Shown: piece after piece, positions 1-64,000 of the stretch
Position numbering within the stretch: position 1 is the stretch's first letter
Layout of the letters: the number at the start of each line of letters is the position of its first letter
Assembly (NCBI GenBank): GCA_020072585.1
Contig: JAIQGL010000007.1
Coordinates: 1 to 64,000 of the forward strand
Length of the DNA stretch: 64,000 nucleotides
Direction: 5' to 3'
Source of the DNA: Terriglobia bacterium
GTDB taxonomy: Bacteria > Acidobacteriota > Terriglobia > Terriglobales > Acidobacteriaceae
Program-made: the position numbers and the translations under genes
The notes under the pieces: model-generated
Told to the model about the DNA's origin: nothing
The model's database searches: none
The model's input: the letters and a program-made list of their open reading frames with translations, nothing else

Positions 1-506
1 ACATCGTCGCCCGGAAACTTGTAGCTCTTCAACAGCTCGCGCACTTCCAGCTCCACCAGGTCCAGCAGCTCCGGATCGTCCACTGCATCGCACTTGTTCA
101 ATGCCACCACGATGCAGGGCACGCCTACCTGGCGGGCCAACAGCACGTGTTCGCGCGTCTGCGGCATCGGACCGTCGGTGGCCGCTACCACCAGGATGGC
201 GCCATCCATCTGCGCCGCGCCGGTGATCATGTTCTTGATGTAATCGGCGTGGCCGGGGCAATCCACGTGCGCATAGTGCCGGTTCGGCGTCTCGTACTCC
301 ACGTGCGCCGTCGCGATCGTGATGCCGCGCTCGCGCTCTTCCGGCGCGTTGTCAATCGAATCAAACGAACGGAACTTGATCTTCGGGTTGTGCTTGGACA
401 ACACCTTGGTGATCGCCGCCGTCAACGTCGTCTTCCCATGGTCAATATGGCCAATCGTCCCTACGTTTACGTGCGGCTTGCTGCGATCAAATTTTTCCTT
501 TGCCAT
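1..506 (-). CDS. tuf: Elongation factor Tu, N-terminal part (cut by the window edge)
   Basis: EF-Tu delivers aminoacyl-tRNA to the ribosome as a GTP complex. The minus-strand frame from ATG at 506 reads [20 protein letters not shown], then the P-loop [10 protein letters not shown], the switch I region with RGITI, the [10 protein letters not shown]3 motif and the NKCD G4 motif. About 168 codons are present; the GTPase domain runs off position 1, so domains 2 and 3 are missing only because of the window edge. It is the last visible gene of the str operon order rpsL-rpsG-fusA-(small gene)-tuf, 14 bases after the small ABM-like gene. A GAGG-type Shine-Dalgarno lies just before the start. Identification is secure. 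Confidence 0.97.
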
Positions 507-520
507 TGCTTGATGCTCCT

Positions 521-841
521 CTAGCCTTTGCTGAACCAGAACGCGCCCAGGCGCGTCTCTGATTCCGTTAAACCTTCCAGTTCCTTGTCCAGCCGTCCAT
601 ATTCGGCCAGATTCTGCTGGTGGAACCGGCTGAACTCTTCTTCCGTCTGCCAGTAATCCAGCGTGAGAAAACGTAGATCAACAGCAACATCTCTTACCAG
701 CTCCGTTCGGATGTAGCCTGCGGAACCACGGAAGAAACGCGCCCATGTTCCTTCAGGCCCGTACTTCTGAACAAACTCCGATGCCTTGTCCGGCCGTACA
801 CGAAACTCCCAGACGATTACGTACTCTCGGACGCCAGGCAC
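521..841 (-). CDS. Small ABM-like (dimeric alpha-beta barrel) protein between fusA and tuf
   Basis: A 106-residue protein beginning [20 protein letters not shown] and continuing with a W-A-R-F-F-R segment and a tyrosine-rich strand. This resembles the antibiotic-biosynthesis-monooxygenase (ABM) fold, a ferredoxin-like domain also used by non-enzymatic stress proteins. The GTG at 841 is chosen because it sits 5 bases after the fusA stop; a longer version from 883 would overlap fusA and adds low-complexity residues. Its place inside the str operon implies co-expression with translation factors, but no catalytic residue can be named. ABM assignment is by fold-like pattern only; function unknown. 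Confidence 0.6.
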
Positions 842-845
842 AAAA

Positions 846-2942
<2,097 letters not shown>

Positions 2943-2957
2943 TGTATGTTCCTAAAT

Positions 2958-2997
2958 CCTTGAAATTTGAAATTTAAAATTTCAAATTGAAAATTCT
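2958..2997. repeat. AT-rich palindromic spacer before fusA
   Basis: The rpsG-fusA gap is almost only A and T, built from repeated AAATTT and TTCAAATT words that can pair with each other (for example GAAATTTGAAATTT against AAATTTCAAATT). Very similar elements occur before atpD (18573-18612) and atpA (21212-21254). The surrounding genes are clearly GC-rich, so this composition is deliberate or a dispersed repeat. Possibly an AU-rich translation enhancer; function not shown. Confidence 0.7.
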
Positions 2998-2999
2998 CG

Positions 3000-3470
3000 T
3001 TACCACCGATAATGCGCAAAAGCCTTGTTTGCCTCTGCCATACGGTGAACGTCTTCCTTTTTCTTGATCGCGGCGCCGCGACCATTGGCCGCGTCCAGCA
3101 ACTCATTGGTGAGCTTGTCCACCATGCCTTTTTCGCCACGCTCGCGCGCATAGCCGACAATCCAGCGGATGGCCAGCGATGTACGCCGATCCGGATTTAC
3201 CTCCACCGGAACCTGGTAGTTGGCTCCACCCACGCGGCGGGTCTTCACTTCCAGCATGGGCTTGGCATTTTCCACGGCCTTCTTGAACAGCTTCAGGGCC
3301 TCGTCTCCGCCCTTGGCCTGCAGGTTTTCCATGCACTTATAGAAAATCCCCTGCGCGGTGGATTTCTTGCCGCCCCACATCATGGTGTTCACAAACTTGG
3401 TCACCAGCGTTGAGCTGTAAATCGGGTCCGCGATGGGATCCCTCTTGGGAACGTGTCCTTTACGTGGCAT
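3000..3470 (-). CDS. rpsG: 30S ribosomal protein S7
   Basis: S7 binds the 3' major domain of 16S rRNA and organises the head of the small subunit near the E site. The 156-residue protein begins [20 protein letters not shown] and carries the conserved [16 protein letters not shown] and the [14 protein letters not shown] segments. Length and position (between rpsL and fusA) are standard. The start codon is preceded by AAGGAATAAAAAGCT, a good Shine-Dalgarno. In other bacteria S7 autoregulates the str operon through the rpsL-rpsG gap; here that gap holds inverted repeats (3508-3614). Confidence 0.98.
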
Positions 3471-3507
3471 AGCTTTTTATTCCTTCAAAATCCTTTACAA
3501 ATTAACG

Positions 3508-3614
3508 ATTGCCAAAATTGCCAGTATTGCCAAAAATCGCCGGAATTGACTTATTTATCCAAACCGCCCGCTTTCCAATCTGGATTTTTTGGCAATTGTC
3601 ACTTCTGGCAATTG
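3508..3614. repeat. Inverted and direct TTGGCAAT repeats in the rpsL-rpsG gap
   Basis: The 146-base gap contains ATTGCC three times (3508, 3517, 3526) and GGCAAT twice (3591, 3607). ATTGCCAAAAATC at 3526-3538 is complementary, with one bulge, to GATTTTTTGGCAAT at 3583-3596. On the transcribed minus strand this gives a long A/U-rich hairpin with competing alternatives between two well-spaced genes. In other bacteria S7 represses translation by binding this same gap, so a regulatory stem is plausible; the repeats could also be slippage products. Confidence 0.55.
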
Positions 3615-3616
3615 TC

Positions 3617-3988
3617 TTACTTCGGTCTCTTGGCTCCGTATTTCGAGCGCCCCTGCTTGCGGTTGGCTACGCCCGTGGCGTCCAGCGTACCGCGCACCAC
3701 GTGATAACGGACTCCGGGAAGGTCTTTCACACGGCCTCCGCGGATCAGCACAATGGAGTGCTCCTGCAGGTTGTGGCCAACACCGGGGATGTACGTTGTG
3801 ACTTCAATCCCATTGGTCAGGCGTACGCGGGCTACCTTGCGCAATGCCGAATTCGGTTTTTTGGGCGTCTGCGTATAAACGCGCGTACAAACGCCACGAC
3901 GCTGTGGCGAAGATTGCAGGGCCGGACTTGCCGTTTTGTAATTCGGCGCCGTTCTACCTTTGCGGACCAACTGATTGAATGTCGGCAT
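3617..3988 (-). CDS. rpsL: 30S ribosomal protein S12
   Basis: S12 sits at the decoding centre and controls accuracy. The 123-residue protein begins [20 protein letters not shown] and carries the invariant [19 protein letters not shown] loop and [12 protein letters not shown]. The lysine of the KKPNSA loop, where streptomycin-resistance substitutions usually arise, is the wild-type residue. The start has AGGAGAAAAG directly upstream. It is the first gene of the str operon; its promoter must lie in the repeat-rich region 3989-4828. Confidence 0.98.
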
Positions 3989-4225
3989 CTTTTCTCCTAG
4001 GGCTCCGCAACGCTCCGCTGCTTTGCCCTCGTGCTACGTTCGCGCGGGACAGCGCTCTCTTCGCACTTCACCCGCTTTTCTCCTAGGGCTCCGCAACGCT
4101 CCGCTGCTTTGCCCTCGTGCTTGCTCGCGCAACCCGCGCTCGCTCCGCGCTTACCCTTTTCTTTGCTTCTCTAGGGCTCTGCGGCAAGCCGCTCCGCCCT
4201 CGTGCTACGTTCGCGCGGGACAGCG
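3989..4225. repeat. Tandem duplication of the rpsL upstream region, including its Shine-Dalgarno
   Basis: A 47-base block at 3989-4035 recurs exactly at 4075-4121 (period 86). A diverged third copy follows from about 4166, and the companion block at 4031-4054 recurs at 4202-4225. On the minus strand the block carries the CCTAGGAGAAAAG ribosome-binding site of rpsL; the upstream copy keeps that site but is followed by CGG instead of ATG. The result is a GC-rich, repeat-built 5' leader for the str operon. Confidence 0.85.
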
Positions 4226-4828
4226 TTCTCTTCGCTCGTCTCCCGCGGACAAAAATCCTTTAAATCCTGCTGGTGCGCAGACATATTGCGGCACACACGC
4301 TCGCCAGCCTGCTTGAAGATCCCGCGTTGCGAGACTGGCTGCGACGCATGCAGCCATAAATCCGCTAAATCAGCGGAGAATATTGAATTACCCTATCAGT
4401 GGTTGAGAAACGACGGTGGCACCGAGCCTGAATGGGGGCACTCCGTTTCGTTCTCCTGGCTCGCATACCCTTCCGTGGGAAGGTAGCGCGAACCATTTCA
4501 GCGAGGCATGCCCTGCTAACGGATCCAAATCCTCGGGCAATAACTGCTCACAGCTCACTACAGGCAAGCTAAATTGTACTCGCGGAACCTTCTTAATATA
4601 GCAACTGAGGACAAACCCGTCAATACGACCACCAGCCAGGCAGACAAGAAAGTACGCGGAATCAGCCGGGTAAACCATGGATCCACGCGCTTGGCGGCGA
4701 AACTCGCGCTTCTAGGCTCTTACTTGCTGAAACACCCCTCGCATGGGGCCGCTTCGATTTCCCCCGGCCAACCGCCCCATGTTGAAGAAATCCCCGCAAG
4801 AATCTACACTGAACACTCTTCTATACTT
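4226..4828. other. Intergenic region between rpsL and the divergent lipoprotein gene
   Basis: About 600 bases with no gene I can support. The short frames across it show no protein-like composition. It must contain the str operon promoter (minus strand) and the promoter of the lipoprotein gene (plus strand). I found no clear -35/-10 pair and no tRNA fold. Confidence 0.5.
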
Positions 4829-7027
4829 ATGCGCATTCAATTGCTTTCCAAGACGCGGGGGAAAAGACTGGGCCGCCGGCATTTTGCGGGAACGGCGGCA
4901 TCCATGGCCCTGGGTGTTCTGTTTTTGTCGTTTGTCGCCGGCTGCGGCGGAAGTTCCTCTTCCAATAAAAATACTGTGGCGTCCGTCACGGTAATTCCAG
5001 CCACAATCTCTCTGGTCGCGGGAGAGGTTGTCACCATCAGAGCGGCGGCGGTAAATGCCTCCAATAATCCGGTAAACACGACATTTACTTTCAACTCGTC
5101 GAACACTAATATCGCCACCATATCTCCGGCGGGCCTGGTATGCGGCGGCGTCTGGGACTCGCTCTTTGTGGTCTGTAATGACACGGACCCGCTGGGCAAC
5201 CCGGTTGCGGGAACAGCCACGATTACCGCGACCGCGCAAGGCGTCTCCAGCGGGCCGGTGAGTGTATCGGTACATCCGTCCATAACATCGGTAACCGTTG
5301 AACCGGTCGGCGGATGCTTCTCTATCGCACAGACACATCAATTCAAGGCCCACGCCTTCCACAACGCCACTGAGATTACCAGCCAGATAGGCAGCTTTAC
5401 GTGGACACCATCTGACTTTACCGTGGCTTCGATCGACGCGAACGGGTTAGCGACAGCACGCGGGCCTGGCCTGACTGGAGTTGTTGCCAGTGTTGGCACT
5501 ACTACCTCTCCAGCCGTGTTCTTCAAGGGCTGCATGCCGGTGCTGATTGTTCTGCACATCAACGGAGACCCAGCCGGTGTACCTACGGAATCCGTCACTT
5601 TGAACACGGCTGATACCAAGACAATTCAGGCCGATATGGTGGATGAACTGGGTACGGTCACGCCCAATGCTCCGGTCAAGATATTGAGCAACAACAGCAC
5701 TGTTGCCACGGTCTCCGGGACCACCCTTACAGCCGCCTCACCCGGAGGGGCCGGCCTGCAAGCAGTATGTGCGCCACCGACTTGCGGCAATGGAATCAAT
5801 ACGCCGATTTACAGCAATCTGTTTGGCGTTACCGTGAATGGAACCAGTCCAATTACCACCACGGTGTACGCCGCCAGTTCATTCCCGCCGCCAGCCGGCA
5901 CTTCCAGCACTCTGGTTCCGATTGACATCAGCAAGACCCCGCCCACGGCGGGAACGGCAATCAACCTGCCCGGAGTTCCAAACTCGATAGTGTTTGACCG
6001 CGCCGGCGCACGCGCTTTTATTGGAACAAGCGCCGGTCTGGCAATATTAGATGCGACTGCCAATACGGTTTCACTGGCAACTCCCATTCCCATCGGCAAA
6101 GTGCTGGCCGTATCGAGCGACGGGACCAAGGTCTTTATTTCCAATTCCGCCAATGACCCTTCCACCGGCGCTCCCATTGATCCATTTCCTTCAGAGCAGC
6201 GGTTATGGGTCTTTGACCAGGCTGCCAGCACCATCACCACGTTTATTGTTCCCGGCGTGACTGCCGCGACCTTTGATGAAGATGCGTTTCGCGCGTATGC
6301 AGTCGGGAAGGGCGATATCAATAATTCAAACAATGGCAACGTCGCTATTTTTTCCCCGCTGCTGACGCTGGTGACGCAGACCGTCCCCGGCATCAACAAC
6401 GTGAACAAAGATGTAACATCGCTGCCTTCCGGCCCATTCGTCTATGTGGCAAACTCCACTGGGCTTCTGGCAATTGCCACGTGCAACAACGTGGTGCAAG
6501 CCACTGCTCCGCCAACAAACTCCAGCACCATTCAGCTGGTGGGATCAGTGAAGAATTCGAATGCGTTCATAGCCATGGACGCCACCGGGCTTGATGTGGA
6601 GACGGTCACCACCTCGGCTCCGGCAGCCCCATTCACCATCACTCCAGCAAATTGCCAGGAGAATGTCAGCTATAGCAACCAGTTCATCGACTTTGGTCTG
6701 GGAGCGATTACAGCACGCCAGCTTCTGGTAGCCAGTAATGGCCAGCACGTCGTTGTGCTTCCAGTTGGAATCAACAAAGTAATCTCGGCTGTCCCGGTAC
6801 CTGGAGGCGCATTGGCAAACATCTCTCTCCCGGCGGGCGCTACGGAAGCGTTGAGCGGCGTTATGCCACCGGATGGAAACACCGTCTGGGCTGGGATCGC
6901 CGGCACAAATTCCGTGGACAGGATCAACCTCCTGACCAACGCGGATGACATACAACTGCCCATGACCTTTAAGAAGTCTGACGGTTCAGCAGCGCCACCA
7001 AATCTGGTGGCCATTAAACCGAAATAG
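4829..7027 (+). CDS. Secreted lipoprotein with bacterial Ig-like domains and a YVTN-type propeller
   Basis: A 732-residue protein from ATG at 4829; an upstream in-frame extension to 4574 adds no plausible sequence. The N-terminus has an RR-containing charged region, a hydrophobic core and a lipobox V-A-G-C with the lipidated Cys at residue 39. Then come Big_2-like repeats (VTVIPATISLVAGEVVTI, SITSVTVEPVGGCF, VTLNTADTKTI), each ending in an 'I-A-T-I-S/V-S' strand, and a C-terminal half of loose beta-propeller strands. It is probably anchored to a membrane leaflet facing outside the cytoplasm, as a surface or adhesion protein. Ligand unknown. The gene cut off at 63072-64000 looks like the same kind of protein. 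Confidence 0.75.
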   Translation: MRIQLLSKTRGKRLGRRHFAGTAASMALGVLFLSFVAGCGGSSSSNKNTVASVTVIPATISLVAGEVVTIRAAAVNASNNPVNTTFTFNSSNTNIATISPAGLVCGGVWDSLFVVCNDTDPLGNPVAGTATITATAQGVSSGPVSVSVHPSITSVTVEPVGGCFSIAQTHQFKAHAFHNATEITSQIGSFTWTPSDFTVASIDANGLATARGPGLTGVVASVGTTTSPAVFFKGCMPVLIVLHINGDPAGVPTESVTLNTADTKTIQADMVDELGTVTPNAPVKILSNNSTVATVSGTTLTAASPGGAGLQAVCAPPTCGNGINTPIYSNLFGVTVNGTSPITTTVYAASSFPPPAGTSSTLVPIDISKTPPTAGTAINLPGVPNSIVFDRAGARAFIGTSAGLAILDATANTVSLATPIPIGKVLAVSSDGTKVFISNSANDPSTGAPIDPFPSEQRLWVFDQAASTITTFIVPGVTAATFDEDAFRAYAVGKGDINNSNNGNVAIFSPLLTLVTQTVPGINNVNKDVTSLPSGPFVYVANSTGLLAIATCNNVVQATAPPTNSSTIQLVGSVKNSNAFIAMDATGLDVETVTTSAPAAPFTITPANCQENVSYSNQFIDFGLGAITARQLLVASNGQHVVVLPVGINKVISAVPVPGGALANISLPAGATEALSGVMPPDGNTVWAGIAGTNSVDRINLLTNADDIQLPMTFKKSDGSAAPPNLVAIKPK

Positions 7028-7041
7028 CCGGAGCCCACACC

Positions 7042-8058
7042 TTGGCAGAGCCGCTCGTGAACCAATATCGCGGGCGGCTTGCGCCTTCTCCCACCGGTTA
7101 TCTCCACCTGGGACATGCCCGCACCTTCTGGGTGGCGTGGCAGCGGGCTCGCACCGCGCACGGCAAACTCATCTTCCGCAATGAAGACCTGGACTATCAG
7201 CGATGCAGGCCGAAATTCGTCAGCGCCATGTATGAGGACCTGCGCTGGCTCGGGCTGGACTGGGACGAGGGTCCTGACCTTGATGGCGACGCTGGCCACG
7301 GAAGCAGCTTTGCGCCGAGCTTTGGGCCCTATTCACAGAGCGAGCGTCGCAGCTTTTATCTCGAAGCGTGGCGTAATCTGCGCGATGGCGGATTTATCTA
7401 TCCGTGTACCTGTTCGCGCAAGGATCTGGAGCGCTCATTGTCTGCGCCGCATGAAGCATTGCATGCAGCAGAGATGAACCAACCTGCACCTCAAGAAGAT
7501 GAGCCACAGAGGGACGATCGGTTTGCAGAGGCTTCGCCAACAGCGACGCCCGGCGCTGACGACGAACTTCCTTACCCCGGAATATGCCGCGACAAGATTG
7601 CAACCGCCGGTGAATACGATTCTCCGGCAGGCGTGAGCTGGCGTTTCAAGGTTCCTGACGACGAGACGACCTCATTCGAAGACGGATATTTCGGCAAACA
7701 GCAGTTCGTTGCCGGGCGGGACTTCTCTGACTTTCTGCTGTGGCGGCGTGACGATATTCCGGCATATCAACTTGCTGTGGTTGTGGACGATGCCGCCATG
7801 CGGATCACTGAAGTGGTGCGCGGCGCGGACCTGCTCAAAAGCACCGCGCGACAGCTGCTGCTAATGCGCGCGCTGGGGTATTCCGTGCCCGCTTATTTTC
7901 ATTGCCCGCTGCTGCGCGACGAAAAGAACGTCCGGTTAGCCAAGCGGCATGACGCACTGAGCTTGAGGGCGTTGCGGGAGCGCGGGGTTGATCCGGCAGA
8001 ATTGCGGAAACAATTTGCCGAAGCGATTGAATGGAGACGAGGATTGATGCGCGGCTAA
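7042..8058 (+). CDS. gluQ: Glutamyl-Q tRNA(Asp) synthetase
   Basis: GluQ-RS attaches glutamate to queuosine in the anticodon of tRNA(Asp). The protein (338 residues) shows the class I catalytic start GRLAPSPTGYLHLGHA with HIGH-like HLGH, the FRNEDLD segment, a zinc site made from CTCSRK and the later YPGIC, and the KMSKS counterpart RLAKR. It lacks the anticodon-binding domain of GluRS, as the family does. The listed start is TTG at 7042 with GGAG upstream; GTG at 7057 (starting NQYRGRLAPSP) is an equally good choice. An acidic insert of about 40 residues between the zinc cysteines is longer than usual. A decayed copy of the 3' end lies at 8590-8841. Confidence 0.9.
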   Translation: MAEPLVNQYRGRLAPSPTGYLHLGHARTFWVAWQRARTAHGKLIFRNEDLDYQRCRPKFVSAMYEDLRWLGLDWDEGPDLDGDAGHGSSFAPSFGPYSQSERRSFYLEAWRNLRDGGFIYPCTCSRKDLERSLSAPHEALHAAEMNQPAPQEDEPQRDDRFAEASPTATPGADDELPYPGICRDKIATAGEYDSPAGVSWRFKVPDDETTSFEDGYFGKQQFVAGRDFSDFLLWRRDDIPAYQLAVVVDDAAMRITEVVRGADLLKSTARQLLLMRALGYSVPAYFHCPLLRDEKNVRLAKRHDALSLRALRERGVDPAELRKQFAEAIEWRRGLMRG

Positions 8059-8103
8059 AACCGCAAGAAAAGCCGCAGGAAAATATTTGGGCGAGCAAAA
8101 AGT

Positions 8104-8286
8104 CTACCGCGGAGGCGCGAACGACATCCAGTTATATTCAGCCGCCGCAACCCCTGTCTGCGCCTCGGCTTTCGCTTTCACCACGCGCTTGAACCCCAGG
8201 ACCTTCCCACGCTCGGACGGAGGCACCCATTTTGTCTGTGGCAGAATGTACTTTTCTGGAATGTAGTATTCAATGACCTGTCCCAT
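8104..8286 (-). CDS. Small conserved-looking protein, 60 residues, unknown function
   Basis: From ATG at 8286 the frame reads MGQVIEYYIPEKYILPQTKW, then WVPPSERGKVLGFKRVV and a short charged tail. GGGGAGACAGCC precedes the ATG, a strong ribosome-binding site; the longer frame back to 8493 lacks one. No membrane segment or cysteine. The 'MGQVIEYYIP-K' opening resembles small orphan proteins seen in acidobacterial genomes, but I cannot name a family. It sits between gluQ and its decayed copy, on the opposite strand. Confidence 0.6.
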   Translation of the reverse strand: MGQVIEYYIPEKYILPQTKWVPPSERGKVLGFKRVVKAKAEAQTGVAAAEYNWMSFAPPR

Positions 8287-8589
8287 GGCTGTCTCCCCGC
8301 GATTTTTCTCTGACCACTCAAACCATCGGCGGCCCGTGGGCGTCCACGCGTGAAGCGGCGAACTTAGGTAACCCCGGGCGGCTACCTTTCTATATAAGGA
8401 AGAGACAATCAGGCATGCAGGGTTTGCGGGAAGGGGATAGGTGGAGGGGTGGATGGAAAGATATTTCGCAAGTTGCGAGGGCACTAAATTCAATTACCGT
8501 ACCCGTATGGCGCTAGGATTTCCTTCTCTGCCATTGAAAGGCATCACGAACGCAAAATCTCTTCATCGTGTATCTCCCGGTTCTTTCCA

Positions 8590-8841
8590 CGGACCTGCGG
8601 CGCAAGGAAGTGTCTCTCTTTCGTGCTTACCTCTTAAGAGCATAACGCAACTGCTGCTGATCCAGGCTTCTCGGTTATTCAGCACCCTTGTATTTTCATT
8701 GCCCGCTACTATGCGATGAATAGGATATCCGCCTAGCCAAGCGGCACGACGCGTTGGAGCTTGAGGATGTTGCGGGAGCAGGGAGTGAACCCATATACAT
8801 TGCGCGTACAATTTGAGAATGAGATCAAGTTGAACCTGTGA
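8590..8841 (+). pseudogene. Decayed fragment of a second gluQ 3' end
   Basis: The stretch aligns, in order, with the end of the intact gluQ (about 7800-8040). Shared blocks include ATTTTCATTGCCCGCT, TAGCCAAGCGGCA and TTGCGGGAGC. The match around the KMSKS-like region is ungapped, but a Lys codon AAG has become TAG, and a one-base insertion about 40 bases earlier breaks the frame. It is in the same orientation as the intact gene, about 750 bases further on. Most likely a relic of a tandem duplication or of a displaced second gene; the similarity is too low for a recent event. Confidence 0.75.
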
Positions 8842-8853
8842 CTAACAACGAAT

Positions 8854-8883
8854 GAGGGAGGGCGGCGCAAGCCGCCCTCCCTC
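8854..8883 (+). terminator. Strong GC-rich hairpin between converging transcripts
   Basis: GAGGGAGGGCGGC, a GCAA tetraloop and GCCGCCCTCCCTC form a perfect 13-pair stem. On the plus strand it is followed by GTATTTTCTG, a weak U tract. It lies between the gluQ side (plus) and the end of the minus-strand Ig-repeat gene, so it may stop transcription from both directions. Confidence 0.7.
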
Positions 8884-8930
8884 GTATTTTCTGCTTGTCT
8901 GCACTCGATGGATGATGCACCAGCGCAGAG

Positions 8931-11168
8931 TTATGGACAAACAGTATGCCCGGTTCCACAACCATCCGTGAAGTTGGTCACTTTGACTGTAACACTGACG
9001 CTATGACTCAGGCTTCCGCTGGTTCCTGTAACGGTAATCTGGTAGGTTCCGGCTGCTGTCGTGCTGTCGGTGAAAACCGACAGGCTTGCGGAACCTGCCC
9101 CAGTGATTGAGCCTGGGCTTACACCAACAGATAGGCCGGCAGGGTTGCTGGCACTCAGAGTCACAACACCGTTGAAGCCGCCTGTGACACCAGTGGAAAC
9201 GGTGTAAAAAGCCGAGTCGCCGGCAGCGACAGTCTGTGACGAAGGTGTGGCGCTCAGAGTAAAGTCCCCCGTGGGCACAGCAGTCGCGGTAAGCGTGACG
9301 CATACGCTGTGGGTTACTCCTCCGCTGGATGCGGCAATACAGGGGGTGTAAGTTCCGGGCGGCGTAGCCGCAGAGGTTGCAATGCTGAGCGTCGACGAAC
9401 CGGCGCCGGTAATCGAGGCAGGGGTGAACACAGCAGAAGCCCCTGCAGGCAATCCGCTCGCACTCAGGCTCACAGCGCCGCTGAAGCCACTCTGTGCCGT
9501 TGTGGACACGGTGTAAGAGGCAGATCCGCCCACCACAACGGATCGTGAACTGGGAGTTGCGCCAATCGTGAAGTTAGTGACTGCGAATGTGACCGGTGCG
9601 CCGTGGACTTCAATCCCGCTCACCGCATTGATGGTCAGCGTGCTGGCTCCAAGCGCCGTTGTAGATGGCGCGCATACCGTCAGGGTGGAAGAACCCGCGC
9701 CCGTGATGGATGCTGGACTGAAGCTGGCTGTGGCGTTCGCCGGCACTCCCGTCACATTGAAGCTGACCGTGCTGGCAAAGCCGCTGACCAGCGCACCAAT
9801 GGAGGCCGTGTAATTGGCGCATGACCCGCCTTGAACCACGCTCTGTGAACCTGGGCTGGCGGAAAGCGTAAACGTGGGCGGCGGAATAAAGCCGAACATG
9901 AAGGTTCCATAGATGTTGTCCTGGAAAATCTCAAATTCCACCGGACCGGTGTAATTATCCGAGGAACTTGGACCGGTAATGGAGGCGGTGGCTGTCTGTC
10001 CGGTTTGGCTGGTGCTCATGGCGTTCCATCTGTTTGACCAGGTGAGCGTATCGGTGATCATCAGTTTTGCGCTCAGGGAGACGAAGAAGCTGCCTGAAAT
10101 GCTGCCTTGTGTTCCGATGCCGACCTTCCGCGTGTCCGTTGCTCCCTGCCCCTCGGTTGCGGTGGCCTGGTGCTGAATCGAGAACGTTTGCGTAATGGGT
10201 TGGCCGCCCGGCGGAGGCGGCGAATATTGAAGGTTCTGGTTGGTTGTCCGGCAGAAACGCTTGTCCGCAGTGCAATTGCTTCCGGTGGGAATGTTGACTA
10301 CGTAGGAAGGGCTGGCAAAAGGATCGGCCTGGAGAATGGCTGCCAGGTCAGACGCATCCAGCCCCGGGTCCTTGGTGCCGCCAACGCAGGCCGGGTCCGT
10401 GGAGGTGCAGAGGGTGCGCGGTGCCCACCGGCGTGCAAGCACATCCGCGATATCGGATGGCATGGGAGCATGGCCATTCAGGTACTTTACGGGTATCCCA
10501 AGGATGTCCGTGGTTCCGACAGGATCATTCTGGTCAAACCCGAATCCTGTCCAGGTGAAATTTGAGGACGAGTTGATGGTGAAGCTGGTTACCGGATTGA
10601 GCCATACCCAGATGATGTCCTCATCGTGGTCCAACCCAATGGCGGAACTGGCAGGCCCCCGGATGGTCGTGCTCGTGTTGGTAGTCTCATTGACTGCCAC
10701 TGTCGAGCTGGTATCTGTCTGCTGCGTGAGCTGGGTGGATGCCGTTTGTGTAGTTTGCCCGCCAAAAAGTCCGAAAAGTGAAAAGCCCGTGGTAATCGAG
10801 GCAGTCAGGTTTACGTCATTGGTGAATGAGTTGGTTACAGAAGAGCTTGTGCCCAGCAAGGTGCTGTTGCTGTAGGTAACGGAACTGCTTGCTCCAGGCG
10901 GAGCATAAGTAACGGTTAGTACAACATACTTCGGCTCGATGGTTCCAGTCACGGGTGTAGGCGTAGGTATGGGAGTGGGAGTCGGGGTTGGCGTAGGTCC
11001 TGGGCAGCCTACGACCGCAAGTGTCGCAAGCGCCGGTGATCCTTGTCCAATCGGCGTCGTAACAGGCGGCAGCGGGCAGGCAGACCCGTTTAAGTTTGCT
11101 TGTTGTGCATTGAGAAACTGTGCTGAGAATAAACACAGGAGGGCGCCCAGCAAAACTTTCTTCTTCAC
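8931..11168 (-). CDS. Large secreted protein with C-terminal Ig-like repeats
   Basis: A 745-residue protein from GTG at 11168, with AAGGAG six bases upstream. Residues 1-21 are a signal peptide (MKKKVLLGALLCLFSAQFLNA). A Pro-Thr linker of alternating P and T sits near residues 57-72. The central part (about 75-440) is Ser/Thr-rich, beta-rich and unassigned, with a possible GLDASDL motif. Four C-terminal repeats of about 90 residues follow the pattern FTLSASPGSQSV / YTVS / GF-G-V / SITGAGSSTL, typical of Ig-like repeats in acidobacterial surface proteins. There is no sorting signal I recognise; the last residues hold two Cys. Role unknown, likely extracellular. Confidence 0.7.
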   Translation of the reverse strand: MKKKVLLGALLCLFSAQFLNAQQANLNGSACPLPPVTTPIGQGSPALATLAVVGCPGPTPTPTPTPIPTPTPVTGTIEPKYVVLTVTYAPPGASSSVTYSNSTLLGTSSSVTNSFTNDVNLTASITTGFSLFGLFGGQTTQTASTQLTQQTDTSSTVAVNETTNTSTTIRGPASSAIGLDHDEDIIWVWLNPVTSFTINSSSNFTWTGFGFDQNDPVGTTDILGIPVKYLNGHAPMPSDIADVLARRWAPRTLCTSTDPACVGGTKDPGLDASDLAAILQADPFASPSYVVNIPTGSNCTADKRFCRTTNQNLQYSPPPPGGQPITQTFSIQHQATATEGQGATDTRKVGIGTQGSISGSFFVSLSAKLMITDTLTWSNRWNAMSTSQTGQTATASITGPSSSDNYTGPVEFEIFQDNIYGTFMFGFIPPPTFTLSASPGSQSVVQGGSCANYTASIGALVSGFASTVSFNVTGVPANATASFSPASITGAGSSTLTVCAPSTTALGASTLTINAVSGIEVHGAPVTFAVTNFTIGATPSSRSVVVGGSASYTVSTTAQSGFSGAVSLSASGLPAGASAVFTPASITGAGSSTLSIATSAATPPGTYTPCIAASSGGVTHSVCVTLTATAVPTGDFTLSATPSSQTVAAGDSAFYTVSTGVTGGFNGVVTLSASNPAGLSVGVSPGSITGAGSASLSVFTDSTTAAGTYQITVTGTSGSLSHSVSVTVKVTNFTDGCGTGHTVCP

Positions 11169-11171
11169 AAG

Positions 11172-11516
11172 TTCTCCTTAATCTCAAATATTGAAGGTCG
11201 CTCGGATAGGTGCTTGTGGCCCAAAAGCTGATGAGTCGCCGCCCTACAACTGCGGGACTGGATGAGCATCACAAAGTCTTGCTGTGCCGGAAGGCTCATA
11301 AACTCACTCCCTCGTTTGCATGGGGTTTGGTCATGACGCAAGGCAAAGATCGACAATGAGATACTTAAAAAGATTAAGTTGAAACAATTTTTAACTTAAA
11401 AAACTTGTTCAACCGTCCCAATTTCGGAATTTAAGAAAAATTACCAAAAAGAACGCCTTCCGCCGACCTTGATAGACGTAAGCTCTTTGGAATTAGAGCC
11501 AACAGTAAGATCCACT
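11172..11516. other. AT-rich intergenic region upstream of the Ig-repeat gene
   Basis: About 340 bases without a supported gene; a 63-codon frame here has no ribosome-binding site or protein-like composition. The stretch 11350-11460 is unusually AT-rich, with runs of A and T and TTAAG/CTTAA words, and probably holds the promoter of the minus-strand Ig-repeat gene. Confidence 0.5.
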
Positions 11517-11571
11517 AAAAAAGCCCCCGATTCGATCAATTTTCCAAAAGAAAATAGACCAAATAGGGGGC
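11517..11571 (-). terminator. Intrinsic terminator of the M28 peptidase gene
   Basis: On the minus strand, GCCCCC at 11571-11566 pairs with GGGGGC at 11528-11523. The stem continues inward with about 14 more pairs and two mismatches to a small loop, and TTTTTT follows at 11522-11517. It lies 30 bases after the stop of the gene at 11601. Confidence 0.85.
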
Positions 11572-11600
11572 CTGTTTGTTTCAATTCGGCTGAGAGGTTA

Positions 11601-13169
11601 CTAGTTTGTCCCTCCGGTTGGCTGTCCTGACGCTGGCTTCTCTGCGGGCTTACCCATATCGCCGAACGGCCACAAACCGAACGACTTGAGAAAAACGTCG
11701 TTATGTTTTTCCACCAGCATCTTGGCGGTCTTCTCAGCGGGCCATGGGCTGGCGAGGCGCTCAGGACGGTCGGCGATCCAGAAAGCGGCCAGGCCCATCA
11801 GGGTGGCGTCGCGGGTGAGGAGGTCAGGCTTCACTTTGTCAAAGGTATCCACGGCGGAGTGGTGCGTGTACTTGTATTCAGGCGAATCCTGGCCCATGTT
11901 GATGCCGGGCAGCCCGGCGAGCACGAACGGCCCAGCGTCCGTGCCAAAAACAACGTTGTCATCCACTTCCACTTCGCCAAATGACTTGACGGAGTCAGTG
12001 AACTTTTTGACCGCCGGAATAAGGTCGTCGCGGCCGCCAAGGTTCAGCTTCACAACCGGGCCCTGGCCGTTATCCAGAATGAGCGCGGCAACGTGATTGG
12101 CCAGTTCATCTTTGTGCGTTTTGGTGTAAGCCAGAGAGCCGAGCAATCCCTGTTCTTCTCCGGTGAAGAGCACAAAGCGGATGGTGCGTTTTGGCTTGAA
12201 GCCGCTCAGTTTGATGGCTTTGGCCGCGCCCAGCGTGGTGGCAACGCCGCAGCCATCGTCGGTAGTGCCGTCAGCCAGGTCCCAGGAATCAAGATGCCCG
12301 CCCACAACAATCACCTGCTCAGGATGCTCACTGCCGCGGATTTCGCCCACCACGTTGGCCGAATCTACCGGCCCGCTGCTTACGCGGTTCTGCACGTTGA
12401 TCTTCATGCGGACGGGTTTCCCCTGGTCCAGAAAGCGGTCAATCTGCTGTTGATCTTCCGCAATCATGCTTACGACCGGGATTTCATAGTAAGTATCAAA
12501 GCCCATTGCGCCGGTGTGCGTGAGATGCATGCCGGTGGCAAAAGAGCCTCCCTGCCCGCCGATGACGGCCACTGCGTGCGCTTCATGCGCTTTCTTCAGG
12601 AACTCGCCAAACTTGGCAAAGCCGCCCATGCCCGGAGGAGGCGCTGGGCCTTTCTTTACGATCAGCAGCACTTTGCCCGGCCACGAAGCGGAATTGCTCT
12701 TCATCTCGTCTTCCAGACGATTGATGTTCACGGGCGCCACCTCAGCCTCTCCTCCGCCCGCCTTAGTGGAACCTACCCAGCCCATGGCGTCCACGGTGAG
12801 GCGGCGATGGATGGGCGCTGCAAGTTCCGCTTCGGCAGAGATGCGTGTCCAGCCGCGCGAGATCTGCCATTTCTCCGCATGCACGTTTTCCAGGCCCATC
12901 GCTTTCATCTTGCGCATGCCCCACTCCACGGCCTGCGCTGCCTGCGGCGAACCGGTCACCCGGCCGCCAATGTAGTCAGACAGCTCTTCCAGATCGTCAT
13001 AGGCCTCAGAGCTCATCATGCCTTGCCCTGCAATGGCGGTCAGCGCGGGCATGGTGCCGTCCTGCGCGGGAGCAGCGGGTTCAGGCGGATTGGCAGCCAG
13101 ACCACGCAATGAGAAGCAGAACAGTAATACCAGTCCAGCACCGGATGTGAGCGACAGGAGTTTACGCAT
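11601..13169 (-). CDS. Secreted M28-family zinc aminopeptidase/carboxypeptidase
   Basis: A 522-residue protein from ATG at 13169; a TTG two codons earlier is less likely. A signal peptide (RKLLSLTSGAGLVLLFCFSL) is followed by a Pro/Ala spacer. Numbered from the TTG, the M28 zinc-binding residues are visible in order: H294 and D296 in GGHLDSWD, D307 in TTDDGCG, E340-E341 in TGEEQG, D368 in ILDNGQG and H438/H439 in YTHHS. A protease-associated-like insert sits between the prodomain and catalytic part. Closest in layout to PGCP/carboxypeptidase Q-like members. Probably periplasmic or secreted, used for peptide scavenging. Confidence 0.85.
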   Translation of the reverse strand: MRKLLSLTSGAGLVLLFCFSLRGLAANPPEPAAPAQDGTMPALTAIAGQGMMSSEAYDDLEELSDYIGGRVTGSPQAAQAVEWGMRKMKAMGLENVHAEKWQISRGWTRISAEAELAAPIHRRLTVDAMGWVGSTKAGGGEAEVAPVNINRLEDEMKSNSASWPGKVLLIVKKGPAPPPGMGGFAKFGEFLKKAHEAHAVAVIGGQGGSFATGMHLTHTGAMGFDTYYEIPVVSMIAEDQQQIDRFLDQGKPVRMKINVQNRVSSGPVDSANVVGEIRGSEHPEQVIVVGGHLDSWDLADGTTDDGCGVATTLGAAKAIKLSGFKPKRTIRFVLFTGEEQGLLGSLAYTKTHKDELANHVAALILDNGQGPVVKLNLGGRDDLIPAVKKFTDSVKSFGEVEVDDNVVFGTDAGPFVLAGLPGINMGQDSPEYKYTHHSAVDTFDKVKPDLLTRDATLMGLAAFWIADRPERLASPWPAEKTAKMLVEKHNDVFLKSFGLWPFGDMGKPAEKPASGQPTGGTN

Positions 13170-13274
13170 GTGCAATTTTTTAACCTCTGAGGGATATCAA
13201 AGCATTCGATTCGAGCATAGGCAGACTACGTCTCTATAAGACGTGCGCCGATGGTGACGGTGAGCAAAGGAACC

Positions 13275-13332
13275 GGTCATTTACAATGTGACCCGATTTG
13301 AAACTTATCTGATTCTGAAAACTTATCTGATT
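13275..13332 (+). promoter_or_regulatory. Candidate regulator sites before the Asp-box propeller gene
   Basis: GGTCA at 13275 and TGACC at 13289 form an inverted repeat with 9 bases between. Downstream, the 14-base word AAACTTATCTGATT occurs twice, at 13301-13314 and 13319-13332, an 18-base period, ending nine bases before the start codon. The arrangement looks like binding sites, but no regulator can be assigned. Confidence 0.4.
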
Positions 13333-13340
13333 TAAACCCT

Positions 13341-14696
13341 ATGAAGATATCAGCTCTGTTGTTCGCACTGTGCTCCGCCAGCCTGTTTGCGCAGCAGTTA
13401 CCGCCCGCTCCCAACGCCCACATGACTGAGGTGACTCCCAAACCGGGTTATTTCAATGAGCCGGCAATCGCCGTGAATCCCAATGATCCGCAGCAATTGG
13501 TTGCTGCATGGCAGGTCCCCGCCAGCGTTGCGTATTCCATAGACGGCGGGCAGACATGGAAAGTGGCTGAAGGCACAGCCCCCAAAAACTATCGTGTCTC
13601 CGGTGATGTCTCTCTTGCCTACGACGCAGCGGGCCATGCCATTCTCTGCTACATCGCTTTTGACAAGCTGGGAGCAACCAACTACTGGGCGCAGGGCGCC
13701 ACGCGCAACGGCATCTTCATCCGCCGTTCACTCGATGGCGGCCAGACCTGGGAGCCTGACGCGGTAACAATCATCTCCCATGAGTCCGCTCCCGGAATTC
13801 CTTTTGAAGACAAACCATGGGTGGTGGCGGACACCGCCGGCCCGCATGCCGGCAATCTTTACATCGGCTGGACTCAGTTCACGCTGGCAGCCAGTGATCT
13901 TATGTTTTCGCGCTCCACGGATGAAGGCAGGACATGGTCCAAGCCGATCAAGTTGAGCAGTGCTTCCGGCTTGCCGCGTGATGACAATGGCGCACTGGAA
14001 GGTTTTCACGGCGTGGTTGGCCCTGACGGCGCTCTCTACACCATCTGGGATGACCGCGACGGCATCATGATGGCCGTTTCCCGCGATGGCGGCGCCACCT
14101 TCAGCAAAGAGCGCCGCATCATTCCCGCCGGTCCCGGCTACTTTGGCATTATAGGCGTCTCCCGTTCCAACGGCTTTCCCCAGATTGGCATGGACACCCG
14201 CATTACAAGCGGAAAAAGCACCGCGCGCGGCAGCAAGCAAGGCGGTAATCTCTACGTTGCCTGGAGTGATTACTCAAACGGCGATGTCGATATCTTCGTT
14301 TCGTCGTCGGCCGACTACGGACATACATGGAGTGCGCCTGTGCGCGTGAATAACGATCCCATCCACAATGGCAATGACCAGTTCTTTCAATGGATGGCCG
14401 TTGATCCGCAAAGCGGCGCGGTCAACCTGATTTTCTATGACCGCCGCACAGACAACGAGAAGACCACCGTGACTCTGGCCCGCTCCACCGATGGCGGCAA
14501 AACTTTCAAAAATTTCACCTGGGACCCTGAGGCCTTTGCCGCAGAAGGCGACTTCCTGGGCGACTATCTTGCCATCACCGCGTTCGGCAACAAGGTATAT
14601 GGCGCATGGGCACACCAGACATCCGAAGAAGGCAAAAATGAGCGCGGGAAGAAGACGCGAACCGTCCTGAGGGTAGGAAACGCGGATTTTAATTAG
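13341..14696 (+). CDS. Secreted sialidase-like six-bladed propeller with Asp boxes
   Basis: A 451-residue protein with a signal peptide (MKISALLFALCSASLFA). Six Asp-box motifs are visible, S-x-D-G-G-x-T-W type: SIDGGQTWK, SLDGGQTWE, STDEGRTWS, SRDGGATFS, SADYGHTWS and STDGGKTF, one per blade as in sialidases. The catalytic Arg triad and Tyr/Glu pair of true sialidases cannot be confirmed by eye, so it may be a non-catalytic BNR-repeat protein or another glycan-acting enzyme. The gene stands alone, divergent from the M28 peptidase gene. Confidence 0.75.
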   Translation: MKISALLFALCSASLFAQQLPPAPNAHMTEVTPKPGYFNEPAIAVNPNDPQQLVAAWQVPASVAYSIDGGQTWKVAEGTAPKNYRVSGDVSLAYDAAGHAILCYIAFDKLGATNYWAQGATRNGIFIRRSLDGGQTWEPDAVTIISHESAPGIPFEDKPWVVADTAGPHAGNLYIGWTQFTLAASDLMFSRSTDEGRTWSKPIKLSSASGLPRDDNGALEGFHGVVGPDGALYTIWDDRDGIMMAVSRDGGATFSKERRIIPAGPGYFGIIGVSRSNGFPQIGMDTRITSGKSTARGSKQGGNLYVAWSDYSNGDVDIFVSSSADYGHTWSAPVRVNNDPIHNGNDQFFQWMAVDPQSGAVNLIFYDRRTDNEKTTVTLARSTDGGKTFKNFTWDPEAFAAEGDFLGDYLAITAFGNKVYGAWAHQTSEEGKNERGKKTRTVLRVGNADFN

Positions 14697-14854
14697 CTTT
14701 TTGGGTTTACTCCCGGCCCTGAGCGCAGCGAACGGGGAGAGATCCCTGTCACTGCGATGGTGTCGGCTTTCCCGTCCGCACAACTTAGTTCGGGCATCTA
14801 ATTGAAAGCGGGAAAGCAAGATAGAAATAGCGATCTCTGGCTGCGCTCCGAAAT

Positions 14855-15616
14855 ATGGCAACTGACATTCGCATCGGCACTTCCGGCTATCACTACAAGC
14901 ACTGGGTGGGAAAATTCTATCCGTCCAAGACGCCGCCATCGAAGATGCTTGCATATTATGTGCGGCATTTTGATACGCTGGAGCTGAACAACAGCTTCTA
15001 CCGTTTGCCCACCATTGAAGCCTTTGAGTCCTGGCGCGACGCTACACCGGCAAACTTCATTTTCGCCGTGAAAGCCAGCCGCTACATCACGCATAACAAG
15101 AAGCTCAAAGACCCTGAGAATGCCCTCGACAACATCCTTCCCCGTGCAGAACACCTCGGCAACAAGCTTGGGCCCATGCTCTTTCAACTGCCGCCCAGAT
15201 GGAAGGTAAACCTGGAGCGGCTGGAAGGCCTGCTGGAAATTCTGCCGCGCCGGCATCGTTACGCCTTTGAGTTCCGTGAACTGAGCTGGATAACTCCGCA
15301 AGTCAATCGCCTGCTGATCCGCCATAACGCGGCTTTCTGCATCTACGAACTTGCTGGGTATCAGTCGCCTTTCGATATCACCGCCGACTTCGCCTATGTC
15401 CGCCTGCACGGCCCCGGCGCGGGAAAATATCAGGGCTGCTACAGCAAGGCGCAGCTGCGGGAATGGGCGCGACGCATCGAGCAGTGGTCAGCCACGCTGA
15501 AAGCTGTTTACATTTACTTTGATAATGACCAGGCTGGTTACGCGGCACAGAACGCGCTGGAACTGAAACAGATGGTCTTTGGCCGGTCGCGCGAAGCCAG
15601 GCCTTCTGCCGCCTGA
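14855..15616 (+). CDS. DUF72 (YecE-like) protein
   Basis: A 253-residue cytoplasmic protein with the DUF72 hallmarks: IRIGTSGYHYKHWVGKFYP at the start, ELNNSFYRLP, FAVKASRYITHNKKLKD, LGPMLFQLPP, FEFRELSW and the late YVRLHGPG and YIYFDNDQAGYA segments. The family has a TIM-barrel fold and an uncharacterised, probably metal-dependent role. Length is normal. The start is ATG at 14855. It follows the propeller gene by 158 bases and is probably transcribed on its own. Confidence 0.85.
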   Translation: MATDIRIGTSGYHYKHWVGKFYPSKTPPSKMLAYYVRHFDTLELNNSFYRLPTIEAFESWRDATPANFIFAVKASRYITHNKKLKDPENALDNILPRAEHLGNKLGPMLFQLPPRWKVNLERLEGLLEILPRRHRYAFEFRELSWITPQVNRLLIRHNAAFCIYELAGYQSPFDITADFAYVRLHGPGAGKYQGCYSKAQLREWARRIEQWSATLKAVYIYFDNDQAGYAAQNALELKQMVFGRSREARPSAA

Positions 15617-15717
15617 AGCCACTGACAAAACAAGAATGGAATAAATTTCTCTCTGGGTGGGTTATTCAGCTAAATTGTTCGAAAAGAAATTTATGGGCGG
15701 TCTGGAGGGACACCTAC

Positions 15718-16608
15718 TTGCGGAAGACGCTTGCCGGCATCCTACTGCTTCTTCTGATCACAGTCTCCTGGGCGCAAGACGCCAATTCCGCACGCCCTTC
15801 TGACGATCCTTACTTCCATGACTGGAAGCGGGAACTCTACGAAAGCGGCATTCAGGACAACAGCTTTCTGATTGAAGAGTCATACAACCAGGATTATGGC
15901 GTGGTCCAGCACATCAATAATTTTCAGCGCTTGTGGCAGAGCAAGAGCTGGGTCTATAGCTTCACTCAGGAGTGGCCCGTCGATCTTGCGCCGAAGAACC
16001 AGCTCAGCTACACGGTTGTCGCGACGCATTCCGGTGATTCTCCCGGCTCAGGCGCGGGCGCCGGTGATATTGCGCTGAACTACCGTTACCAACTGGTGGG
16101 CAGTGGTAACACCAGGGTCGCTGTTGCTCCGCGTGTGAGCCTTCTTGTTCCGTCAGGAGACGCAAAGCTCGGTCGCGGCTCAGGCGGAGCAGGCGTTCAG
16201 ACCAACTGGGCAATGAGCGTGGTCCTCAATAAAAAATTCACAACCCATTTCAACGCCGGCGCTACCATCATCCCGCACGCCAAAGACGAGCTCGGCAACT
16301 CTGCCGCTACATATGCTTACAACCTGGGACACAGCCTGGTGTGGACCATGCACCCGCGTTTCAACGCCTTCATGGAAACTATTTTCAATCGTGGCGAATC
16401 GGTGATTGGCCCAAAGCAAACGCAGTGGGAGAGCCAAGTATTTGTGAATCCCGGCATTCGGTGGGCCTATAACTTCTCCAGCGGATTGCAGATCGTGCCG
16501 GGGATTTCCATGCCTGTGGGCGTGGGCCTCACCAGCGGAGAAAAAGGAGTTTTCTTCTACCTGAGCTTTGAACATCCGTACAGAAAAATTCCCCGCGAAA
16601 ACAAATAG
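15718..16608 (+). CDS. Secreted outer-membrane-type beta-barrel-like protein, unknown function
   Basis: A 296-residue protein from TTG at 15718 with GGAGGGA ten bases upstream. A signal peptide (MRKTLAGILLLLLITVSWA) is followed by alternating hydrophobic strands, such as GDIALNYRYQL, RVAVAPRVSLLVPSGDA and LQIVPGISMPVGVG, ending in an aromatic strand (VFFYLSFEHPY). The pattern fits transporter-like or 'phenol-degradation MetA-like' barrels of the outer membrane. Substrate unknown. It has no obvious operon partner. Confidence 0.55.
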   Translation: MRKTLAGILLLLLITVSWAQDANSARPSDDPYFHDWKRELYESGIQDNSFLIEESYNQDYGVVQHINNFQRLWQSKSWVYSFTQEWPVDLAPKNQLSYTVVATHSGDSPGSGAGAGDIALNYRYQLVGSGNTRVAVAPRVSLLVPSGDAKLGRGSGGAGVQTNWAMSVVLNKKFTTHFNAGATIIPHAKDELGNSAATYAYNLGHSLVWTMHPRFNAFMETIFNRGESVIGPKQTQWESQVFVNPGIRWAYNFSSGLQIVPGISMPVGVGLTSGEKGVFFYLSFEHPYRKIPRENK

Positions 16609-16702
16609 CGGCAAGCTGCCGCTCGCCGCTCTTTGCAAAAAAACTCCTGATCAGTGCTTATCAGTGAAAATCAGTGGTTGGTTTGCTATTTTTCCGGCCT
16701 TG

Positions 16703-17110
16703 CTATTTTCCCGTTTTCCCCGCCACGTCCAGCCGTGCTTTGGCGCGATCCAGGGCGGCCTGCGCATCTTCGTTGCCGTCCACGCCGGCTTTCTGCAACT
16801 CAGCTTCGGCTTTCTTCTTGGCAGCTTCTGCACGCGCGGTGTCAATTTCTTCGGCCTTTTCCGCTGTCTCCGCCAAAATCGTAACCTTGTTCTGCAGGAC
16901 CTCGGCAAAGCCCCACGCCACCGCCAGGCGTTTGGTCTTGCCGGCGTTGGTATAGCTGATCTCGCCCACGGCAAGCTCCGTGATGAGCGGCGCGTGGCCT
17001 GGCAGCACACCGAGATAGCCGGTCTTGCCGGGAATCTCGATGTACTCGGCGGTATCGTTCACCACCAGCCGCTCCGGCGTCACAATTTCAAGTTGGATGG
17101 TCTCTGCCAT
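16703..17110 (-). CDS. atpC: ATP synthase epsilon subunit
   Basis: Central-stalk subunit that couples rotation to F1 and can inhibit ATP hydrolysis. The 135-residue protein shows the N-terminal beta domain (IQLEIVTPERLV, IPGKTGYLGVLPGHAPLITEL) and a C-terminal Ala/Lys/Glu-rich helical hairpin. Last gene of the atp operon, 3 bases after atpD. Confidence 0.95.
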   Translation of the reverse strand: MAETIQLEIVTPERLVVNDTAEYIEIPGKTGYLGVLPGHAPLITELAVGEISYTNAGKTKRLAVAWGFAEVLQNKVTILAETAEKAEEIDTARAEAAKKKAEAELQKAGVDGNEDAQAALDRAKARLDVAGKTGK

Positions 17111-17113
17111 TGC

Positions 17114-18612
<1,499 letters not shown>

Positions 18613-18621
18613 CCTGAACTA

Positions 18622-19662
18622 TTACTGCGCCGCCGCCGCGCCGCTCACAATCTCAATAATCTCTTTCGTAATTTTTGCCTGGCGGGCGCGGTTCATGGCC
18701 AGCGTGAGCGAATCAATCATGTCAGAAGCGTTACTGGTGGCTGAATCCATGGCCGTCATGCGCGCGGCATGCTCGGCCGCTTCAGACTCCAGCATGGCCC
18801 GGAACAGCTGTACGGAAATGTAACGCGGCAGCAGGTCGCGGAACAGCCTTTCCGGCGGCTGCTCGTAAATGTAGTCCACCTCTGCCGTGGCAAAACCAGC
18901 GGCTTTCTTATCGATCTCCGCCGTGTCTGCTCCTCGGATTCCCACACCCGCATGTTTCGCTGCTTCCAGCCGCTGCTTCAGTTGTTCTTCCGTGGCTTCC
19001 TCGGTCATTTCATGCGCCTGTTCGCCGATGGCGCGGATCGGAAGCACATCATCGACGACCAGCCGCTGCGCAATGACCGATTTGAATTCGTTGTAAACGA
19101 TATAAACCGAATCAACTTTTCCTTCGGTGTAGAGATGTGTGACCCGCTCGGCGATCTCGCGCGCACTCGCGAACTGGGCCCGGTTCATCAGGCCCACATA
19201 CTCGCCCACAACCTGAATCGCGCCTTTGCGGGGCTCCCCCGGTTCCAGCGCCAGCGGATAGCGGCGGCGAAAGTAGTCACGCGCCTTCCGGCCAACAGCC
19301 AGCACATCGATGTTCTTGTCCTTCTTCACATCAATGTACTTGGCCGCGGCTTTCAGGATATTGGAGTTGAATGCTCCCGCCAGGCCCTTCTCGCCGGAGA
19401 CAACAATCAGCAGCGTCGTCTTCTCTTCCCGCCGGACGAGCAGCGGATGGAGCACCTCTCCGGTTTCCGGATCGTAGACATCGGCACGCGATACCAGCGA
19501 CTTCAAGACATTGGTCAGCATCTGCGCGTACGGACGCGCCGCCAGCGCGCGCTCCTGCGCACGGCGCAACTTGGCCGCGGAAACCATCTGCATGGCCTTG
19601 GTGATCTGCCGCGTGTTGCGCACGCTACGGATACGCCGCCTGATGTCTAAAAGGTTCGCCAT
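18622..19662 (-). CDS. atpG: ATP synthase gamma subunit (long form)
   Basis: Rotor shaft of F1. Starts MANLLDIRRRIRSVRNTRQI with KAMQMVSAAKLRRAQ and ends ASDMIDSLTLAMNRARQAKI, the two coiled-coil ends of the family. At 346 residues it is about 50 longer than typical. The extra length is in the middle, around EEATEEQLKQRLEAAKHAGV, before the C-terminal helix, in the Rossmann-like domain region; its purpose is unknown. It lies between atpA (10 bases) and atpD. Confidence 0.95.
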   Translation of the reverse strand: MANLLDIRRRIRSVRNTRQITKAMQMVSAAKLRRAQERALAARPYAQMLTNVLKSLVSRADVYDPETGEVLHPLLVRREEKTTLLIVVSGEKGLAGAFNSNILKAAAKYIDVKKDKNIDVLAVGRKARDYFRRRYPLALEPGEPRKGAIQVVGEYVGLMNRAQFASAREIAERVTHLYTEGKVDSVYIVYNEFKSVIAQRLVVDDVLPIRAIGEQAHEMTEEATEEQLKQRLEAAKHAGVGIRGADTAEIDKKAAGFATAEVDYIYEQPPERLFRDLLPRYISVQLFRAMLESEAAEHAARMTAMDSATSNASDMIDSLTLAMNRARQAKITKEIIEIVSGAAAAQ

Positions 19663-19671
19663 GTTTTTATG

Positions 19672-21254
<1,583 letters not shown>

Positions 21255-21284
21255 CCTTCTGATCTTTTGCTGATTGTGTCAGCC

Positions 21285-21824
21285 TCACGCATTTGCCAGT
21301 TCCTGCCGCATCCGCTGCAACCGGCCGTGGACTGATCCGTCATAAATCGTGCTGCCCACTCGAACCAATACTCCGCCCAGCAGGCTTGCGTCTTCTGAAT
21401 ACGTTGCCCGCACCGTCTTGCCCGTAATCTCTGCCAGCTGTGCTTCCAGCGTCTTTTTTTCTGCCGCGGTCAGCTCACGCACCGAACTCACTTTTGCGTC
21501 CGCGATCCCCATGCGCCGGTCCAGCTCCTGCTTGAACAGCTCCGTCAATTCCCCAATATTTCCGATACGCCGCTGGTCGATTAACACCGCCAGAAAATTG
21601 CGCAGTACTTTGCTACCTTGCATCCGGCTCATAATCGCGTCCAGCAGCTTCAGCTTTTGCTCCCGGCTTACCGCCGGATTCGCCAAAACATTCCGCAGCT
21701 CACGGCTCTCATTCATGAGCGTAGCCACCTGCGCCAGCTCTGCCACGGTCTTTTCCGGATTCAACTTCTGCTTGACCGCCACTTCAGCGAACGCGCGCGC
21801 GTAGCGGCCCAGGACTGCTGCCAT
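21285..21824 (-). CDS. atpH: ATP synthase delta subunit
   Basis: Links the peripheral stalk to the top of F1 (OSCP-type). The 179-residue protein begins MAAVLGRYARAFAEVAVKQK, has NFLAVLIDQRRIGNI and ends with VRVGSTIYDGSVHGRLQRMR, the family signatures. It starts immediately after the atpF stop. Confidence 0.93.
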   Translation of the reverse strand: MAAVLGRYARAFAEVAVKQKLNPEKTVAELAQVATLMNESRELRNVLANPAVSREQKLKLLDAIMSRMQGSKVLRNFLAVLIDQRRIGNIGELTELFKQELDRRMGIADAKVSSVRELTAAEKKTLEAQLAEITGKTVRATYSEDASLLGGVLVRVGSTIYDGSVHGRLQRMRQELANA

Positions 21825-22553
21825 CTAGTTGCCGTCCTTTCCCAGTTGAGTGGTAAAGGCGCGGACCAGCGCCTCATCAGTATCTTTGCTTACGCGGATT
21901 TTCTTTTCCGCCAGCTCCACCGCCAGCTCCGCCACATACGATTTCAGTTCGCGGCGGGCGGCGTTTGCGGTCATCTCGATTTCCTGCTCAGCGGAAGCAA
22001 CGATCCGCCGGCGCTCTTCCTCTCCCGCGGCCGCAATGCGCTGCTCTTCTGCCCTGGCATTCTCGTCGGCCTCGCGCCTCATCGACGCGATCTCCGTATC
22101 CAGGCGTGAGAGTCTGCCTTCCACATCAGCCAGGCGGCGGCGAGCGTCCTCGCTCGTCTTCCGCGCTTCCTCAATGCCTCTTTGGATCATTGCCGTGCGT
22201 CCGCCAAAATATCCCGGCAGCTTCTTGCGCAGCAGGCCCGCGATCGCGAAAAAGATCACGGCAAAATTGAGCACAATGCACAGCCAATATGCCTGATTAT
22301 TTGTAAGCCCGGTATGGCGGGCGATGAACTTGACGGCGGGAGCGTTCCGGATCGCATCCGCCTCCCCGCCTTCTTTTACCTCATGCTCACCCTTGGCCTT
22401 GTCCGGCTGTTGCTCTTTCGAAGCCTGCTCCGCTTGTGCTTCGCTTGCAGGCTTGACGCTTTCCTGCGCCCGCAGCAGTCCCGCGGGCATGACGGCAAAA
22501 GACACCAGTAACAGTGCCATTGCGGCCCAAAATGTCGCTCTGCGCCCGGCCAT
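21825..22553 (-). CDS. atpF: ATP synthase b subunit with an extra N-terminal, signal-like extension
   Basis: Peripheral stalk subunit. The 242-residue protein has a membrane segment at about 88-105 (YWLCIVLNFAVIFFAIAGLL) followed by KKLPGYFGGRTAMIQRGIEEAR and a long charged coiled coil, as in b subunits. Unusually, an N-terminal region of about 85 residues precedes it: a hydrophobic stretch ending AGLLRAQES, which looks like a cleavable signal peptide, then a Glu/Lys/Ala-rich segment. Normal b subunits start at the membrane helix. The start is ATG at 22553, 2 bases after the b' stop. Confidence 0.9.
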   Translation of the reverse strand: MAGRRATFWAAMALLLVSFAVMPAGLLRAQESVKPASEAQAEQASKEQQPDKAKGEHEVKEGGEADAIRNAPAVKFIARHTGLTNNQAYWLCIVLNFAVIFFAIAGLLRKKLPGYFGGRTAMIQRGIEEARKTSEDARRRLADVEGRLSRLDTEIASMRREADENARAEEQRIAAAGEEERRRIVASAEQEIEMTANAARRELKSYVAELAVELAEKKIRVSKDTDEALVRAFTTQLGKDGN

Positions 22554-22555
22554 GC

Positions 22556-23014
22556 CTACTGCCCTCCTGCCGACGCTGGTTTCAGGACACTTTCAATCAC
22601 CTTGTCGGCCAGCGCATCCGCCTGTCCGCGTAGAGCTGCCCTGGAGGAATCCACGGTTGCAGCCAGGCTGGTTCGTGCCTCTTTTACCTTCTCTCCGGCC
22701 TGCTTGCGCGCCTCCGCCAATGCAGTACCGCGTTTGTCCATCATCTGCTGCCGGTTGGCCTGTTGCGCCTTGTAAATCTCCGCCCGGGCCTCACGCAGAC
22801 GCTGCTCATATTCCGCGGTGCGCGCCTCTGCTTTGGCAATCTCTTTTTGCGCCTGTTCCACCGCGCCCTGGGTCAGCGCATGCCGCTGCTCCAGCACCTG
22901 TTGGAGCTTGCCGTGGACGATATAACGGTAACCCGTCCACACGATCAGCAACGCGATGATCGTGGGGATGGAAGAAATCAGTAATTCGCCTATTTGCCTG
23001 AGTATCGCGTCCAT
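22556..23014 (-). CDS. Second ATP synthase b-type subunit (b')
   Basis: A 152-residue protein with one N-terminal membrane helix (ISSIPTIIALLIVWTGYRYIV) and a long coiled coil rich in Ala, Glu, Arg and Gln (QQVLEQRHALTQGAVEQAQK). A pair of different b subunits is also known in cyanobacteria and alphaproteobacteria. First gene of the operon. Subunits a and c, which normally precede it, are not here; upstream is a divergent transporter gene. Confidence 0.88.
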   Translation of the reverse strand: MDAILRQIGELLISSIPTIIALLIVWTGYRYIVHGKLQQVLEQRHALTQGAVEQAQKEIAKAEARTAEYEQRLREARAEIYKAQQANRQQMMDKRGTALAEARKQAGEKVKEARTSLAATVDSSRAALRGQADALADKVIESVLKPASAGGQ

Positions 23015-23076
23015 GCAAAATGATCTTTAAGTTGTGGTGAACTGAAGCGGACTGGGGGCGACCACCAAACTCTTTA

Positions 23077-23105
23077 AGTTAACATTCGATTCGCGGCAGT
23101 GTCAA
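23077..23105 (-). promoter_or_regulatory. Candidate promoter of the atp operon
   Basis: On the minus strand TTGACA (23105-23100), a 17-base spacer and TTAACT (23082-23077). The -35 is perfect, the -10 weak. It is placed 60 bases before the first atp start codon. Confidence 0.5.
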
Positions 23106-23254
23106 CGCGAGCCGGGAGCTGAAATCGTCCCCTCAAGCAGCGGAAAGCCGGCAGCAGCGGCAGCAGTTGAGTGGCAGAATATCAATTCGTGGAAAAGTTG
23201 CGGTGGACGGGCATCCGCCAACGCGCAAGGATGGCTTCCGCTATTATTTCCGCC

Positions 23255-23611
23255 ATGACTTTTCTCTACATCCTTCTCGGTCTGGTGATTGGAGTGCTCT
23301 CGGGCATAGTGGGCTTAGGCGGCGGCATCATGATCGTTCCCGCGCTTGTCTATCTTTTCCACATGAGCCAGCACAAGGCACAGGGAACGTCGCTTGCTGC
23401 CCTGCTGGCGCCGGTGGGGGCGCTGGCTTTCTGGGCGTATTACAAAGCAGGCAACGTCGACATAAAAGCCGCCCTGCTCATTGGCCTGGGGTTTCTTGTG
23501 GGCGGCTACTTTGGCGGACTCTGGGCGCAGCAGCTTTCGGAACTTGTTTTGCGCAGGGTGTTTGGAACTTTGCTGGTAATCATTGGCATCCGGCTACTAC
23601 TGGCGCGATGA
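23255..23611 (+). CDS. Half-size TauE/SafE-type membrane transporter
   Basis: From ATG at 23255 the protein is 118 residues: MTFLYILLGLVIGVLSGIVG then GLGGGIMIVPALVYLF, a middle helix pair and VFGTLLVIIGIRLLLAR. This is one TauE/SafE repeat (about four helices), half the length of classic sulfite/sulfonate exporters, so it probably dimerises. Start is uncertain: ATG 23231 and GTG 23171 extend the same frame, none with a good ribosome-binding site. It is divergent from the atp operon. Substrate unknown; family members move sulfur-containing anions. Confidence 0.75.
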   Translation: MTFLYILLGLVIGVLSGIVGLGGGIMIVPALVYLFHMSQHKAQGTSLAALLAPVGALAFWAYYKAGNVDIKAALLIGLGFLVGGYFGGLWAQQLSELVLRRVFGTLLVIIGIRLLLAR

Positions 23612-23755
23612 AAACAGCGCTGGTTCCCCTTGTCTGCGGGCCCTTCCAGGCGACCCTTAAAATTTCATGATCTTGTTATTTCCATTGTTTTCATCGGCTC
23701 CGGACGCATGGTGATCAAGGTGATTATGTAGGGTAAAAAAGACTTCGCGGACCGC

Positions 23756-23783
23756 TTGACATCGCATTGGACTGGCCTAAAAT
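23756..23783 (+). promoter_or_regulatory. Near-consensus sigma70 promoter
   Basis: TTGACA at 23756-23761, 16-base spacer, TAAAAT at 23778-23783. The expected start is near 23790. It lies 300 bases before the TPR gene, so the transcript begins with a long structured leader. Confidence 0.7.
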
Positions 23784-23797
23784 GGACTTATCACCTC

Positions 23798-23869
23798 CGA
23801 TCCGATTCAGGATCGAATGGGCTTGTGGCCAAGGAAACCGTCACCGCTTCTTGGTCACCGGCCCATTTT
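23798..23869 (+). ncRNA. Two tandem hairpins right after the promoter: leader attenuator or small RNA
   Basis: First hairpin: CGATCC / GGATCG (23798-23815, 6-base loop). Second: TGGGC (23818-23822) pairs with GCCCA (23861-23865), and inside it GTGGCCAAG pairs over nine positions with CTTGGTCAC. Four T follow (23866-23869), so it may act as an intrinsic terminator giving a transcript of about 80 nt. No protein-like frame fits it. Transcription past it would reach the TPR gene. Confidence 0.55.
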
Positions 23870-23987
23870 GAATTCTAGCCATAATTTTGTTTTTCTGGTC
23901 CAGCTTGGCTGTCCCCGTTTCGGCCATGGCTTGTGGACCCGATTGTTTTTTGTTCCCCCCGCACGATTGGCTAATGTCATGCGGCTT

Positions 23988-24083
23988 AAAATGGGAATAA
24001 TGAAAACGGAGTGCGTCAAAAATGGAGATTGTCAAAATGGCTCTCGCCAAAACGGGGCTTACTAACTAAAGGGGCTTACTAAA
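23988..24083 (+). repeat. Short degenerate repeats in front of the TPR gene
   Basis: The words AAAATGG/AAAACGG recur at intervals of roughly 16-30 bases through the start codon. The 11-mer GGGGCTTACTA occurs at 24054-24064 and 24071-24081; the second copy forms the ribosome-binding region of the TPR gene. This looks like local slippage that duplicated the start region. Nothing else is seen between 23870 and 23987. Confidence 0.6.
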
Positions 24084-25619
24084 ATGGGTTTGAATAAAAT
24101 AAAGACGGCCGCATCCATGCTCCTGCTTCTCTCTCTGTCTGCGGGTGTCTATGCTCAACACCAGCACCCGGCGCCGGAGAAGCTGGGCGCTGTCTCGTTT
24201 CCCATTTCTTGTTCTGCGCAAGTGCAAGTCGGCTTCAATCGTGCCTTGGCCTTGCTGCACTCGTTCGCGTACGCGCCAGCGGCAGAAGCATTCCAAGACG
24301 TATCTCGCCAGGATCCGGGTTGTGCCGTGGCTCATTGGGGCATTGCCATGAGCTACTATCATCAGCTCTGGCAACCGCAGCTGCCCGGCGATGCGCTCCA
24401 GAAGGGGCGCGCGGAACTTGAACGGGGCCAAAAGATCGGCACAGGCAATGCCCGCGAAAAAGAATTGCTTGCCGCACTGTCTTTCATTTTCATCGAGGAT
24501 GGCGGCGCTTATCCGGCCCACGCGGCAAAATACCGCGATGCCATGGCGGACGTGGCGAAGCATAATCCTGACGACACCGAGTCCCAGATTTTCTATGCGC
24601 TGGCGTTGCTTGCCACCGCCAGCCCGCAAGACAAGACCCACCAGAACCAAAAGTCAGCCGCACAGATTCTTGAACCGCTCTATGTAAAGTACCCGCAGCA
24701 TCCCGGGCTGGCCCACTATCTCATTCATGCGGACGATAACGCTGAACTGGCGCAGCAGGGGCTGAAAGCTGCGCGCGCCTACTCAGAGATTGCGCCTTCA
24801 GCGCCGCATGCGCTGCACATGCCTTCTCACATTTTTACCCGGCTTGGCATGTGGAAGGATTCCGCGCGCTCCAATCAGGCGGCTCGCGTGGCCGCACACC
24901 AGCAGGGCGACGTGGGTGAGGAATTGCACGCCATGGACTACCTTGTTTATGCCTCGCTTCAGGAAGGCCGGGACGCTGATACAGCCGCCATCCTCAAGGA
25001 GTTGCAAGGCATGGGACAACTGCCCGGAAACGAATTCAAGGTATCGTATTCGGCAACGGCCATGCCGGTCCGCTATGCCGTGGAACGCAAGCAGTGGACA
25101 GACGCAACCCGTTGCGTAGCTCCTCCGGGTGCACCGCCCAACGTTTCCGCGCTTGCCGCGTGGGCTCGCGCCCTGGGATATGCGCGCACTGGCAATGTCA
25201 CGGCAGCCCGAGCGGAACTACAGGTGCTCGATCGCATGGCGGATGAGCTCCGCGCATCTGGAAATCAGTATTGGGCCGGCCAGGTCCAGATTCAAGCTGA
25301 AGAAGCAGGGGCATGGATCGCATTCGCTGAGCACAAACCGGAAGACGCGCTGGCTTTACTGAAAAAAGCGGCGGACGAGGAAGACGCCGTGGAGAAACTT
25401 CCCGTCACGCCCGGACCGGTAGTGCCGGCGCGGGAGCAGCTTGGAGACTTGCTCGCGCAATCCGGGCGTCCTGACGCTGCGCTGGCTGAATACGAGAAGA
25501 CGCTTCAGAGCGCACCGGGAAGACGCGGCGCCCTGCGCGGCGCTTTGGATAGTGCGCGTGCCGCAGGAGCAAAATCCAAGAGCAGCTACTATGAAGCTGC
25601 TCTCAAGAATCTCAACTAG
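24084..25619 (+). CDS. Secreted TPR-repeat protein, unknown role
   Basis: A 511-residue protein with a signal peptide (KIKTAASMLLLLSLSAGVYA) followed by a His-containing QHQHPAPEK. Helical repeats run through the rest; TPR-like signatures include AEAFQDVSRQDPGCAVAHWG, LEPLYVKYPQHPGLAHYLIH and LAEYEKTLQSAPGRRGAL. A conserved-looking stretch HALHMPSHIFTRLGMW is typical of a family of acidobacterial TPR proteins. Likely periplasmic protein-protein scaffold. Expressed from a long structured leader. Convergent with hflX (15 bases apart). Confidence 0.7.
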   Translation: MGLNKIKTAASMLLLLSLSAGVYAQHQHPAPEKLGAVSFPISCSAQVQVGFNRALALLHSFAYAPAAEAFQDVSRQDPGCAVAHWGIAMSYYHQLWQPQLPGDALQKGRAELERGQKIGTGNAREKELLAALSFIFIEDGGAYPAHAAKYRDAMADVAKHNPDDTESQIFYALALLATASPQDKTHQNQKSAAQILEPLYVKYPQHPGLAHYLIHADDNAELAQQGLKAARAYSEIAPSAPHALHMPSHIFTRLGMWKDSARSNQAARVAAHQQGDVGEELHAMDYLVYASLQEGRDADTAAILKELQGMGQLPGNEFKVSYSATAMPVRYAVERKQWTDATRCVAPPGAPPNVSALAAWARALGYARTGNVTAARAELQVLDRMADELRASGNQYWAGQVQIQAEEAGAWIAFAEHKPEDALALLKKAADEEDAVEKLPVTPGPVVPAREQLGDLLAQSGRPDAALAEYEKTLQSAPGRRGALRGALDSARAAGAKSKSSYYEAALKNLN

Positions 25620-25634
25620 GGACAGGTGCTGAAG

Positions 25635-26927
25635 CTATTTGGTCTTTCTCGAACTCTCCGCGGGAACGTGCGGGCGCCTCGATTTCACCACGTAAGCTTC
25701 CAGCTGCCGCGCCAGCGATTCCGGCGCTTCCACTTCCATTTGCACTTTGGCGTCACGATACGAGCGTTTGAGGATGTGCGCGCGCGATTCAATCAACGCC
25801 AGCAGTTTGCCTTCACTCTGCGGAACACGAATCCGCATGGTCTGAAGAGCGTCGATCTCCAGGTATCCGTCAATGGCGGAGAGCAGATCATCCAGCCCGA
25901 TCTGTTTCGCAGCGGAGATATAAACCGTGTTGGCCGAATTGGCCAGCGCATGCCGCTGCTCCTCCGGCAGCAGATCAACTTTGTTCATCACGCGGATTCG
26001 CGCGCGGTCCAGCACATCCAGCTCTTTCAGCACGCTTTCCACCTGGTGCTGCTGATCATGGCCTGAGGGGCTGGTGACATCGGACACATGCAGCAGCAGC
26101 GCTGCCCGCTGCACCTCTTCAAGCGTTGCGCGAAATGCGGAGACAAGTGTTGTGGGCAGGTTGCGGATAAAACCTACCGTGTCTGACAGCAAAACCTTGC
26201 GTTTGCTCGGCAGGGTGATGCCGCGCACCGTGGGATCAAGCGTGGCAAACATCTTGGCGGACTCCAGCACTCCCGCTCCTGTCAGCACGTTGAATAGGGT
26301 CGACTTGCCCGCGTTTGTGTATCCCACCAGCGCCACCGTGGGCAGTGGAACGGACTCGCGCCGCTGCCGCTGTTGGCCGCGTATGCGCTTCACGTCCTCA
26401 AGCTGCTGTTTGATGTGGCGGATGCGCCGGTAAATCTTGCGCCGGTCGGTCTCCAGCTGGGTTTCACCGGGACCGCGGGTGCCAATGCCGCCGCCCAGCT
26501 GCGACATCTCAATGCCTCGTCCTGCCAGCCGCGGCAGCATGTATTCCAGCTGGGCCAGCTCAACCTGGAGCTGGCCTTCACGGCTGCGGGCATGGCGCGC
26601 AAAAATATCCAGGATGAGCTGCGTGCGGTCAATCACGCGGGCATCCACTTCTTTTTCTATGTTGCGCTGCTGGGAGGGAGAAAGCTCGTGGTCGACCAGT
26701 ACAAGGTCAGCGTTTACTGAGGCCACCGCGCCGGCAATCTCCTGCAACTTGCCTTTGCCGATCAGCGTTGCCGGATCAGGACGGTCACGATGTTGCACAA
26801 ATTCGCCGGCAATTTCCGCGCCGGCTGAAGCTGCCAGTTCGCGGAACTCCGCCAGTGATTCTTCCACGCCTACCCGGGAGACACTGCTGCCTTCCCTTCG
26901 CTCGGCCGCGACATTTCGCGCGAGCAC
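25635..26927 (-). CDS. hflX: GTPase HflX (N-terminus probably extends further upstream)
   Basis: HflX binds the 50S subunit and splits stalled or heat-damaged ribosomes. Motifs: [13 protein letters not shown], the [19 protein letters not shown] linker, P-loop [10 protein letters not shown]2/G3 [11 protein letters not shown] and [10 protein letters not shown], and NKVDLLP. The first ATG/GTG/TTG is GTG at 26927, giving 430 residues. However, the frame stays open back to the hfq stop at 27075, and that part reads [20 protein letters not shown], which resembles the true start of HflX (compare the ERA-LLV opening). No standard start codon exists in those 49 codons. The only partner is hfq, directly upstream and in the same frame. 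Confidence 0.92.
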
Positions 26928-27074
26928 GGCGCTGGGCGGCAGCTCCAGATCGCGATCTGAGCGCGAGCGATAGCGGAACTCAACAGCTACTAAAAACGCC
27001 CGCTCCGGACCATCGCGACCGGTCTTGATCCCGGCCGATGATTCGAAACGGCGGGAACGCTGCCCTGGAATGGA

Positions 27075-27362
27075 TTAGCCCTCCAACTTGCTGGTATTGC
27101 TCTCGCCCTCTGCCGCGACTCCATGCGAACGGCTATCATGATGGCTGCTGCTGCCCTTGGCCATGACCACGGTAGAGATGGCGTGTTTAAAAATGAGTTG
27201 TTCCTGATTGTTGGTTTCAAGGACTACTGAATATTTATCAAAGGACCGTATACGTCCAGTCAGCTTTACTCCACTTAACAGATAAATCGTAATCTGACTT
27301 TTGTCCTTGCGCGCGGTATTCAGAAACGAGTCCTGTATGTTTTGTGCCGGCTTATTTTCCAT
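27075..27362 (-). CDS. hfq: RNA chaperone Hfq
   Basis: Hexameric Sm-like ring that pairs small RNAs with mRNAs. The 95-residue protein has the Sm1 region ([40 protein letters not shown]) and Sm2 ([12 protein letters not shown]), with Phe in place of the common Tyr before KHAIS. A His/Ser-rich tail follows. Gene order hfq-hflX is the common one in bacteria. Confidence 0.95.
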
Positions 27363-27522
27363 CTGCCGATCTTTCTCCTGTGTTCTTGCATGGGACGGGG
27401 AAACAGCCTTGGTGGCGTGTCCAAGTCATTGTAACTTTTCATGGGCGTTCCCGGCAAAAAGGGGCCTTTTCCAACTATGGGCCATCGTAATGCTATGATT
27501 TTCAAGGCAGATTTTTATCAAT

Positions 27523-28692
27523 ATGAAGAGCGCCGGTCACAAAGCCACAGCCGATGTCCCCATGCTCGACCTCTCGCGCCAGTATGCCTCTATTCGCGAT
27601 GAAATTCTGGCGGCCGTCACCCGGGCTTGTGACTCCCAGCGCTATATCCTGGGGGACGAAGCAGTTGCTTTTGAGCATGAGTTTGCCGCTCTATGCGGCT
27701 CCGCGGACGCCGTAGGCTGCGCTTCCGGCACTGACGGCCTGTGGCTGGCCCTGGCTGCCGCCGGCATTGGCGCCGGCGATTCCGTCATCACCACGCCTTT
27801 CAGCTTCTTTGCCACTGCCAGTTCAATTTTGCGGGCCGGCGCCAAACCGATATTTGTTGACGTGGATCCTGAAACACTCAACTTGGCCCCGGCCCGGCTG
27901 GAAGAGCGTTTAAAAAACGCTTCCCAGGGAGTGCGCGCAGTGATGCCGGTCCATCTTTACGGCCAGTGCGCCGATATGGATGGCATTGACCGCATCGCCG
28001 CCGAGTTCAAATTGCATGTAGTGGAAGACGCCGCCCAGGCCGTGGGAGCAACCTGGAATGGCAGGCGCGCGGGCTCACTGGGCTTGGCCGCTGCATTCAG
28101 CTTTTACCCCACAAAAAATCTCAGCGCGTTTGGTGATGCCGGCGCTGTAACTACCAATGATGCCAGGCTGGCGGAGCGCATGCGCTCACTCCGCAACCAC
28201 GGAGGCAAGCAGCGCTACTACCATGATGAAGTGGGCGCCAACAGCCGGCTTGACGCCATTCAGGCAGCCGTTCTTCGCGTGAAGATGCCGCACCTGGCCA
28301 GGTGGAATGATGCCCGGCGTGAACATGCCCGGACCTATGGCCGTCTGCTCACCAGCGCCGGCCTGACTAGATCTGGCGCAAATTCAACAGCCCCCGTGGT
28401 CCTGCTGAAGACGCTGCCCGGCGCGCACCACATTTACCACCAGTATGTGATTCGCGTGCGCGACCGCGACAAGCTGCGCGCCTTCCTGAGCGAACGAGGC
28501 GTGGGCTCAGAGATTTACTATCCCATCCCGCTGCATTTGCAGAAGTGCTTTGCCTATCTCGGCTACAGTCCCGGTGATCTGCCGGAATCCGAACGCGCCG
28601 CACTGGACGTGCTTGCTCTGCCGATGTTTGCCGAGCTGGAAGAAAACGAGCAGCGGCACGTGGTGGAGTCGATTGCGGAGTTTTATTCTTAA
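27523..28692 (+). CDS. DegT/DnrJ/EryC1/StrS-family aminotransferase
   Basis: PLP-dependent sugar aminotransferase, 389 residues. Motifs: MLDLSRQYASIRDEIL, the FEHEFAALCGS and GCASGTDGLWLAL N-terminal region, VEDAAQAVGATW and the PLP-lysine loop FYPTKNLSAFGDAGAV, then LRNHGGKQRYYHDEVGANSR. Such enzymes aminate keto-sugars (for example for polysaccharide or surface glycan synthesis) using glutamate. No sugar-pathway neighbour is visible, so the substrate is unknown. Confidence 0.88.
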   Translation: MKSAGHKATADVPMLDLSRQYASIRDEILAAVTRACDSQRYILGDEAVAFEHEFAALCGSADAVGCASGTDGLWLALAAAGIGAGDSVITTPFSFFATASSILRAGAKPIFVDVDPETLNLAPARLEERLKNASQGVRAVMPVHLYGQCADMDGIDRIAAEFKLHVVEDAAQAVGATWNGRRAGSLGLAAAFSFYPTKNLSAFGDAGAVTTNDARLAERMRSLRNHGGKQRYYHDEVGANSRLDAIQAAVLRVKMPHLARWNDARREHARTYGRLLTSAGLTRSGANSTAPVVLLKTLPGAHHIYHQYVIRVRDRDKLRAFLSERGVGSEIYYPIPLHLQKCFAYLGYSPGDLPESERAALDVLALPMFAELEENEQRHVVESIAEFYS

Positions 28693-28744
28693 GTCAAAAG
28701 GAAATGGGAGCGGAGGGCACATGACTTTTCGCAAAACGCGGCTC

Positions 28745-29068
28745 TTACGCTTCTGACTTTGTCCACCACACCAAACCGATAAATACCATCGTCGCAGCGC
28801 CCGCAAGCAGGATCGGCAGAATGCCACTTTGTTCGAACAGATTGCCCATGGCCGCTGATTCTCTGATCCAAAGCCACACGAAAACGATCAGACACACCAC
28901 CGCAGCCAGCATCCGCATGATAATCAATGGGCGCTCGATCCGTTCTTTCTCGTGCTGTTTTTTCAGGATTTGCGCGCGCCACCAGATCAACCCAGGGCTG
29001 GGCAGCTCCGGTTGATCGCCATCAGCCATTTTCTTGATTAAAGAATCCAGTTCAAATTCGTTATTCAT
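28745..29068 (-). CDS. Small two-helix membrane protein, probable anti-sigma partner
   Basis: A 107-residue protein: soluble N-terminus (NNEFELDSLIKKMADG and a W-containing region), then two membrane segments (LAAVVCLIVFVWLWI and LPILLAGAATMVFIGLVWW). Its start overlaps the end of the ECF sigma gene by 8 bases, the usual coupling for a sigma/anti-sigma pair. It lacks a recognisable zinc-anti-sigma HxxxCxxC motif, so the anti-sigma role is inferred from context. Confidence 0.55.
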   Translation of the reverse strand: MNNEFELDSLIKKMADGDQPELPSPGLIWWRAQILKKQHEKERIERPLIIMRMLAAVVCLIVFVWLWIRESAAMGNLFEQSGILPILLAGAATMVFIGLVWWTKSEA

Positions 29069-29615
29069 GAGAACCCCTGAATCCTGCCGTCTCCAGCAAC
29101 GCTTTGGCTTTCTCGCGGGCGCGGAAAACCATCACACGCACGCTCTTTTCTTTTACACTCAGAACCTCGCCAATTTCCTTGTGACTTAGCTCTTCAACAT
29201 GCGCCAGCCAGAGGATGGCTTGTTCCTGCGCGCTCAACTGGTTGAAAACCGTTTCCATATCCACAGGCAGATTTAAATTGTGGTGGACACGCTCCGTGAT
29301 AACGCTCAGCTCCCACCACTTCTTTTCCCGTTTGATCTTACGCCAGCGATCGCGCAGCAGGTTAGTCGCGGTCTTGTAAAGATAGGCCTTGCGCGCGCCT
29401 TCCTCCATTGCCGGCACGCTGAGCATGCGGATGTAAGTCTCTTGCAGCACCTCGTCTGCCGTCGCCGGATCGGCGCTAAGCCGGCACAGATAACCGTGAA
29501 GCGTACGAGCAGTGCGCGCATAGAAAGACTCGAACTCGCCCTGCGTCGTGCTCTCGTCCTGCCCCGTCTGCGCTCTGCTCATCGCAATCCGTGTTGTTCC
29601 CATGGCGGCAAACAA
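29061..29615 (-). CDS. ECF-type RNA polymerase sigma factor
   Basis: A 184-residue sigma-70 family protein. Region 2: FESFYARTARTLHGYLCRLS, DEVLQETYIRML and AYLYKTATNLLRDRWRK; region 4: LSAQEQAILWLAHVEELSHK and VLSVKEKSVRVMVFRAREK with a helix-turn-helix. Regions 1 and 3 are absent, as in ECF factors. Alternative starts exist at 29603 and nearby. Operon with a membrane protein upstream (5 bases) and an anti-sigma-like gene downstream. Target genes unknown. Confidence 0.88.
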   Translation of the reverse strand: MFAAMGTTRIAMSRAQTGQDESTTQGEFESFYARTARTLHGYLCRLSADPATADEVLQETYIRMLSVPAMEEGARKAYLYKTATNLLRDRWRKIKREKKWWELSVITERVHHNLNLPVDMETVFNQLSAQEQAILWLAHVEELSHKEIGEVLSVKEKSVRVMVFRAREKAKALLETAGFRGSHE

Positions 29616-29620
29616 ATGCG

Positions 29621-30052
29621 TTACTCCTGTTCCTTCCAGCCCGCTTTTTTAGTGAGAAAATAAGACACTCCGGAGGAGATCAGGAACCCTACTCCCACAA
29701 GAAATGAAACCCAGCCGATGCGAAAGGCCATCCATCCGCCATTCGCGCCGGCAAGGAATCCCATTCCCATAAACATAAGGACGAAGCCGGTCTTGATGGA
29801 ATTAAGAATAGAGTTGCGCGGGCTGGTCACCGCATCGGTAAAGCTCATCACATACTTCTGTCCGGCGGGTGATTGCATAAACTCGGCGAAATCATGCGCG
29901 GACGAGAATTTTTCCAGCAGGGCCTTCTGCATATCGTTTTTCTGCTTGCGGCGGGCAATGGAAGTACCCAGATAGGCGACCCAGCCAAATAGGCCAAACG
30001 TGACCACCATCAGAAACCATTCTTTCAACTGACCTTGCACCATCGGATCCAT
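29621..30052 (-). CDS. Three-helix membrane protein of the sigma operon
   Basis: A 143-residue protein with a membrane helix at the N-terminus (WFLMVVTFGLFGWVAYLG), a central charged soluble region, and two C-terminal helices (FVLMFMGMGFLAGANGGWMAF, VSFLVGVGFLISSGVSYFL). First gene of the sigma operon. Function unknown; it could sense envelope state for the sigma factor. Confidence 0.6.
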   Translation of the reverse strand: MDPMVQGQLKEWFLMVVTFGLFGWVAYLGTSIARRKQKNDMQKALLEKFSSAHDFAEFMQSPAGQKYVMSFTDAVTSPRNSILNSIKTGFVLMFMGMGFLAGANGGWMAFRIGWVSFLVGVGFLISSGVSYFLTKKAGWKEQE

Positions 30053-30168
30053 GTTTCTAATCCTCCAGCATTAGAACGACCAGGCGCGGCCTAAGGTTAA
30101 CAAATACCGAAACTTATTCCTTATCTATACGTCCAACTAGGGCATAGTTGTGAGCGGAGGATATCTCC

Positions 30169-31932
30169 ATGCTGATTGCTCCCAAAAACACCCGGTTGGC
30201 CATAATCGTTTTCTGCGCCCTCAGCTCTGCACTGTACTCCCAAACATCCGCTGCTCCGGCAGTTGAAAAGCCCAAGGACACCTCCAACCCACTTTTCGTA
30301 TTCAAGACATCCTCGCGACTGGTGGTTGTGGACGTTGTGGCTACCAACAGCAAGGGTGAACCCGTTACAGACTTAAAAGCTGAGGATTTCATGGTCACGG
30401 AAGAGGGAGCACCGCAAGCCATACGCAGCTTCAGCTTCCAGCAGCCATCAGGCGACCGCAACGAACTACAGCCCGTGGCGGAACAATTGCCGCCGGGAGT
30501 GATTACGAACACTCCACGATACAAAAAAGGGAACATCTGGAATGTACTCGTTCTGGACGCGCTGAACAGTCCGATGCTGGACCAGTCCGACACGCGCCAA
30601 CAGCTCCTGAAGGTGCTCGAGAAGCTTCCCGATCAGCCGGTGGCGATTTATGTTCTGGGAAGCGACCTACGCCTCATCCAGAATTTCAGCAGCAATCGAG
30701 CGGTGTTGCGGCAGGCGATTGGCGGGGCACAAGACCAGGCATCGATGCTTCTTGATAATCCCAAGGGAGGCCATGAGGCTGAGCGATATGAGGGGGTATG
30801 GTTCGGTTCCTTGCCTCCGCAGGCACAGGTCAGCATTCGCCACTGGGAAGGAGAAAGTACAGCCTCACGCACACGTAACCGTCTGCAGCTAACTCTGGAT
30901 GCGCTGAATGCCATCGCCTCAAATCTCAAATCTCTTCCGGGCCGCAAAAATCTGATCTGGGTATCTGAAGGCTTTCCTTTCAGCATTGAACCGGGCACCG
31001 TGGTGCGGGCGCATGAGCCAGTGAGCGGCCAGAACTATACAGTGGCCGTCTCGCAAACTGCGAACGCGCTCTTTGATTCCCAGATCGCCATCTACCCCAT
31101 TGATTCTCGTGGGATAGTGCTCAATCAGGTCTATGACCCCGCCAGCCGCGGCTACGATGCATTAGGACAAGGCGAATCACAGATCGGACTGCACTCCACG
31201 GTAAGCGAACAGTTAAGCAACCTGAACGTAACCCACACGTCCATGGTGGAGGTCGCGGAGCGCACGGGCGGCCGGGCTTTTTACAATCGCAATGAAATCG
31301 GCAACGCGATCATAGAGAGCATGAATGACGGGTCAACGTATTACACTCTAGCCTATTATCCCGCCAGCCACAACTGGAATGGCAAGTTCCGCCGCATCAG
31401 CGTAAAAGTCAAACGCCCGGGAGTGAAGTTGCGGCACCGCTCGGGATATTTCGCGATTGAACCCGGCGCTTTTACACATCAGACTCCAGCCGAACAAACT
31501 CGACAGTTGAACCAGGCCCTGGACCTTAACGCACCAGTTTCCACCCAGCTCCTTTTTCAGGCGCGTGTGCTGCCGCCTTCCGCACAAAGCCAGAACCAGG
31601 TGGTGGTGAATTATTTGATTCCCGCGGCGGGGCTCTCATTTGAGAGAGGCGCCGATCAGTTGCAGCATGCCAGCGTGAACTGTGCCGTTGGCGTCTACTC
31701 CATGAAAGGCGTTTCCATCAAGAGAGACGGCGCCACAATGACGGCCGCGCTGAAAGCCGATGTATATGACAAGATTGTCCAGCAGGGCTTTCCCTGCCAG
31801 CAGAAACTCTCTCTGCCGCCGGGGGGCTACATGCTTCGGCTGGCAGTGCGTGACAACGTGACAGGCAGGATTGGGACAGTAGACACCATGGTTTCAGTTC
31901 CGGCTGAACAGGCACAAAAGACGCCTGAATAA
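30169..31932 (+). CDS. VWFA-related acidobacterial secreted protein
   Basis: A 587-residue protein beginning MLIAPKNTRLAIIVFCALSS with GGAGG upstream. The N-terminal part carries VDVVATNSKGEPVTDLKAED and MVTEEGAPQAIRSF, the hallmark of the 'VWFA-related Acidobacterial domain' family; a VWA-like Rossmann part follows (NVLVLDALNSPML, AIYVLGSDLRLIQNF, GRKNLIWVSEGFPFS, QIAIYPIDSRG). The classic MIDAS DxSxS motif is degenerate. A beta-rich C-terminus follows. Secreted or periplasmic; role unknown. Confidence 0.8.
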   Translation: MLIAPKNTRLAIIVFCALSSALYSQTSAAPAVEKPKDTSNPLFVFKTSSRLVVVDVVATNSKGEPVTDLKAEDFMVTEEGAPQAIRSFSFQQPSGDRNELQPVAEQLPPGVITNTPRYKKGNIWNVLVLDALNSPMLDQSDTRQQLLKVLEKLPDQPVAIYVLGSDLRLIQNFSSNRAVLRQAIGGAQDQASMLLDNPKGGHEAERYEGVWFGSLPPQAQVSIRHWEGESTASRTRNRLQLTLDALNAIASNLKSLPGRKNLIWVSEGFPFSIEPGTVVRAHEPVSGQNYTVAVSQTANALFDSQIAIYPIDSRGIVLNQVYDPASRGYDALGQGESQIGLHSTVSEQLSNLNVTHTSMVEVAERTGGRAFYNRNEIGNAIIESMNDGSTYYTLAYYPASHNWNGKFRRISVKVKRPGVKLRHRSGYFAIEPGAFTHQTPAEQTRQLNQALDLNAPVSTQLLFQARVLPPSAQSQNQVVVNYLIPAAGLSFERGADQLQHASVNCAVGVYSMKGVSIKRDGATMTAALKADVYDKIVQQGFPCQQKLSLPPGGYMLRLAVRDNVTGRIGTVDTMVSVPAEQAQKTPE

Positions 31933-31945
31933 TCGGCCGCCTGAT

Positions 31946-33643
31946 CTAGACAGCAGTCAGGCTGCGTGATTCCAGTTGCATCAGGAAGTCTTCGTAACCG
32001 GCTGCCGCACGATCCAGCCGAGCTTGCTCTTCTGTTCCACGCAGTGCATTGGCCGCCATCATGGAATAAGCAGCACGAAAAACCGCATAGACCTTGAGAA
32101 AGTTGTCCACTCTGCCGCTTGCGTTGTCGCCGCTCTTCCGGCGATATGAATCAAGAAATTCCCTGGCCTGTTGCTGATCCATGCGCCACTCCACGATAGC
32201 GCCGGCCAGGTCCCATGCAATATCCGTGGGGCCGGGGAAAAAATGGTCGTCACCGTGGCTGCCGGAATCCGTCTTGAGCATCTGGCCGTCTTTCATCAAC
32301 AGCCATTCGTGCGGCTGCATGCGTCCATCAGCAATCACAGGATGTTCCAGTCGAAGATCGACAGGCGCATCTAAACCGAGTTCGCGCAGATTGTGCTGCG
32401 CCATTTGCTGAAGGGCATTCAGATCAGAGAGGCTGACGGCCAACGCACGCACTCGAAACGCACAGTATTCAGCCAAACGCTCCAGCACGCTTTGTGACAG
32501 ATCGCTCGCCGACATGGGGCGGGAATTCATCCCTGAATCGGAAGCCCGCTGGCAGGAACACCAGGGATAGGAAACAAAACCGTCGCTCTCCCACCGTGGG
32601 TGTGGGCCGAAGCCGGCGGCAGCAACTTTTTGCTCGCGCTCAAAGACCTGATCTCCGTAGCGGCCCAGACCGGCAAACTTGTAAAACCTTGGCTCACCGT
32701 GCTCAGTCGATGAATGGTCTGCCGATGCATGGTCCATCGATGAAAGATATTTGAGCCGCTCAAAGCTGGTCCACGCGGCGGGCCATTCCAATTCGTTTAG
32801 CAAGCGGCTGCGCCAACGGCCTCCGCCTATGAAATCGACTGCATGCGCTGGCCTTCGCGCTTCCGCCGCAACCGCCACGTTCTGATAGCGTCGCCATCGG
32901 CTCGCTGCATCCGATGCGCATAACATGTCAACATTTGGCTGATAGCTGCTGAGCAGTACGACCCTCTCGCGCGGCGCTCCTGCCCGCTCCAGCGCTTCTG
33001 CCACTGACAGGAATGACGATCCACTCAAGCCCGGCCCTTCGTCCACGATGGCAAACGTCGCCCCGGAAGAAACTGCCTTCTGCACAATTGCAAGCAGCCT
33101 CGGCAACAATTCTGTGTGGCGGTTATAAGGATGTCCCTGTGGACGCACCGTGATTCTCTGCACCTGCATGCCGTGAAATCGGGCCGCAGCGGCGGTGACC
33201 GCGCTCAGCGTGGTCCCGATGCTGCGTATGCCAACAATGATCAGATTGTTTGTGGATAGTGAGACGTGCGACAACACCTCAGCGTATGCCAAAGGATGGA
33301 GAGCATAATAGGCAAAGCCTTCTGGAGTGGAGATGCTCAGCTGCTCGCGGATAGGAACGCCCCTTGCAGCACGGCCCAGGATTTCAAAATCGGACACGGC
33401 TTCGCCGAGCAGCAGCGCGTCTGCGATACGGTCTGTGAGGACCTCAACCGGACGCGCGGACTCATCGTCCGCATCCGCCATGCCGCCCTCAAGTTCACCG
33501 GCAAGCAGCAAGGCGCCAATGACCGCATCTTGCGAGCAACGGCTGCCGAGTTGCCGCAGACGTTCAGCCAGGGCTGTCTTCAGCTCTTGCCCGCTGGCAT
33601 GCCGCTGGCCGCCACGAAACACCAGCAAATTCAAAGCGCTCAT
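31946..33643 (-). CDS. Fusion of a phosphoribosyltransferase-like domain with a kinase-like domain
   Basis: 565 residues, no signal. Residues about 130-215 look like a type I PRTase core: NNLIIVGIRSIGTTLSAVT and then FAIVDEGPGLSGSS (197-210), a variant of the PRPP-loop. Residues about 430-485 resemble an aminoglycoside-phosphotransferase-type kinase: IADGRMQPHEWLL in place of HGDLxxxN, D459 for metal, and PTDIAWDLAGAIVEW. The middle holds a WCSC motif (361-364). Start ATG at 33643. It is convergent with the VWA gene and 11 bases downstream of the YLYFVD protein. Substrates unknown; a nucleotide- or sugar-modifying enzyme is the best guess. Confidence 0.6.
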   Translation of the reverse strand: MSALNLLVFRGGQRHASGQELKTALAERLRQLGSRCSQDAVIGALLLAGELEGGMADADDESARPVEVLTDRIADALLLGEAVSDFEILGRAARGVPIREQLSISTPEGFAYYALHPLAYAEVLSHVSLSTNNLIIVGIRSIGTTLSAVTAAAARFHGMQVQRITVRPQGHPYNRHTELLPRLLAIVQKAVSSGATFAIVDEGPGLSGSSFLSVAEALERAGAPRERVVLLSSYQPNVDMLCASDAASRWRRYQNVAVAAEARRPAHAVDFIGGGRWRSRLLNELEWPAAWTSFERLKYLSSMDHASADHSSTEHGEPRFYKFAGLGRYGDQVFEREQKVAAAGFGPHPRWESDGFVSYPWCSCQRASDSGMNSRPMSASDLSQSVLERLAEYCAFRVRALAVSLSDLNALQQMAQHNLRELGLDAPVDLRLEHPVIADGRMQPHEWLLMKDGQMLKTDSGSHGDDHFFPGPTDIAWDLAGAIVEWRMDQQQAREFLDSYRRKSGDNASGRVDNFLKVYAVFRAAYSMMAANALRGTEEQARLDRAAAGYEDFLMQLESRSLTAV

Positions 33644-33653
33644 TGCTGGTTGG

Positions 33654-33887
33654 TTAAGCTACCTTCTTGGCCGTCCTGCGCACGGCCCTCGGTGACCGCG
33701 CCACATCGCCTTCTTTATCCACGAAATACAGATACTGGTTGTCACGCTCAATTGCTTTGGGCACCAGCACCTCGGTTTCACCTTCCCCGGATTTAACTTT
33801 GCGGCTCACGTTGCCGTCGCCATCAACAAAGTACAAGTACTTTTTGTAGTCGCGTTCCAGATTTAGCTGCTTAACTTTTTCTGCCAT
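33654..33887 (-). CDS. Small protein with two YLYFVD repeats
   Basis: From ATG at 33887 a 77-residue basic protein with two related segments: YKKYLYFVDGDGNVSRK and NQYLYFVDKEGDVARS, each a beta-hairpin-like unit, then a Lys/Arg-rich tail (RAVRRTAKKVA). A longer frame back to 34115 has no support. I see this type of short repeat protein as an acidobacterial orphan. Function unknown; nucleic-acid binding is possible from the tail. Confidence 0.6.
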   Translation of the reverse strand: MAEKVKQLNLERDYKKYLYFVDGDGNVSRKVKSGEGETEVLVPKAIERDNQYLYFVDKEGDVARSPRAVRRTAKKVA

Positions 33888-33927
33888 ACCCTGTTGGACG
33901 GCAACAGAGGTCCGCTGGATGCCACGC

Positions 33928-35046
33928 TTAATATTTAGATTTTGCTTTCCCGCCTGGTTTGGACCCCTTATGGTGTCTCGGGGCGGGCGGTGCTTCGCCC
34001 GGGGCCAGCACGCGCCGCACAATTGGCGGGTTAAATTTGTAAGTCCGGTCCCGTACGCTGCCATCGTCTTCCTTTGCGCGCAGGACGAACGTGCGCAGGT
34101 TGCCTTCTTTTTCAAAGTTCTGCCGCCCCAGCGTTACCGGCAACACGCCCGCTAGATCGCGCTCACGATACGCAGTCTCATAGCGATGTTTACGCGTGTT
34201 CCAGGTAAAAACCCTGGCCTGGCTGAAGTCGTACGGAAGGCCTTCCTTTTCCGTGAACAGCACCAGATATTCGGAGACCTTCTTGTCCCCGTCCGTAACC
34301 TCGTCCAGCGGGAAGGCGGCCACAATGCGCTGCCCCTCAGAGTACTGCGCTATCTCTTCCGGCACGGTTAGATATAAAGCTCTGCCCAGCACCCAGCCCA
34401 CTCGCGCCTGCGCGTCGCGCACCAGCCACCAATCTTCACGGACAGCCGGCGGTCCCGCGTTGTCACTTTTTACCTTGTCTTCATCGGGGGCGTCATCGGC
34501 ATCTTTTTGTTTGTCATCTTTGAGTTGCTGCGGTGGAGCGTTGCGGTCCACCGTCTGGCGCTGCAGCATATCCACTTTTTGTTTCTCGTTCAGCAGGTAG
34601 AGATAGCCGGTCTTTCGTCCCGGCAGCACATGGACCTTTACCTGCTCCTCGGTTGTTGCCGTGGCCTGGGCCGGCGCGGACTTGAACTGCTCCGCCAGCC
34701 GCTGAAACTGGTCGAACGTCGCCTGGTCAGCCAGAAAACGTTCCTGCACCCAGCCTTCTTCGCCGCGGGGCGAGCGCACACGCAAAAACCTTTTGCTCTG
34801 CATCCTTTCCAGGATTTGCAGGCGCTCCCCGTTATGCACCACGCCCGTCTTGGTATAGAGCGTTGAAACGCGGTCACGAAGGCTGGCTTCAGTCACGGCG
34901 ACGTATGCATATTCCGCATTACCGGACGAACCGCCTCTGTCGCTGCACCCGGCCAGCAGACATACCGCCGCAGCCGCAAAGGTAAGTACCGCGCCAGTGA
35001 CGTGCCTTTGGATCGGAAAGAGCTTGATGTTCAAGGATTTCAACAT
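33928..35046 (-). CDS. Lipoprotein with SH3-type domains
   Basis: 372 residues from ATG at 35046 (the frame runs back to 35265, without a signal). Hydrophobic N-terminus with lipobox LLAGC, Cys 34. Residues about 46-100 form a bacterial SH3 domain (VAVTEASLRDRVSTLY, VVHNGERLQILERM, FLRVRSPRGEEGWVQ). A second WWLVRD-QARVGWVLGR segment looks like another SH3 unit. An Asp/Lys-rich linker lies between them and a basic His/Lys tail ends the protein. Probably binds peptidoglycan or a periplasmic partner. Confidence 0.7.
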   Translation of the reverse strand: MLKSLNIKLFPIQRHVTGAVLTFAAAAVCLLAGCSDRGGSSGNAEYAYVAVTEASLRDRVSTLYTKTGVVHNGERLQILERMQSKRFLRVRSPRGEEGWVQERFLADQATFDQFQRLAEQFKSAPAQATATTEEQVKVHVLPGRKTGYLYLLNEKQKVDMLQRQTVDRNAPPQQLKDDKQKDADDAPDEDKVKSDNAGPPAVREDWWLVRDAQARVGWVLGRALYLTVPEEIAQYSEGQRIVAAFPLDEVTDGDKKVSEYLVLFTEKEGLPYDFSQARVFTWNTRKHRYETAYRERDLAGVLPVTLGRQNFEKEGNLRTFVLRAKEDDGSVRDRTYKFNPPIVRRVLAPGEAPPAPRHHKGSKPGGKAKSKY

Positions 35047-35170
35047 CGCCGTTACCGACAAATATAGCAGTCTGCCGCTGCGCAAAACAGGTGCGGCCAG
35101 CCTATGGCCCACTGGCCCACTCCTTCGCGGCAAGGGGCCAGCGCGCTGCGTCATTTTGCGCTTTAGGGCG

Positions 35171-35578
35171 CTACTTTTCCGCTGCTGCACCCTGCTGCGC
35201 AAAGATAATGTAGTGCCCTCCCGGGTCTTTGATACCGAACTCCTTGGCGCCGTAAAAAGTCGCACGGACCGGCATCACGATCTCGGCTCCTTTCGTGGCG
35301 GCAAGCGCCGCATCCAGGTCCGCAACTTCCACATACAGGAAGGTCGGTCCTTTCCGCGCGGCTTCACCGGTGGCGGCATTGTCTTTCTCCGCGCTGGAAA
35401 AACTCTGGTACATCAGTTCCAGTCCATTTTTCTCCAGCATCACAAAACCAATCTTGTTTCCTTCCGGCACTTCCACGGTCTTTTGAAAACCCAGGCGTCC
35501 GGTCCAGAACTGGATACACGGTTCAAGTTCCTGTGCAAACAGGATGGGCGTAATCTTCTTCACTTCTGCGGGCTTCAT
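35171..35578 (-). CDS. VOC-superfamily (glyoxalase-like) protein
   Basis: 135 residues with the beta-alpha-beta-beta-beta repeats: ITPILFAQELEPCIQFWTGR, LGFQKTVEVPEGNKIGF, TFLYVEVADLDAALAATKG and FGIKDPGGHYIIFAQ. Putative metal ligands include E in LELMYQ and the late H of GGHYIIF. Substrate unknown. CGAGGAGAGCAAT precedes the ATG. It is divergent from the Cdd1-PadR pair, with an operator-like palindrome between. Confidence 0.8.
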   Translation of the reverse strand: MKPAEVKKITPILFAQELEPCIQFWTGRLGFQKTVEVPEGNKIGFVMLEKNGLELMYQSFSSAEKDNAATGEAARKGPTFLYVEVADLDAALAATKGAEIVMPVRATFYGAKEFGIKDPGGHYIIFAQQGAAAEK

Positions 35579-35686
35579 ATTGCTCTCCTCGTTTGAAATG
35601 GCAAAGACTTAGAACCAGCGCCAGGACCATCAGTGCCAGGCCAAAAACCTGCATTCTCATCGAATTTTTCTCCTTGCCATTAGCAA

Positions 35687-35705
35687 CTAATCTAATTTAG
35701 ACTAG
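35687..35705. promoter_or_regulatory. Palindrome between the VOC gene and the Cdd1-PadR pair
   Basis: CTA-TCTAA-T-TTAGA-TAG with one mismatched pair forms a 19-base dyad. It sits between divergent genes, next to a PadR gene, so it is a likely PadR operator. The core TCTA/TAGA is shared with the dyad before the other padR gene at 50741-50756. Confidence 0.5.
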
Positions 35706-35749
35706 CACACGATATGACATCGCGACCAGTCGTGTCAACCGGAGTTTTT

Positions 35750-36079
35750 ATGCAACTACAAGAACGTAGATTACAGAATCGTCAATTCAAAAGCCTTCCA
35801 TTGGATGACCGTCAGCTCAAAGATCTGGTTTCCATCGGGCCGGCCATGCTGCGCGACCTTGAGCTTCTCGGTATACGCAACGTCAAGCAGCTTGCCCGGC
35901 AAAATCCAGCTCGGCTGTATCAAAAACTATGCCGCGTCACCGGCCAGCATATTGACATCTGTTGCCAGGACGTTTTCTTTGCTGCCGTGGCCCAGGCGCG
36001 CAATCCACTCCTTCCCGCCGAGCAATGCCAGTGGTGGTACTGGAGCCGGCAACGAAAGGCGCGTAATGCCCGCAGCTAG
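35750..36079 (+). CDS. Cdd1-like helix-hairpin-helix protein
   Basis: 109 residues from ATG at 35750 (GGAG upstream; an in-frame ATG at 35714 is also possible). The pattern LKDLVSIGPAMLRDLELLGI, then LYQKLCRVTGQHIDICCQDV, matches the 'pathogenicity locus Cdd1' family, a small helix-hairpin-helix domain of unknown role. Its end overlaps the padR start by 14 bases, so the two are translationally coupled. Confidence 0.75.
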   Translation: MQLQERRLQNRQFKSLPLDDRQLKDLVSIGPAMLRDLELLGIRNVKQLARQNPARLYQKLCRVTGQHIDICCQDVFFAAVAQARNPLLPAEQCQWWYWSRQRKARNARS

Positions 36080-36674
36080 AAAGCGGGAGCTGACTGTCCC
36101 CGATCTGGTATTGCTCAGCCTGTTGGCCGAGCAGCCGATGCACGGCTACCAGGCCAACCTGGAGTTGGAGCGCCGCCAGGTACAGGATTGGGCCGGAATC
36201 TCCCGTCCCCAGGTCTACTACTCGCTGGAGAAGCTTGAACGGCTCAAGCTGATCCATGAAACCCACGAAGCTAAGGAGCCGGCTCTTGGCCCTGACCGTC
36301 GCATCTTCTCCACCACTGCAAAAGGCCGGGAAGCCCTTGCCTCCGCTCTGGAGCGGGAAGACTGGACAATACAGCGCGATCGTCCGCCGTTCCTCACCTG
36401 GATGGCCTTGTCCTGGCAGGCTAGGCCAGGCGTCTTTCAAAGGCAACTCCAGCGCCGCGAGAAATTTCTCCAGACCGAACTGGCTCGCGAGGTCGATACC
36501 CTCCGCGCCGTGGAAAAAGAAGTGGGCCACCGCTTCCATGAAGCTGCCTGGATGATCAGCCTGATGATCGAGCAATTCCGGGCTGAGCTTCGGTGGCTGC
36601 GCAAGGTTGCCGGCGAATTTGACCGGCGTGCTCCCGCGGTCCATCCGGCCCACATTGGTAAGGATGTGCGCTAA
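36066..36674 (+). CDS. PadR-family transcriptional regulator
   Basis: 202 residues from ATG at 36066. The PadR winged-helix core is clear: LTVPDLVLLSLLAEQPMHGY, then VQDWAGISRPQVYYSLEKLE and a long C-terminal helix (VDTLRAVEKEVGHRFHEAAW) that would dimerise. Longer than the minimal PadR, with a second helical domain. It probably represses itself and the divergent VOC gene through the palindrome at 35687-35705. Ligand unknown. Confidence 0.85.
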   Translation: MPAARKRELTVPDLVLLSLLAEQPMHGYQANLELERRQVQDWAGISRPQVYYSLEKLERLKLIHETHEAKEPALGPDRRIFSTTAKGREALASALEREDWTIQRDRPPFLTWMALSWQARPGVFQRQLQRREKFLQTELAREVDTLRAVEKEVGHRFHEAAWMISLMIEQFRAELRWLRKVAGEFDRRAPAVHPAHIGKDVR

Positions 36675-36782
36675 AAACCAGTTACCATCAGATCCGAAGT
36701 GACACTGGAGTCATACACAATTTCTCTCTCATCAATTTCAGACGCATAACGATACAGGTATACTGCTTGATCGAGGAGAGAA

Positions 36783-37751
36783 ATGGTGACCCGCATACGG
36801 CTTCTTTTGTTTTGCAGCTTTTTTTGCTTATTACCCGCGGCGCCTGCCCAGCAATCCAGCCATGATGCGGCCCAGATTCGCGGCGCCATGGAATTTCTCG
36901 CCAGTGACGCCATGCAGGGACGCGCCAGCGGATCGCATGACGAACTGCTTGCTGCCACCTATCTCGCTTCTGAGCTGCGCCAGACCGGCATTGAACCAGC
37001 CGGTGACAATGGCAGCTATATTCAGAACGTCTCCGGCGAGTTCAACTTCTTTCGCGAAGGCAAAAAGCAATGGAACACCCGCAATGTGATCGGCATGCTC
37101 CGCGGCGGCGATGAGAAGCTGAAGGATGAGGTCATACTGCTCACCGCGCATATGGACCACATTGGCATCCGCGACGCCATCAATGGAGACAATGTTTACA
37201 AAGGCGCTGATGACGATGCTTCCGGCTGCGTCGCCGTGCTGCAACTGGCGCGCGCTCTGGCGCGAAAAGAAGCGCCAAAACGCACTGTGCTCTTTGTCTT
37301 CTTCGGCAGTGAGGAAACCGGCGGCCAGGGCAACCAGTATTTTCTTGAGCACCCGCCCGTACCGCTCAAAAACATTGTTGCCAATCTGGAGTTTGAGATG
37401 ATTGGCCGGCCTGACTCCGCTGTAAAACCCGGTGAACTCTGGCTTACAGGTTTTGAGCGCACCAATCTTGGTCCGGAACTGTCCCGGCACGGCGCCAGGC
37501 TGGTGGCTGATCCGCGCCCGAAACAAAATTTCTTCCAGCGTTCAGATAATTACGCGCTTGCCAAAAAGGGAATTGTGGCCCAGACCGTCTCCAGCTTCGG
37601 GTTACACGCTGACTATCACCGCCCCAGTGATGACGTGGCCCATCTCGACTTCGTCCACATGGAACAGGCCATTCACTCCATGCTTGGCCCGGTGGAGTGG
37701 CTGGCTAATTCTGCATTTAAGCCGGAATGGATAGACGGAAAAAAGCCGTAA
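36783..37751 (+). CDS. Secreted M28-family metallopeptidase
   Basis: 322 residues with signal peptide (RIRLLLFCSFFCLLPAAPAQ). M28 zinc ligands visible: H123 and D125 in TAHMDHIG, the Asp cluster GADDDASG, E177-E178 in FFGSEETGG, and the later LHADYHRPSDD. Shorter than the peptidase at 11601, lacking the protease-associated insert. GAGGAGAG precedes the ATG. Probably an aminopeptidase acting outside the cytoplasm. Confidence 0.85.
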   Translation: MVTRIRLLLFCSFFCLLPAAPAQQSSHDAAQIRGAMEFLASDAMQGRASGSHDELLAATYLASELRQTGIEPAGDNGSYIQNVSGEFNFFREGKKQWNTRNVIGMLRGGDEKLKDEVILLTAHMDHIGIRDAINGDNVYKGADDDASGCVAVLQLARALARKEAPKRTVLFVFFGSEETGGQGNQYFLEHPPVPLKNIVANLEFEMIGRPDSAVKPGELWLTGFERTNLGPELSRHGARLVADPRPKQNFFQRSDNYALAKKGIVAQTVSSFGLHADYHRPSDDVAHLDFVHMEQAIHSMLGPVEWLANSAFKPEWIDGKKP

Positions 37752-37831
37752 CTTTCTCATATTCCGAGCACAGCGAGGAAACCCTTGCTGCTTACACTCT
37801 CTGTGGGTGGCGATCCGGTTTGGACGAGAAT

Positions 37832-37996
37832 CTATTCACCAAAGAAGCTCCGAAATACCATGCCCAGGAACCAGATCAGTCCGAAGACGACGCCAATCAC
37901 AATCGAAACCAGCCAAAGCTCGTCGGGAAGAAACTCCAGTGCAAAGAAGATGAATTCACCCGGCCCCTTGGATCCCGTCTCTGTTTTCCTGCGCAT
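37832..37996 (-). CDS. Small membrane protein of 54 residues
   Basis: The minus frame from ATG at 37996 reads MRRKTETGSKGPGEFIFFAL, then a membrane helix LWLVSIVIGVVFGLIWFLGM and a C-terminal RSFFGE. GGGGGA lies about 6 bases before the ATG. Composition (basic start, aromatic-rich helix) is that of a real small membrane protein. Function unknown. Confidence 0.6.
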   Translation of the reverse strand: MRRKTETGSKGPGEFIFFALEFLPDELWLVSIVIGVVFGLIWFLGMVFRSFFGE

Positions 37997-38188
37997 ACGG
38001 CATCCCCCATCTTTAAATGACGAGAGCTAACCCGCATTCTTAACCTATTTGTCGAAAACTGGACGAATTGACGCGGGGGCAATGCCATACCACATTATTT
38101 CGGAAAACTGCTGAGGCAAGACTTTGCAAGCAATACACACGAATGGTCTAACAATGACCCATTTACCAAATTACTCTGACCAATCTAT

Positions 38189-38632
38189 TTAGTTCGGCTT
38201 TTCTTTCTTCCCGCGCAGGATGCGCTCGTCAATCGGCTTGCGGCCCTGGAAGCCTTCTTCCACACCATGCCAGAACTCGATCTTCTCTTCTCCGTACTTC
38301 CAGCACAGCAGCACGATCTCATCCTCCACCGCGCACGGGAAATCAAGCAGGCCAATATCCAGGTCTTTTACCTGCACACCAATTGCATTAATTTCGGCCA
38401 GCATGTCCTTGATTTCCTGGAAAGCTTTATCGCGTTGGGCCCGGCGTCGCGCCACCACGGGAATATCGACCATCAGGCCGCCGCTCAGCAGGATACGGTG
38501 CTTCAGGTCCTGCAACTCTTTCTCCACTTCTTCAATCAGGCCCTTGCTGTCCATGGAGCGCTTGAGCAGCGAACTTAATATAGGCAGCAGCGAGTGCGCC
38601 TCTTCCAGCGTGAATGTTTTCTGTTTTGCCAT
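38189..38632 (-). CDS. DUF2203 protein
   Basis: 147 residues: KTFTLEEAHSLLPILSSLLK, a long helix, and the conserved end DLDIGLLDFPCAVEDEIVLL, CWKYGEEKIEFWHGVEEGF. This matches DUF2203. Cytoplasmic, unknown role. It is 25 bases after nadA on the same strand, so probably co-transcribed. Confidence 0.85.
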   Translation of the reverse strand: MAKQKTFTLEEAHSLLPILSSLLKRSMDSKGLIEEVEKELQDLKHRILLSGGLMVDIPVVARRRAQRDKAFQEIKDMLAEINAIGVQVKDLDIGLLDFPCAVEDEIVLLCWKYGEEKIEFWHGVEEGFQGRKPIDERILRGKKEKPN

Positions 38633-38657
38633 AGTTTGTGTCAGCCGCCGGACCCGG

Positions 38658-39791
38658 TCACCGTATCTCCAGCATCCTGTCCAGCGCCACGCGTGACCAG
38701 TATTTCACGTCGTCGGGGACCTGTATGCGGTTGACTACGTTGCCCTGCGTCAGATTTTCCAATGCCCAGCACAAGTGCTGTGGCGAAATGCGGAACATCG
38801 TTGTGCAGAGGCAGCCGGATTCATCCAGCGTGATCACCATCTTACTCTCTTTGGCAAATTCCTTTCCCATGCGGTTCACCAGATGGATTTCCGTCCCCAC
38901 GGCGAACTTGCTTCCCGCCGGAGCAGCCGCAATCATCTTGATCAGACCCTCCGTTGAACCCACGCCATCCGCCTTCTGGCAGACTTCCCAGCGGCATTCC
39001 GGATGGACAATCACCTTGATCCCCGGATATTGCGCGCGAACCCGGTCCACGTGCTCGGGAAGAAAGCGCTGATGCACCGAGCAGTGCCCTTTCCACAGGA
39101 TCACCTTCGCGCGACGCAATCTTGCTGGGTCAACGCCGCCGCCAATCATGAATGGGTCCCAGACCACGCATTCCTCCAGCGGAATGCCCATGGCAAATGC
39201 GGTGTTGCGTCCCAGGTGCTGGTCAGGAAGAAACAATATCTTCTCATTCCGCTCAAACGCCCATTTGAAAGCCGCAGGAGCGTTCGATGAAGTGCAGACC
39301 AGTCCGCCGCGCTCGCCGCAGAAAGCTTTGATCGCCGCCGTGGAATTCATGTAGGTCAGCGGCGTAATACCACGGCCCAGTTCATCCGTCAGCCCCAGGG
39401 AAACCAGTTGCTCCCAGCAGCTTTCCACCTGGCCAATCTCCGCCATGTCCGCCATGGAGCATCCGGCATTGAGATCGGGCAGGATCACTTTCTGTCCTGG
39501 CCGGCCCAGCACATCGGCGCTTTCCGCCATGAAGTGCACGCCGCAAAAAACAATGTATTCCGCGCGGGTGCGTGCCGCTTCCTGCGCCAGTTTATAGGAG
39601 TCGCCGCGAAAATCCGCAAAACGGATCACCTCGTCGCGCTGGTAGTGGTGGCCCAGGACCACCGCGCGTGAGCCGAGTTCACGTCTGGCTGCGGCAATGC
39701 GCGCATCCATCGTGTTATCGGGGAGTACAAGATAGTTGTCGAGCGAGCAACTAACGCTTCGCTCTTCCAAAGGAGCAATCGTAGTCGACAT
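38658..39791 (-). CDS. nadA: Quinolinate synthase A
   Basis: [4Fe-4S] enzyme that condenses iminoaspartate with dihydroxyacetone phosphate in NAD synthesis. The 377-residue protein shows VLGHHYQRDEVIRFADFRGD, YIVFCGVHFMAESADVL, the PDLNAGCSMADM region, MTYMNSTAAIKAF-type strands, HPECRWEVCQKADGVGSTEG and the late TLDESGCLCTTMFR, giving the cluster cysteines. Partner genes nadB and nadC are not in the window. Confidence 0.93.
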   Translation of the reverse strand: MSTTIAPLEERSVSCSLDNYLVLPDNTMDARIAAARRELGSRAVVLGHHYQRDEVIRFADFRGDSYKLAQEAARTRAEYIVFCGVHFMAESADVLGRPGQKVILPDLNAGCSMADMAEIGQVESCWEQLVSLGLTDELGRGITPLTYMNSTAAIKAFCGERGGLVCTSSNAPAAFKWAFERNEKILFLPDQHLGRNTAFAMGIPLEECVVWDPFMIGGGVDPARLRRAKVILWKGHCSVHQRFLPEHVDRVRAQYPGIKVIVHPECRWEVCQKADGVGSTEGLIKMIAAAPAGSKFAVGTEIHLVNRMGKEFAKESKMVITLDESGCLCTTMFRISPQHLCWALENLTQGNVVNRIQVPDDVKYWSRVALDRMLEIR

Positions 39792-40214
39792 TTTTTTCCG
39801 CCTTCAGTCCCGCGGGTTAGCGCCACGGAACGGAGATGTTGAAAGCATCCACAGGCTCCAGCAGGTCCACTGCACCGTTGGGTGAGCCAATGCAAGCGCC
39901 GGATCGCGCGAGCAATTGGCGAGGGCGCAGCGGTTTACCGCGAAGCCCTCGAATAAACGGTGCCCGACCTGCGGGGTTGTTGAAGCCCGCAGTCTTACTA
40001 AGTCTTTGATGCCCTTCCACCCGCAAACGACGCAAAATCAGCATCGCTCAACCGGCTGAAAAGCCACGATTTATTGTGCCATTGGAAGCGCTTAAGGCGC
40101 AAGGACACCGAGGGGAGCCCCCCTTGTCCGGCGTTAACGCGTGTGCGGCTGAGTGCGTGGGCTCATACCATTTCGTCGCACAACATCCTTTGCTCTGGTA
40201 CGCTACTTACGCCT
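39792..40214. other. Intergenic region between nadA and the DUF885 gene
   Basis: About 420 bases with no gene I can support. A 75-codon minus-strand frame at 39817-40044 lacks a ribosome-binding site and ordered composition. No clear promoter dyad or hairpin was seen. Confidence 0.5.
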
Positions 40215-41966
40215 ATGCGCCTTCACAAGAGCTTGTTTCTCCTACTCGCAATAGCAGTTTCCGCTTTTGCCCAGAACCCCAAACCGCTTGCCGACCGCCT
40301 GGCCGCACAGAATGCGCTTTTCGAAGAGCAGTATGAGTCCGATCTTCGCAATGCTCCTGAGCGCGCCACTGCCTACGGCGACTATCGTTACAATGACAAG
40401 CTCTCAAACCACTCGCTTGCCGCCATCGCCCAGCGCCATAAGCTCGATGAGGCTTTTCTAAAGCGGCTTCAGGCAATCCCGACGACTGGATTCTCTGATC
40501 AAGACACGCTCTCCCACGACCTTCTGGTTCGTGTGTTGCAGCAGCGCATCGCCGATTTCGACCTCAAAGAATACGAGATGCCCGTCAGCCAGCAGAACGG
40601 CGTTCATACCGGCCTTGCCGACCTTCCGCTTTCCGTCCCCTTTGACTCCGTCAAGCACTATGAGGATTACATCGCGCGTCTGCACCAGATTCCGCGCGTC
40701 TTCAGCCAGACCACTGAAGTCCTTCGCGCCGGCATGAAAGACAAGCTCATGCCCGTACGTTTCCTTCTTGAGAAGGTCTCAGTGCAATGCCAGGGCATTA
40801 TCGATGCCAATCCCTTTCTGCTTCCGACAAAAAAATATCCGGCGAGCATCTCTGCGGAAGACCAGAAGCGCCTGACCCAGCAAATCACTGACGCCATCAA
40901 TACTGACGTGATTCCTGCCTACAAGAGCTTTGCGGCATTCATCAGCAAGGAATACGCGCCCCAGGGCCGCACCGCACTCGCAATCACCTCTTTGCCGGAT
41001 GGCCAGAAGCGCTACCAGAATGACATCTATGGCCGCACCACCACGCACATGACGGCTGACGAAATACACCAACTCGGCCTGCGCGAGATTGAGCGCATCC
41101 AGGGCGAGATGATGGTGATCGCCAAAAAAGAAGGCTTCTCCGACCTTGCTGCCTATCGCGCTTCGCTCAAAACCAATCGCAAATACATTCCGGCCTCCGC
41201 GGAACAGATCCTTGACGACTTCCGCCGCTACATCGCACAGATGGAGCCTAAACTTCCGGGGCTCTTCAATCTGCTGCCTAAGTCGCCTGTGACCGTGGAA
41301 GCCATACCCGCGTTCCAGTCCGCCGCCGCAACCCACTATGTCACTGGTACCCCAGACGGCAAGCGCCCCGGCCGCGTCGTTGTGGCCACGTCCAACTTTG
41401 CTGACCGCTCGCTCATCAATGACGAAGCGATTGCTTATCACGAAGGTGTCCCCGGACATCACATGCAGCTATCTGTTCAGCAGCAGCTCACCGGGCTGCC
41501 CAAATTCCGCCTCCATGGACTCGGCTTCAACGCATATTCTGAAGGCTGGGCCCTTTACTCTGAACAACTCGGCAAGGAGATCGGCTTCTACCAGGACCCC
41601 GCCTCTGACTACGGCCGCCTCTCCTCTGAACTCTTCCGCGCAGTGCGTCTGGTCGTCGACACCGGAATCCATTCGAAAGGATGGACGCGCGACCAGGTCG
41701 TGGATTTCATGCGCAAATCCGGCGCCGTGGACGAGCCGACGATCCAGTCTGAGACCGACCGCTATATCGCGTGGCCGGCACAGGCCCTCAGCTACAAGCT
41801 AGGCCAGCTCAAGATTCGCGAACTTCGCGAACGCGCCAAAAAAGAATTAGGGCCCAAGTTTGACATCCGCGGCTTCCATGACGAGATGCTCAACGGCGGC
41901 GCTCTGCCGCTCGATCTGCTCGAGGCCCGCACTGACAAATGGATCGCAGAACAGAAATCAAAATAG
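40215..41966 (+). CDS. DUF885 secreted metallopeptidase-like protein
   Basis: 583 residues from ATG at 40215, signal peptide MRLHKSLFLLLAIAVSAFA. The DUF885 hallmark EAIAYHEGVPGHHMQLSVQQ contains an HExxxGHH-type zinc motif; other conserved parts are FRLHGLGFNAYSEGWALYSE and LRELRERAKKELGPKFDIRG. Such proteins are thought to be metallopeptidases. The helical N-terminus (about 30-300) is a cap domain. Probably periplasmic. Monocistronic. Confidence 0.85.
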   Translation: MRLHKSLFLLLAIAVSAFAQNPKPLADRLAAQNALFEEQYESDLRNAPERATAYGDYRYNDKLSNHSLAAIAQRHKLDEAFLKRLQAIPTTGFSDQDTLSHDLLVRVLQQRIADFDLKEYEMPVSQQNGVHTGLADLPLSVPFDSVKHYEDYIARLHQIPRVFSQTTEVLRAGMKDKLMPVRFLLEKVSVQCQGIIDANPFLLPTKKYPASISAEDQKRLTQQITDAINTDVIPAYKSFAAFISKEYAPQGRTALAITSLPDGQKRYQNDIYGRTTTHMTADEIHQLGLREIERIQGEMMVIAKKEGFSDLAAYRASLKTNRKYIPASAEQILDDFRRYIAQMEPKLPGLFNLLPKSPVTVEAIPAFQSAAATHYVTGTPDGKRPGRVVVATSNFADRSLINDEAIAYHEGVPGHHMQLSVQQQLTGLPKFRLHGLGFNAYSEGWALYSEQLGKEIGFYQDPASDYGRLSSELFRAVRLVVDTGIHSKGWTRDQVVDFMRKSGAVDEPTIQSETDRYIAWPAQALSYKLGQLKIRELRERAKKELGPKFDIRGFHDEMLNGGALPLDLLEARTDKWIAEQKSK

Positions 41967-42060
41967 GAGTTCAGAAGCTGATGGCGGCCGAAGCATAGGC
42001 CGCGGCTAAACGCTGCCTCTTGCCGCGACGATGAGAGTAGACTACCCGTGAGGTGATTCT

Positions 42061-42675
42061 ATGCGGCTGAGACCCACGCGGGGGATGATAGCAGCAGTGG
42101 CGGTAATGATAGTTGTGCTCTCCAGTTCACGCGTTCGATCAATTCAATCCAGCGCATCTCCGGGTCCAGATGCCATTGTTAAGCCCCTCCTGTTGGAAAA
42201 GAATGAAGGCGAGCTGCGTACTCGCCGCATTCACACCGACGCCAGTGTCCCCGCCTCCTCCCAGTTCATGCTGAAGGTCAGCCCGAAAAACAACGGCTCG
42301 CAGCATCTCGTGGCCGGCACGGAGGAGGTTGCCCCAGGAGCTACCTTACCCAAGCACAGGCACCTGGTTCAGGATGAGATAGTGCTGCTCCATAGCGGAA
42401 CCGCTCACGTTTGGCTCGGTGCTCAGGAGCGCGATCTCCATGCAGGGGGACTTGTGTTTATTCCGGCGAATACCTGGGTAAGCCTAAAAAATATTAGCGC
42501 CGAACCGATCAGCCTGACTTTCATCTTCTCCGCGCCCGGATTCGATGACACAATGCGATGCAATTCCGTGCCCGCTGGTGAAACGCCTACCCAGATCACG
42601 CCGGAGCAGCAAAAAGAATGTGCACACCTCGGGCATGCCGAAGGCGCAGGCAAGGCAGAACCGCCAAAGAAATGA
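42061..42675 (+). CDS. Secreted cupin-domain protein
   Basis: 204 residues with an N-terminal hydrophobic signal (MIAAVAVMIVVLSSSRV) and a cupin: ATLPKHRHLVQDEIVLLHSG (His metal ligands), HVWLGAQERDLHAGGLVFIP and ANTWVSLKNIS. AGGTGATT precedes the ATG. Substrate unknown. It is convergent with the UGSC selenoprotein gene. Confidence 0.75.
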   Translation: MRLRPTRGMIAAVAVMIVVLSSSRVRSIQSSASPGPDAIVKPLLLEKNEGELRTRRIHTDASVPASSQFMLKVSPKNNGSQHLVAGTEEVAPGATLPKHRHLVQDEIVLLHSGTAHVWLGAQERDLHAGGLVFIPANTWVSLKNISAEPISLTFIFSAPGFDDTMRCNSVPAGETPTQITPEQQKECAHLGHAEGAGKAEPPKK

Positions 42676-42700
42676 ACAAAGGATTCGATGGATAGAAAAA

Positions 42701-43228
42701 TTACCTCTCCACCGTCAGCCTTCTTACAATCTCTTCGGCAACCGCGTCAGCGCGTGCTGCGATCTGCTGCGGTGTCTGGTCCTGGATCGGATGCTGCACG
42801 TAAACGGCATCAAAGCCCGCGCGTCCCAGTGCGCTGGCCTGGATTCGCGCCGGAGCCGTGAATTCCGTGGTGGCCACCGGCACGGCGGGAATGCCCATAT
42901 TTTCTAAACCGATCGTGTCGTGCAGACTGCACGTTGTGCACGATCCTCAATCCGCCAGCCCTTCCACCACCGCGTCCATTGCACGCAACTGCTCGATGAT
43001 CTGCGGCGGAGCATTTTTTGCAAACGTCGGCTTGCGCGCGCGCAGCACCTCTGCCGCACCATACTTCGTACGCAGAATCTCTTCCAGCCGGTCAAGAAAG
43101 AAACTGCCGCCCGGCTTGCTGATATCGAGCAGGCCAATCCTCTTTCCGGCTAGGCTCGCCAGCCGCGGTGGCGGCGTGGCCGCCTTCGGAACGCTCTCAT
43201 TGCCGGGATGAACAATCGTGATTGCCAT
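42701..43228 (-). CDS. UGSC-family selenoprotein (in-frame TGA at codon 94)
   Basis: One frame runs from ATG 43228 to 42701, interrupted only by TGA at 42949-42947. Read as selenocysteine, the junction is GLAD-Sec-Gly-Ser-Cys-TTCSLHD, the Sec/Cys-Gly-Ser-Cys motif that names the UGSC family, and conserved sequence continues (IGLENMGIPAVPVATTEFTA). The 35 bases just after the TGA fold into a SECIS-like hairpin. Total 175 residues. AAGGAGTGGAGCA precedes the ATG; the thioredoxin-fusion gene ends 12 bases upstream, so the two form an operon. It will be misannotated as two short pieces by ordinary gene finders. Likely a thiol/selenol redox protein. selA, selB and selC are not in the window. Confidence 0.85.
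42911..42945 (-). promoter_or_regulatory. Bacterial SECIS hairpin downstream of the UGA
   Basis: Starting two bases after the TGA, GATCGTG (42945-42939) pairs with CACGATC (42917-42911), 7 pairs. An inner stem CGTGCA/TGCACG (6 pairs) closes a GTC loop. A 5-base/1-base internal loop separates them. The loop G-U and the distance of about 19 bases from UGA to loop fit SelB recognition elements. Confidence 0.8.
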
Positions 43229-43240
43229 TGCTCCACTCCT

Positions 43241-44788
43241 TTATCGGTCCGGAATCGGATACGTCACCATCTGGCTGCCCGCCGGCCCCGTGGACCAGCT
43301 GCCAATCACGGCGGAGAACTTCCCGGCCGTTCCACCTGTTACAAAAATGCTGATCGCCTCCGGCGAGCGGAACTTCTGATAGCACGTTTCTCCGCGCACC
43401 GTGATCTCTCTGTAATTCGCAGCCAGCTGCGTTCCTTCCGCCCGTTGCGCGTCAACATAGTAGCGCACAGGTATGCCTGTATTTTCGAACAGGTACTGGC
43501 GCGCCTGGTCCTTGGTAAAGCCATCACGATGGATGGTCTTCACATGCTCCGGACAAAGAATCACAATCGCCTCCGGCATCAGGCACGTGCGATAGCTCCA
43601 CACCGTGGCCAGCGCGAATGAGATTGTCTCCAGCACGGTCTTGCCCTGATGCGCGGTATGCTCGCTCACGCCGCGTGGCGGTTCCGCCGCAAACAGTGAC
43701 ACCGCGCTCTGCTCCCGCTTGAGGCCGCGCGTAACGTGAAACGGCTCCCACGGATTCTCTTCCTCATTCTCCGCAATGCAGGAAGAAAACTTTCCTGGAT
43801 TGCCTAGGGCCGACATGTCGATGCCGTCCGGCCTTCCGCCTCCAATATTCAGCAGGACCAACTGGAACGCTCTGCCCAGCGAACTGTTGGCGCGGGCCAC
43901 GTTAGAAAAAACATTCTGGCGCGACCAGAATCCAAGTTCCTGCCGCACCGGCCCGTTGATCATCACCAGCGGCGCGGCAAAGTGCGTGGTGGCCTGCACG
44001 CCGTGTAGGTTGAAGCGCTCGTCGCACGCGGCGCGCAGCAGCGGCAGCAGCACGCGCATTATCTCCGGCGCGCATCCGGCCATCACGGCATTGGCGGCAA
44101 TCTTCTCTACCGTGGCTTCGCCGTAAAAAGGCGGAACACGCGCAATCACCGCTTCAGGCGCCAGTCCCGTGGCTTTCACCATGGCACTAACTTCTTCCAC
44201 CGTCGGCGGCACCACGGGCAGCGCATCGCCAAACTGTTTGCGGCAGTATTCAAAAGGATCTTCTTCGTCGCGCAGCGTAATGCGCGTGGCCGGCTCAGCG
44301 GTGCGGCGCAGGAAATGCGCCGCGCTGCCCTGCCCATCTCCTCCTGTTTCCGGCTCAAGGTGCCGCGAACTGCAGCCAGGCTTCCATGCTGGAGCGCCAT
44401 CGTCCGGCGGTGCAATCGGCGGATGCCCCAACGCCGCGGCAAGCTCGTTCAGTCCCTGCTTGTCAAAGCCAACCAGCGTGCGCTGCACCTGAGCATGTTC
44501 GTCGAGCAGATAAATCGTTGGCACGGACTGTGGATCAAAAGCGCGCGAAATTTTCAACCCATGATCCAGTTGTACCGGATACTCAATTTTCAGCTGGCGG
44601 ACAAACTCTGCTGTGGAACGTTCATCGTCCTGCGAAATCCCCAGCACCTGTACAGAATCAATTTTCAGCGCATTCAAATAGGGCAACGCAAGCTGACATG
44701 TAGGACAGTCGGTCTCAAAAAAAACCAACACGGCTTTTTTACCAGACCGGAGTCCGGCAATGGCAGGCGCGCTTTCAATCTGCGGCAT
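43241..44788 (-). CDS. Thioredoxin/TlpA-like domain fused to a large UGSC-partner domain
   Basis: 515 residues from ATG at 44788; a TTG at 44824 would add 12 residues. The N-terminus is a thioredoxin fold with a CxxC redox site (AVLVFFETDCPTCQLALPYL) and SVPTIYLLDEH. The C-terminal 340 residues (from DALPVVPPTVEEVSAMVKAT) are rich in conserved Cys and Gly (AGCAPEIMRVLLPLL, NIGGGRPDGIDMSAL, PGKFSSCIAENEE) and match no family I can name. Because it sits directly before the UGSC selenoprotein gene it is probably its partner: a thiol-selenol electron chain. No signal peptide, so cytoplasmic. Confidence 0.6.
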   Translation of the reverse strand: MPQIESAPAIAGLRSGKKAVLVFFETDCPTCQLALPYLNALKIDSVQVLGISQDDERSTAEFVRQLKIEYPVQLDHGLKISRAFDPQSVPTIYLLDEHAQVQRTLVGFDKQGLNELAAALGHPPIAPPDDGAPAWKPGCSSRHLEPETGGDGQGSAAHFLRRTAEPATRITLRDEEDPFEYCRKQFGDALPVVPPTVEEVSAMVKATGLAPEAVIARVPPFYGEATVEKIAANAVMAGCAPEIMRVLLPLLRAACDERFNLHGVQATTHFAAPLVMINGPVRQELGFWSRQNVFSNVARANSSLGRAFQLVLLNIGGGRPDGIDMSALGNPGKFSSCIAENEEENPWEPFHVTRGLKREQSAVSLFAAEPPRGVSEHTAHQGKTVLETISFALATVWSYRTCLMPEAIVILCPEHVKTIHRDGFTKDQARQYLFENTGIPVRYYVDAQRAEGTQLAANYREITVRGETCYQKFRSPEAISIFVTGGTAGKFSAVIGSWSTGPAGSQMVTYPIPDR

Positions 44789-44988
44789 GGAATAACGATA
44801 AAAGGTGGCTTGGGGTAGGGGCAAGTCTCCCCCTCTTTGCGGCTTGGGCAGGCGGAGGCAAACTCATCCAGTTCGCCTGAACGGTTTAGCCTTCTGCTAC
44901 GAAAATAAGCGCTTTCGGCGAAACGTTTCCTTCCAATATGTCACCAACCTGTATGGGTTTCTGGAACTTCTTCGTTCTGCGTTAAACC

Positions 44989-47900
44989 ATGAAGCGTTCG
45001 ACTCTTATAAGGCTTGGCGCTACAGCCGTCGCGATAGGCTTCAGTGTCTATGGCGGTGGTGCGCTGACGTCACTCCTGCTTCCTTTACTTGCTGCTGGCA
45101 ACGCGGAAAGCGCCACGGAAGGACTAGGAAAGGTCGCCGAGGAGTTGGCAGTCCATTTGTTTGGCGGGCTGTTCGAAGATTGGTCCAATGACCAGGACAA
45201 AGAGGTTCTCAACGGCATGAATGCGGCAGTGGTGTCATGTCTTGAACTGGCCGCCCAGCAAAATACCGAACCACAAAAAGCCTATCTTCTCGGTTTCGCC
45301 GGCATGATGAGAAACGGCAAACTGCCGCGCAAAATTGATGACGTCAATGACTCGCTCGATTCCCTGGATTTGCCGGGTCTTTTGAGCGGACAACAACACC
45401 TCAGCGCCGCGGAGTGGGCGGGATTCTTGCAGGCCTTTGCGCCGGAAGTGCCCCAGTCTCCCACTTTTATCCTGCTGGATCTAAATGGTGAGAAGCGCGC
45501 CGCCATGTTGCGGGAGGCGGGAAAGGTTTTTGAAACCAATTTTTCCAGGACGTTGAGAGAGGTTTACAAAAACCTTGGCCCTGACGGCAATCGCGCGTGG
45601 CAGGACCTGTTTCTCAAGTTTCTTATTGAACTGCACCGCACTGTCCAAACAACAGGCCGGAATGTGCAGGGACTCGCAGAGCATCTGAATACCATCGAAC
45701 GGCGGCTGGCGGATCTAAAAGGATCAAGCCTGCCCGCAGGGCTATCGGAAACCTTCCTGGAGTCACTACAGCAACAGGTCAAAGCCACACAAGAACTTGT
45801 CAGGGCTCTTGAAGACCGTGTGCCAAGACTCGAGAGTGCATTCGCAATATCGGCCGCCCCCATAGCGAAATTGCCGTTTCTTTACACACTTCGAGACACT
45901 GAACTCCGCGGCGATAGCGCGCTGAACATGCTGGCCCATGATTTTCAGCCTTTCCTTGAAGACGACCGTGCAATGTGCTGGTGGCTCTGGACTGGCCTGG
46001 AAGGCGCTGGAAAAAGCCGTCTCGCCATGGAAGCTTGTACCAAGGCCAATGGTCTGGGCTGGAAAGCCGGATTCGTCAGCCAGGAGAAACTCAAACACTT
46101 TTCCGACCACTGGGGTAGCTGCACTATTGAAGGCGATGTTCTTCTGGTGTTCGACTACGCGGGTGAAAATCCCAGCCTTGTTCGCCATTCCCTGTTCGAG
46201 CTCGTGGCGCGCGCTTCCGGACGCGGCCAGCGCGCTCAATCGGGCAAACGATGGCGTGTGAGGTTCCTGCTGCTGGAGCGCCATGTGGGGCCACTTAGCC
46301 CAACAGACAGCAGCTCCAGGTTGCCGCAATGGTGTCAGGAGCTTTTCGCGTTTGGTCCCAGCCGGCCTGATACGGATTTCATCCTGGCGGCGCAGTACCC
46401 GTCTGCGGGCCATCCCTCTTTCTATCTTGGGGCTTTGGATCCCCAAAATGCGCGCGCACTAGCTAGCCAATACCTTGCCCACCTTGACGCGACGGGCAGA
46501 TTTGATCCCTCATCTGGACAATCTTTGTCGCTGGAGGAACGCGAGACGATCGCCGTCAAAGCGGTCAAACTGGTCGACAACATCACCCGCCCCCTCCACA
46601 TCATGATTGCGGCGCGCGTACTGCGTGATATTCGCGACAAAGATTTTGGGGATTTTGACGCAGTAATGCTTGCCTGGCTTAACGAGAGGGTACCCCGCCG
46701 TCAAGACATGCTGGAACGAATCTACAAAGGAGAATCTGAGCGGTTGCTCAACCTCGTTTGCGTCGCCACCGTCCTGGGACAGGTGCAACTCAAAAATAAC
46801 CCAGCGCTTTCTCATCCTCTTCTGCCGCCCCCGGGAGTTCTGCAAGACAAGCGTTTTCTGCAAATCCTGGAGCAGAATCGCGAGAACGATTTTCTGAGCA
46901 AGCTTGAACCTGACCTGATCGGTGAGTGGTTCGTCCTTTACCGGACTGAGGTCCAGACCTCAGCCGGCCTTACGCCGCAGGTTCTGGCCGAGATTGTCGA
47001 AAAATGTCCGGACTCAAAGCGAGGCCTGGCGGCATTCGTTCAGCGAACCTATCGCTATTTTCACGATAAGACGCTTCCTGAAGGAAATAAAAGCGCCCTC
47101 TGGCGGGTGCTTCGCGGGAGTCTTGGCCGGTACGCCACCACCTTTGGCGAGTTATTTGACCGGAAACAGGCGCAACTCTTGGGTGGCACCACGAAAGAGG
47201 CTGAAGCGTACTACACAAAACTGGTAATCAAAAACATTGAGGCGGCAATCCAGCGTGTCCCCGGCGGAGTGCCTCTGGTGGTGGACCTTATGGCTGGCGG
47301 TTCAGGCAGACCGCAGGAACTACTTGATCATTTCGGAAGTAAGATCATGCTGCTGGTAATCGACAGAGATGATTCGCGGCTCCGTCTGATCCAGCCTCCC
47401 GAAAGGGACCTCTTCCGCATAAAAAGTCTCCAGGTGGATGAAAACTTTTCCCTGGCTTCCGTTCTGGAGGAGGCGTTTTTTCAGAAGACTTGCGATGTGG
47501 TCATCGCCAAGAAGGCGCTGCATGAACTGCCCTGGAAATCCCAATGCAAGCTGATTGCCGAAATTGGCAACTCATTGTCTGCTGGCGGTTCAGCAGTGCT
47601 GTACACGGATAGTCCAAATTTTATGGATAATAGCCTGATGTCCGGGTGGGCGCGCCGGGACCATTCCCTGAGAGATATTCTGGCAATTGACGGCCCGGAT
47701 GATTCGCCGGAAGCCCGTAAAAAGCTCTTCCCTCCCGAACTAAAATTTGATCCGGCAAATCCATCTGCGGCGGCGATATTCACAAACTGCTGGATCAAAC
47801 TCAAAGATTGGGCCAACTACAACGGGTCCGAGTATAAAAACCGTTATTTCAGCAGCTGCAACCAGATCAAGGATGCGTTCGTGGAGGCTGGTTTAGAAAT

Positions 47901-48261
47901 GCACGTTGAGCCCCAGCGCTTTTGTATGGAAATTCAGGCCACGCGCTTTGTGGAAGAAGCGATCAACCGGCTGGGCTATCTCTGCGTCGACGAATCTATT
48001 CAAAAACAGGACCTGAGTGAAATTTTCTCGCAGAACCACCGTTATTCTCTGTTTTGGAGCTTTGCGGAGGAGCACCTTTGGCCAAACGGGGCCCCAAGTG
48101 AGTTTGGGTTTTCTGTCGGCGCAAAAATGGAAGATACATGCTTTGATGAGTTGCTGCCGGAAGTGTTTCTTAAGGAATATGGGCCACTGAACATTCCCGC
48201 GCTGCGCGGACCTTCTTTTAGAATGCCGATTCACATCTTTGAATTCCGCAAGCCACAGTAA
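44989..48261 (+). CDS. Large STAND-like NTPase fused to a class I methyltransferase
   Basis: 1090 residues. Residues 1-40 hold a hydrophobic helix (AVAIGFSVYGGGALTSLLLP). 200-290 are coiled-coil-like (LIELHRTVQTTGRNVQGLAE). P-loop NTPase: Walker A GLEGAGKS at 336-343, Walker B VLLVFDYAGEN near 384-394, then a helical region to about 720. Methyltransferase: motif I VVDLMAGGSGRP at 764-775, VIDRDDSRL at 790-798, DVVIAKKALHELPW at 836-849, then SAVLYTDSP. It stands alone; the upstream gene is divergent. Architecture sensor-STAND-effector is reminiscent of immunity or signalling proteins, but no such function is shown. Start ATG at 44989 has no clear Shine-Dalgarno. Confidence 0.65.
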   Translation: MKRSTLIRLGATAVAIGFSVYGGGALTSLLLPLLAAGNAESATEGLGKVAEELAVHLFGGLFEDWSNDQDKEVLNGMNAAVVSCLELAAQQNTEPQKAYLLGFAGMMRNGKLPRKIDDVNDSLDSLDLPGLLSGQQHLSAAEWAGFLQAFAPEVPQSPTFILLDLNGEKRAAMLREAGKVFETNFSRTLREVYKNLGPDGNRAWQDLFLKFLIELHRTVQTTGRNVQGLAEHLNTIERRLADLKGSSLPAGLSETFLESLQQQVKATQELVRALEDRVPRLESAFAISAAPIAKLPFLYTLRDTELRGDSALNMLAHDFQPFLEDDRAMCWWLWTGLEGAGKSRLAMEACTKANGLGWKAGFVSQEKLKHFSDHWGSCTIEGDVLLVFDYAGENPSLVRHSLFELVARASGRGQRAQSGKRWRVRFLLLERHVGPLSPTDSSSRLPQWCQELFAFGPSRPDTDFILAAQYPSAGHPSFYLGALDPQNARALASQYLAHLDATGRFDPSSGQSLSLEERETIAVKAVKLVDNITRPLHIMIAARVLRDIRDKDFGDFDAVMLAWLNERVPRRQDMLERIYKGESERLLNLVCVATVLGQVQLKNNPALSHPLLPPPGVLQDKRFLQILEQNRENDFLSKLEPDLIGEWFVLYRTEVQTSAGLTPQVLAEIVEKCPDSKRGLAAFVQRTYRYFHDKTLPEGNKSALWRVLRGSLGRYATTFGELFDRKQAQLLGGTTKEAEAYYTKLVIKNIEAAIQRVPGGVPLVVDLMAGGSGRPQELLDHFGSKIMLLVIDRDDSRLRLIQPPERDLFRIKSLQVDENFSLASVLEEAFFQKTCDVVIAKKALHELPWKSQCKLIAEIGNSLSAGGSAVLYTDSPNFMDNSLMSGWARRDHSLRDILAIDGPDDSPEARKKLFPPELKFDPANPSAAAIFTNCWIKLKDWANYNGSEYKNRYFSSCNQIKDAFVEAGLEMHVEPQRFCMEIQATRFVEEAINRLGYLCVDESIQKQDLSEIFSQNHRYSLFWSFAEEHLWPNGAPSEFGFSVGAKMEDTCFDELLPEVFLKEYGPLNIPALRGPSFRMPIHIFEFRKPQ

Positions 48262-48398
48262 TTCCGCCTTCGGAACGGAGGGCCGCTTCGCTCGAGGATT
48301 GTTCCCATCAGTTCCAGGGACCGATTCCCCTGTCCGTTCAACGGCTCCAGGATTGCAGATTGCAGCCACAAATAGTGATCTTTGTGTATCCTACTGGA

Positions 48399-48581
48399 AT
48401 GGAAAAGAAACCACCCGCTGACGATGCAAAGAACAGATTTGCTGAGGTGATCCGGCAATCACAGCTACGCCGTGCCGAGTTGAACAACAGGGCCAAGAAG
48501 AAACAGATGGAAGACATTGAACTTCCGCCGCGCGATGAAGAGATTGTGGATTCTAAAGAAGACGATGAACCTGCAGTCTAG
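48399..48581 (+). CDS. Small charged protein, unknown
   Basis: 60 residues from ATG at 48399: MEKKPPADDAKNRFAEVIRQ, a basic helix (QLRRAELNNRAKKKQ) and an acidic tail (VDSKEDDEPAV). Charge pattern is protein-like, but the ribosome-binding site is weak and no homologue comes to mind. Convergent with the MoeB-type gene. Confidence 0.4.
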   Translation: MEKKPPADDAKNRFAEVIRQSQLRRAELNNRAKKKQMEDIELPPRDEEIVDSKEDDEPAV

Positions 48582-48620
48582 TTAAACTGCTATAGCCAGG
48601 CTGCAGGCTCCATCCACGGC

Positions 48621-49790
48621 CTAATACTTGGGCACCTTCGGATCAATCCGGTCCGCCCAGGCAAGAATTCCGCCGGCAAGGTTTTTGGCTTTGGTGAATC
48701 CAGCCTGTTGCAGGAACCCCACAGCCCGTGCGCTGCGCGCTCCGGAGCGGCAGTGGACCACCATCTCTTTGCTGGGATCAAGTTCATGCACGCGCCGCGG
48801 AAGGTCATTCAACGGGATCAGAACGCCGTTGAGGTTGCAGATCTGGTACTCATGCAGCTCGCGAACGTCAACAATCACCAGGTCTTCTTTTGCGTCGAGA
48901 CGCTGCTTCAGTTCTTCCACGCTGATTTCAGGTACGCCGTTGCTCACAGGTTTTTCTTGTCCTCGCAATCCGCAGAACTCTTCGTAATCAATGAGTTTAG
49001 TCACAGTGGGGTGCGTTCCGCAAACCACGCAGTCAGGATTTTTGCGCAACTTGAGTTCGCGGAACTTCATGCCCAGCGCGTCCACCAGCAATAGCCGCCC
49101 GATAAGAGGCTGGCCGCTTCCCAGAATCAGCTTGATGGCTTCCGTTGCCTGAATCAGCCCCACCAGGCCAGGAAGAATTCCGAGCACCCCTCCTTCCGCG
49201 CAGGAAGGGACCAGGCCGGGTGGTGGCGGCTCAGGATAAAGACAGCGATAGCATGGTCCATCTTTCGCGGCAAAGACGCTTGCCTGCCCTTCAAAGCGGA
49301 AGATCGATCCATAAACGTTGGGTTTGCCGGTGAAGACACAAGCGTCATTCACCAGAAAGCGCGTGGGAAAGTTGTCCGTGCCGTCGACGATAATATCGAA
49401 GTCAGAAAAGATCTGCAGCGCGTTCTCACTGGTCAGCCTGGTATTAAAGGTCTTTACATTCACAAACGGATTAACGGCCGCGATCTTCTCTTTCGCCGAC
49501 TCCAGCTTAGGCCGCCCTACATCGCTGGTGAAATGGATGATCTGACGTTGCAGGTTGGTAAAGTCCACCACGTCAAAGTCGACCAACCCCAGCGTGCCCA
49601 CTCCGGCTGCGGAGAGGTACAACGCCAGCGGAGATCCAAGCCCTCCGGTCCCGATGCAAAGCACACGAGCAGCCTTAAGCTTCTGCTGGCCTTCCATGCC
49701 AACTTCCGGCATGATCAGGTGCCGGGAATAGCGGAGGACTTCTTCATTGTTCAAAGTGGGAAGATCGTGGGGCGCTAGAGTGGTCGCCAT
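48621..49790 (-). CDS. MoeB/ThiF-type E1 enzyme with C-terminal rhodanese (MoeZ-like)
   Basis: 389 residues from ATG at 49790 (AAGGAAAGGA upstream). E1 part: LCIGTGGLGSPLALYLSAAG (ATP-binding loop), FTNLQRQIIHFTSDVGRPKL, VDGTDNFPTRFLVNDAC and zinc cysteines around CYRCLYP and CVVCGTH. Rhodanese part: DLVIVDVRELHEYQICNLNG and MVVHCRSGARS with the active Cys. This is the MoeZ/MOCS3 layout: it adenylates a ubiquitin-like carrier (for example MoaD or ThiS) and transfers sulfur to it. The MoaD/ThiS carrier of this window is at 57171. Confidence 0.93.
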   Translation of the reverse strand: MATTLAPHDLPTLNNEEVLRYSRHLIMPEVGMEGQQKLKAARVLCIGTGGLGSPLALYLSAAGVGTLGLVDFDVVDFTNLQRQIIHFTSDVGRPKLESAKEKIAAVNPFVNVKTFNTRLTSENALQIFSDFDIIVDGTDNFPTRFLVNDACVFTGKPNVYGSIFRFEGQASVFAAKDGPCYRCLYPEPPPPGLVPSCAEGGVLGILPGLVGLIQATEAIKLILGSGQPLIGRLLLVDALGMKFRELKLRKNPDCVVCGTHPTVTKLIDYEEFCGLRGQEKPVSNGVPEISVEELKQRLDAKEDLVIVDVRELHEYQICNLNGVLIPLNDLPRRVHELDPSKEMVVHCRSGARSARAVGFLQQAGFTKAKNLAGGILAWADRIDPKVPKY

Positions 49791-49993
49791 GGGGGAATCC
49801 TTTCCTTCAGTGAGAATAATTTTAAATGGATATGTTGAGTGGACCCGCGTTTTAATTGGATCCGGAGAAGCCAAATTGTTGCTCTGCTGGCTTGAGTGAT
49901 TAGCGGCCGGAGGCCCGCATAGAACATCGGGCCATCATGGGCATGGGCCTTTGCATTCGTGACGCGGGTGAAATCATAAAAATATTATATACG

Positions 49994-50452
49994 TTACGTG
50001 GCATAGATCAGGCGGCGCTCGTTCGCTACAACCTCAATGCTCTCCGCATGGAAGTTTTTTTCTTCTTCCGAGCCGATCAACACATAGGAAGCCGTTGACA
50101 TTGGCATACCTTGATCTACGCTGGTGATCACGTAAGAACAATCGAACCAGTGGGCTTCCGCCAGGTCCGTGGAAGAGTAATGCGGTGAGTGATCAGGATG
50201 AGAGTGGTAAAAGCCGATGATGCTCTCTCCCCGGCTGCGCGCCAGCTTGAGCGCGGCAATCACCTGCTCCGGATGAATGCTGAAACGGTCAGCCGGCGAA
50301 TCAACGCGCATGTTTTCGCAGGTGAGGGTCATGGTGACAAGACGGTGCCCTTCCACCACATTGCCGAGAAGAATGCCGCAGCACTCATGGGGATAGCTGC
50401 GCTTGGCTTCCCATCGAATCAGATCGTAGTCGGCCTTGCTGATTTTTAACAT
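49994..50452 (-). CDS. JAMM/MPN metallopeptidase (M67, Mec-like)
   Basis: 152 residues from ATG at 50452. Zinc motif in order: E of PHECCGILLG, HSHPDHSPHYSSTDLA (H-x-H-x(10)-D). In mycobacteria the related Mec removes the cysteinyl residue from the CysO carrier. It is on the same strand as, and 200 bases before, the MoeZ-like gene, supporting a role in the carrier-based cysteine pathway. No membrane segment. Confidence 0.9.
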   Translation of the reverse strand: MLKISKADYDLIRWEAKRSYPHECCGILLGNVVEGHRLVTMTLTCENMRVDSPADRFSIHPEQVIAALKLARSRGESIIGFYHSHPDHSPHYSSTDLAEAHWFDCSYVITSVDQGMPMSTASYVLIGSEEEKNFHAESIEVVANERRLIYAT

Positions 50453-50590
50453 CGCGGACTTTCTCCTGGGAAGTGGCGGCTTCACCCAGTTATCCGGCCA
50501 GAACGAATCGAACAAAAAAGCTGCGAAAGTAGTGCAGACGAAAGGGCCACCATATTAGATGATCCGGTTTGGAATTGCATCATTCGTGCA

Positions 50591-50637
50591 ACATTTTTTG
50601 TCAGTTATCGCAATTTTTGTCAGCTTTATGCACTGAC
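50591..50637. promoter_or_regulatory. TTTTTGTCAG boxes upstream of the JAMM gene
   Basis: TTTTTTGTCAG at 50594-50604 and ATTTTTGTCAG at 50613-50623 are direct repeats. The second GTCAG also pairs with CTGAC at 50633-50637. The boxes lie in the gap between the JAMM gene (minus) and the padR gene (plus). Regulator unknown; nothing else is recognised between 50453 and 50590. Confidence 0.4.
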
Positions 50638-50718
50638 ATGTGTGCAATCATGGGCCGCGTGATTCGAAATGCACAGTAATCGGTGCACTCCTCCCGCCCC
50701 CGTTCGCTCATTCTCTTG

Positions 50719-50747
50719 TTGACATTCGACAAGGAGATACGTCTACT
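50719..50747 (+). promoter_or_regulatory. Promoter of the padR-ADOP pair
   Basis: TTGACA (50719-50724), 17-base spacer, TCTACT (50742-50747). The -35 is perfect, the -10 partial. A dyad covers the -10. Confidence 0.6.
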
Positions 50748-50756
50748 TTTGTAGAC
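50741..50756. promoter_or_regulatory. Perfect palindrome over the -10: likely PadR operator
   Basis: GTCTAC-TTTT-GTAGAC, six-base perfect arms. It overlaps the promoter -10 of the padR gene 18 bases downstream, so PadR binding would block its own transcription. Confidence 0.7.
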
Positions 50757-50773
50757 ATTCGAGGGGAGTCACA

Positions 50774-51103
50774 ATGGGGAACCAGATTGACCTGTTACAA
50801 GGGACCTTGGACCTGCTGATCCTGAAAACGCTGGCGCTTGAGCCCATACACGGCTGGGGTATCGCCCAGCGCATCCAGCAGATTTCCAAAGACGTGCTTC
50901 AGGTGGGCCAGGGATCGCTCTACCCTGCGCTCCACCGCCTGGAACAACGCGGATGGATCGACTCAGAGTGGAGCACCTCTGACAATAACCGCCGCGCCAA
51001 GTTTTATTCCCTTACCCGTGCCGGCCGTAACCAACTGGAAAAGGAACTGGGCGAATGGGAGCGGCTCTCCGCTGCCATCGCGCTGGTTTTACAGCAAAGC
51101 TAA
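50774..51103 (+). CDS. PadR-family regulator of the ADOP permease
   Basis: 109 residues: [40 protein letters not shown] and [20 protein letters not shown], the full PadR winged helix. GGGGAG precedes the ATG. It ends 11 bases before the ADOP start codon. Pairing of a short PadR with an ADOP permease is a hallmark of Acidobacteriota. Probably autorepressed through 50741-50756. Confidence 0.93.
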
Positions 51104-51114
51104 AGGAGCGCGCC

Positions 51115-53901
51115 ATGCTCAGAAAACTACGCGGATTCTTCGGCGGACAGAGCCAGGAAAATGACGCAAACGATGAATTGCGTTTCCATCTGGAAAAAGA
51201 AGTAGAGCAGAACATTGCCAAAGGCATGTCAGCGGAAGAAGCCCGCCGGCAGGCGTTGATCGCTTTTGGCGGCGTGCAGCAAACGCGTGAAACGTTGCGG
51301 GAAGTTCATCGCGGCAGGTTCTTTGAATCGCTCTTTCAAGATTTGCGTTATGGCTGGCGCATGCTGCGAAAATCGCCGGCGTTCACTATCATCGCCATGC
51401 TCACGTTGGCGCTAGGCATTGGCGCGAATACTGCCATCTTCAGCCTGATTGATGCGGTTGTCTTTCGCAGTATGCCAATTTCCGATCCTGAGCACATGGT
51501 CTTTCTGGAGTGGCATGCGAACCACGGCCCCCAAACCGTGACCTACTGGGGGTTTGGCGACTGTGAAGATAACAGTGATGGCCCCAATCCCAGCGGGTGC
51601 TCCCTGCCACTGCCCTTCTTTAAAGAGATCCAGAAGCAAGGCACGGTCTTCTCCCATGTGGCTGCCTATACCGGCAATCAGCAACTTGATTTGAGCGGTA
51701 ACGGCCCAGCGCGAATGATACGGAGCCAGTTTGTCTCTGGCGATTATTTTGGAACGATTGGCATTCATGCCCACCTGGGGCGGCTGTTCCTTGAGAGCGA
51801 CGATACGCCCGATGCTTCGCCGGTCACAATTCTGAATTATGGTTTCTGGCAATCAGCCTTTGGTGGCTCGCCTTCTGCCATTGGCAAGACGATCCGGTTG
51901 AATGGCACGGTCTTCACCATTATTGGCGTTACCGAGCCAAAGTTTGATGCGCTTACGCTCTCCAACAAGTTTGAAATGTGGGTGCCCCTGGCAAAACATT
52001 CTCTTCTTGCTCCACCGATGGTATTGAATGCCGGGCGTGAACAGATGGATTCATGGTGGCTGGTGCTGGTAGCGCGCATTAAACCGGGGATTCCCGTCAC
52101 GCAGGCGCAAGAGGCAATCTCTCTGCTATTCCGCAATGAAATGCTCAAGGGCGATAAGCCCATATTTAAAGCCGAAAATGAGCCCCGCATCAGACTGGGT
52201 ACTGCCACGCAGGGGTTTGGCGGCTCACAGGAAGATACTCTGCGTCCGCTCTACGTGATGATGCTCTGCGTGGGAGTGGTCCTTTTAATTGCCTGCGCAA
52301 ACGTCGCGGGTTTGCTGCTGGCCCGCTCCGCTGCCAGACAAAGAGAAATGGCTGTGCGCCTGGCTCTGGGAGCAAAGCGCGGACGGCTGGTGCTGCAGAT
52401 GCTCACAGAAAGTCTTCTCCTCTCCACGGGCGGCGGCGCGCTTGGACTTCTGCTGGCGGTGTGGGGAGCACGTGCTCTTACCATCATGGTCTCAGATCCT
52501 GCGTCCAACCAGCCGGCATTTTCTGCCCACGTAGATTGGCGAGTGCTTGCATTCACAGCCGGCATTTCCATCCTTACCGGCATCGTCTTTGGACTGGCGC
52601 CCGCGCTGCGCGGATCGGATATCGGCCTGGCATCATCCCTCAAATCGGGCAATGGAGGAAGTTCCGCTGCACCCAGCGGCGGCCGCCGCATTACTCTGGG
52701 CGGAGCGCTTGTTGCCGTGCAGATGGCGCTGGCTATCGTTGTGCTGGTGACGGCAGGCCTTTTGATCCGGACGCTCAGCAATCTCAAGAACCTCAATCCC
52801 GGATTCGACACGCATAACGTGCTGCTTTTCGGCATAGACCCAAGACTGGCCGGATACAAAGGGCAGCAGGTCGACAATCTCTTTCACAACCTGCAGAACA
52901 AATTTTCCGCCGTGCCCGGGGTTACATCGGCCAGCTATTCATGGATGCCTCTTCTCAGCGGAGGCCTGAATACACAGTCCTTCCACAGGCCCGGCGCTCC
53001 CAGGGAATCCAAAGATCATGTCGAAGCTGATTCGCTTCCCATTGGCCCCGGATTTTTTTCCACCATGCATGTTCCCTTCCTGAACGGCCGCGATTTCACG
53101 CAAGCTGATTATGCCGTGGCAACAGGAAATACGGGAGACAAGCCAGGCTCTCAGCCGACCCCGGTCATTGTGAATCAGGAATTTGTCCGCAAGTACTTCC
53201 CTGGCCGTAATCCGATTGGGGAACGATTTGCCGATGCCGAACCAATCGAACATGACCAGCCGCGCGATCCTGGCTATACGATTGTGGGCGTGGTCGCTGA
53301 CGCTAAGTACAACCGGTTGCGCCGCGAAATCAAGCCTACTTTCTACTCCCCTCAAGTCGGAGGAGATGCCTTCTTTGAGCTGCGCTCCGCTGTTGATCCG
53401 CTTACACTTGTGCCTACCATCAAAAGACTCGTAAACAGCGAAAACGAAGACTTGGCCTTGTTTCGCATTGCCACGCAGACGCAGGCCATTGACCGGCAGG
53501 TTTCCAGCGAGCGCATCACCGCGGAGCTTGCCAGTTTCTTCGGGCTTCTGGCGCTGGTGCTGGCTTGCCTGGGACTCTACGGGCTTCTCTCCTATGAAGT
53601 CACACGCCGCACGCGTGAGATCGGAATCCGCATGGCCATCGGAGCGCAGTCGCACAACGTGGTCCGGCTTGTGCTCACCAAAGCGGTAGGATTGATTCTG
53701 TCTGGCGCAGCAGTAGGGATTGTCGTATCGCTGGCTGTTACTCGCCTGCTCACGAGCTTTCTCTTTGGCGTGAAAGCTGGTGATCCGGGGACATTGATTG
53801 CTGTAGCGGCTCTATTGGGCCTGGTTGCGTTGGTAGCGTGTTACATCCCGGCTCGCCGGGCGACACGGGTGGACCCGCTGGTGGCATTGCGCTACGAATA
53901 G
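51115..53901 (+). CDS. ADOP: acidobacterial duplicated orphan permease (FtsX/MacB-like)
   Basis: 928 residues from ATG at 51115 (AAAGGAGCG upstream). N-terminal prefix domain (NDELRFHLEKEVEQNIAKGM, EEARRQALIAFGG) is followed by MLRKSPAFTIIAMLTLALGIG, GANTAIFSLIDAVVFR, a large periplasmic MacB-like domain, a middle cluster of helices (CVGVVLLIACANVAGLLLAR), a second periplasmic part and a final set of three helices (FFGLLALVLACLGLYGLLSY). There is no ABC ATPase gene beside it, hence 'orphan'. Role in export or envelope stress is unproven. Confidence 0.93.
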   Translation: MLRKLRGFFGGQSQENDANDELRFHLEKEVEQNIAKGMSAEEARRQALIAFGGVQQTRETLREVHRGRFFESLFQDLRYGWRMLRKSPAFTIIAMLTLALGIGANTAIFSLIDAVVFRSMPISDPEHMVFLEWHANHGPQTVTYWGFGDCEDNSDGPNPSGCSLPLPFFKEIQKQGTVFSHVAAYTGNQQLDLSGNGPARMIRSQFVSGDYFGTIGIHAHLGRLFLESDDTPDASPVTILNYGFWQSAFGGSPSAIGKTIRLNGTVFTIIGVTEPKFDALTLSNKFEMWVPLAKHSLLAPPMVLNAGREQMDSWWLVLVARIKPGIPVTQAQEAISLLFRNEMLKGDKPIFKAENEPRIRLGTATQGFGGSQEDTLRPLYVMMLCVGVVLLIACANVAGLLLARSAARQREMAVRLALGAKRGRLVLQMLTESLLLSTGGGALGLLLAVWGARALTIMVSDPASNQPAFSAHVDWRVLAFTAGISILTGIVFGLAPALRGSDIGLASSLKSGNGGSSAAPSGGRRITLGGALVAVQMALAIVVLVTAGLLIRTLSNLKNLNPGFDTHNVLLFGIDPRLAGYKGQQVDNLFHNLQNKFSAVPGVTSASYSWMPLLSGGLNTQSFHRPGAPRESKDHVEADSLPIGPGFFSTMHVPFLNGRDFTQADYAVATGNTGDKPGSQPTPVIVNQEFVRKYFPGRNPIGERFADAEPIEHDQPRDPGYTIVGVVADAKYNRLRREIKPTFYSPQVGGDAFFELRSAVDPLTLVPTIKRLVNSENEDLALFRIATQTQAIDRQVSSERITAELASFFGLLALVLACLGLYGLLSYEVTRRTREIGIRMAIGAQSHNVVRLVLTKAVGLILSGAAVGIVVSLAVTRLLTSFLFGVKAGDPGTLIAVAALLGLVALVACYIPARRATRVDPLVALRYE

Positions 53902-53970
53902 CCGTGACGGCGACCCGATGCCATCCGTCATCTGGCGGTGCTGGATTCTCTGCTTGTATGATTGCGGTCT

Positions 53971-54834
53971 ATGAGTCGATCCGTCACGCAAACACAGGCT
54001 GGGAGCAGCACGAAAACGCATGCGCAAAAGAGAATTGCCGTGCTGGGCTGCGGCAAGATGGGAACAATCCTGCTGGAATCTTTTCTCGAGCGCAAGCTGA
54101 TCAAGCCGGAAGAAGCCGTTGCCACGGTACAGCATGGCGACCGAAGCCAGGAACTCTCGCGCGAACTTGGCGGCGTTCCGGTGACTACGGACAACCGGGC
54201 CGCCGTCGCTGGAGCGGGAATTGTGCTGCTGTGCGTGAAGCCTCAGGTACTGGGCCAGTTGCTGGATGAGATTGCGTCCGCGCTCGATCCCGGCACGCTG
54301 GTGATCTCGATTGCCGCTTCCACCACGGCCAGCTTCATCCAGCAAAAGCTGGGCAACGGCGTGCCTGTGGTCCGCGCCATGCCGAACACTCCGGCCATGG
54401 TTGGCGCCGCCATGACGGCTGTATGCGCAGGCCCTGCGGCAAAGCCCGAACATCTGGCGACGGCAAAGCACCTGTTTGAAAGCGTGGGCCGCGTCCTGAT
54501 TGTCGACGAGAAACATATGGACGCCATCACTGCTCTTTCCGCCAGCGGTCCTGCTTTCGTGTTTGTGATCCTGGAATCTCTTGCTGAAGCTGGAGTGAAA
54601 GTAGGGCTACCGCGCGAGATGGCCACAACACTGGCAGCGCAAACACTCTTCGGCTCGGCACAGCTGGCGCTTGAAACCGGACACCACCCCGCTCTGCTCA
54701 AAGACGCCGTCACTACTCCGGCGGGCTGCACCATTGAAGGTCTGATGGAGTTGGAAAAAGGCGGCTTGCGCGTCACGCTGATGAATGCCGTGATCAAGAC
54801 GACGATCAGAGCCAGGGAGCTGATGACGAGCTGA
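53971..54834 (+). CDS. proC: Pyrroline-5-carboxylate reductase
   Basis: Last step of proline synthesis, NAD(P)H-dependent. 287 residues from ATG at 53971 (a TTG three codons before also fits). Motifs: IAVLGCGKMGTILLESFLER dinucleotide fold, VLLCVKPQVLGQLLDEI, VRAMPNTPAMVGAAMTAVCA, and the C-terminal ALSASGPAFVFVILESLAEA and TTPAGCTIEGLMELEKGG. Normal family length. Confidence 0.95.
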   Translation: MSRSVTQTQAGSSTKTHAQKRIAVLGCGKMGTILLESFLERKLIKPEEAVATVQHGDRSQELSRELGGVPVTTDNRAAVAGAGIVLLCVKPQVLGQLLDEIASALDPGTLVISIAASTTASFIQQKLGNGVPVVRAMPNTPAMVGAAMTAVCAGPAAKPEHLATAKHLFESVGRVLIVDEKHMDAITALSASGPAFVFVILESLAEAGVKVGLPREMATTLAAQTLFGSAQLALETGHHPALLKDAVTTPAGCTIEGLMELEKGGLRVTLMNAVIKTTIRARELMTS

Positions 54835-54913
54835 TTTTCTGAAATCCCGAGCGCGAGCGAGGGATCCCTATCAAGAACAAGGAGCCTCCGACGGAAAGTC
54901 GCCTGCAAAACGG

Positions 54914-55657
54914 ATGAGCAGATTCACAAGCACCAATTTAATATCCCTATCTCGGCTGGCTATTGTGGCATTAGTTGCGATCCAGTCATTCGGACTCGGC
55001 ATGGCTGCAGACGACACGTCGAACAGTGGTGTGTGTAGGAACTTGCCTCTGTATGCAAGGCATGGTATCGAAAATAGAAAAAAGATCAGATCTCCAGACC
55101 GCACCAAAACTCTGGTTTTAAGATTTCACGATGATGACAAGAGCATAGGGTACATCTCTCTGGTGTTGCGCGAAGGTCAATCGACACTCGCAGCCCGGCT
55201 GGATGGATTCAGGTTTGAAATCCTGTGGTCTCCGGACTCTTCGCGCTTTGCCGTAAATCAAACAACTGACGGAGGCGGATTCGGCCAGAAGTCTTATGTA
55301 TTCTCCGTGCAGTCTGGCAGGTTAAGAAAAATCGATGTTTCTCTGCCGGTTGAGAGAGCATTCGGTTCGCCGGTCAAGTGCGAACTCCCAATACCGCCAA
55401 ATACTGCAATCATCAAATGGCTGGACTCCGATACGGTGCTGGTGGTGGCGGAGGTGGTTCCGGTAAGTATCTGCAAGTGCAGTGGTTCCTTCCGGAGTTA
55501 TGAAGTATCACTCACTGACTTAGGTATAAAGCGCTCCTATTCCCAGGCCGAAACAAATCGGCTCTTTTTTGATTCCTTGGGATGTGAGCTGCGGAACCCG
55601 CAAAGCACCTGTGCAATTGGCGAGCGGAAACACCTTCCTCGAAGCGACGTTAAGTAA
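54914..55657 (+). CDS. Secreted hypothetical protein, possible partial propeller
   Basis: 247 residues; hydrophobic N-terminus (LSRLAIVALVAIQSFGLGMA). The middle (RFEILWSPDSSRFAVNQTTD) is a WD40/TolB-type strand motif S-P-D-S-S-R-F-A-V. Six Cys are spread along the rest (VPVSICKCSGSFRSY, LGCELRNPQSTC). Function unknown. It ends just before the promoter of the cysteine leader at 55659. Confidence 0.5.
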   Translation: MSRFTSTNLISLSRLAIVALVAIQSFGLGMAADDTSNSGVCRNLPLYARHGIENRKKIRSPDRTKTLVLRFHDDDKSIGYISLVLREGQSTLAARLDGFRFEILWSPDSSRFAVNQTTDGGGFGQKSYVFSVQSGRLRKIDVSLPVERAFGSPVKCELPIPPNTAIIKWLDSDTVLVVAEVVPVSICKCSGSFRSYEVSLTDLGIKRSYSQAETNRLFFDSLGCELRNPQSTCAIGERKHLPRSDVK

Positions 55658-55658
55658 A

Positions 55659-55688
55659 TTGCCCATTAGCAGGCTGATAATGTACACT
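55659..55688 (+). promoter_or_regulatory. Promoter of the cysteine leader and thrC-like operon
   Basis: TTGCCC (55659-55664), 18-base spacer, TACACT (55683-55688). The expected start falls at or beside the leader ATG at 55697, so the leader would be translated with almost no 5' UTR. Confidence 0.5.
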
Positions 55689-55696
55689 TTTACTTG

Positions 55697-55780
55697 ATGT
55701 TACTTTCTGCCTCCAACATGGCCATGTGCTGTCGCGCAATGGCTATGCGTGTGTTCACGCCGAGGCAGAAAGGTTCATAG
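55697..55780 (+). CDS. Cysteine leader peptide of the thrC-like/sulfur-carrier operon
   Basis: 27 codons with tandem Cys codons (TGC TGT, codons 11-12) in the context N-M-A-M-C-C-R. The second leader peptide in this window (62756-62836) has N-M-C-M-C-C-R at the same depth from its start. The codons lie between pairing segments A (55703-55713) and B (55762-55772), and an intrinsic terminator follows. A leader of this type reports the supply of Cys-tRNA(Cys). The reading is my own; no database support is claimed. Confidence 0.75.
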   Translation: MLLSASNMAMCCRAMAMRVFTPRQKGS

Positions 55781-55833
55781 CAAGATTTTTATTCAGCAAT
55801 CATGAACCCGCTGCCTCAGGCAGCGGGTTTTTT
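55703..55833 (+). promoter_or_regulatory. Transcription attenuator controlled by cysteine codons
   Basis: Segment A, CTTTCTGCCTC (55703-55713), pairs with B, GAGGCAGAAAG (55762-55772), 11 pairs. B can instead pair with C, CTGCCTC (55811-55817), by GAGGCAG, 7 pairs. C lies in the terminator 5' arm and loop, so B:C excludes the terminator. A ribosome stalled at the Cys codons (55727-55732) would cover A and free B for C, allowing read-through. A ribosome at the leader stop (55778-55780) would cover B and let the terminator form. Confidence 0.75.
55806..55833 (+). terminator. Intrinsic terminator in front of the thrC-like gene
   Basis: ACCCGCTGCC (55806-55815), loop TCA, GGCAGCGGGT (55819-55828), then TTTTTT from 55828. 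A perfect 10-pair stem with U tract, 65 bases before the thrC-like start codon. It is part of the attenuator. Confidence 0.9.
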
Positions 55834-55897
55834 AGTTTACGCGAGAAATTTTTGCATGGTTAACAGAAAGCCGAAGCTACAGAAGAAGGGGGAGAGA

Positions 55898-57169
55898 ATG
55901 ACCACAAACCTGCGCTATGAGTTGCGATGTCGCGAATGCCAGACCAGATGGGGGAACCAGCCGATTTCATTCTGCCAGAGCTGTTTCGCTCCGCTGGAGG
56001 TGGCTTATGACTGGGACCGCATCCGCAAAGAGATTAACAAAGACGAGATCGCACGGCGGCCCCCGAACTTGTGGCGCTACAGAGAACTGCTACCGCTGCC
56101 GGAGCAATATGACTCCAGCACGCCCGCCGGCTTTACGCCGCTGGTGCATACGGTCAAGCTAGGCGAAAAGCTGCGCAGCAGGTCCGTCTACGTCAAGAAT
56201 GACGCGGTCTGCTTCCCTACGCTCAGCTTCAAAGACCGCGTAGTGGCTGTGGCGCTGACACAAGCCAGGAATTTCGGCTTTGATGTAGTCAGTTGCTCCT
56301 CTACCGGCAATCTGGCCAACGCCGTCGCCGCGCAGGCGGCCCGCCTGGGCTTTAAGGCCTGCATCTTTATTCCGGCCGATCTTGAACCGGCCAAAGTTCT
56401 GGGCACACAGGTCTATGGCGCGCAGATCGTCCGCATTGACGGCAACTATGACCACGTGAACCGTCTCTGCTCGCAGATCGCGGACAAGCATCGCTGGGGC
56501 TTCGTGAACGTGAACCTGCGTCCGTATTATGCCGAGGGCTCGAAGACCGTGGGCTATGAAATCGCCGAGCAGCTTGGCTGGCGGCTGCCGGACAATGTAG
56601 TCGTGCCGATGGCCGGCGGGTCACTGATCACGAAGATATATAAAGCCTTCAGGGAGCTGATTGAACTCGGGCTGGTGGAAGAGAAGCCGGTCAAGTTCTT
56701 TGGCGCGCAAGCCACGGGATGCAGCCCGATCAGCGCGGCAGTAAAGGCCGGGCGCAATGAAATTGAGCCGCAGAAGCCGCAGACCATCGCGCGCTCGCTT
56801 GCCATCGGCAATCCGGCGGATGGGTTCTACGCGGCCAAGACTATCCTGGGTACCGGCGGGTGGGCTGAAGATGCCTCTGATCCTGAGATCGTGGACGGCA
56901 TGGCTCTGCTTGCTGAGACGGAAGGCATCTTCACGGAGACCGCCGGAGGCGTGACTGTAGCCGCCGCAAGAAAACTCTTCGCGCAGGGCCGCATCCTTCG
57001 GGACGAGACGACCGTACTTTGCATCACCGGCAATGGCCTCAAGACCACGGATGCGCTGGCGGGCAGGTTTGAAGCCGTTGAGCCGATCGCGCCCAAACTA
57101 GCCGCATTCGAACAATATCTGGAAGACCAATTCGCCGGCGCACGCGCGGCGGGAAGAGGAGCGGCTTAA
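55898..57169 (+). CDS. Threonine-synthase-like PLP enzyme, probable sulfur-carrier-dependent cysteine synthase
   Basis: 423 residues from ATG at 55898 (AAGGGGGAGAG upstream). A zinc ribbon at the N-terminus (CRECQTRW...SFCQSC) and the fold II PLP motif FPTLSFKDRVVAVALTQARN with catalytic Lys, then SCSSTGNLANAVAAQAARLG, match threonine synthases. However, the next gene is a MoaD/ThiS sulfur carrier, 1 base after, and the operon is headed by a cysteine-codon attenuator. Related enzymes are known to use phosphoserine-like substrates (cysteate synthase). I therefore infer cysteine (or a related thiol amino acid) as the product rather than threonine; not proven. Confidence 0.7.
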   Translation: MTTNLRYELRCRECQTRWGNQPISFCQSCFAPLEVAYDWDRIRKEINKDEIARRPPNLWRYRELLPLPEQYDSSTPAGFTPLVHTVKLGEKLRSRSVYVKNDAVCFPTLSFKDRVVAVALTQARNFGFDVVSCSSTGNLANAVAAQAARLGFKACIFIPADLEPAKVLGTQVYGAQIVRIDGNYDHVNRLCSQIADKHRWGFVNVNLRPYYAEGSKTVGYEIAEQLGWRLPDNVVVPMAGGSLITKIYKAFRELIELGLVEEKPVKFFGAQATGCSPISAAVKAGRNEIEPQKPQTIARSLAIGNPADGFYAAKTILGTGGWAEDASDPEIVDGMALLAETEGIFTETAGGVTVAAARKLFAQGRILRDETTVLCITGNGLKTTDALAGRFEAVEPIAPKLAAFEQYLEDQFAGARAAGRGAA

Positions 57170-57170
57170 A

Positions 57171-57449
57171 ATGACAACGAGCGTGAAAGTTTCCATACCA
57201 AGTGCATTCCGCAGGCATACCGAAGGCGCCGATCACTACGATTGTGCGGCTGCCGACCTGAGCAGCCTTCTTGACTCCCTGGGCGGACGCTTCCCGGAAC
57301 TCAAGGGCCATCTGCGCGACGAACAGGGCAACGTGCGCCGCTTTCTGAATATTTACGTCAACGATGAGGACATTCGCTTTCTGGGCAAGGACTACCAGTT
57401 CAAGGAAGGAGATGAGGTTACGCTGGTACCGTCGATTGCCGGGGGATAA
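57171..57449 (+). CDS. MoaD/ThiS-family sulfur carrier
   Basis: 92 residues, beta-grasp: SVKVSIPSAFRRHTEGADHY, LSSLLDSLGGRFPELKGHLR, FLNIYVNDEDIRFLGKDYQF, KEGDEVTLVPSIAGG. It ends in the diglycine that is adenylated and thiocarboxylated by an E1. The mycobacterial counterpart is CysO. Directly follows the PLP gene; the E1-rhodanese (48621) and JAMM (49994) genes lie 7 kb away. Confidence 0.88.
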   Translation: MTTSVKVSIPSAFRRHTEGADHYDCAAADLSSLLDSLGGRFPELKGHLRDEQGNVRRFLNIYVNDEDIRFLGKDYQFKEGDEVTLVPSIAGG

Positions 57450-57588
57450 AGGGTTCTGCCGCAGAAACTATTCCATTTTGCCTGTGTTTTACTTGTCGGG
57501 AACTTTCGTAATCATTTCCTGGGTGCGTCTTAAACCCAGTTAGGTATAACGTTAGGATTAGAATTCCCGATGTAACGCAGGAGCCGCC

Positions 57589-59322
57589 ATGCCATTGCAG
57601 CAGGATAAGTCTGTCCATCGGCCAAGTCGCCTTGCCTTCTTTCTTTTTCTAACAGCCGCTTCCGCCTTCGCCGTAGTCGATAAGCACAAATCAGAAGGCA
57701 GCGCGCAGCATGAGAGCAGGCATGAAAGTAAATCCGCCGCGCCGGCGCACCATTCGTCGCCTGCACCCGCTGCGCACTCCGGTAATTCAGGCAGATCGTC
57801 ATCTTCCCACGGCAAATCAAGCCATTCCTCTGGCCCAGGCCGCTCCTACAATCCCGGCACAACCAGTCACAACCCACCCAGCCACAACACTATAGATACA
57901 AGACGCACCGTCGAGCGGGAAGAGCATGGAGCAAGACATCCAGGCCCGATTAACCCATCCGGCCCGGCAAGCCACGTGAATGACCGCAACGCTTCACGCG
58001 ATGCAAGGACCATCCACGACACCGGCAGCGGGGATCGTCATGCCGGCCCTTTGGGTAGAGAGCGCGAAACTGGACGCGATCCGGAGCATCATGCCAGCGG
58101 CCCGGAACATCATGACGTGCATCCAGCACATTTCGAAGCGCCACGCCACGTAACGCATGAAGGCAACCGGACCATTGCGCGTGACAATCGCGGCCGGGTG
58201 CGTGAGATAGAACGTCCCGGGCTGCGCATTCGCCGCGACTTCCATGGGGAACGGCATTTTGTTGCCGTGCACAATGGCGGCCGGGTGGTCGGCTTTGGCC
58301 GTGGCAGAGGCTTTACCGAGCGGCGATATATTGTTCGCAGCCCTCGGGTCTACGTTCAGCGCACATACATTTTTGGCGGACGCAGTTATGCCGTGGCGTA
58401 TCGTTCGTATCGCTACCGCGGCTTCGTTTACTACCACTACGCGCCTGCGTACTATTACCACCCGGTATTTTATGGATGGGCTTATCACCCCTGGGGCCGC
58501 CCCGTTTATTACCGCTGGGGATGGTATAACGATCCCTGGTATCCGGCGTACGGCTATTACTTCAGGCCTTATCCGGTTTATCCGAGCGCAGCTTTGTGGC
58601 TGACTGATTTTCTGCTGGCTGAAAACCTGCGTCTTGCCTATGAAGCCCGCGCCAATGCCCGTGCGGCGGCAGAAGAGCAATACGCAGCCCCCGAGCAATA
58701 TTCCAGTCCACAGCCTGCACCTGACGGCCAGGCTGCTCTTTCACCAGAGATCAAACAGCTGATTGCCGATGAGGTACAGCGCCAACTGGAGGAAGAACGT
58801 GCTGCCGCATCGCAACCCCAATCGTCCTCAGCGGCGCCACCGCAGGAACAACTTGAAAACAGCCAGCTGCCTGAAGAAGTTCCGGCGGCGCTTGATCCGA
58901 ACCAGAGGGTATTCATCGTAGCCAGCAACCTGGATCTGGTCAGCGAAAGCGGTGAGTGCACCGTCACGCCGGGCGATGTGATTCTGCGCACGGGCACAGC
59001 CGCCAATGAGAACAACAAAATCGGTATCAACGTCGTCAGCAGCAAGCAAGGCGATTGTCCGGTGAACACGAACTCTGAAGTGGAAGTGAGTGAGTTGCAG
59101 GAGATGCACAACCACTTCCGCGAAAAACTGGACTCCGGTCTGAAAAACCTGGCAGACAATCAGGGCAAGGATGGGCTGCCTTCTGCTCCGGACATTTCCA
59201 CCACGGCAGGCGAGGTTCCACCTCCAAACCCTGACCAGGCAGCGCAATCTGACTTGCAGGAGCAGCAACGGAGCGCGGACGAGGCCGAAAAAAACATACC
59301 GAAGTCCGGACCAGGAAACTGA
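57589..59322 (+). CDS. Secreted His/Arg-rich and Tyr-rich protein with a C-terminal coiled coil
   Basis: 577 residues. Signal-like hydrophobic start (RLAFFLFLTAASAFAVV). Residues about 30-210 are dominated by His, Ser, Gly and Arg; then a Tyr/Arg-rich beta part (SYRYRGFVYYHYAPAYYYHP, WGWYNDPWYPAYGYYFRPYP). From about 380 it is Gln/Glu-rich with helical stretches (SPEIKQLIADEVQRQLEEER), and a final beta domain (VFIVASNLDLVSESGECTVT, GDCPVNTNSEVEVSELQEMH). It is likely extracytoplasmic; the His clusters may bind metal. No known family recognised. Confidence 0.6.
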   Translation: MPLQQDKSVHRPSRLAFFLFLTAASAFAVVDKHKSEGSAQHESRHESKSAAPAHHSSPAPAAHSGNSGRSSSSHGKSSHSSGPGRSYNPGTTSHNPPSHNTIDTRRTVEREEHGARHPGPINPSGPASHVNDRNASRDARTIHDTGSGDRHAGPLGRERETGRDPEHHASGPEHHDVHPAHFEAPRHVTHEGNRTIARDNRGRVREIERPGLRIRRDFHGERHFVAVHNGGRVVGFGRGRGFTERRYIVRSPRVYVQRTYIFGGRSYAVAYRSYRYRGFVYYHYAPAYYYHPVFYGWAYHPWGRPVYYRWGWYNDPWYPAYGYYFRPYPVYPSAALWLTDFLLAENLRLAYEARANARAAAEEQYAAPEQYSSPQPAPDGQAALSPEIKQLIADEVQRQLEEERAAASQPQSSSAAPPQEQLENSQLPEEVPAALDPNQRVFIVASNLDLVSESGECTVTPGDVILRTGTAANENNKIGINVVSSKQGDCPVNTNSEVEVSELQEMHNHFREKLDSGLKNLADNQGKDGLPSAPDISTTAGEVPPPNPDQAAQSDLQEQQRSADEAEKNIPKSGPGN

Positions 59323-59362
59323 TCCGGGAAAGGACGGGTATAGCAGGGCCATGGAAAGCGAC

Positions 59363-60169
59363 TTATGGTTGTACCGTGCGCATGTCGCCCATCCTATCGG
59401 CGTCGCTATGGCTCGCCTGTGTAGCTTGATGCGCGAATAAAGCCTGTTCCTCCTGTTCTGCCTGGAAAGCAGGCGCCGCGACCTTGCCCACAATCAGCAG
59501 TGCCGGTGCGGCAATCCCGCGAGCCTTGTTTAAGTCTGCCAGTGTCAGGTGGCGAACCTCCTGGTTCGTTCGTCCGGCGTTGGAAACCACGGCGCAGGGC
59601 GTTTTGGATTCCAGGCCTGAATCGATTAGCTCCCGTGCCGTGCGTCCGTAATCTGGCCCGGGCATGTAAATAGCAAATGTAGTGCGCAAGGGGTCAAATA
59701 TGGTCTGGGCCATGCCTTCGTCGCGGGCATTATGCGCCGTAATGGTGACCAGTGCGGAAGCTGAACGCCGGTGCGTAAGGGTAATGTTTGCCGCTGCCGC
59801 CGCCGCGCTGGCGGCTGTTATGCCAGGCACAATTTCAAAAGCGATGCCAGCACGCTGCAAAGCTTCCATTTCTTCTCCCAGTCGTCCAAAAACAGTCGGG
59901 TCCCCGGATTTGAGCCGGACCACTGTCTCATGTACCCCAGCGCACCACACCATGAGCGCGTTGATCTGTTCCTGAGTGCGGCTATGGCGTCCGCAGCGCT
60001 TGCCCACATTGATGATCTCAGCTGCAGGCGGGCAGAGAGCAAGTATCTCTGCCGGCACCAGGTCGTCATGGAGCACAACGCGCGCTTCGCGCAGAAGTGC
60101 GGCGGCGCGGAGCGTCAGCAGGTCGGCTGCCCCCGGCCCCGCACCCACCAGATAGACTTTTCCCGCCAT
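59363..60169 (-). CDS. cobA: Uroporphyrinogen-III C-methyltransferase (SUMT)
   Basis: Makes precorrin-2 for siroheme from uroporphyrinogen III with two S-adenosylmethionine. 268 residues: VYLVGAGPGAADLLTLRAAA, VVLHDDLVPAEILALCP, INVGKRCGRHSRTQEQINAL, LKSGDPTVFGRLGEEMEALQ, GITAASAAAAAANITLTHR. Last gene of the sulfite-reductase operon, 3 bases after the small gene. It supplies siroheme with the CysG-like dehydrogenase upstream. Confidence 0.95.
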   Translation of the reverse strand: MAGKVYLVGAGPGAADLLTLRAAALLREARVVLHDDLVPAEILALCPPAAEIINVGKRCGRHSRTQEQINALMVWCAGVHETVVRLKSGDPTVFGRLGEEMEALQRAGIAFEIVPGITAASAAAAAANITLTHRRSASALVTITAHNARDEGMAQTIFDPLRTTFAIYMPGPDYGRTARELIDSGLESKTPCAVVSNAGRTNQEVRHLTLADLNKARGIAAPALLIVGKVAAPAFQAEQEEQALFAHQATQASHSDADRMGDMRTVQP

Positions 60170-60171
60170 AT

Positions 60172-60345
60172 TTATGCGCTTTTCTGCCGGCTCAAAGGCC
60201 GGCCTTCAGTCCACTCTTCCACTGCGTCCACCAGACGATGCAACAACTGCTCAGTGTTCCCGATCATGTTGAGACCCTCATGCTGATGCTCTCTCAACGC
60301 CTGCTTCAGTTTGATTTCCAAATCTGCCTTTCTCAAATGGTCCAT
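60172..60345 (-). CDS. Small protein in the sulfite-reductase operon
   Basis: 57 residues from ATG at 60345 (GGGAGGGAACC upstream): MDHLRKADLEIKLKQALREH, a helical, charged protein with EEWTEGRPLSRQKSA at the end. No family recognised. It fits tightly (17 bases after the CysG-like gene, 3 before cobA), so it is probably a real partner of siroheme or sulfite metabolism. Confidence 0.7.
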   Translation of the reverse strand: MDHLRKADLEIKLKQALREHQHEGLNMIGNTEQLLHRLVDAVEEWTEGRPLSRQKSA

Positions 60346-60361
60346 GGTTCCCTCCCGTGTT

Positions 60362-60952
60362 TCATTCTGAAATTTGGTTTGAAAACTTTTCCGGCTTACA
60401 GAGCGCCAGCAGATGCAGAAGCTCCTTGCGGCGCTCACTGCGCGGCAAAGCACTGCGGATTGCCACCCGCATGCGCCCCAGCCACTCAGTCCATGATTCA
60501 TACTCCGGACCGAATTCCTTTTCAAGCTTTTTACGCACATATTGGCTGAGCGCCGGACTATTTCCGTTTGTGGAAATTGCAATTTGGAACTCGCCGCGGC
60601 TGACTACCGCCGGAGCGTAAAAGTCACAGTAACCTGGATCATCCACCGCATTTGCCAGTGCGCCAAGCTCACGGGCTTCCTTATAGACCACACGGTTTAT
60701 CTCTTCTGAATCCGTGCAGGAAATCACAAGGAAGTAGCCCTGCGTCATCCCAGTTTGAAACTCGCGCGCAACATGTTTAACGCGGCCTTGTTGTTCCCAT
60801 AAGCGGATTCGCGGCGTAACCTGAGGCGAAACCACGGTAACGTCAGTCGCCGAGCGAAGGACTGCTTCAATTTTTTGCTCGGCGATCACACCGCCTCCCA
60901 CGATCAGCACCCTGTGCCCTTCGAGTTTGAGAAAAATTGGATAGGGCGTCAT
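60362..60952 (-). CDS. Precorrin-2 dehydrogenase/sirohydrochlorin ferrochelatase (CysG N-terminal type, Met8-like)
   Basis: 196 residues: FLKLEGHRVLIVGGGVIAEQ NAD fold, VVSPQVTPRIRLWEQQGRVK, YFLVISCTDSEEINRVVYKE, LGALANAVDDPGYCDFYAPA, VVSRGEFQIAISTNGNSPAL. Oxidises precorrin-2 and inserts iron to give siroheme, the cofactor of the reductase encoded directly upstream. Confidence 0.92.
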   Translation of the reverse strand: MTPYPIFLKLEGHRVLIVGGGVIAEQKIEAVLRSATDVTVVSPQVTPRIRLWEQQGRVKHVAREFQTGMTQGYFLVISCTDSEEINRVVYKEARELGALANAVDDPGYCDFYAPAVVSRGEFQIAISTNGNSPALSQYVRKKLEKEFGPEYESWTEWLGRMRVAIRSALPRSERRKELLHLLALCKPEKFSNQISE

Positions 60953-60957
60953 CGCGT

Positions 60958-62673
60958 TCAGCCCTCCAACCCGTGCGGCACTCTGCCTGGCGCGGGATCG
61001 CGCAGGACCGGCGCCAGTTCCTGGCCGGCAAGAAAAGCGCGCAACGCCGCTTCAGAGTGACGCGCAAAAAACTGGCGCAGATTTTCTCCCGCATGGCGCT
61101 CATCCAGGTAGCTGCGCAACAGGCGCTCAATCGCGTCCGGCACCTCATTGGCTGTGCAGCGAAAACCGACTGCTCGTCCAAACCCTGCGTGTTCACCTAC
61201 AGCGCCGCCGAGACAGAAGTAATAGGCGTCCTGGATGCAGCCATTCACTTTCAGCTTCTTGCCTTCCAGGCCAATGTCTGCAATGCGATGCTGGCCGCAA
61301 CTGTTCGGGCAGCCGGTAACGTTGAGCTTGAGTTGCTGATCGAAAGCCGGCAGACGATCCTCCAGTTCTTCCACCAGCCAGCGGGTGAAAGCTTTGGTTT
61401 CAGTAATCGCAAGCTTGCAGAACTCGCTGCCGGTGCAGGCGACTGCGCCACGCCAGAAAGCGGACGCAGCAACATGCAGACCGGCCGTTTCCAACCCGAG
61501 CGCCACTGCGGCGGTCTTCTCTCGCGGTACGTTCACGATCACGAGGTTCTGCGTGTTGGTAGTGCGAAGGTCGCCATTTCCATAGCGCTCGGCCAGGTCA
61601 GCCGCCGTCCGCAACTGTTGCGGTGTGGTGCGGCCGCGTAACACAGCAGCGCCGACATAAAACAATCCAGGCTGCTTCTGCGGATGCACGCCCACATGAT
61701 CACGAAACACGTCATCGGGCGGCAGTTCAGGAACACCAGGATCCAGTTTGTACCCCAGCTTTCTCTCAACTTCCTGCAAAAATGATTCCGCCGTCCAGCC
61801 ATGCTGTAGAAATAAGTACTTCAGCCGGGCGCGCTCGCGATTTTCCCTGAGAACATCAGCGTCACGGAACAGCTCACTCACGGCCCGGGCCACCGGGATG
61901 ACCTGCTCCCAGCGCACAAATGCATTGAGGCGCACCGCAAGATGCGGCTCGGTGGAGAGCCCTCCGGCAACGCGCATGGAAAAACCAACTTCCCTTTTGC
62001 CCGCTTGCTCGCGGAACGCAGGAGTAAAAGCCAGGTCGTTGATCTCAGGATAGGCGCACCAATCCTGGCAGCCGCTGATGCTGATCTTGAATTTGCGCGG
62101 CAGATTATAGAAGTCAGGATTGGTTGCAAGCTGTTTTGTCACCTCATCCACCAGCGGTGAAGCGTCGCATAGCTCGTGCGCATCCAGCCCGGCCAATGGG
62201 CACCCTGTAACAGTTCTAGTTACGTCGCCGCAGGTTGCCATGGAAGTCAGGCCCGTTTCAAAAAGCGCTTGCAGGACTTCAGGAAGGTCCTTGATCGTAA
62301 TCCAATGCAATTGGATATTCTGGCGCACGGTAATGTCCGCAATTCCACCAGCATATTTCTCTGCCAGACCGGCGATAGTCCGCAACTGCGACGCGCTGAC
62401 AAATCCGTTCGATAAACGGATACGCAGCATGAAATACGGTGTGGCACGGCCTTCACCGCCGCTGCCGCCAATGGCGCCTCCACCATCACCCTGCGTGTAT
62501 ACACCCCACCAGCGGAAATAGGTTTTGATCCATGCATCTGGAACGGCCGAAAGCCCCTGGCGGGCAAACTCGCGGATTTCCTCAAAGCACTCCAGAGGAT
62601 TCTTCTCCCGCTTGAGACGTTCCGCCCTTTGGGCTTTGGTTTCTTTGACCGGTATTGCTGCTTCTATGCTCAT
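60958..62673 (-). CDS. Siroheme [4Fe-4S] sulfite (or nitrite) reductase
   Basis: 571 residues from ATG at 62673; the frame extends to 62841 but that part is the leader region. Two ferredoxin-like repeats and siroheme domains: ADITVRQNIQLHWITIKDLP, MATCGDVTRTVTGCPLAGLD, then AVACTGSEFCKLAITETK and NVTGCPNSCGQHRIADIGLE with the four cluster cysteines. Ferredoxin-type NirA/Sir enzymes share this layout. The cysteine leader upstream and the siroheme genes downstream favour sulfite over nitrite. Its transcription is likely controlled by the attenuator 62704-62823. Confidence 0.9.
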   Translation of the reverse strand: MSIEAAIPVKETKAQRAERLKREKNPLECFEEIREFARQGLSAVPDAWIKTYFRWWGVYTQGDGGGAIGGSGGEGRATPYFMLRIRLSNGFVSASQLRTIAGLAEKYAGGIADITVRQNIQLHWITIKDLPEVLQALFETGLTSMATCGDVTRTVTGCPLAGLDAHELCDASPLVDEVTKQLATNPDFYNLPRKFKISISGCQDWCAYPEINDLAFTPAFREQAGKREVGFSMRVAGGLSTEPHLAVRLNAFVRWEQVIPVARAVSELFRDADVLRENRERARLKYLFLQHGWTAESFLQEVERKLGYKLDPGVPELPPDDVFRDHVGVHPQKQPGLFYVGAAVLRGRTTPQQLRTAADLAERYGNGDLRTTNTQNLVIVNVPREKTAAVALGLETAGLHVAASAFWRGAVACTGSEFCKLAITETKAFTRWLVEELEDRLPAFDQQLKLNVTGCPNSCGQHRIADIGLEGKKLKVNGCIQDAYYFCLGGAVGEHAGFGRAVGFRCTANEVPDAIERLLRSYLDERHAGENLRQFFARHSEAALRAFLAGQELAPVLRDPAPGRVPHGLEG

Positions 62674-62692
62674 AGTCCTCGCATAATCTGCC

Positions 62693-62731
62693 AAAAAGCA
62701 AAAGGCCCATCGCCTGTTCTGGCGATGGGCC
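62693..62731 (-). terminator. Intrinsic terminator in front of the sulfite reductase gene
   Basis: GGCCCATCGCC (62731-62721), loop AGAACA, GGCGATGGGCC (62714-62704), followed on the transcript by TTTTGCTTTTT (62703-62693). It is 19 bases before the reductase start codon, in the position of an attenuator. Confidence 0.9.
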
Positions 62732-62823
62732 CTGTTTCCTAAAATGAAATGCGGATTAGGTAACAGTTTCTCCAGCCAGAGACACATGGGTTGCTGTGCG
62801 ACAACACATACACATGTTCTGGC
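62704..62823 (-). promoter_or_regulatory. Cysteine attenuator of the sulfite-reductase operon
   Basis: Segment A, GCCAGAACATG (62823-62813), pairs with B, CATG...TCTGGC (62788-62775). B (TCTGGC) can instead pair with GCCAGA at 62723-62718 in the terminator, which repeats the first nine bases of A (GCCAGAACA). A third hairpin, CTGTTACCTAA (62766-62756) with TTAGGAAACAG (62742-62732), holds the leader stop codon and adjoins the terminator. The competing-pair logic is the same as in 55703-55833. Confidence 0.65.
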
Positions 62824-62836
62824 AAATGGCCTGCAT
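62756..62836 (-). CDS. Cysteine leader peptide of the sulfite-reductase operon
   Basis: 26 codons on the minus strand with Cys at codons 5, 9, 11 and 12, within N-M-C-M-C-C-R. The stop TAA is at 62758-62756, followed by the terminator. Start ATG 62836 lies one base from the predicted transcription start, so it would be a leaderless message. The other leader in this window has N-M-A-M-C-C-R. Confidence 0.75.
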   Translation of the reverse strand: MQAICQNMCMCCRTATHVSLAGETVT

Positions 62837-62843
62837 GACAAGA

Positions 62844-62872
62844 AAGGTAAATGGCCCGGTGCAGGCTGTCAA
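62844..62872 (-). promoter_or_regulatory. Promoter of the sulfite-reductase operon and its leader
   Basis: On the minus strand TTGACA (62872-62867), 17-base spacer, TACCTT (62849-62844). Expected start near 62837, next to the leader ATG. Confidence 0.65.
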
Positions 62873-63071
62873 GAAATTACCGTTCCACGCAATGCAAAAA
62901 AATTACCAGACAAGGTGAATCTTTGACGGGCGGGCGATCATCGGGCTGCGCGCTCCCATAACGACGCCCAGGGATAGCTCTCTATATCCTTGGATAGTCT
63001 ATGGCCTGGGAATTGGCGTTGCCTGAATAGTATCTTGCCCACGGTTTGCCGTTGAGGATATGGTATGAAGT

Positions 63072-64000
63072 ATGGCAATCAAGAGTCAGCGTGGAAGTTG
63101 GATCGTTAGAGTCTCCGCAGCACTCCTCTGTAGCGTGGTCATCATTTTCGCTACCGGCTGCACCACCGGACATAACATTGTTGGGGGAGGCACGCCAACG
63201 CCAACGCCCGCCACGCCCAGAATGCTCGTATCCGACAATAGTTCCGGCACCGTCAACGTAGTGAACGCGACAACGGATGTGATCACGAAAACTGTGGCCG
63301 TTCTCTCGCCGGGCAAAATGGTGAGCGCCGGCGGCACCACTCTGATTCAGAGCACGATTGCCAGCTCTGTCGCAATTTTTGAAAATGCCACCGAAACCAT
63401 ACGCTTTACGGTTCCACTATCGGGCCTGCCATTGGACGTGGCGATCACGCCAGATGGCAAGACTGGGTGGGTTGCCGTGAATGACGGCACGGTGCAGAAA
63501 ATCAATACAGCCACGGGAGCAATTTCCGGGTCTTTCACAGTCGCAGGCGTTCAGCGCCTGGTCGTGGGTCCCCAGGGAACCACCGTGCTTGCGTTCAATG
63601 ACACTCTGGCAATTAATTTCAGCGTAATTCTTACCATTGGATTTTCAACTTTGGGGAATGCCGGGCTGAACCATCCCGCCAACGCTGTCTTCGCGGCCGA
63701 TGACAACAATTTCTTTATTCTGGATTGCGGGCCGGAATGCGCCGGAACGCAGGCGGGCATTGCAAGCGTAACGTTGAACACTCCCGGAGGTCCCTCCATT
63801 GGCACTCCCGTAGCCCTAACTGGAGCAACAGTTGGTTTGCGCAACACGACCTCAACCTTCGTCGCTGGCTCCCCGGCTACCGGATTGAATGCGGGCACGG
63901 TGCAGGTAATCAATAACTCGACTCTCACCGCAGGCCCGGCAATCAACATTGCTGACGGACGCCACAGTCTAATGGCGCTTGCGTCCAACGCGCGCCTCTA
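63072..64000 (+). CDS. Secreted YVTN-type propeller lipoprotein (cut by window end)
   Basis: 309 codons from ATG at 63072 without a stop. Signal and lipobox: VRVSAALLCSVVIIFATGC, then Thr/Pro-rich linker (TPTPTPATP) and repeats: MLVSDNSSGTVNVVNATTDV, LSPGKMVSAGGTTL, VAITPDGKTGWVAVNDGTVQ. This resembles the propeller part of the gene at 4829. Role unknown. A GAGGAT sequence lies just upstream. The rest lies beyond 64000. Confidence 0.7.
   Translation, partial: MAIKSQRGSWIVRVSAALLCSVVIIFATGCTTGHNIVGGGTPTPTPATPRMLVSDNSSGTVNVVNATTDVITKTVAVLSPGKMVSAGGTTLIQSTIASSVAIFENATETIRFTVPLSGLPLDVAITPDGKTGWVAVNDGTVQKINTATGAISGSFTVAGVQRLVVGPQGTTVLAFNDTLAINFSVILTIGFSTLGNAGLNHPANAVFAADDNNFFILDCGPECAGTQAGIASVTLNTPGGPSIGTPVALTGATVGLRNTTSTFVAGSPATGLNAGTVQVINNSTLTAGPAINIADGRHSLMALASNARL

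Follow-up and report, generated by a model that had tools for sequence, protein, structure and literature searches.

What does a bacterium measure when it regulates a gene whose product looks like a threonine synthase, but which is followed by the gene of a small sulfur carrier? The question is raised by a locus in a stretch of 64,000 nucleotides from the genome of an Acidobacteriaceae member from soil (the stretch is hereafter called the window, and the genome G000). An earlier note on this DNA had proposed that the two genes are preceded by an attenuator that responds to a shortage of charged Cys-tRNA. Here, the leader, its possible RNA structures, the function of the downstream genes and the corresponding regions of related genomes are considered in turn.

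Anatomy of the leader

The features of the locus, all on the plus strand of the window, are the following.

55659..55688, plus strand: candidate promoter, TTGCCC (55659-55664), spacer of 18 nt and TACACT (55683-55688); identified by eye, weak
55697..55780, plus strand: leader uORF of 27 codons, MLLSASNMAMCCRAMAMRVFTPRQKGS; read as an open reading frame, with orthologues in six other genomes of the genus
55703..55713, plus strand: segment A (CTTTCTGCCTC), anti-antiterminator arm, pairing with 55762-55772 over 11 bp
55718..55747, plus strand: putative control codons Met8, Met10, Cys11, Cys12, Met15 and Met17 (codons 8-17); a stall at any of them is predicted to leave segment B free
55762..55778, plus strand: segment B, antiterminator 5' arm, reaching the uORF stop codon (55778-55780)
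55802..55817, plus strand: segment C, antiterminator 3' arm, overlapping the terminator 5' arm; from pairing computation
55804..55835, plus strand: intrinsic terminator, stem of 12 bp (55804-55830) plus T tract; from folding and a terminator scan
55898..57169, plus strand: ThrC-like PLP enzyme, predicted MetM (homocysteine synthase), with its likely start at 55898 after a GGGGGAG site
57171..57449, plus strand: MoaD/ThiS-like sulfur carrier with a GG C-terminus, predicted MetO from its sequence; NCBIfam models stay below their cut-offs

The 27-codon reading frame with tandem Cys codons on which the earlier note was built is present, and it holds Met codons besides those for Cys. With 29 long window ORFs as the codon background, Met and Cys together account for 6 of the 26 interior codons where 0.79 would be expected (P = 1.1e-4), Met alone for 4 (P = 1.6e-3) and Cys alone for 2 (P = 0.03). 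The candidate promoter has 8 of 12 consensus matches by eye, and a promoter scan around the leader did not list it and returned no site. From its position, transcription is predicted to start at about 55695-55697, that is, at or just before the uORF ATG, so that the uORF would be leaderless and the ribosome would load at the 5' end of the RNA. TATAGT-like boxes are likewise seen by eye 8-13 nt upstream of the ATG in other leaders; in particular, TTGAC and TATAGT boxes can be seen by eye in all eight of the Thr-codon leaders described below, with their ends 8-13 nt 5' of the ATG, a placement which suggests leaderless uORFs there, the window's own promoter being weaker.

The pairing of A with B over 11 bp (55703-55713 with 55762-55772; -17.6 kcal/mol) agrees with the earlier description. 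The alternative pairing of B with C had been described with 7 pairs, which are found as a first helix (55762-55768 with 55811-55817), but that description was incomplete: a second helix, also of 7 bp (55772-55778 with 55802-55808), joins the last uORF codons (GGTTCAT) to ATGAACC just 5' of C, and both helices together reach -20.2 kcal/mol. The terminator formerly placed at 55806-55833 is indeed a strong one (-21.9 kcal/mol), with its stem at 55804-55830. Folding of the whole leader, which had been suggested as a check, gives -65.2 kcal/mol for 55695-55840 (z = -6.6), a value that 0 of 200 shuffles equalled.

Proposed mechanism and position of the ribosome

In the proposed mechanism, when charged Met-tRNA and Cys-tRNA are ample the ribosome would pass codons 8-17, reach the stop codon and cover B, and the terminator would end transcription. 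Should either Met-tRNA or Cys-tRNA run short, the ribosome would stall at codons 8-17 and hide A or separate it from B, leaving B free to pair with C; the terminator would then come too late and metM-metO would be transcribed. If the leader were not translated at all, A would pair with B and the terminator would form.

This scheme was confronted with a folding model in which pairing is allowed solely to RNA 3' of the ribosome, whose leading edge was assumed to lie 13 nt beyond the first base of the A site. The model covered 18 of the 28 codon positions, at four transcript lengths. When the terminator 5' arm has just been made, the first antiterminator helix has a value of 1.0 with the A site at any position through codon 18, 0.71 at codon 19, 0.03 at codon 20 and 0 from codon 21 onwards. 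The second antiterminator helix stays at 0.97 through codon 21, has 0.75 at codon 22 (range 0.75-0.98) and is absent at codon 24; its persistence to codon 22, past the control codons, is a point against the model. Without a ribosome at this same length, A:B prevails (0.88, with the first antiterminator helix at 0.07). Once 4 nt of the terminator 3' arm have been added, the ribosome-free RNA has the antiterminator at 0.58 and A:B at 0.39, which is a second point against the model.

When 8 nt of the terminator 3' arm are present, stalls at Met10 and Cys11 leave the first antiterminator helix at 0.03-0.04, against 0.61 for Cys12 and 0.96-1.0 for Met8, Met15 and Met17; once the terminator is complete, no stall gives the antiterminator more than 0.59 (Met15). 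Given these values, the attenuation model needs kinetics, with the antiterminator forming first. Such an order, the antiterminator before the terminator, is that of textbook attenuation. From the geometry of the stall, all six control codons would fall within the permissive positions and a ribosome at the end of the uORF would mask B. The claim that the stall site and the stop codon are placed so as to free or mask B is therefore sustained by geometry and folding, except that it overlooked Met8, Met10, Met15 and Met17 as control codons.

Conservation of the leader in the genus

A covariance model built from six leaders, with that of G005 (L124) kept outside the training set, matches seven of the nine genomes of the genus that were examined, G005 included, with E values of 6e-26 or better. 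Because the model recovers seven of nine genomes, one of them from outside its training set, the leader is not a chance feature. The peptides begin as follows.

Window: MLLSASNMAMCCRAMAMRV, 2 Cys codons
G004: MSLSVSNMAMCCCAMAMRV, 3 Cys codons
G006: MLLSVSNMAMCCCAMAMRV, 3 Cys codons
G005: MLLSVSNMAMCCCAMAMCV, 4 Cys codons
G002: MFTPVANMAMCCHTMAMRV, 2 Cys codons
G007: MFQPVANMAMCCHTMAMRV, 2 Cys codons
G003: MLLSVSNMAMCCAMHMC, 3 Cys codons

Four Met codons are found in all seven. The N-M-A-M-C-C stretch is conserved at the nucleotide level in six of the leaders and almost so in the seventh. The leader of G003 lacks one codon between the Met/Cys control codons, and its Cys17 lies one codon beyond the last permissive position. 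As for the two remaining genomes, the contig of G008 ends at the metM gene, so that the leader region is absent, and G001 gives a weak match (E = 0.03). G001 has a leader with hairpins and a terminator (L163 1675-1746, minus strand) upstream of proC, which precedes metM, and the encoded peptide (MHTSLTHQAHAAYPLPCTHAAEG) contains a single Cys and lacks interior Met; it is a genuine exception to the Met/Cys leader.

The pairings are retained across the seven sequences, 85.7% of cells being paired for A:B (39-56% for slid registers) and 91.8% for B:C (26-50% for slid registers), figures that carry a favourable bias, since one of these same sequences supplied the structure. Compared with shuffles, B:C has z values of -2.4 to -4.1 in the seven leaders; those of A:B range from -3.0 to +0.3 (the latter in G007) and reach -2 or lower in two of the seven. 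The comparison across acidobacterial genomes that the earlier note had called for thus finds the leader itself, with weak covariation: the changes within the genus are too few to be informative, the seven leaders holding one two-sided change in A:B and none in B:C, which is not above shuffles.

It could be asked whether an ordinary terminator of the upstream gene (54914-55657) happens to be accompanied by a chance ORF. Terminators after genes are common, and shuffling removes few terminator-like sites (4 in 2.5 kb here, 2.8 in shuffles), 55804-55830 being the longest stem among those observed. Such an explanation is hardly credible given that the leader stands at metM in seven of nine genomes while its upstream neighbours vary, as in G005, where a divergent prepilin-peptidase-like gene (by eye) takes this place.

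Predicted function of the operon

The ThrC-like enzyme of the window belongs to the PALP family and clears the cut-off of the threonine synthase model TIGR00260 (273 against 167 bits). A paralogue encoded in the thr operon likewise exceeds this cut-off, so that family models cannot separate MetM from ThrC. The sulfur carrier belongs to the ThiS family, and its PDB relatives include 3dwg_C, a chain which we take to be CysO of M. tuberculosis. A ThrC homologue adjoining a MoaD/ThiS carrier is the gene arrangement of the metM/metO pathway. According to excerpts of PMC12172450, the homocysteine synthase MetM was found in Streptomyces by Hasebe et al. (2024), and metO is the name of the sulfur carrier gene of S. 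albulus. The same excerpts mention a homologue from a cyanobacterium, with 51.6% identity to MetM, which has threonine synthase activity and is not fully MetM-like (PMC12172450), and homology alone thus leaves function unsettled.

The two genes of the window look like metM and metO, which would make homocysteine from O-phosphohomoserine with the help of the sulfur carrier, as part of a methionine route, a prediction that draws on the distribution of metM, MetX and SAM-I in relatives and on PMC12172450; the operon product would be homocysteine, and hence methionine. A close metM orthologue (E < 1e-130) was found in 42 of 61 genomes, the next best genomes having 1e-72 or worse. Of the homoserine acyltransferases whose place metM may take, MetX above 300 bits occurs in 10 of the 61, never together with the metM orthologue, and the next best match has 156 bits; the threshold of 300 bits is our own choice, the curated cut-off of 500 being reached by none of the 61 genomes and none of 14 controls, and no control exceeded 300. 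In G000 the best match to the MetX model has 146 bits and MetA is absent. MetA was considered as an exclusive alternative to metM and rejected, as in all 6 of the 61 genomes that have it, it coexists with metM. PF01053, the family of MetB, MetY and MetZ, is present in 61 of 61 genomes and is useless as a discriminator; the presence of these enzymes everywhere speaks against the explanation favoured here, as does the threonine synthase (equivalog) score of the ThrC-like enzyme. The codon content of the leader also hints that the 'threonine synthase' serves methionine synthesis. A cysteine-synthase reading of the operon is less likely on the evidence of MetX, of the leader and of the SAM-I riboswitches described below.

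Other RNA sensors in front of metM

The SAM-I riboswitch (RF00162) is absent from the window and from all nine genomes of the genus. Among 61 relatives it was found in 23 (22 above the cut-off, in a search with stricter filters), with a single copy in each genome; in 22 of these 23 it lies by coordinates directly before metM, and in the remaining one (G048) on another contig. All 40 further genomes of the family that were sampled, drawn from the matches listed with coordinates at one or a few for each genus, have SAM-I upstream of metM, a gene present in at least 179 of 300. The Met/Cys device occupies the slot where most sampled relatives carry SAM-I.

When 110 metM loci were oriented, a SAM-I core was recognised by pattern in 87. 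The other 23 comprise seven loci (six genomes) with the Met/Cys leader, that of G026, the pair G012 and G019, whose leader stands at the start of the operon, four with SAM-II-like elements, five cut inside a SAM-I-like leader, that of G001 and three that are too short. SAM-II/SAM_alpha-like elements upstream of metM stay below the Rfam threshold of 36 bits in L027 (23.3), L164 (25.7), L166 (24.9), L165 (34.6 and 25.5, in tandem), L108 (22.6) and L076 (22.3); L066, which is cut by a contig end, gave no SAM-II-like match. Apart from these, L076 has a fluoride riboswitch match at 1309-1381, and the window has two nadA riboswitch matches in tandem at 39800-39987 on the minus strand.

In a MetM tree of 106 rows (L016, too short, L087, a short frame, and the duplicates L038 and L042 were left out), the genus, including G001, forms one clade with a support of 100. 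G012 and G019 group together (90) within a clade (83) where every other row has SAM-I, whole or cut, and G026 stands apart; the deeper forks are open. SAM-I has likely, though this is not proved, given way to leader peptides on more than one occasion. That a single gene can change from one sensing system to another is already known, as an excerpt of PMC2965389 indicates. Related genomes have metM fronted by SAM-I, by a sub-threshold SAM-II-like element or by a leader peptide, and with three types of sensor at metM, the replacement of RNA sensors can be studied at one locus.

Sister leaders at other operons

A leader of similar build is found in the window in front of a nitrite/sulfite reductase-family gene and cysG genes.

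62756..62836, minus strand: sister leader uORF, MQAICQNMCMCCRTATHVSLAGETVT; the models for the reductase stay below their cut-offs
62704-62731, minus strand: terminator of this sister leader

By eye, this leader (QNMCMCCR) and that of metMO (SNMAMCCR) resemble paralogues. Across the reductase leaders of six genomes Cys9, Cys11 and Cys12 are invariant, whereas Met10 is replaced by Thr or Lys in three and Met8 by Ala in one. No leader of this type passed the filter in the stretches examined for G001, G002 and G003, and a filter match in the scan for Cys leaders (L133 900-1014) was dropped as chance.

Just past the window, a Thr-codon leader (MQVRKSNFAMAMCLTTTSTGTTTSRRQLGEPAA; L118 8406-8560, contig 64405-64559) precedes thrB-lysC-thrC-hom of G000, the genome in which the thr operon was assigned by gene family. 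Thr leaders are found in the corresponding region of eight of the nine genomes of the genus, the stretch of the ninth (G003) being cut by the contig end; further matches without Thr clusters were dropped as chance. MAM is present in three of these eight leaders, and part of the Met content of the metMO leader may be inherited sequence. Outside the genus, the leaders of G012 and G019 (L161 3517-3670 and L162 3786-3942), before genes read by eye as lysC-hom-metM, contain RTMTMTTMAM and TTTLRTMAMRM, Thr and Met codons being present and Cys codons absent, and the metMO-lysC-thrC-thrB-hom operon of G026 has a leader (ISTIAISTMAMSMRLTT) with Ile, Ser, Thr and Met codons. Met codons without any Cys codon are seen in the metM-operon leaders of three other genera.

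At PF01507 loci, of which 11 of 13 were read, Cys-rich leaders with terminators lie upstream of cysD-like genes in three: L243 (oriented 1110-1310; ..MQMCSLCCAC..), L245 (..NMCPMCMPM..) and L248 (oriented 1168-1390; ..GCCCAVVCCPCPCAQRC.., eight Cys codons). An overlapping frame in L243 and the matches L248 769-877 and L250 107-182 were dropped as chance. Near 22 trpE/leuA loci no Trp or Leu leader passed the filter (two or more Trp codons, or runs of Leu, together with a terminator). In G029, a genome without a metM orthologue, a uORF with Thr and Ile codons (MKTNVQICTSITITATTMVAIHPCFWRT; L149 2393-2479) followed by a terminator was observed.

The codons of the sister leaders match their operons: Cys at the nitrite/sulfite reductase and cysD-like genes, Thr at thr, Thr and Met at lysC-hom-metM. 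For 24 leaders the best B:C and A:B duplexes were picked by script, and exist by construction; when each leader was set against 300 shuffles, 19 of the 24 had a B:C z of -2 or lower and 12 an A:B z in that range, the misses for B:C being the Thr leader of G007, the reductase leaders of G000, G004 and G006, and the leader of G026.

These comparisons also bear on the idea that, in place of codon-speed sensing, the leader encodes an arrest peptide that acts through its sequence or forms an RNA aptamer, i.e., a riboswitch of an unknown kind. The nucleotide conservation of N-M-A-M-C-C and the stable fold of the leader would fit such a device, but the peptides of the sister leaders differ and their codons vary with the operon, and no Rfam family matches the leader at its curated score (the best being L10_leader with 22.5 bits against 44 and Leu_leader with 19.4 against 50). 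We regard it as very improbable.

Methionine, cysteine or both

The anatomy of the leader, its conservation and the similarly built sister leaders support attenuation through ribosome stalling, and to this extent the earlier note was right; Cys-tRNA as the sole signal is the part of its proposal that finds no support, in view of the Met codons, the methionine route and the Cys-free metM leaders of other genera. If Cys alone were sensed, the Met codons would be filler and the operon would serve cysteine synthesis in the manner of CysM/CysO. Tandem Cys codons in all seven leaders, the CysO-like PDB relative of the carrier and the Cys-rich reductase leader are in line with this, which is nevertheless rather improbable: the metMO leaders keep all four Met codons in seven of seven genomes whereas the reductase leaders vary theirs around constant Cys codons, relatives have SAM-I at the same gene, and the PDB matches of the enzyme are threonine synthases and dehydratases, not CysM.

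Conversely, the signal might be Met alone, with the Cys codons a relic, now irrelevant, of a duplicated Cys leader. The paralogue-like appearance of the metMO and reductase leaders favours this possibility, as do the prediction of Met as the end product and its occurrence in every metM-operon leader read except that of G001. It is set against the retention of at least two Cys codons in all seven leaders, with three or four in four genomes, and we consider it unlikely.

A ribosome-mediated transcription attenuator of the metM-metO operon that senses both charged Met-tRNA and charged Cys-tRNA is, judging from sequence, the probable explanation. From an evolutionary perspective, one genus may have replaced control by a SAM riboswitch with an attenuator that measures elongator Met-tRNA and Cys-tRNA jointly, one of several related attenuators, all leaderless, with codons re-tuned for each operon (Cys, Met plus Cys, Thr and, in other genera, Thr plus Met); on this broader scenario our opinion is evenly balanced.

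Comparison with known systems

The classical attenuators are those of amino-acid operons such as trp, his and thr, the last with thrL of E. coli. They likewise consist of a uORF with control codons, alternative hairpins and an intrinsic terminator, and the Thr leader of the genus is thrL-like. The leader described here differs from them in a uORF that is probably leaderless, in the combination of Met with Cys codons, in the phylum and in the SAM-I riboswitch that occupies the same slot in relatives. Polycysteine leaderless uORFs of mycobacteria, ascribed to Canestrari et al. in 2020, are cited elsewhere as a case of translation attenuation. They share with the present leader the Cys codons, the leaderless state (probable here) and the association with sulfur genes, whereas the terminator, the antiterminator and the added Met codons are features of the latter.

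In Rhodobacterales, the uORFC-8-2 motif before cysS has tandem Cys codons, a hairpin and a terminator, and transcription attenuation has been proposed for it (PMC8632094, in excerpt); the gene and the phylum differ here, and the excerpt does not mention Met codons. Leader peptides encoded by Cys-codon uORFs were also described before cys operons of Actinobacteria, where, according to the part of the text consulted, terminator hairpins were not found (PMC1262725); the Cys codons are shared with the leader of the window, which has a terminator. Among the matches listed from a literature that leaves out most subscription journals there was neither a Met-codon attenuator nor an amino-acid leader peptide in Acidobacteriota, which is weak evidence of absence in both cases.

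The closest parallel for the genes themselves is metM/metO of S. albulus, which pairs a ThrC homologue with a sulfur carrier as in the window, the likeness of the two MetM proteins being one of description and not of protein-to-protein comparison. Upstream of metM of S. albulus, excerpts of PMC12172450 imply a SAM riboswitch, whereas in the window this place is taken by a peptide leader.
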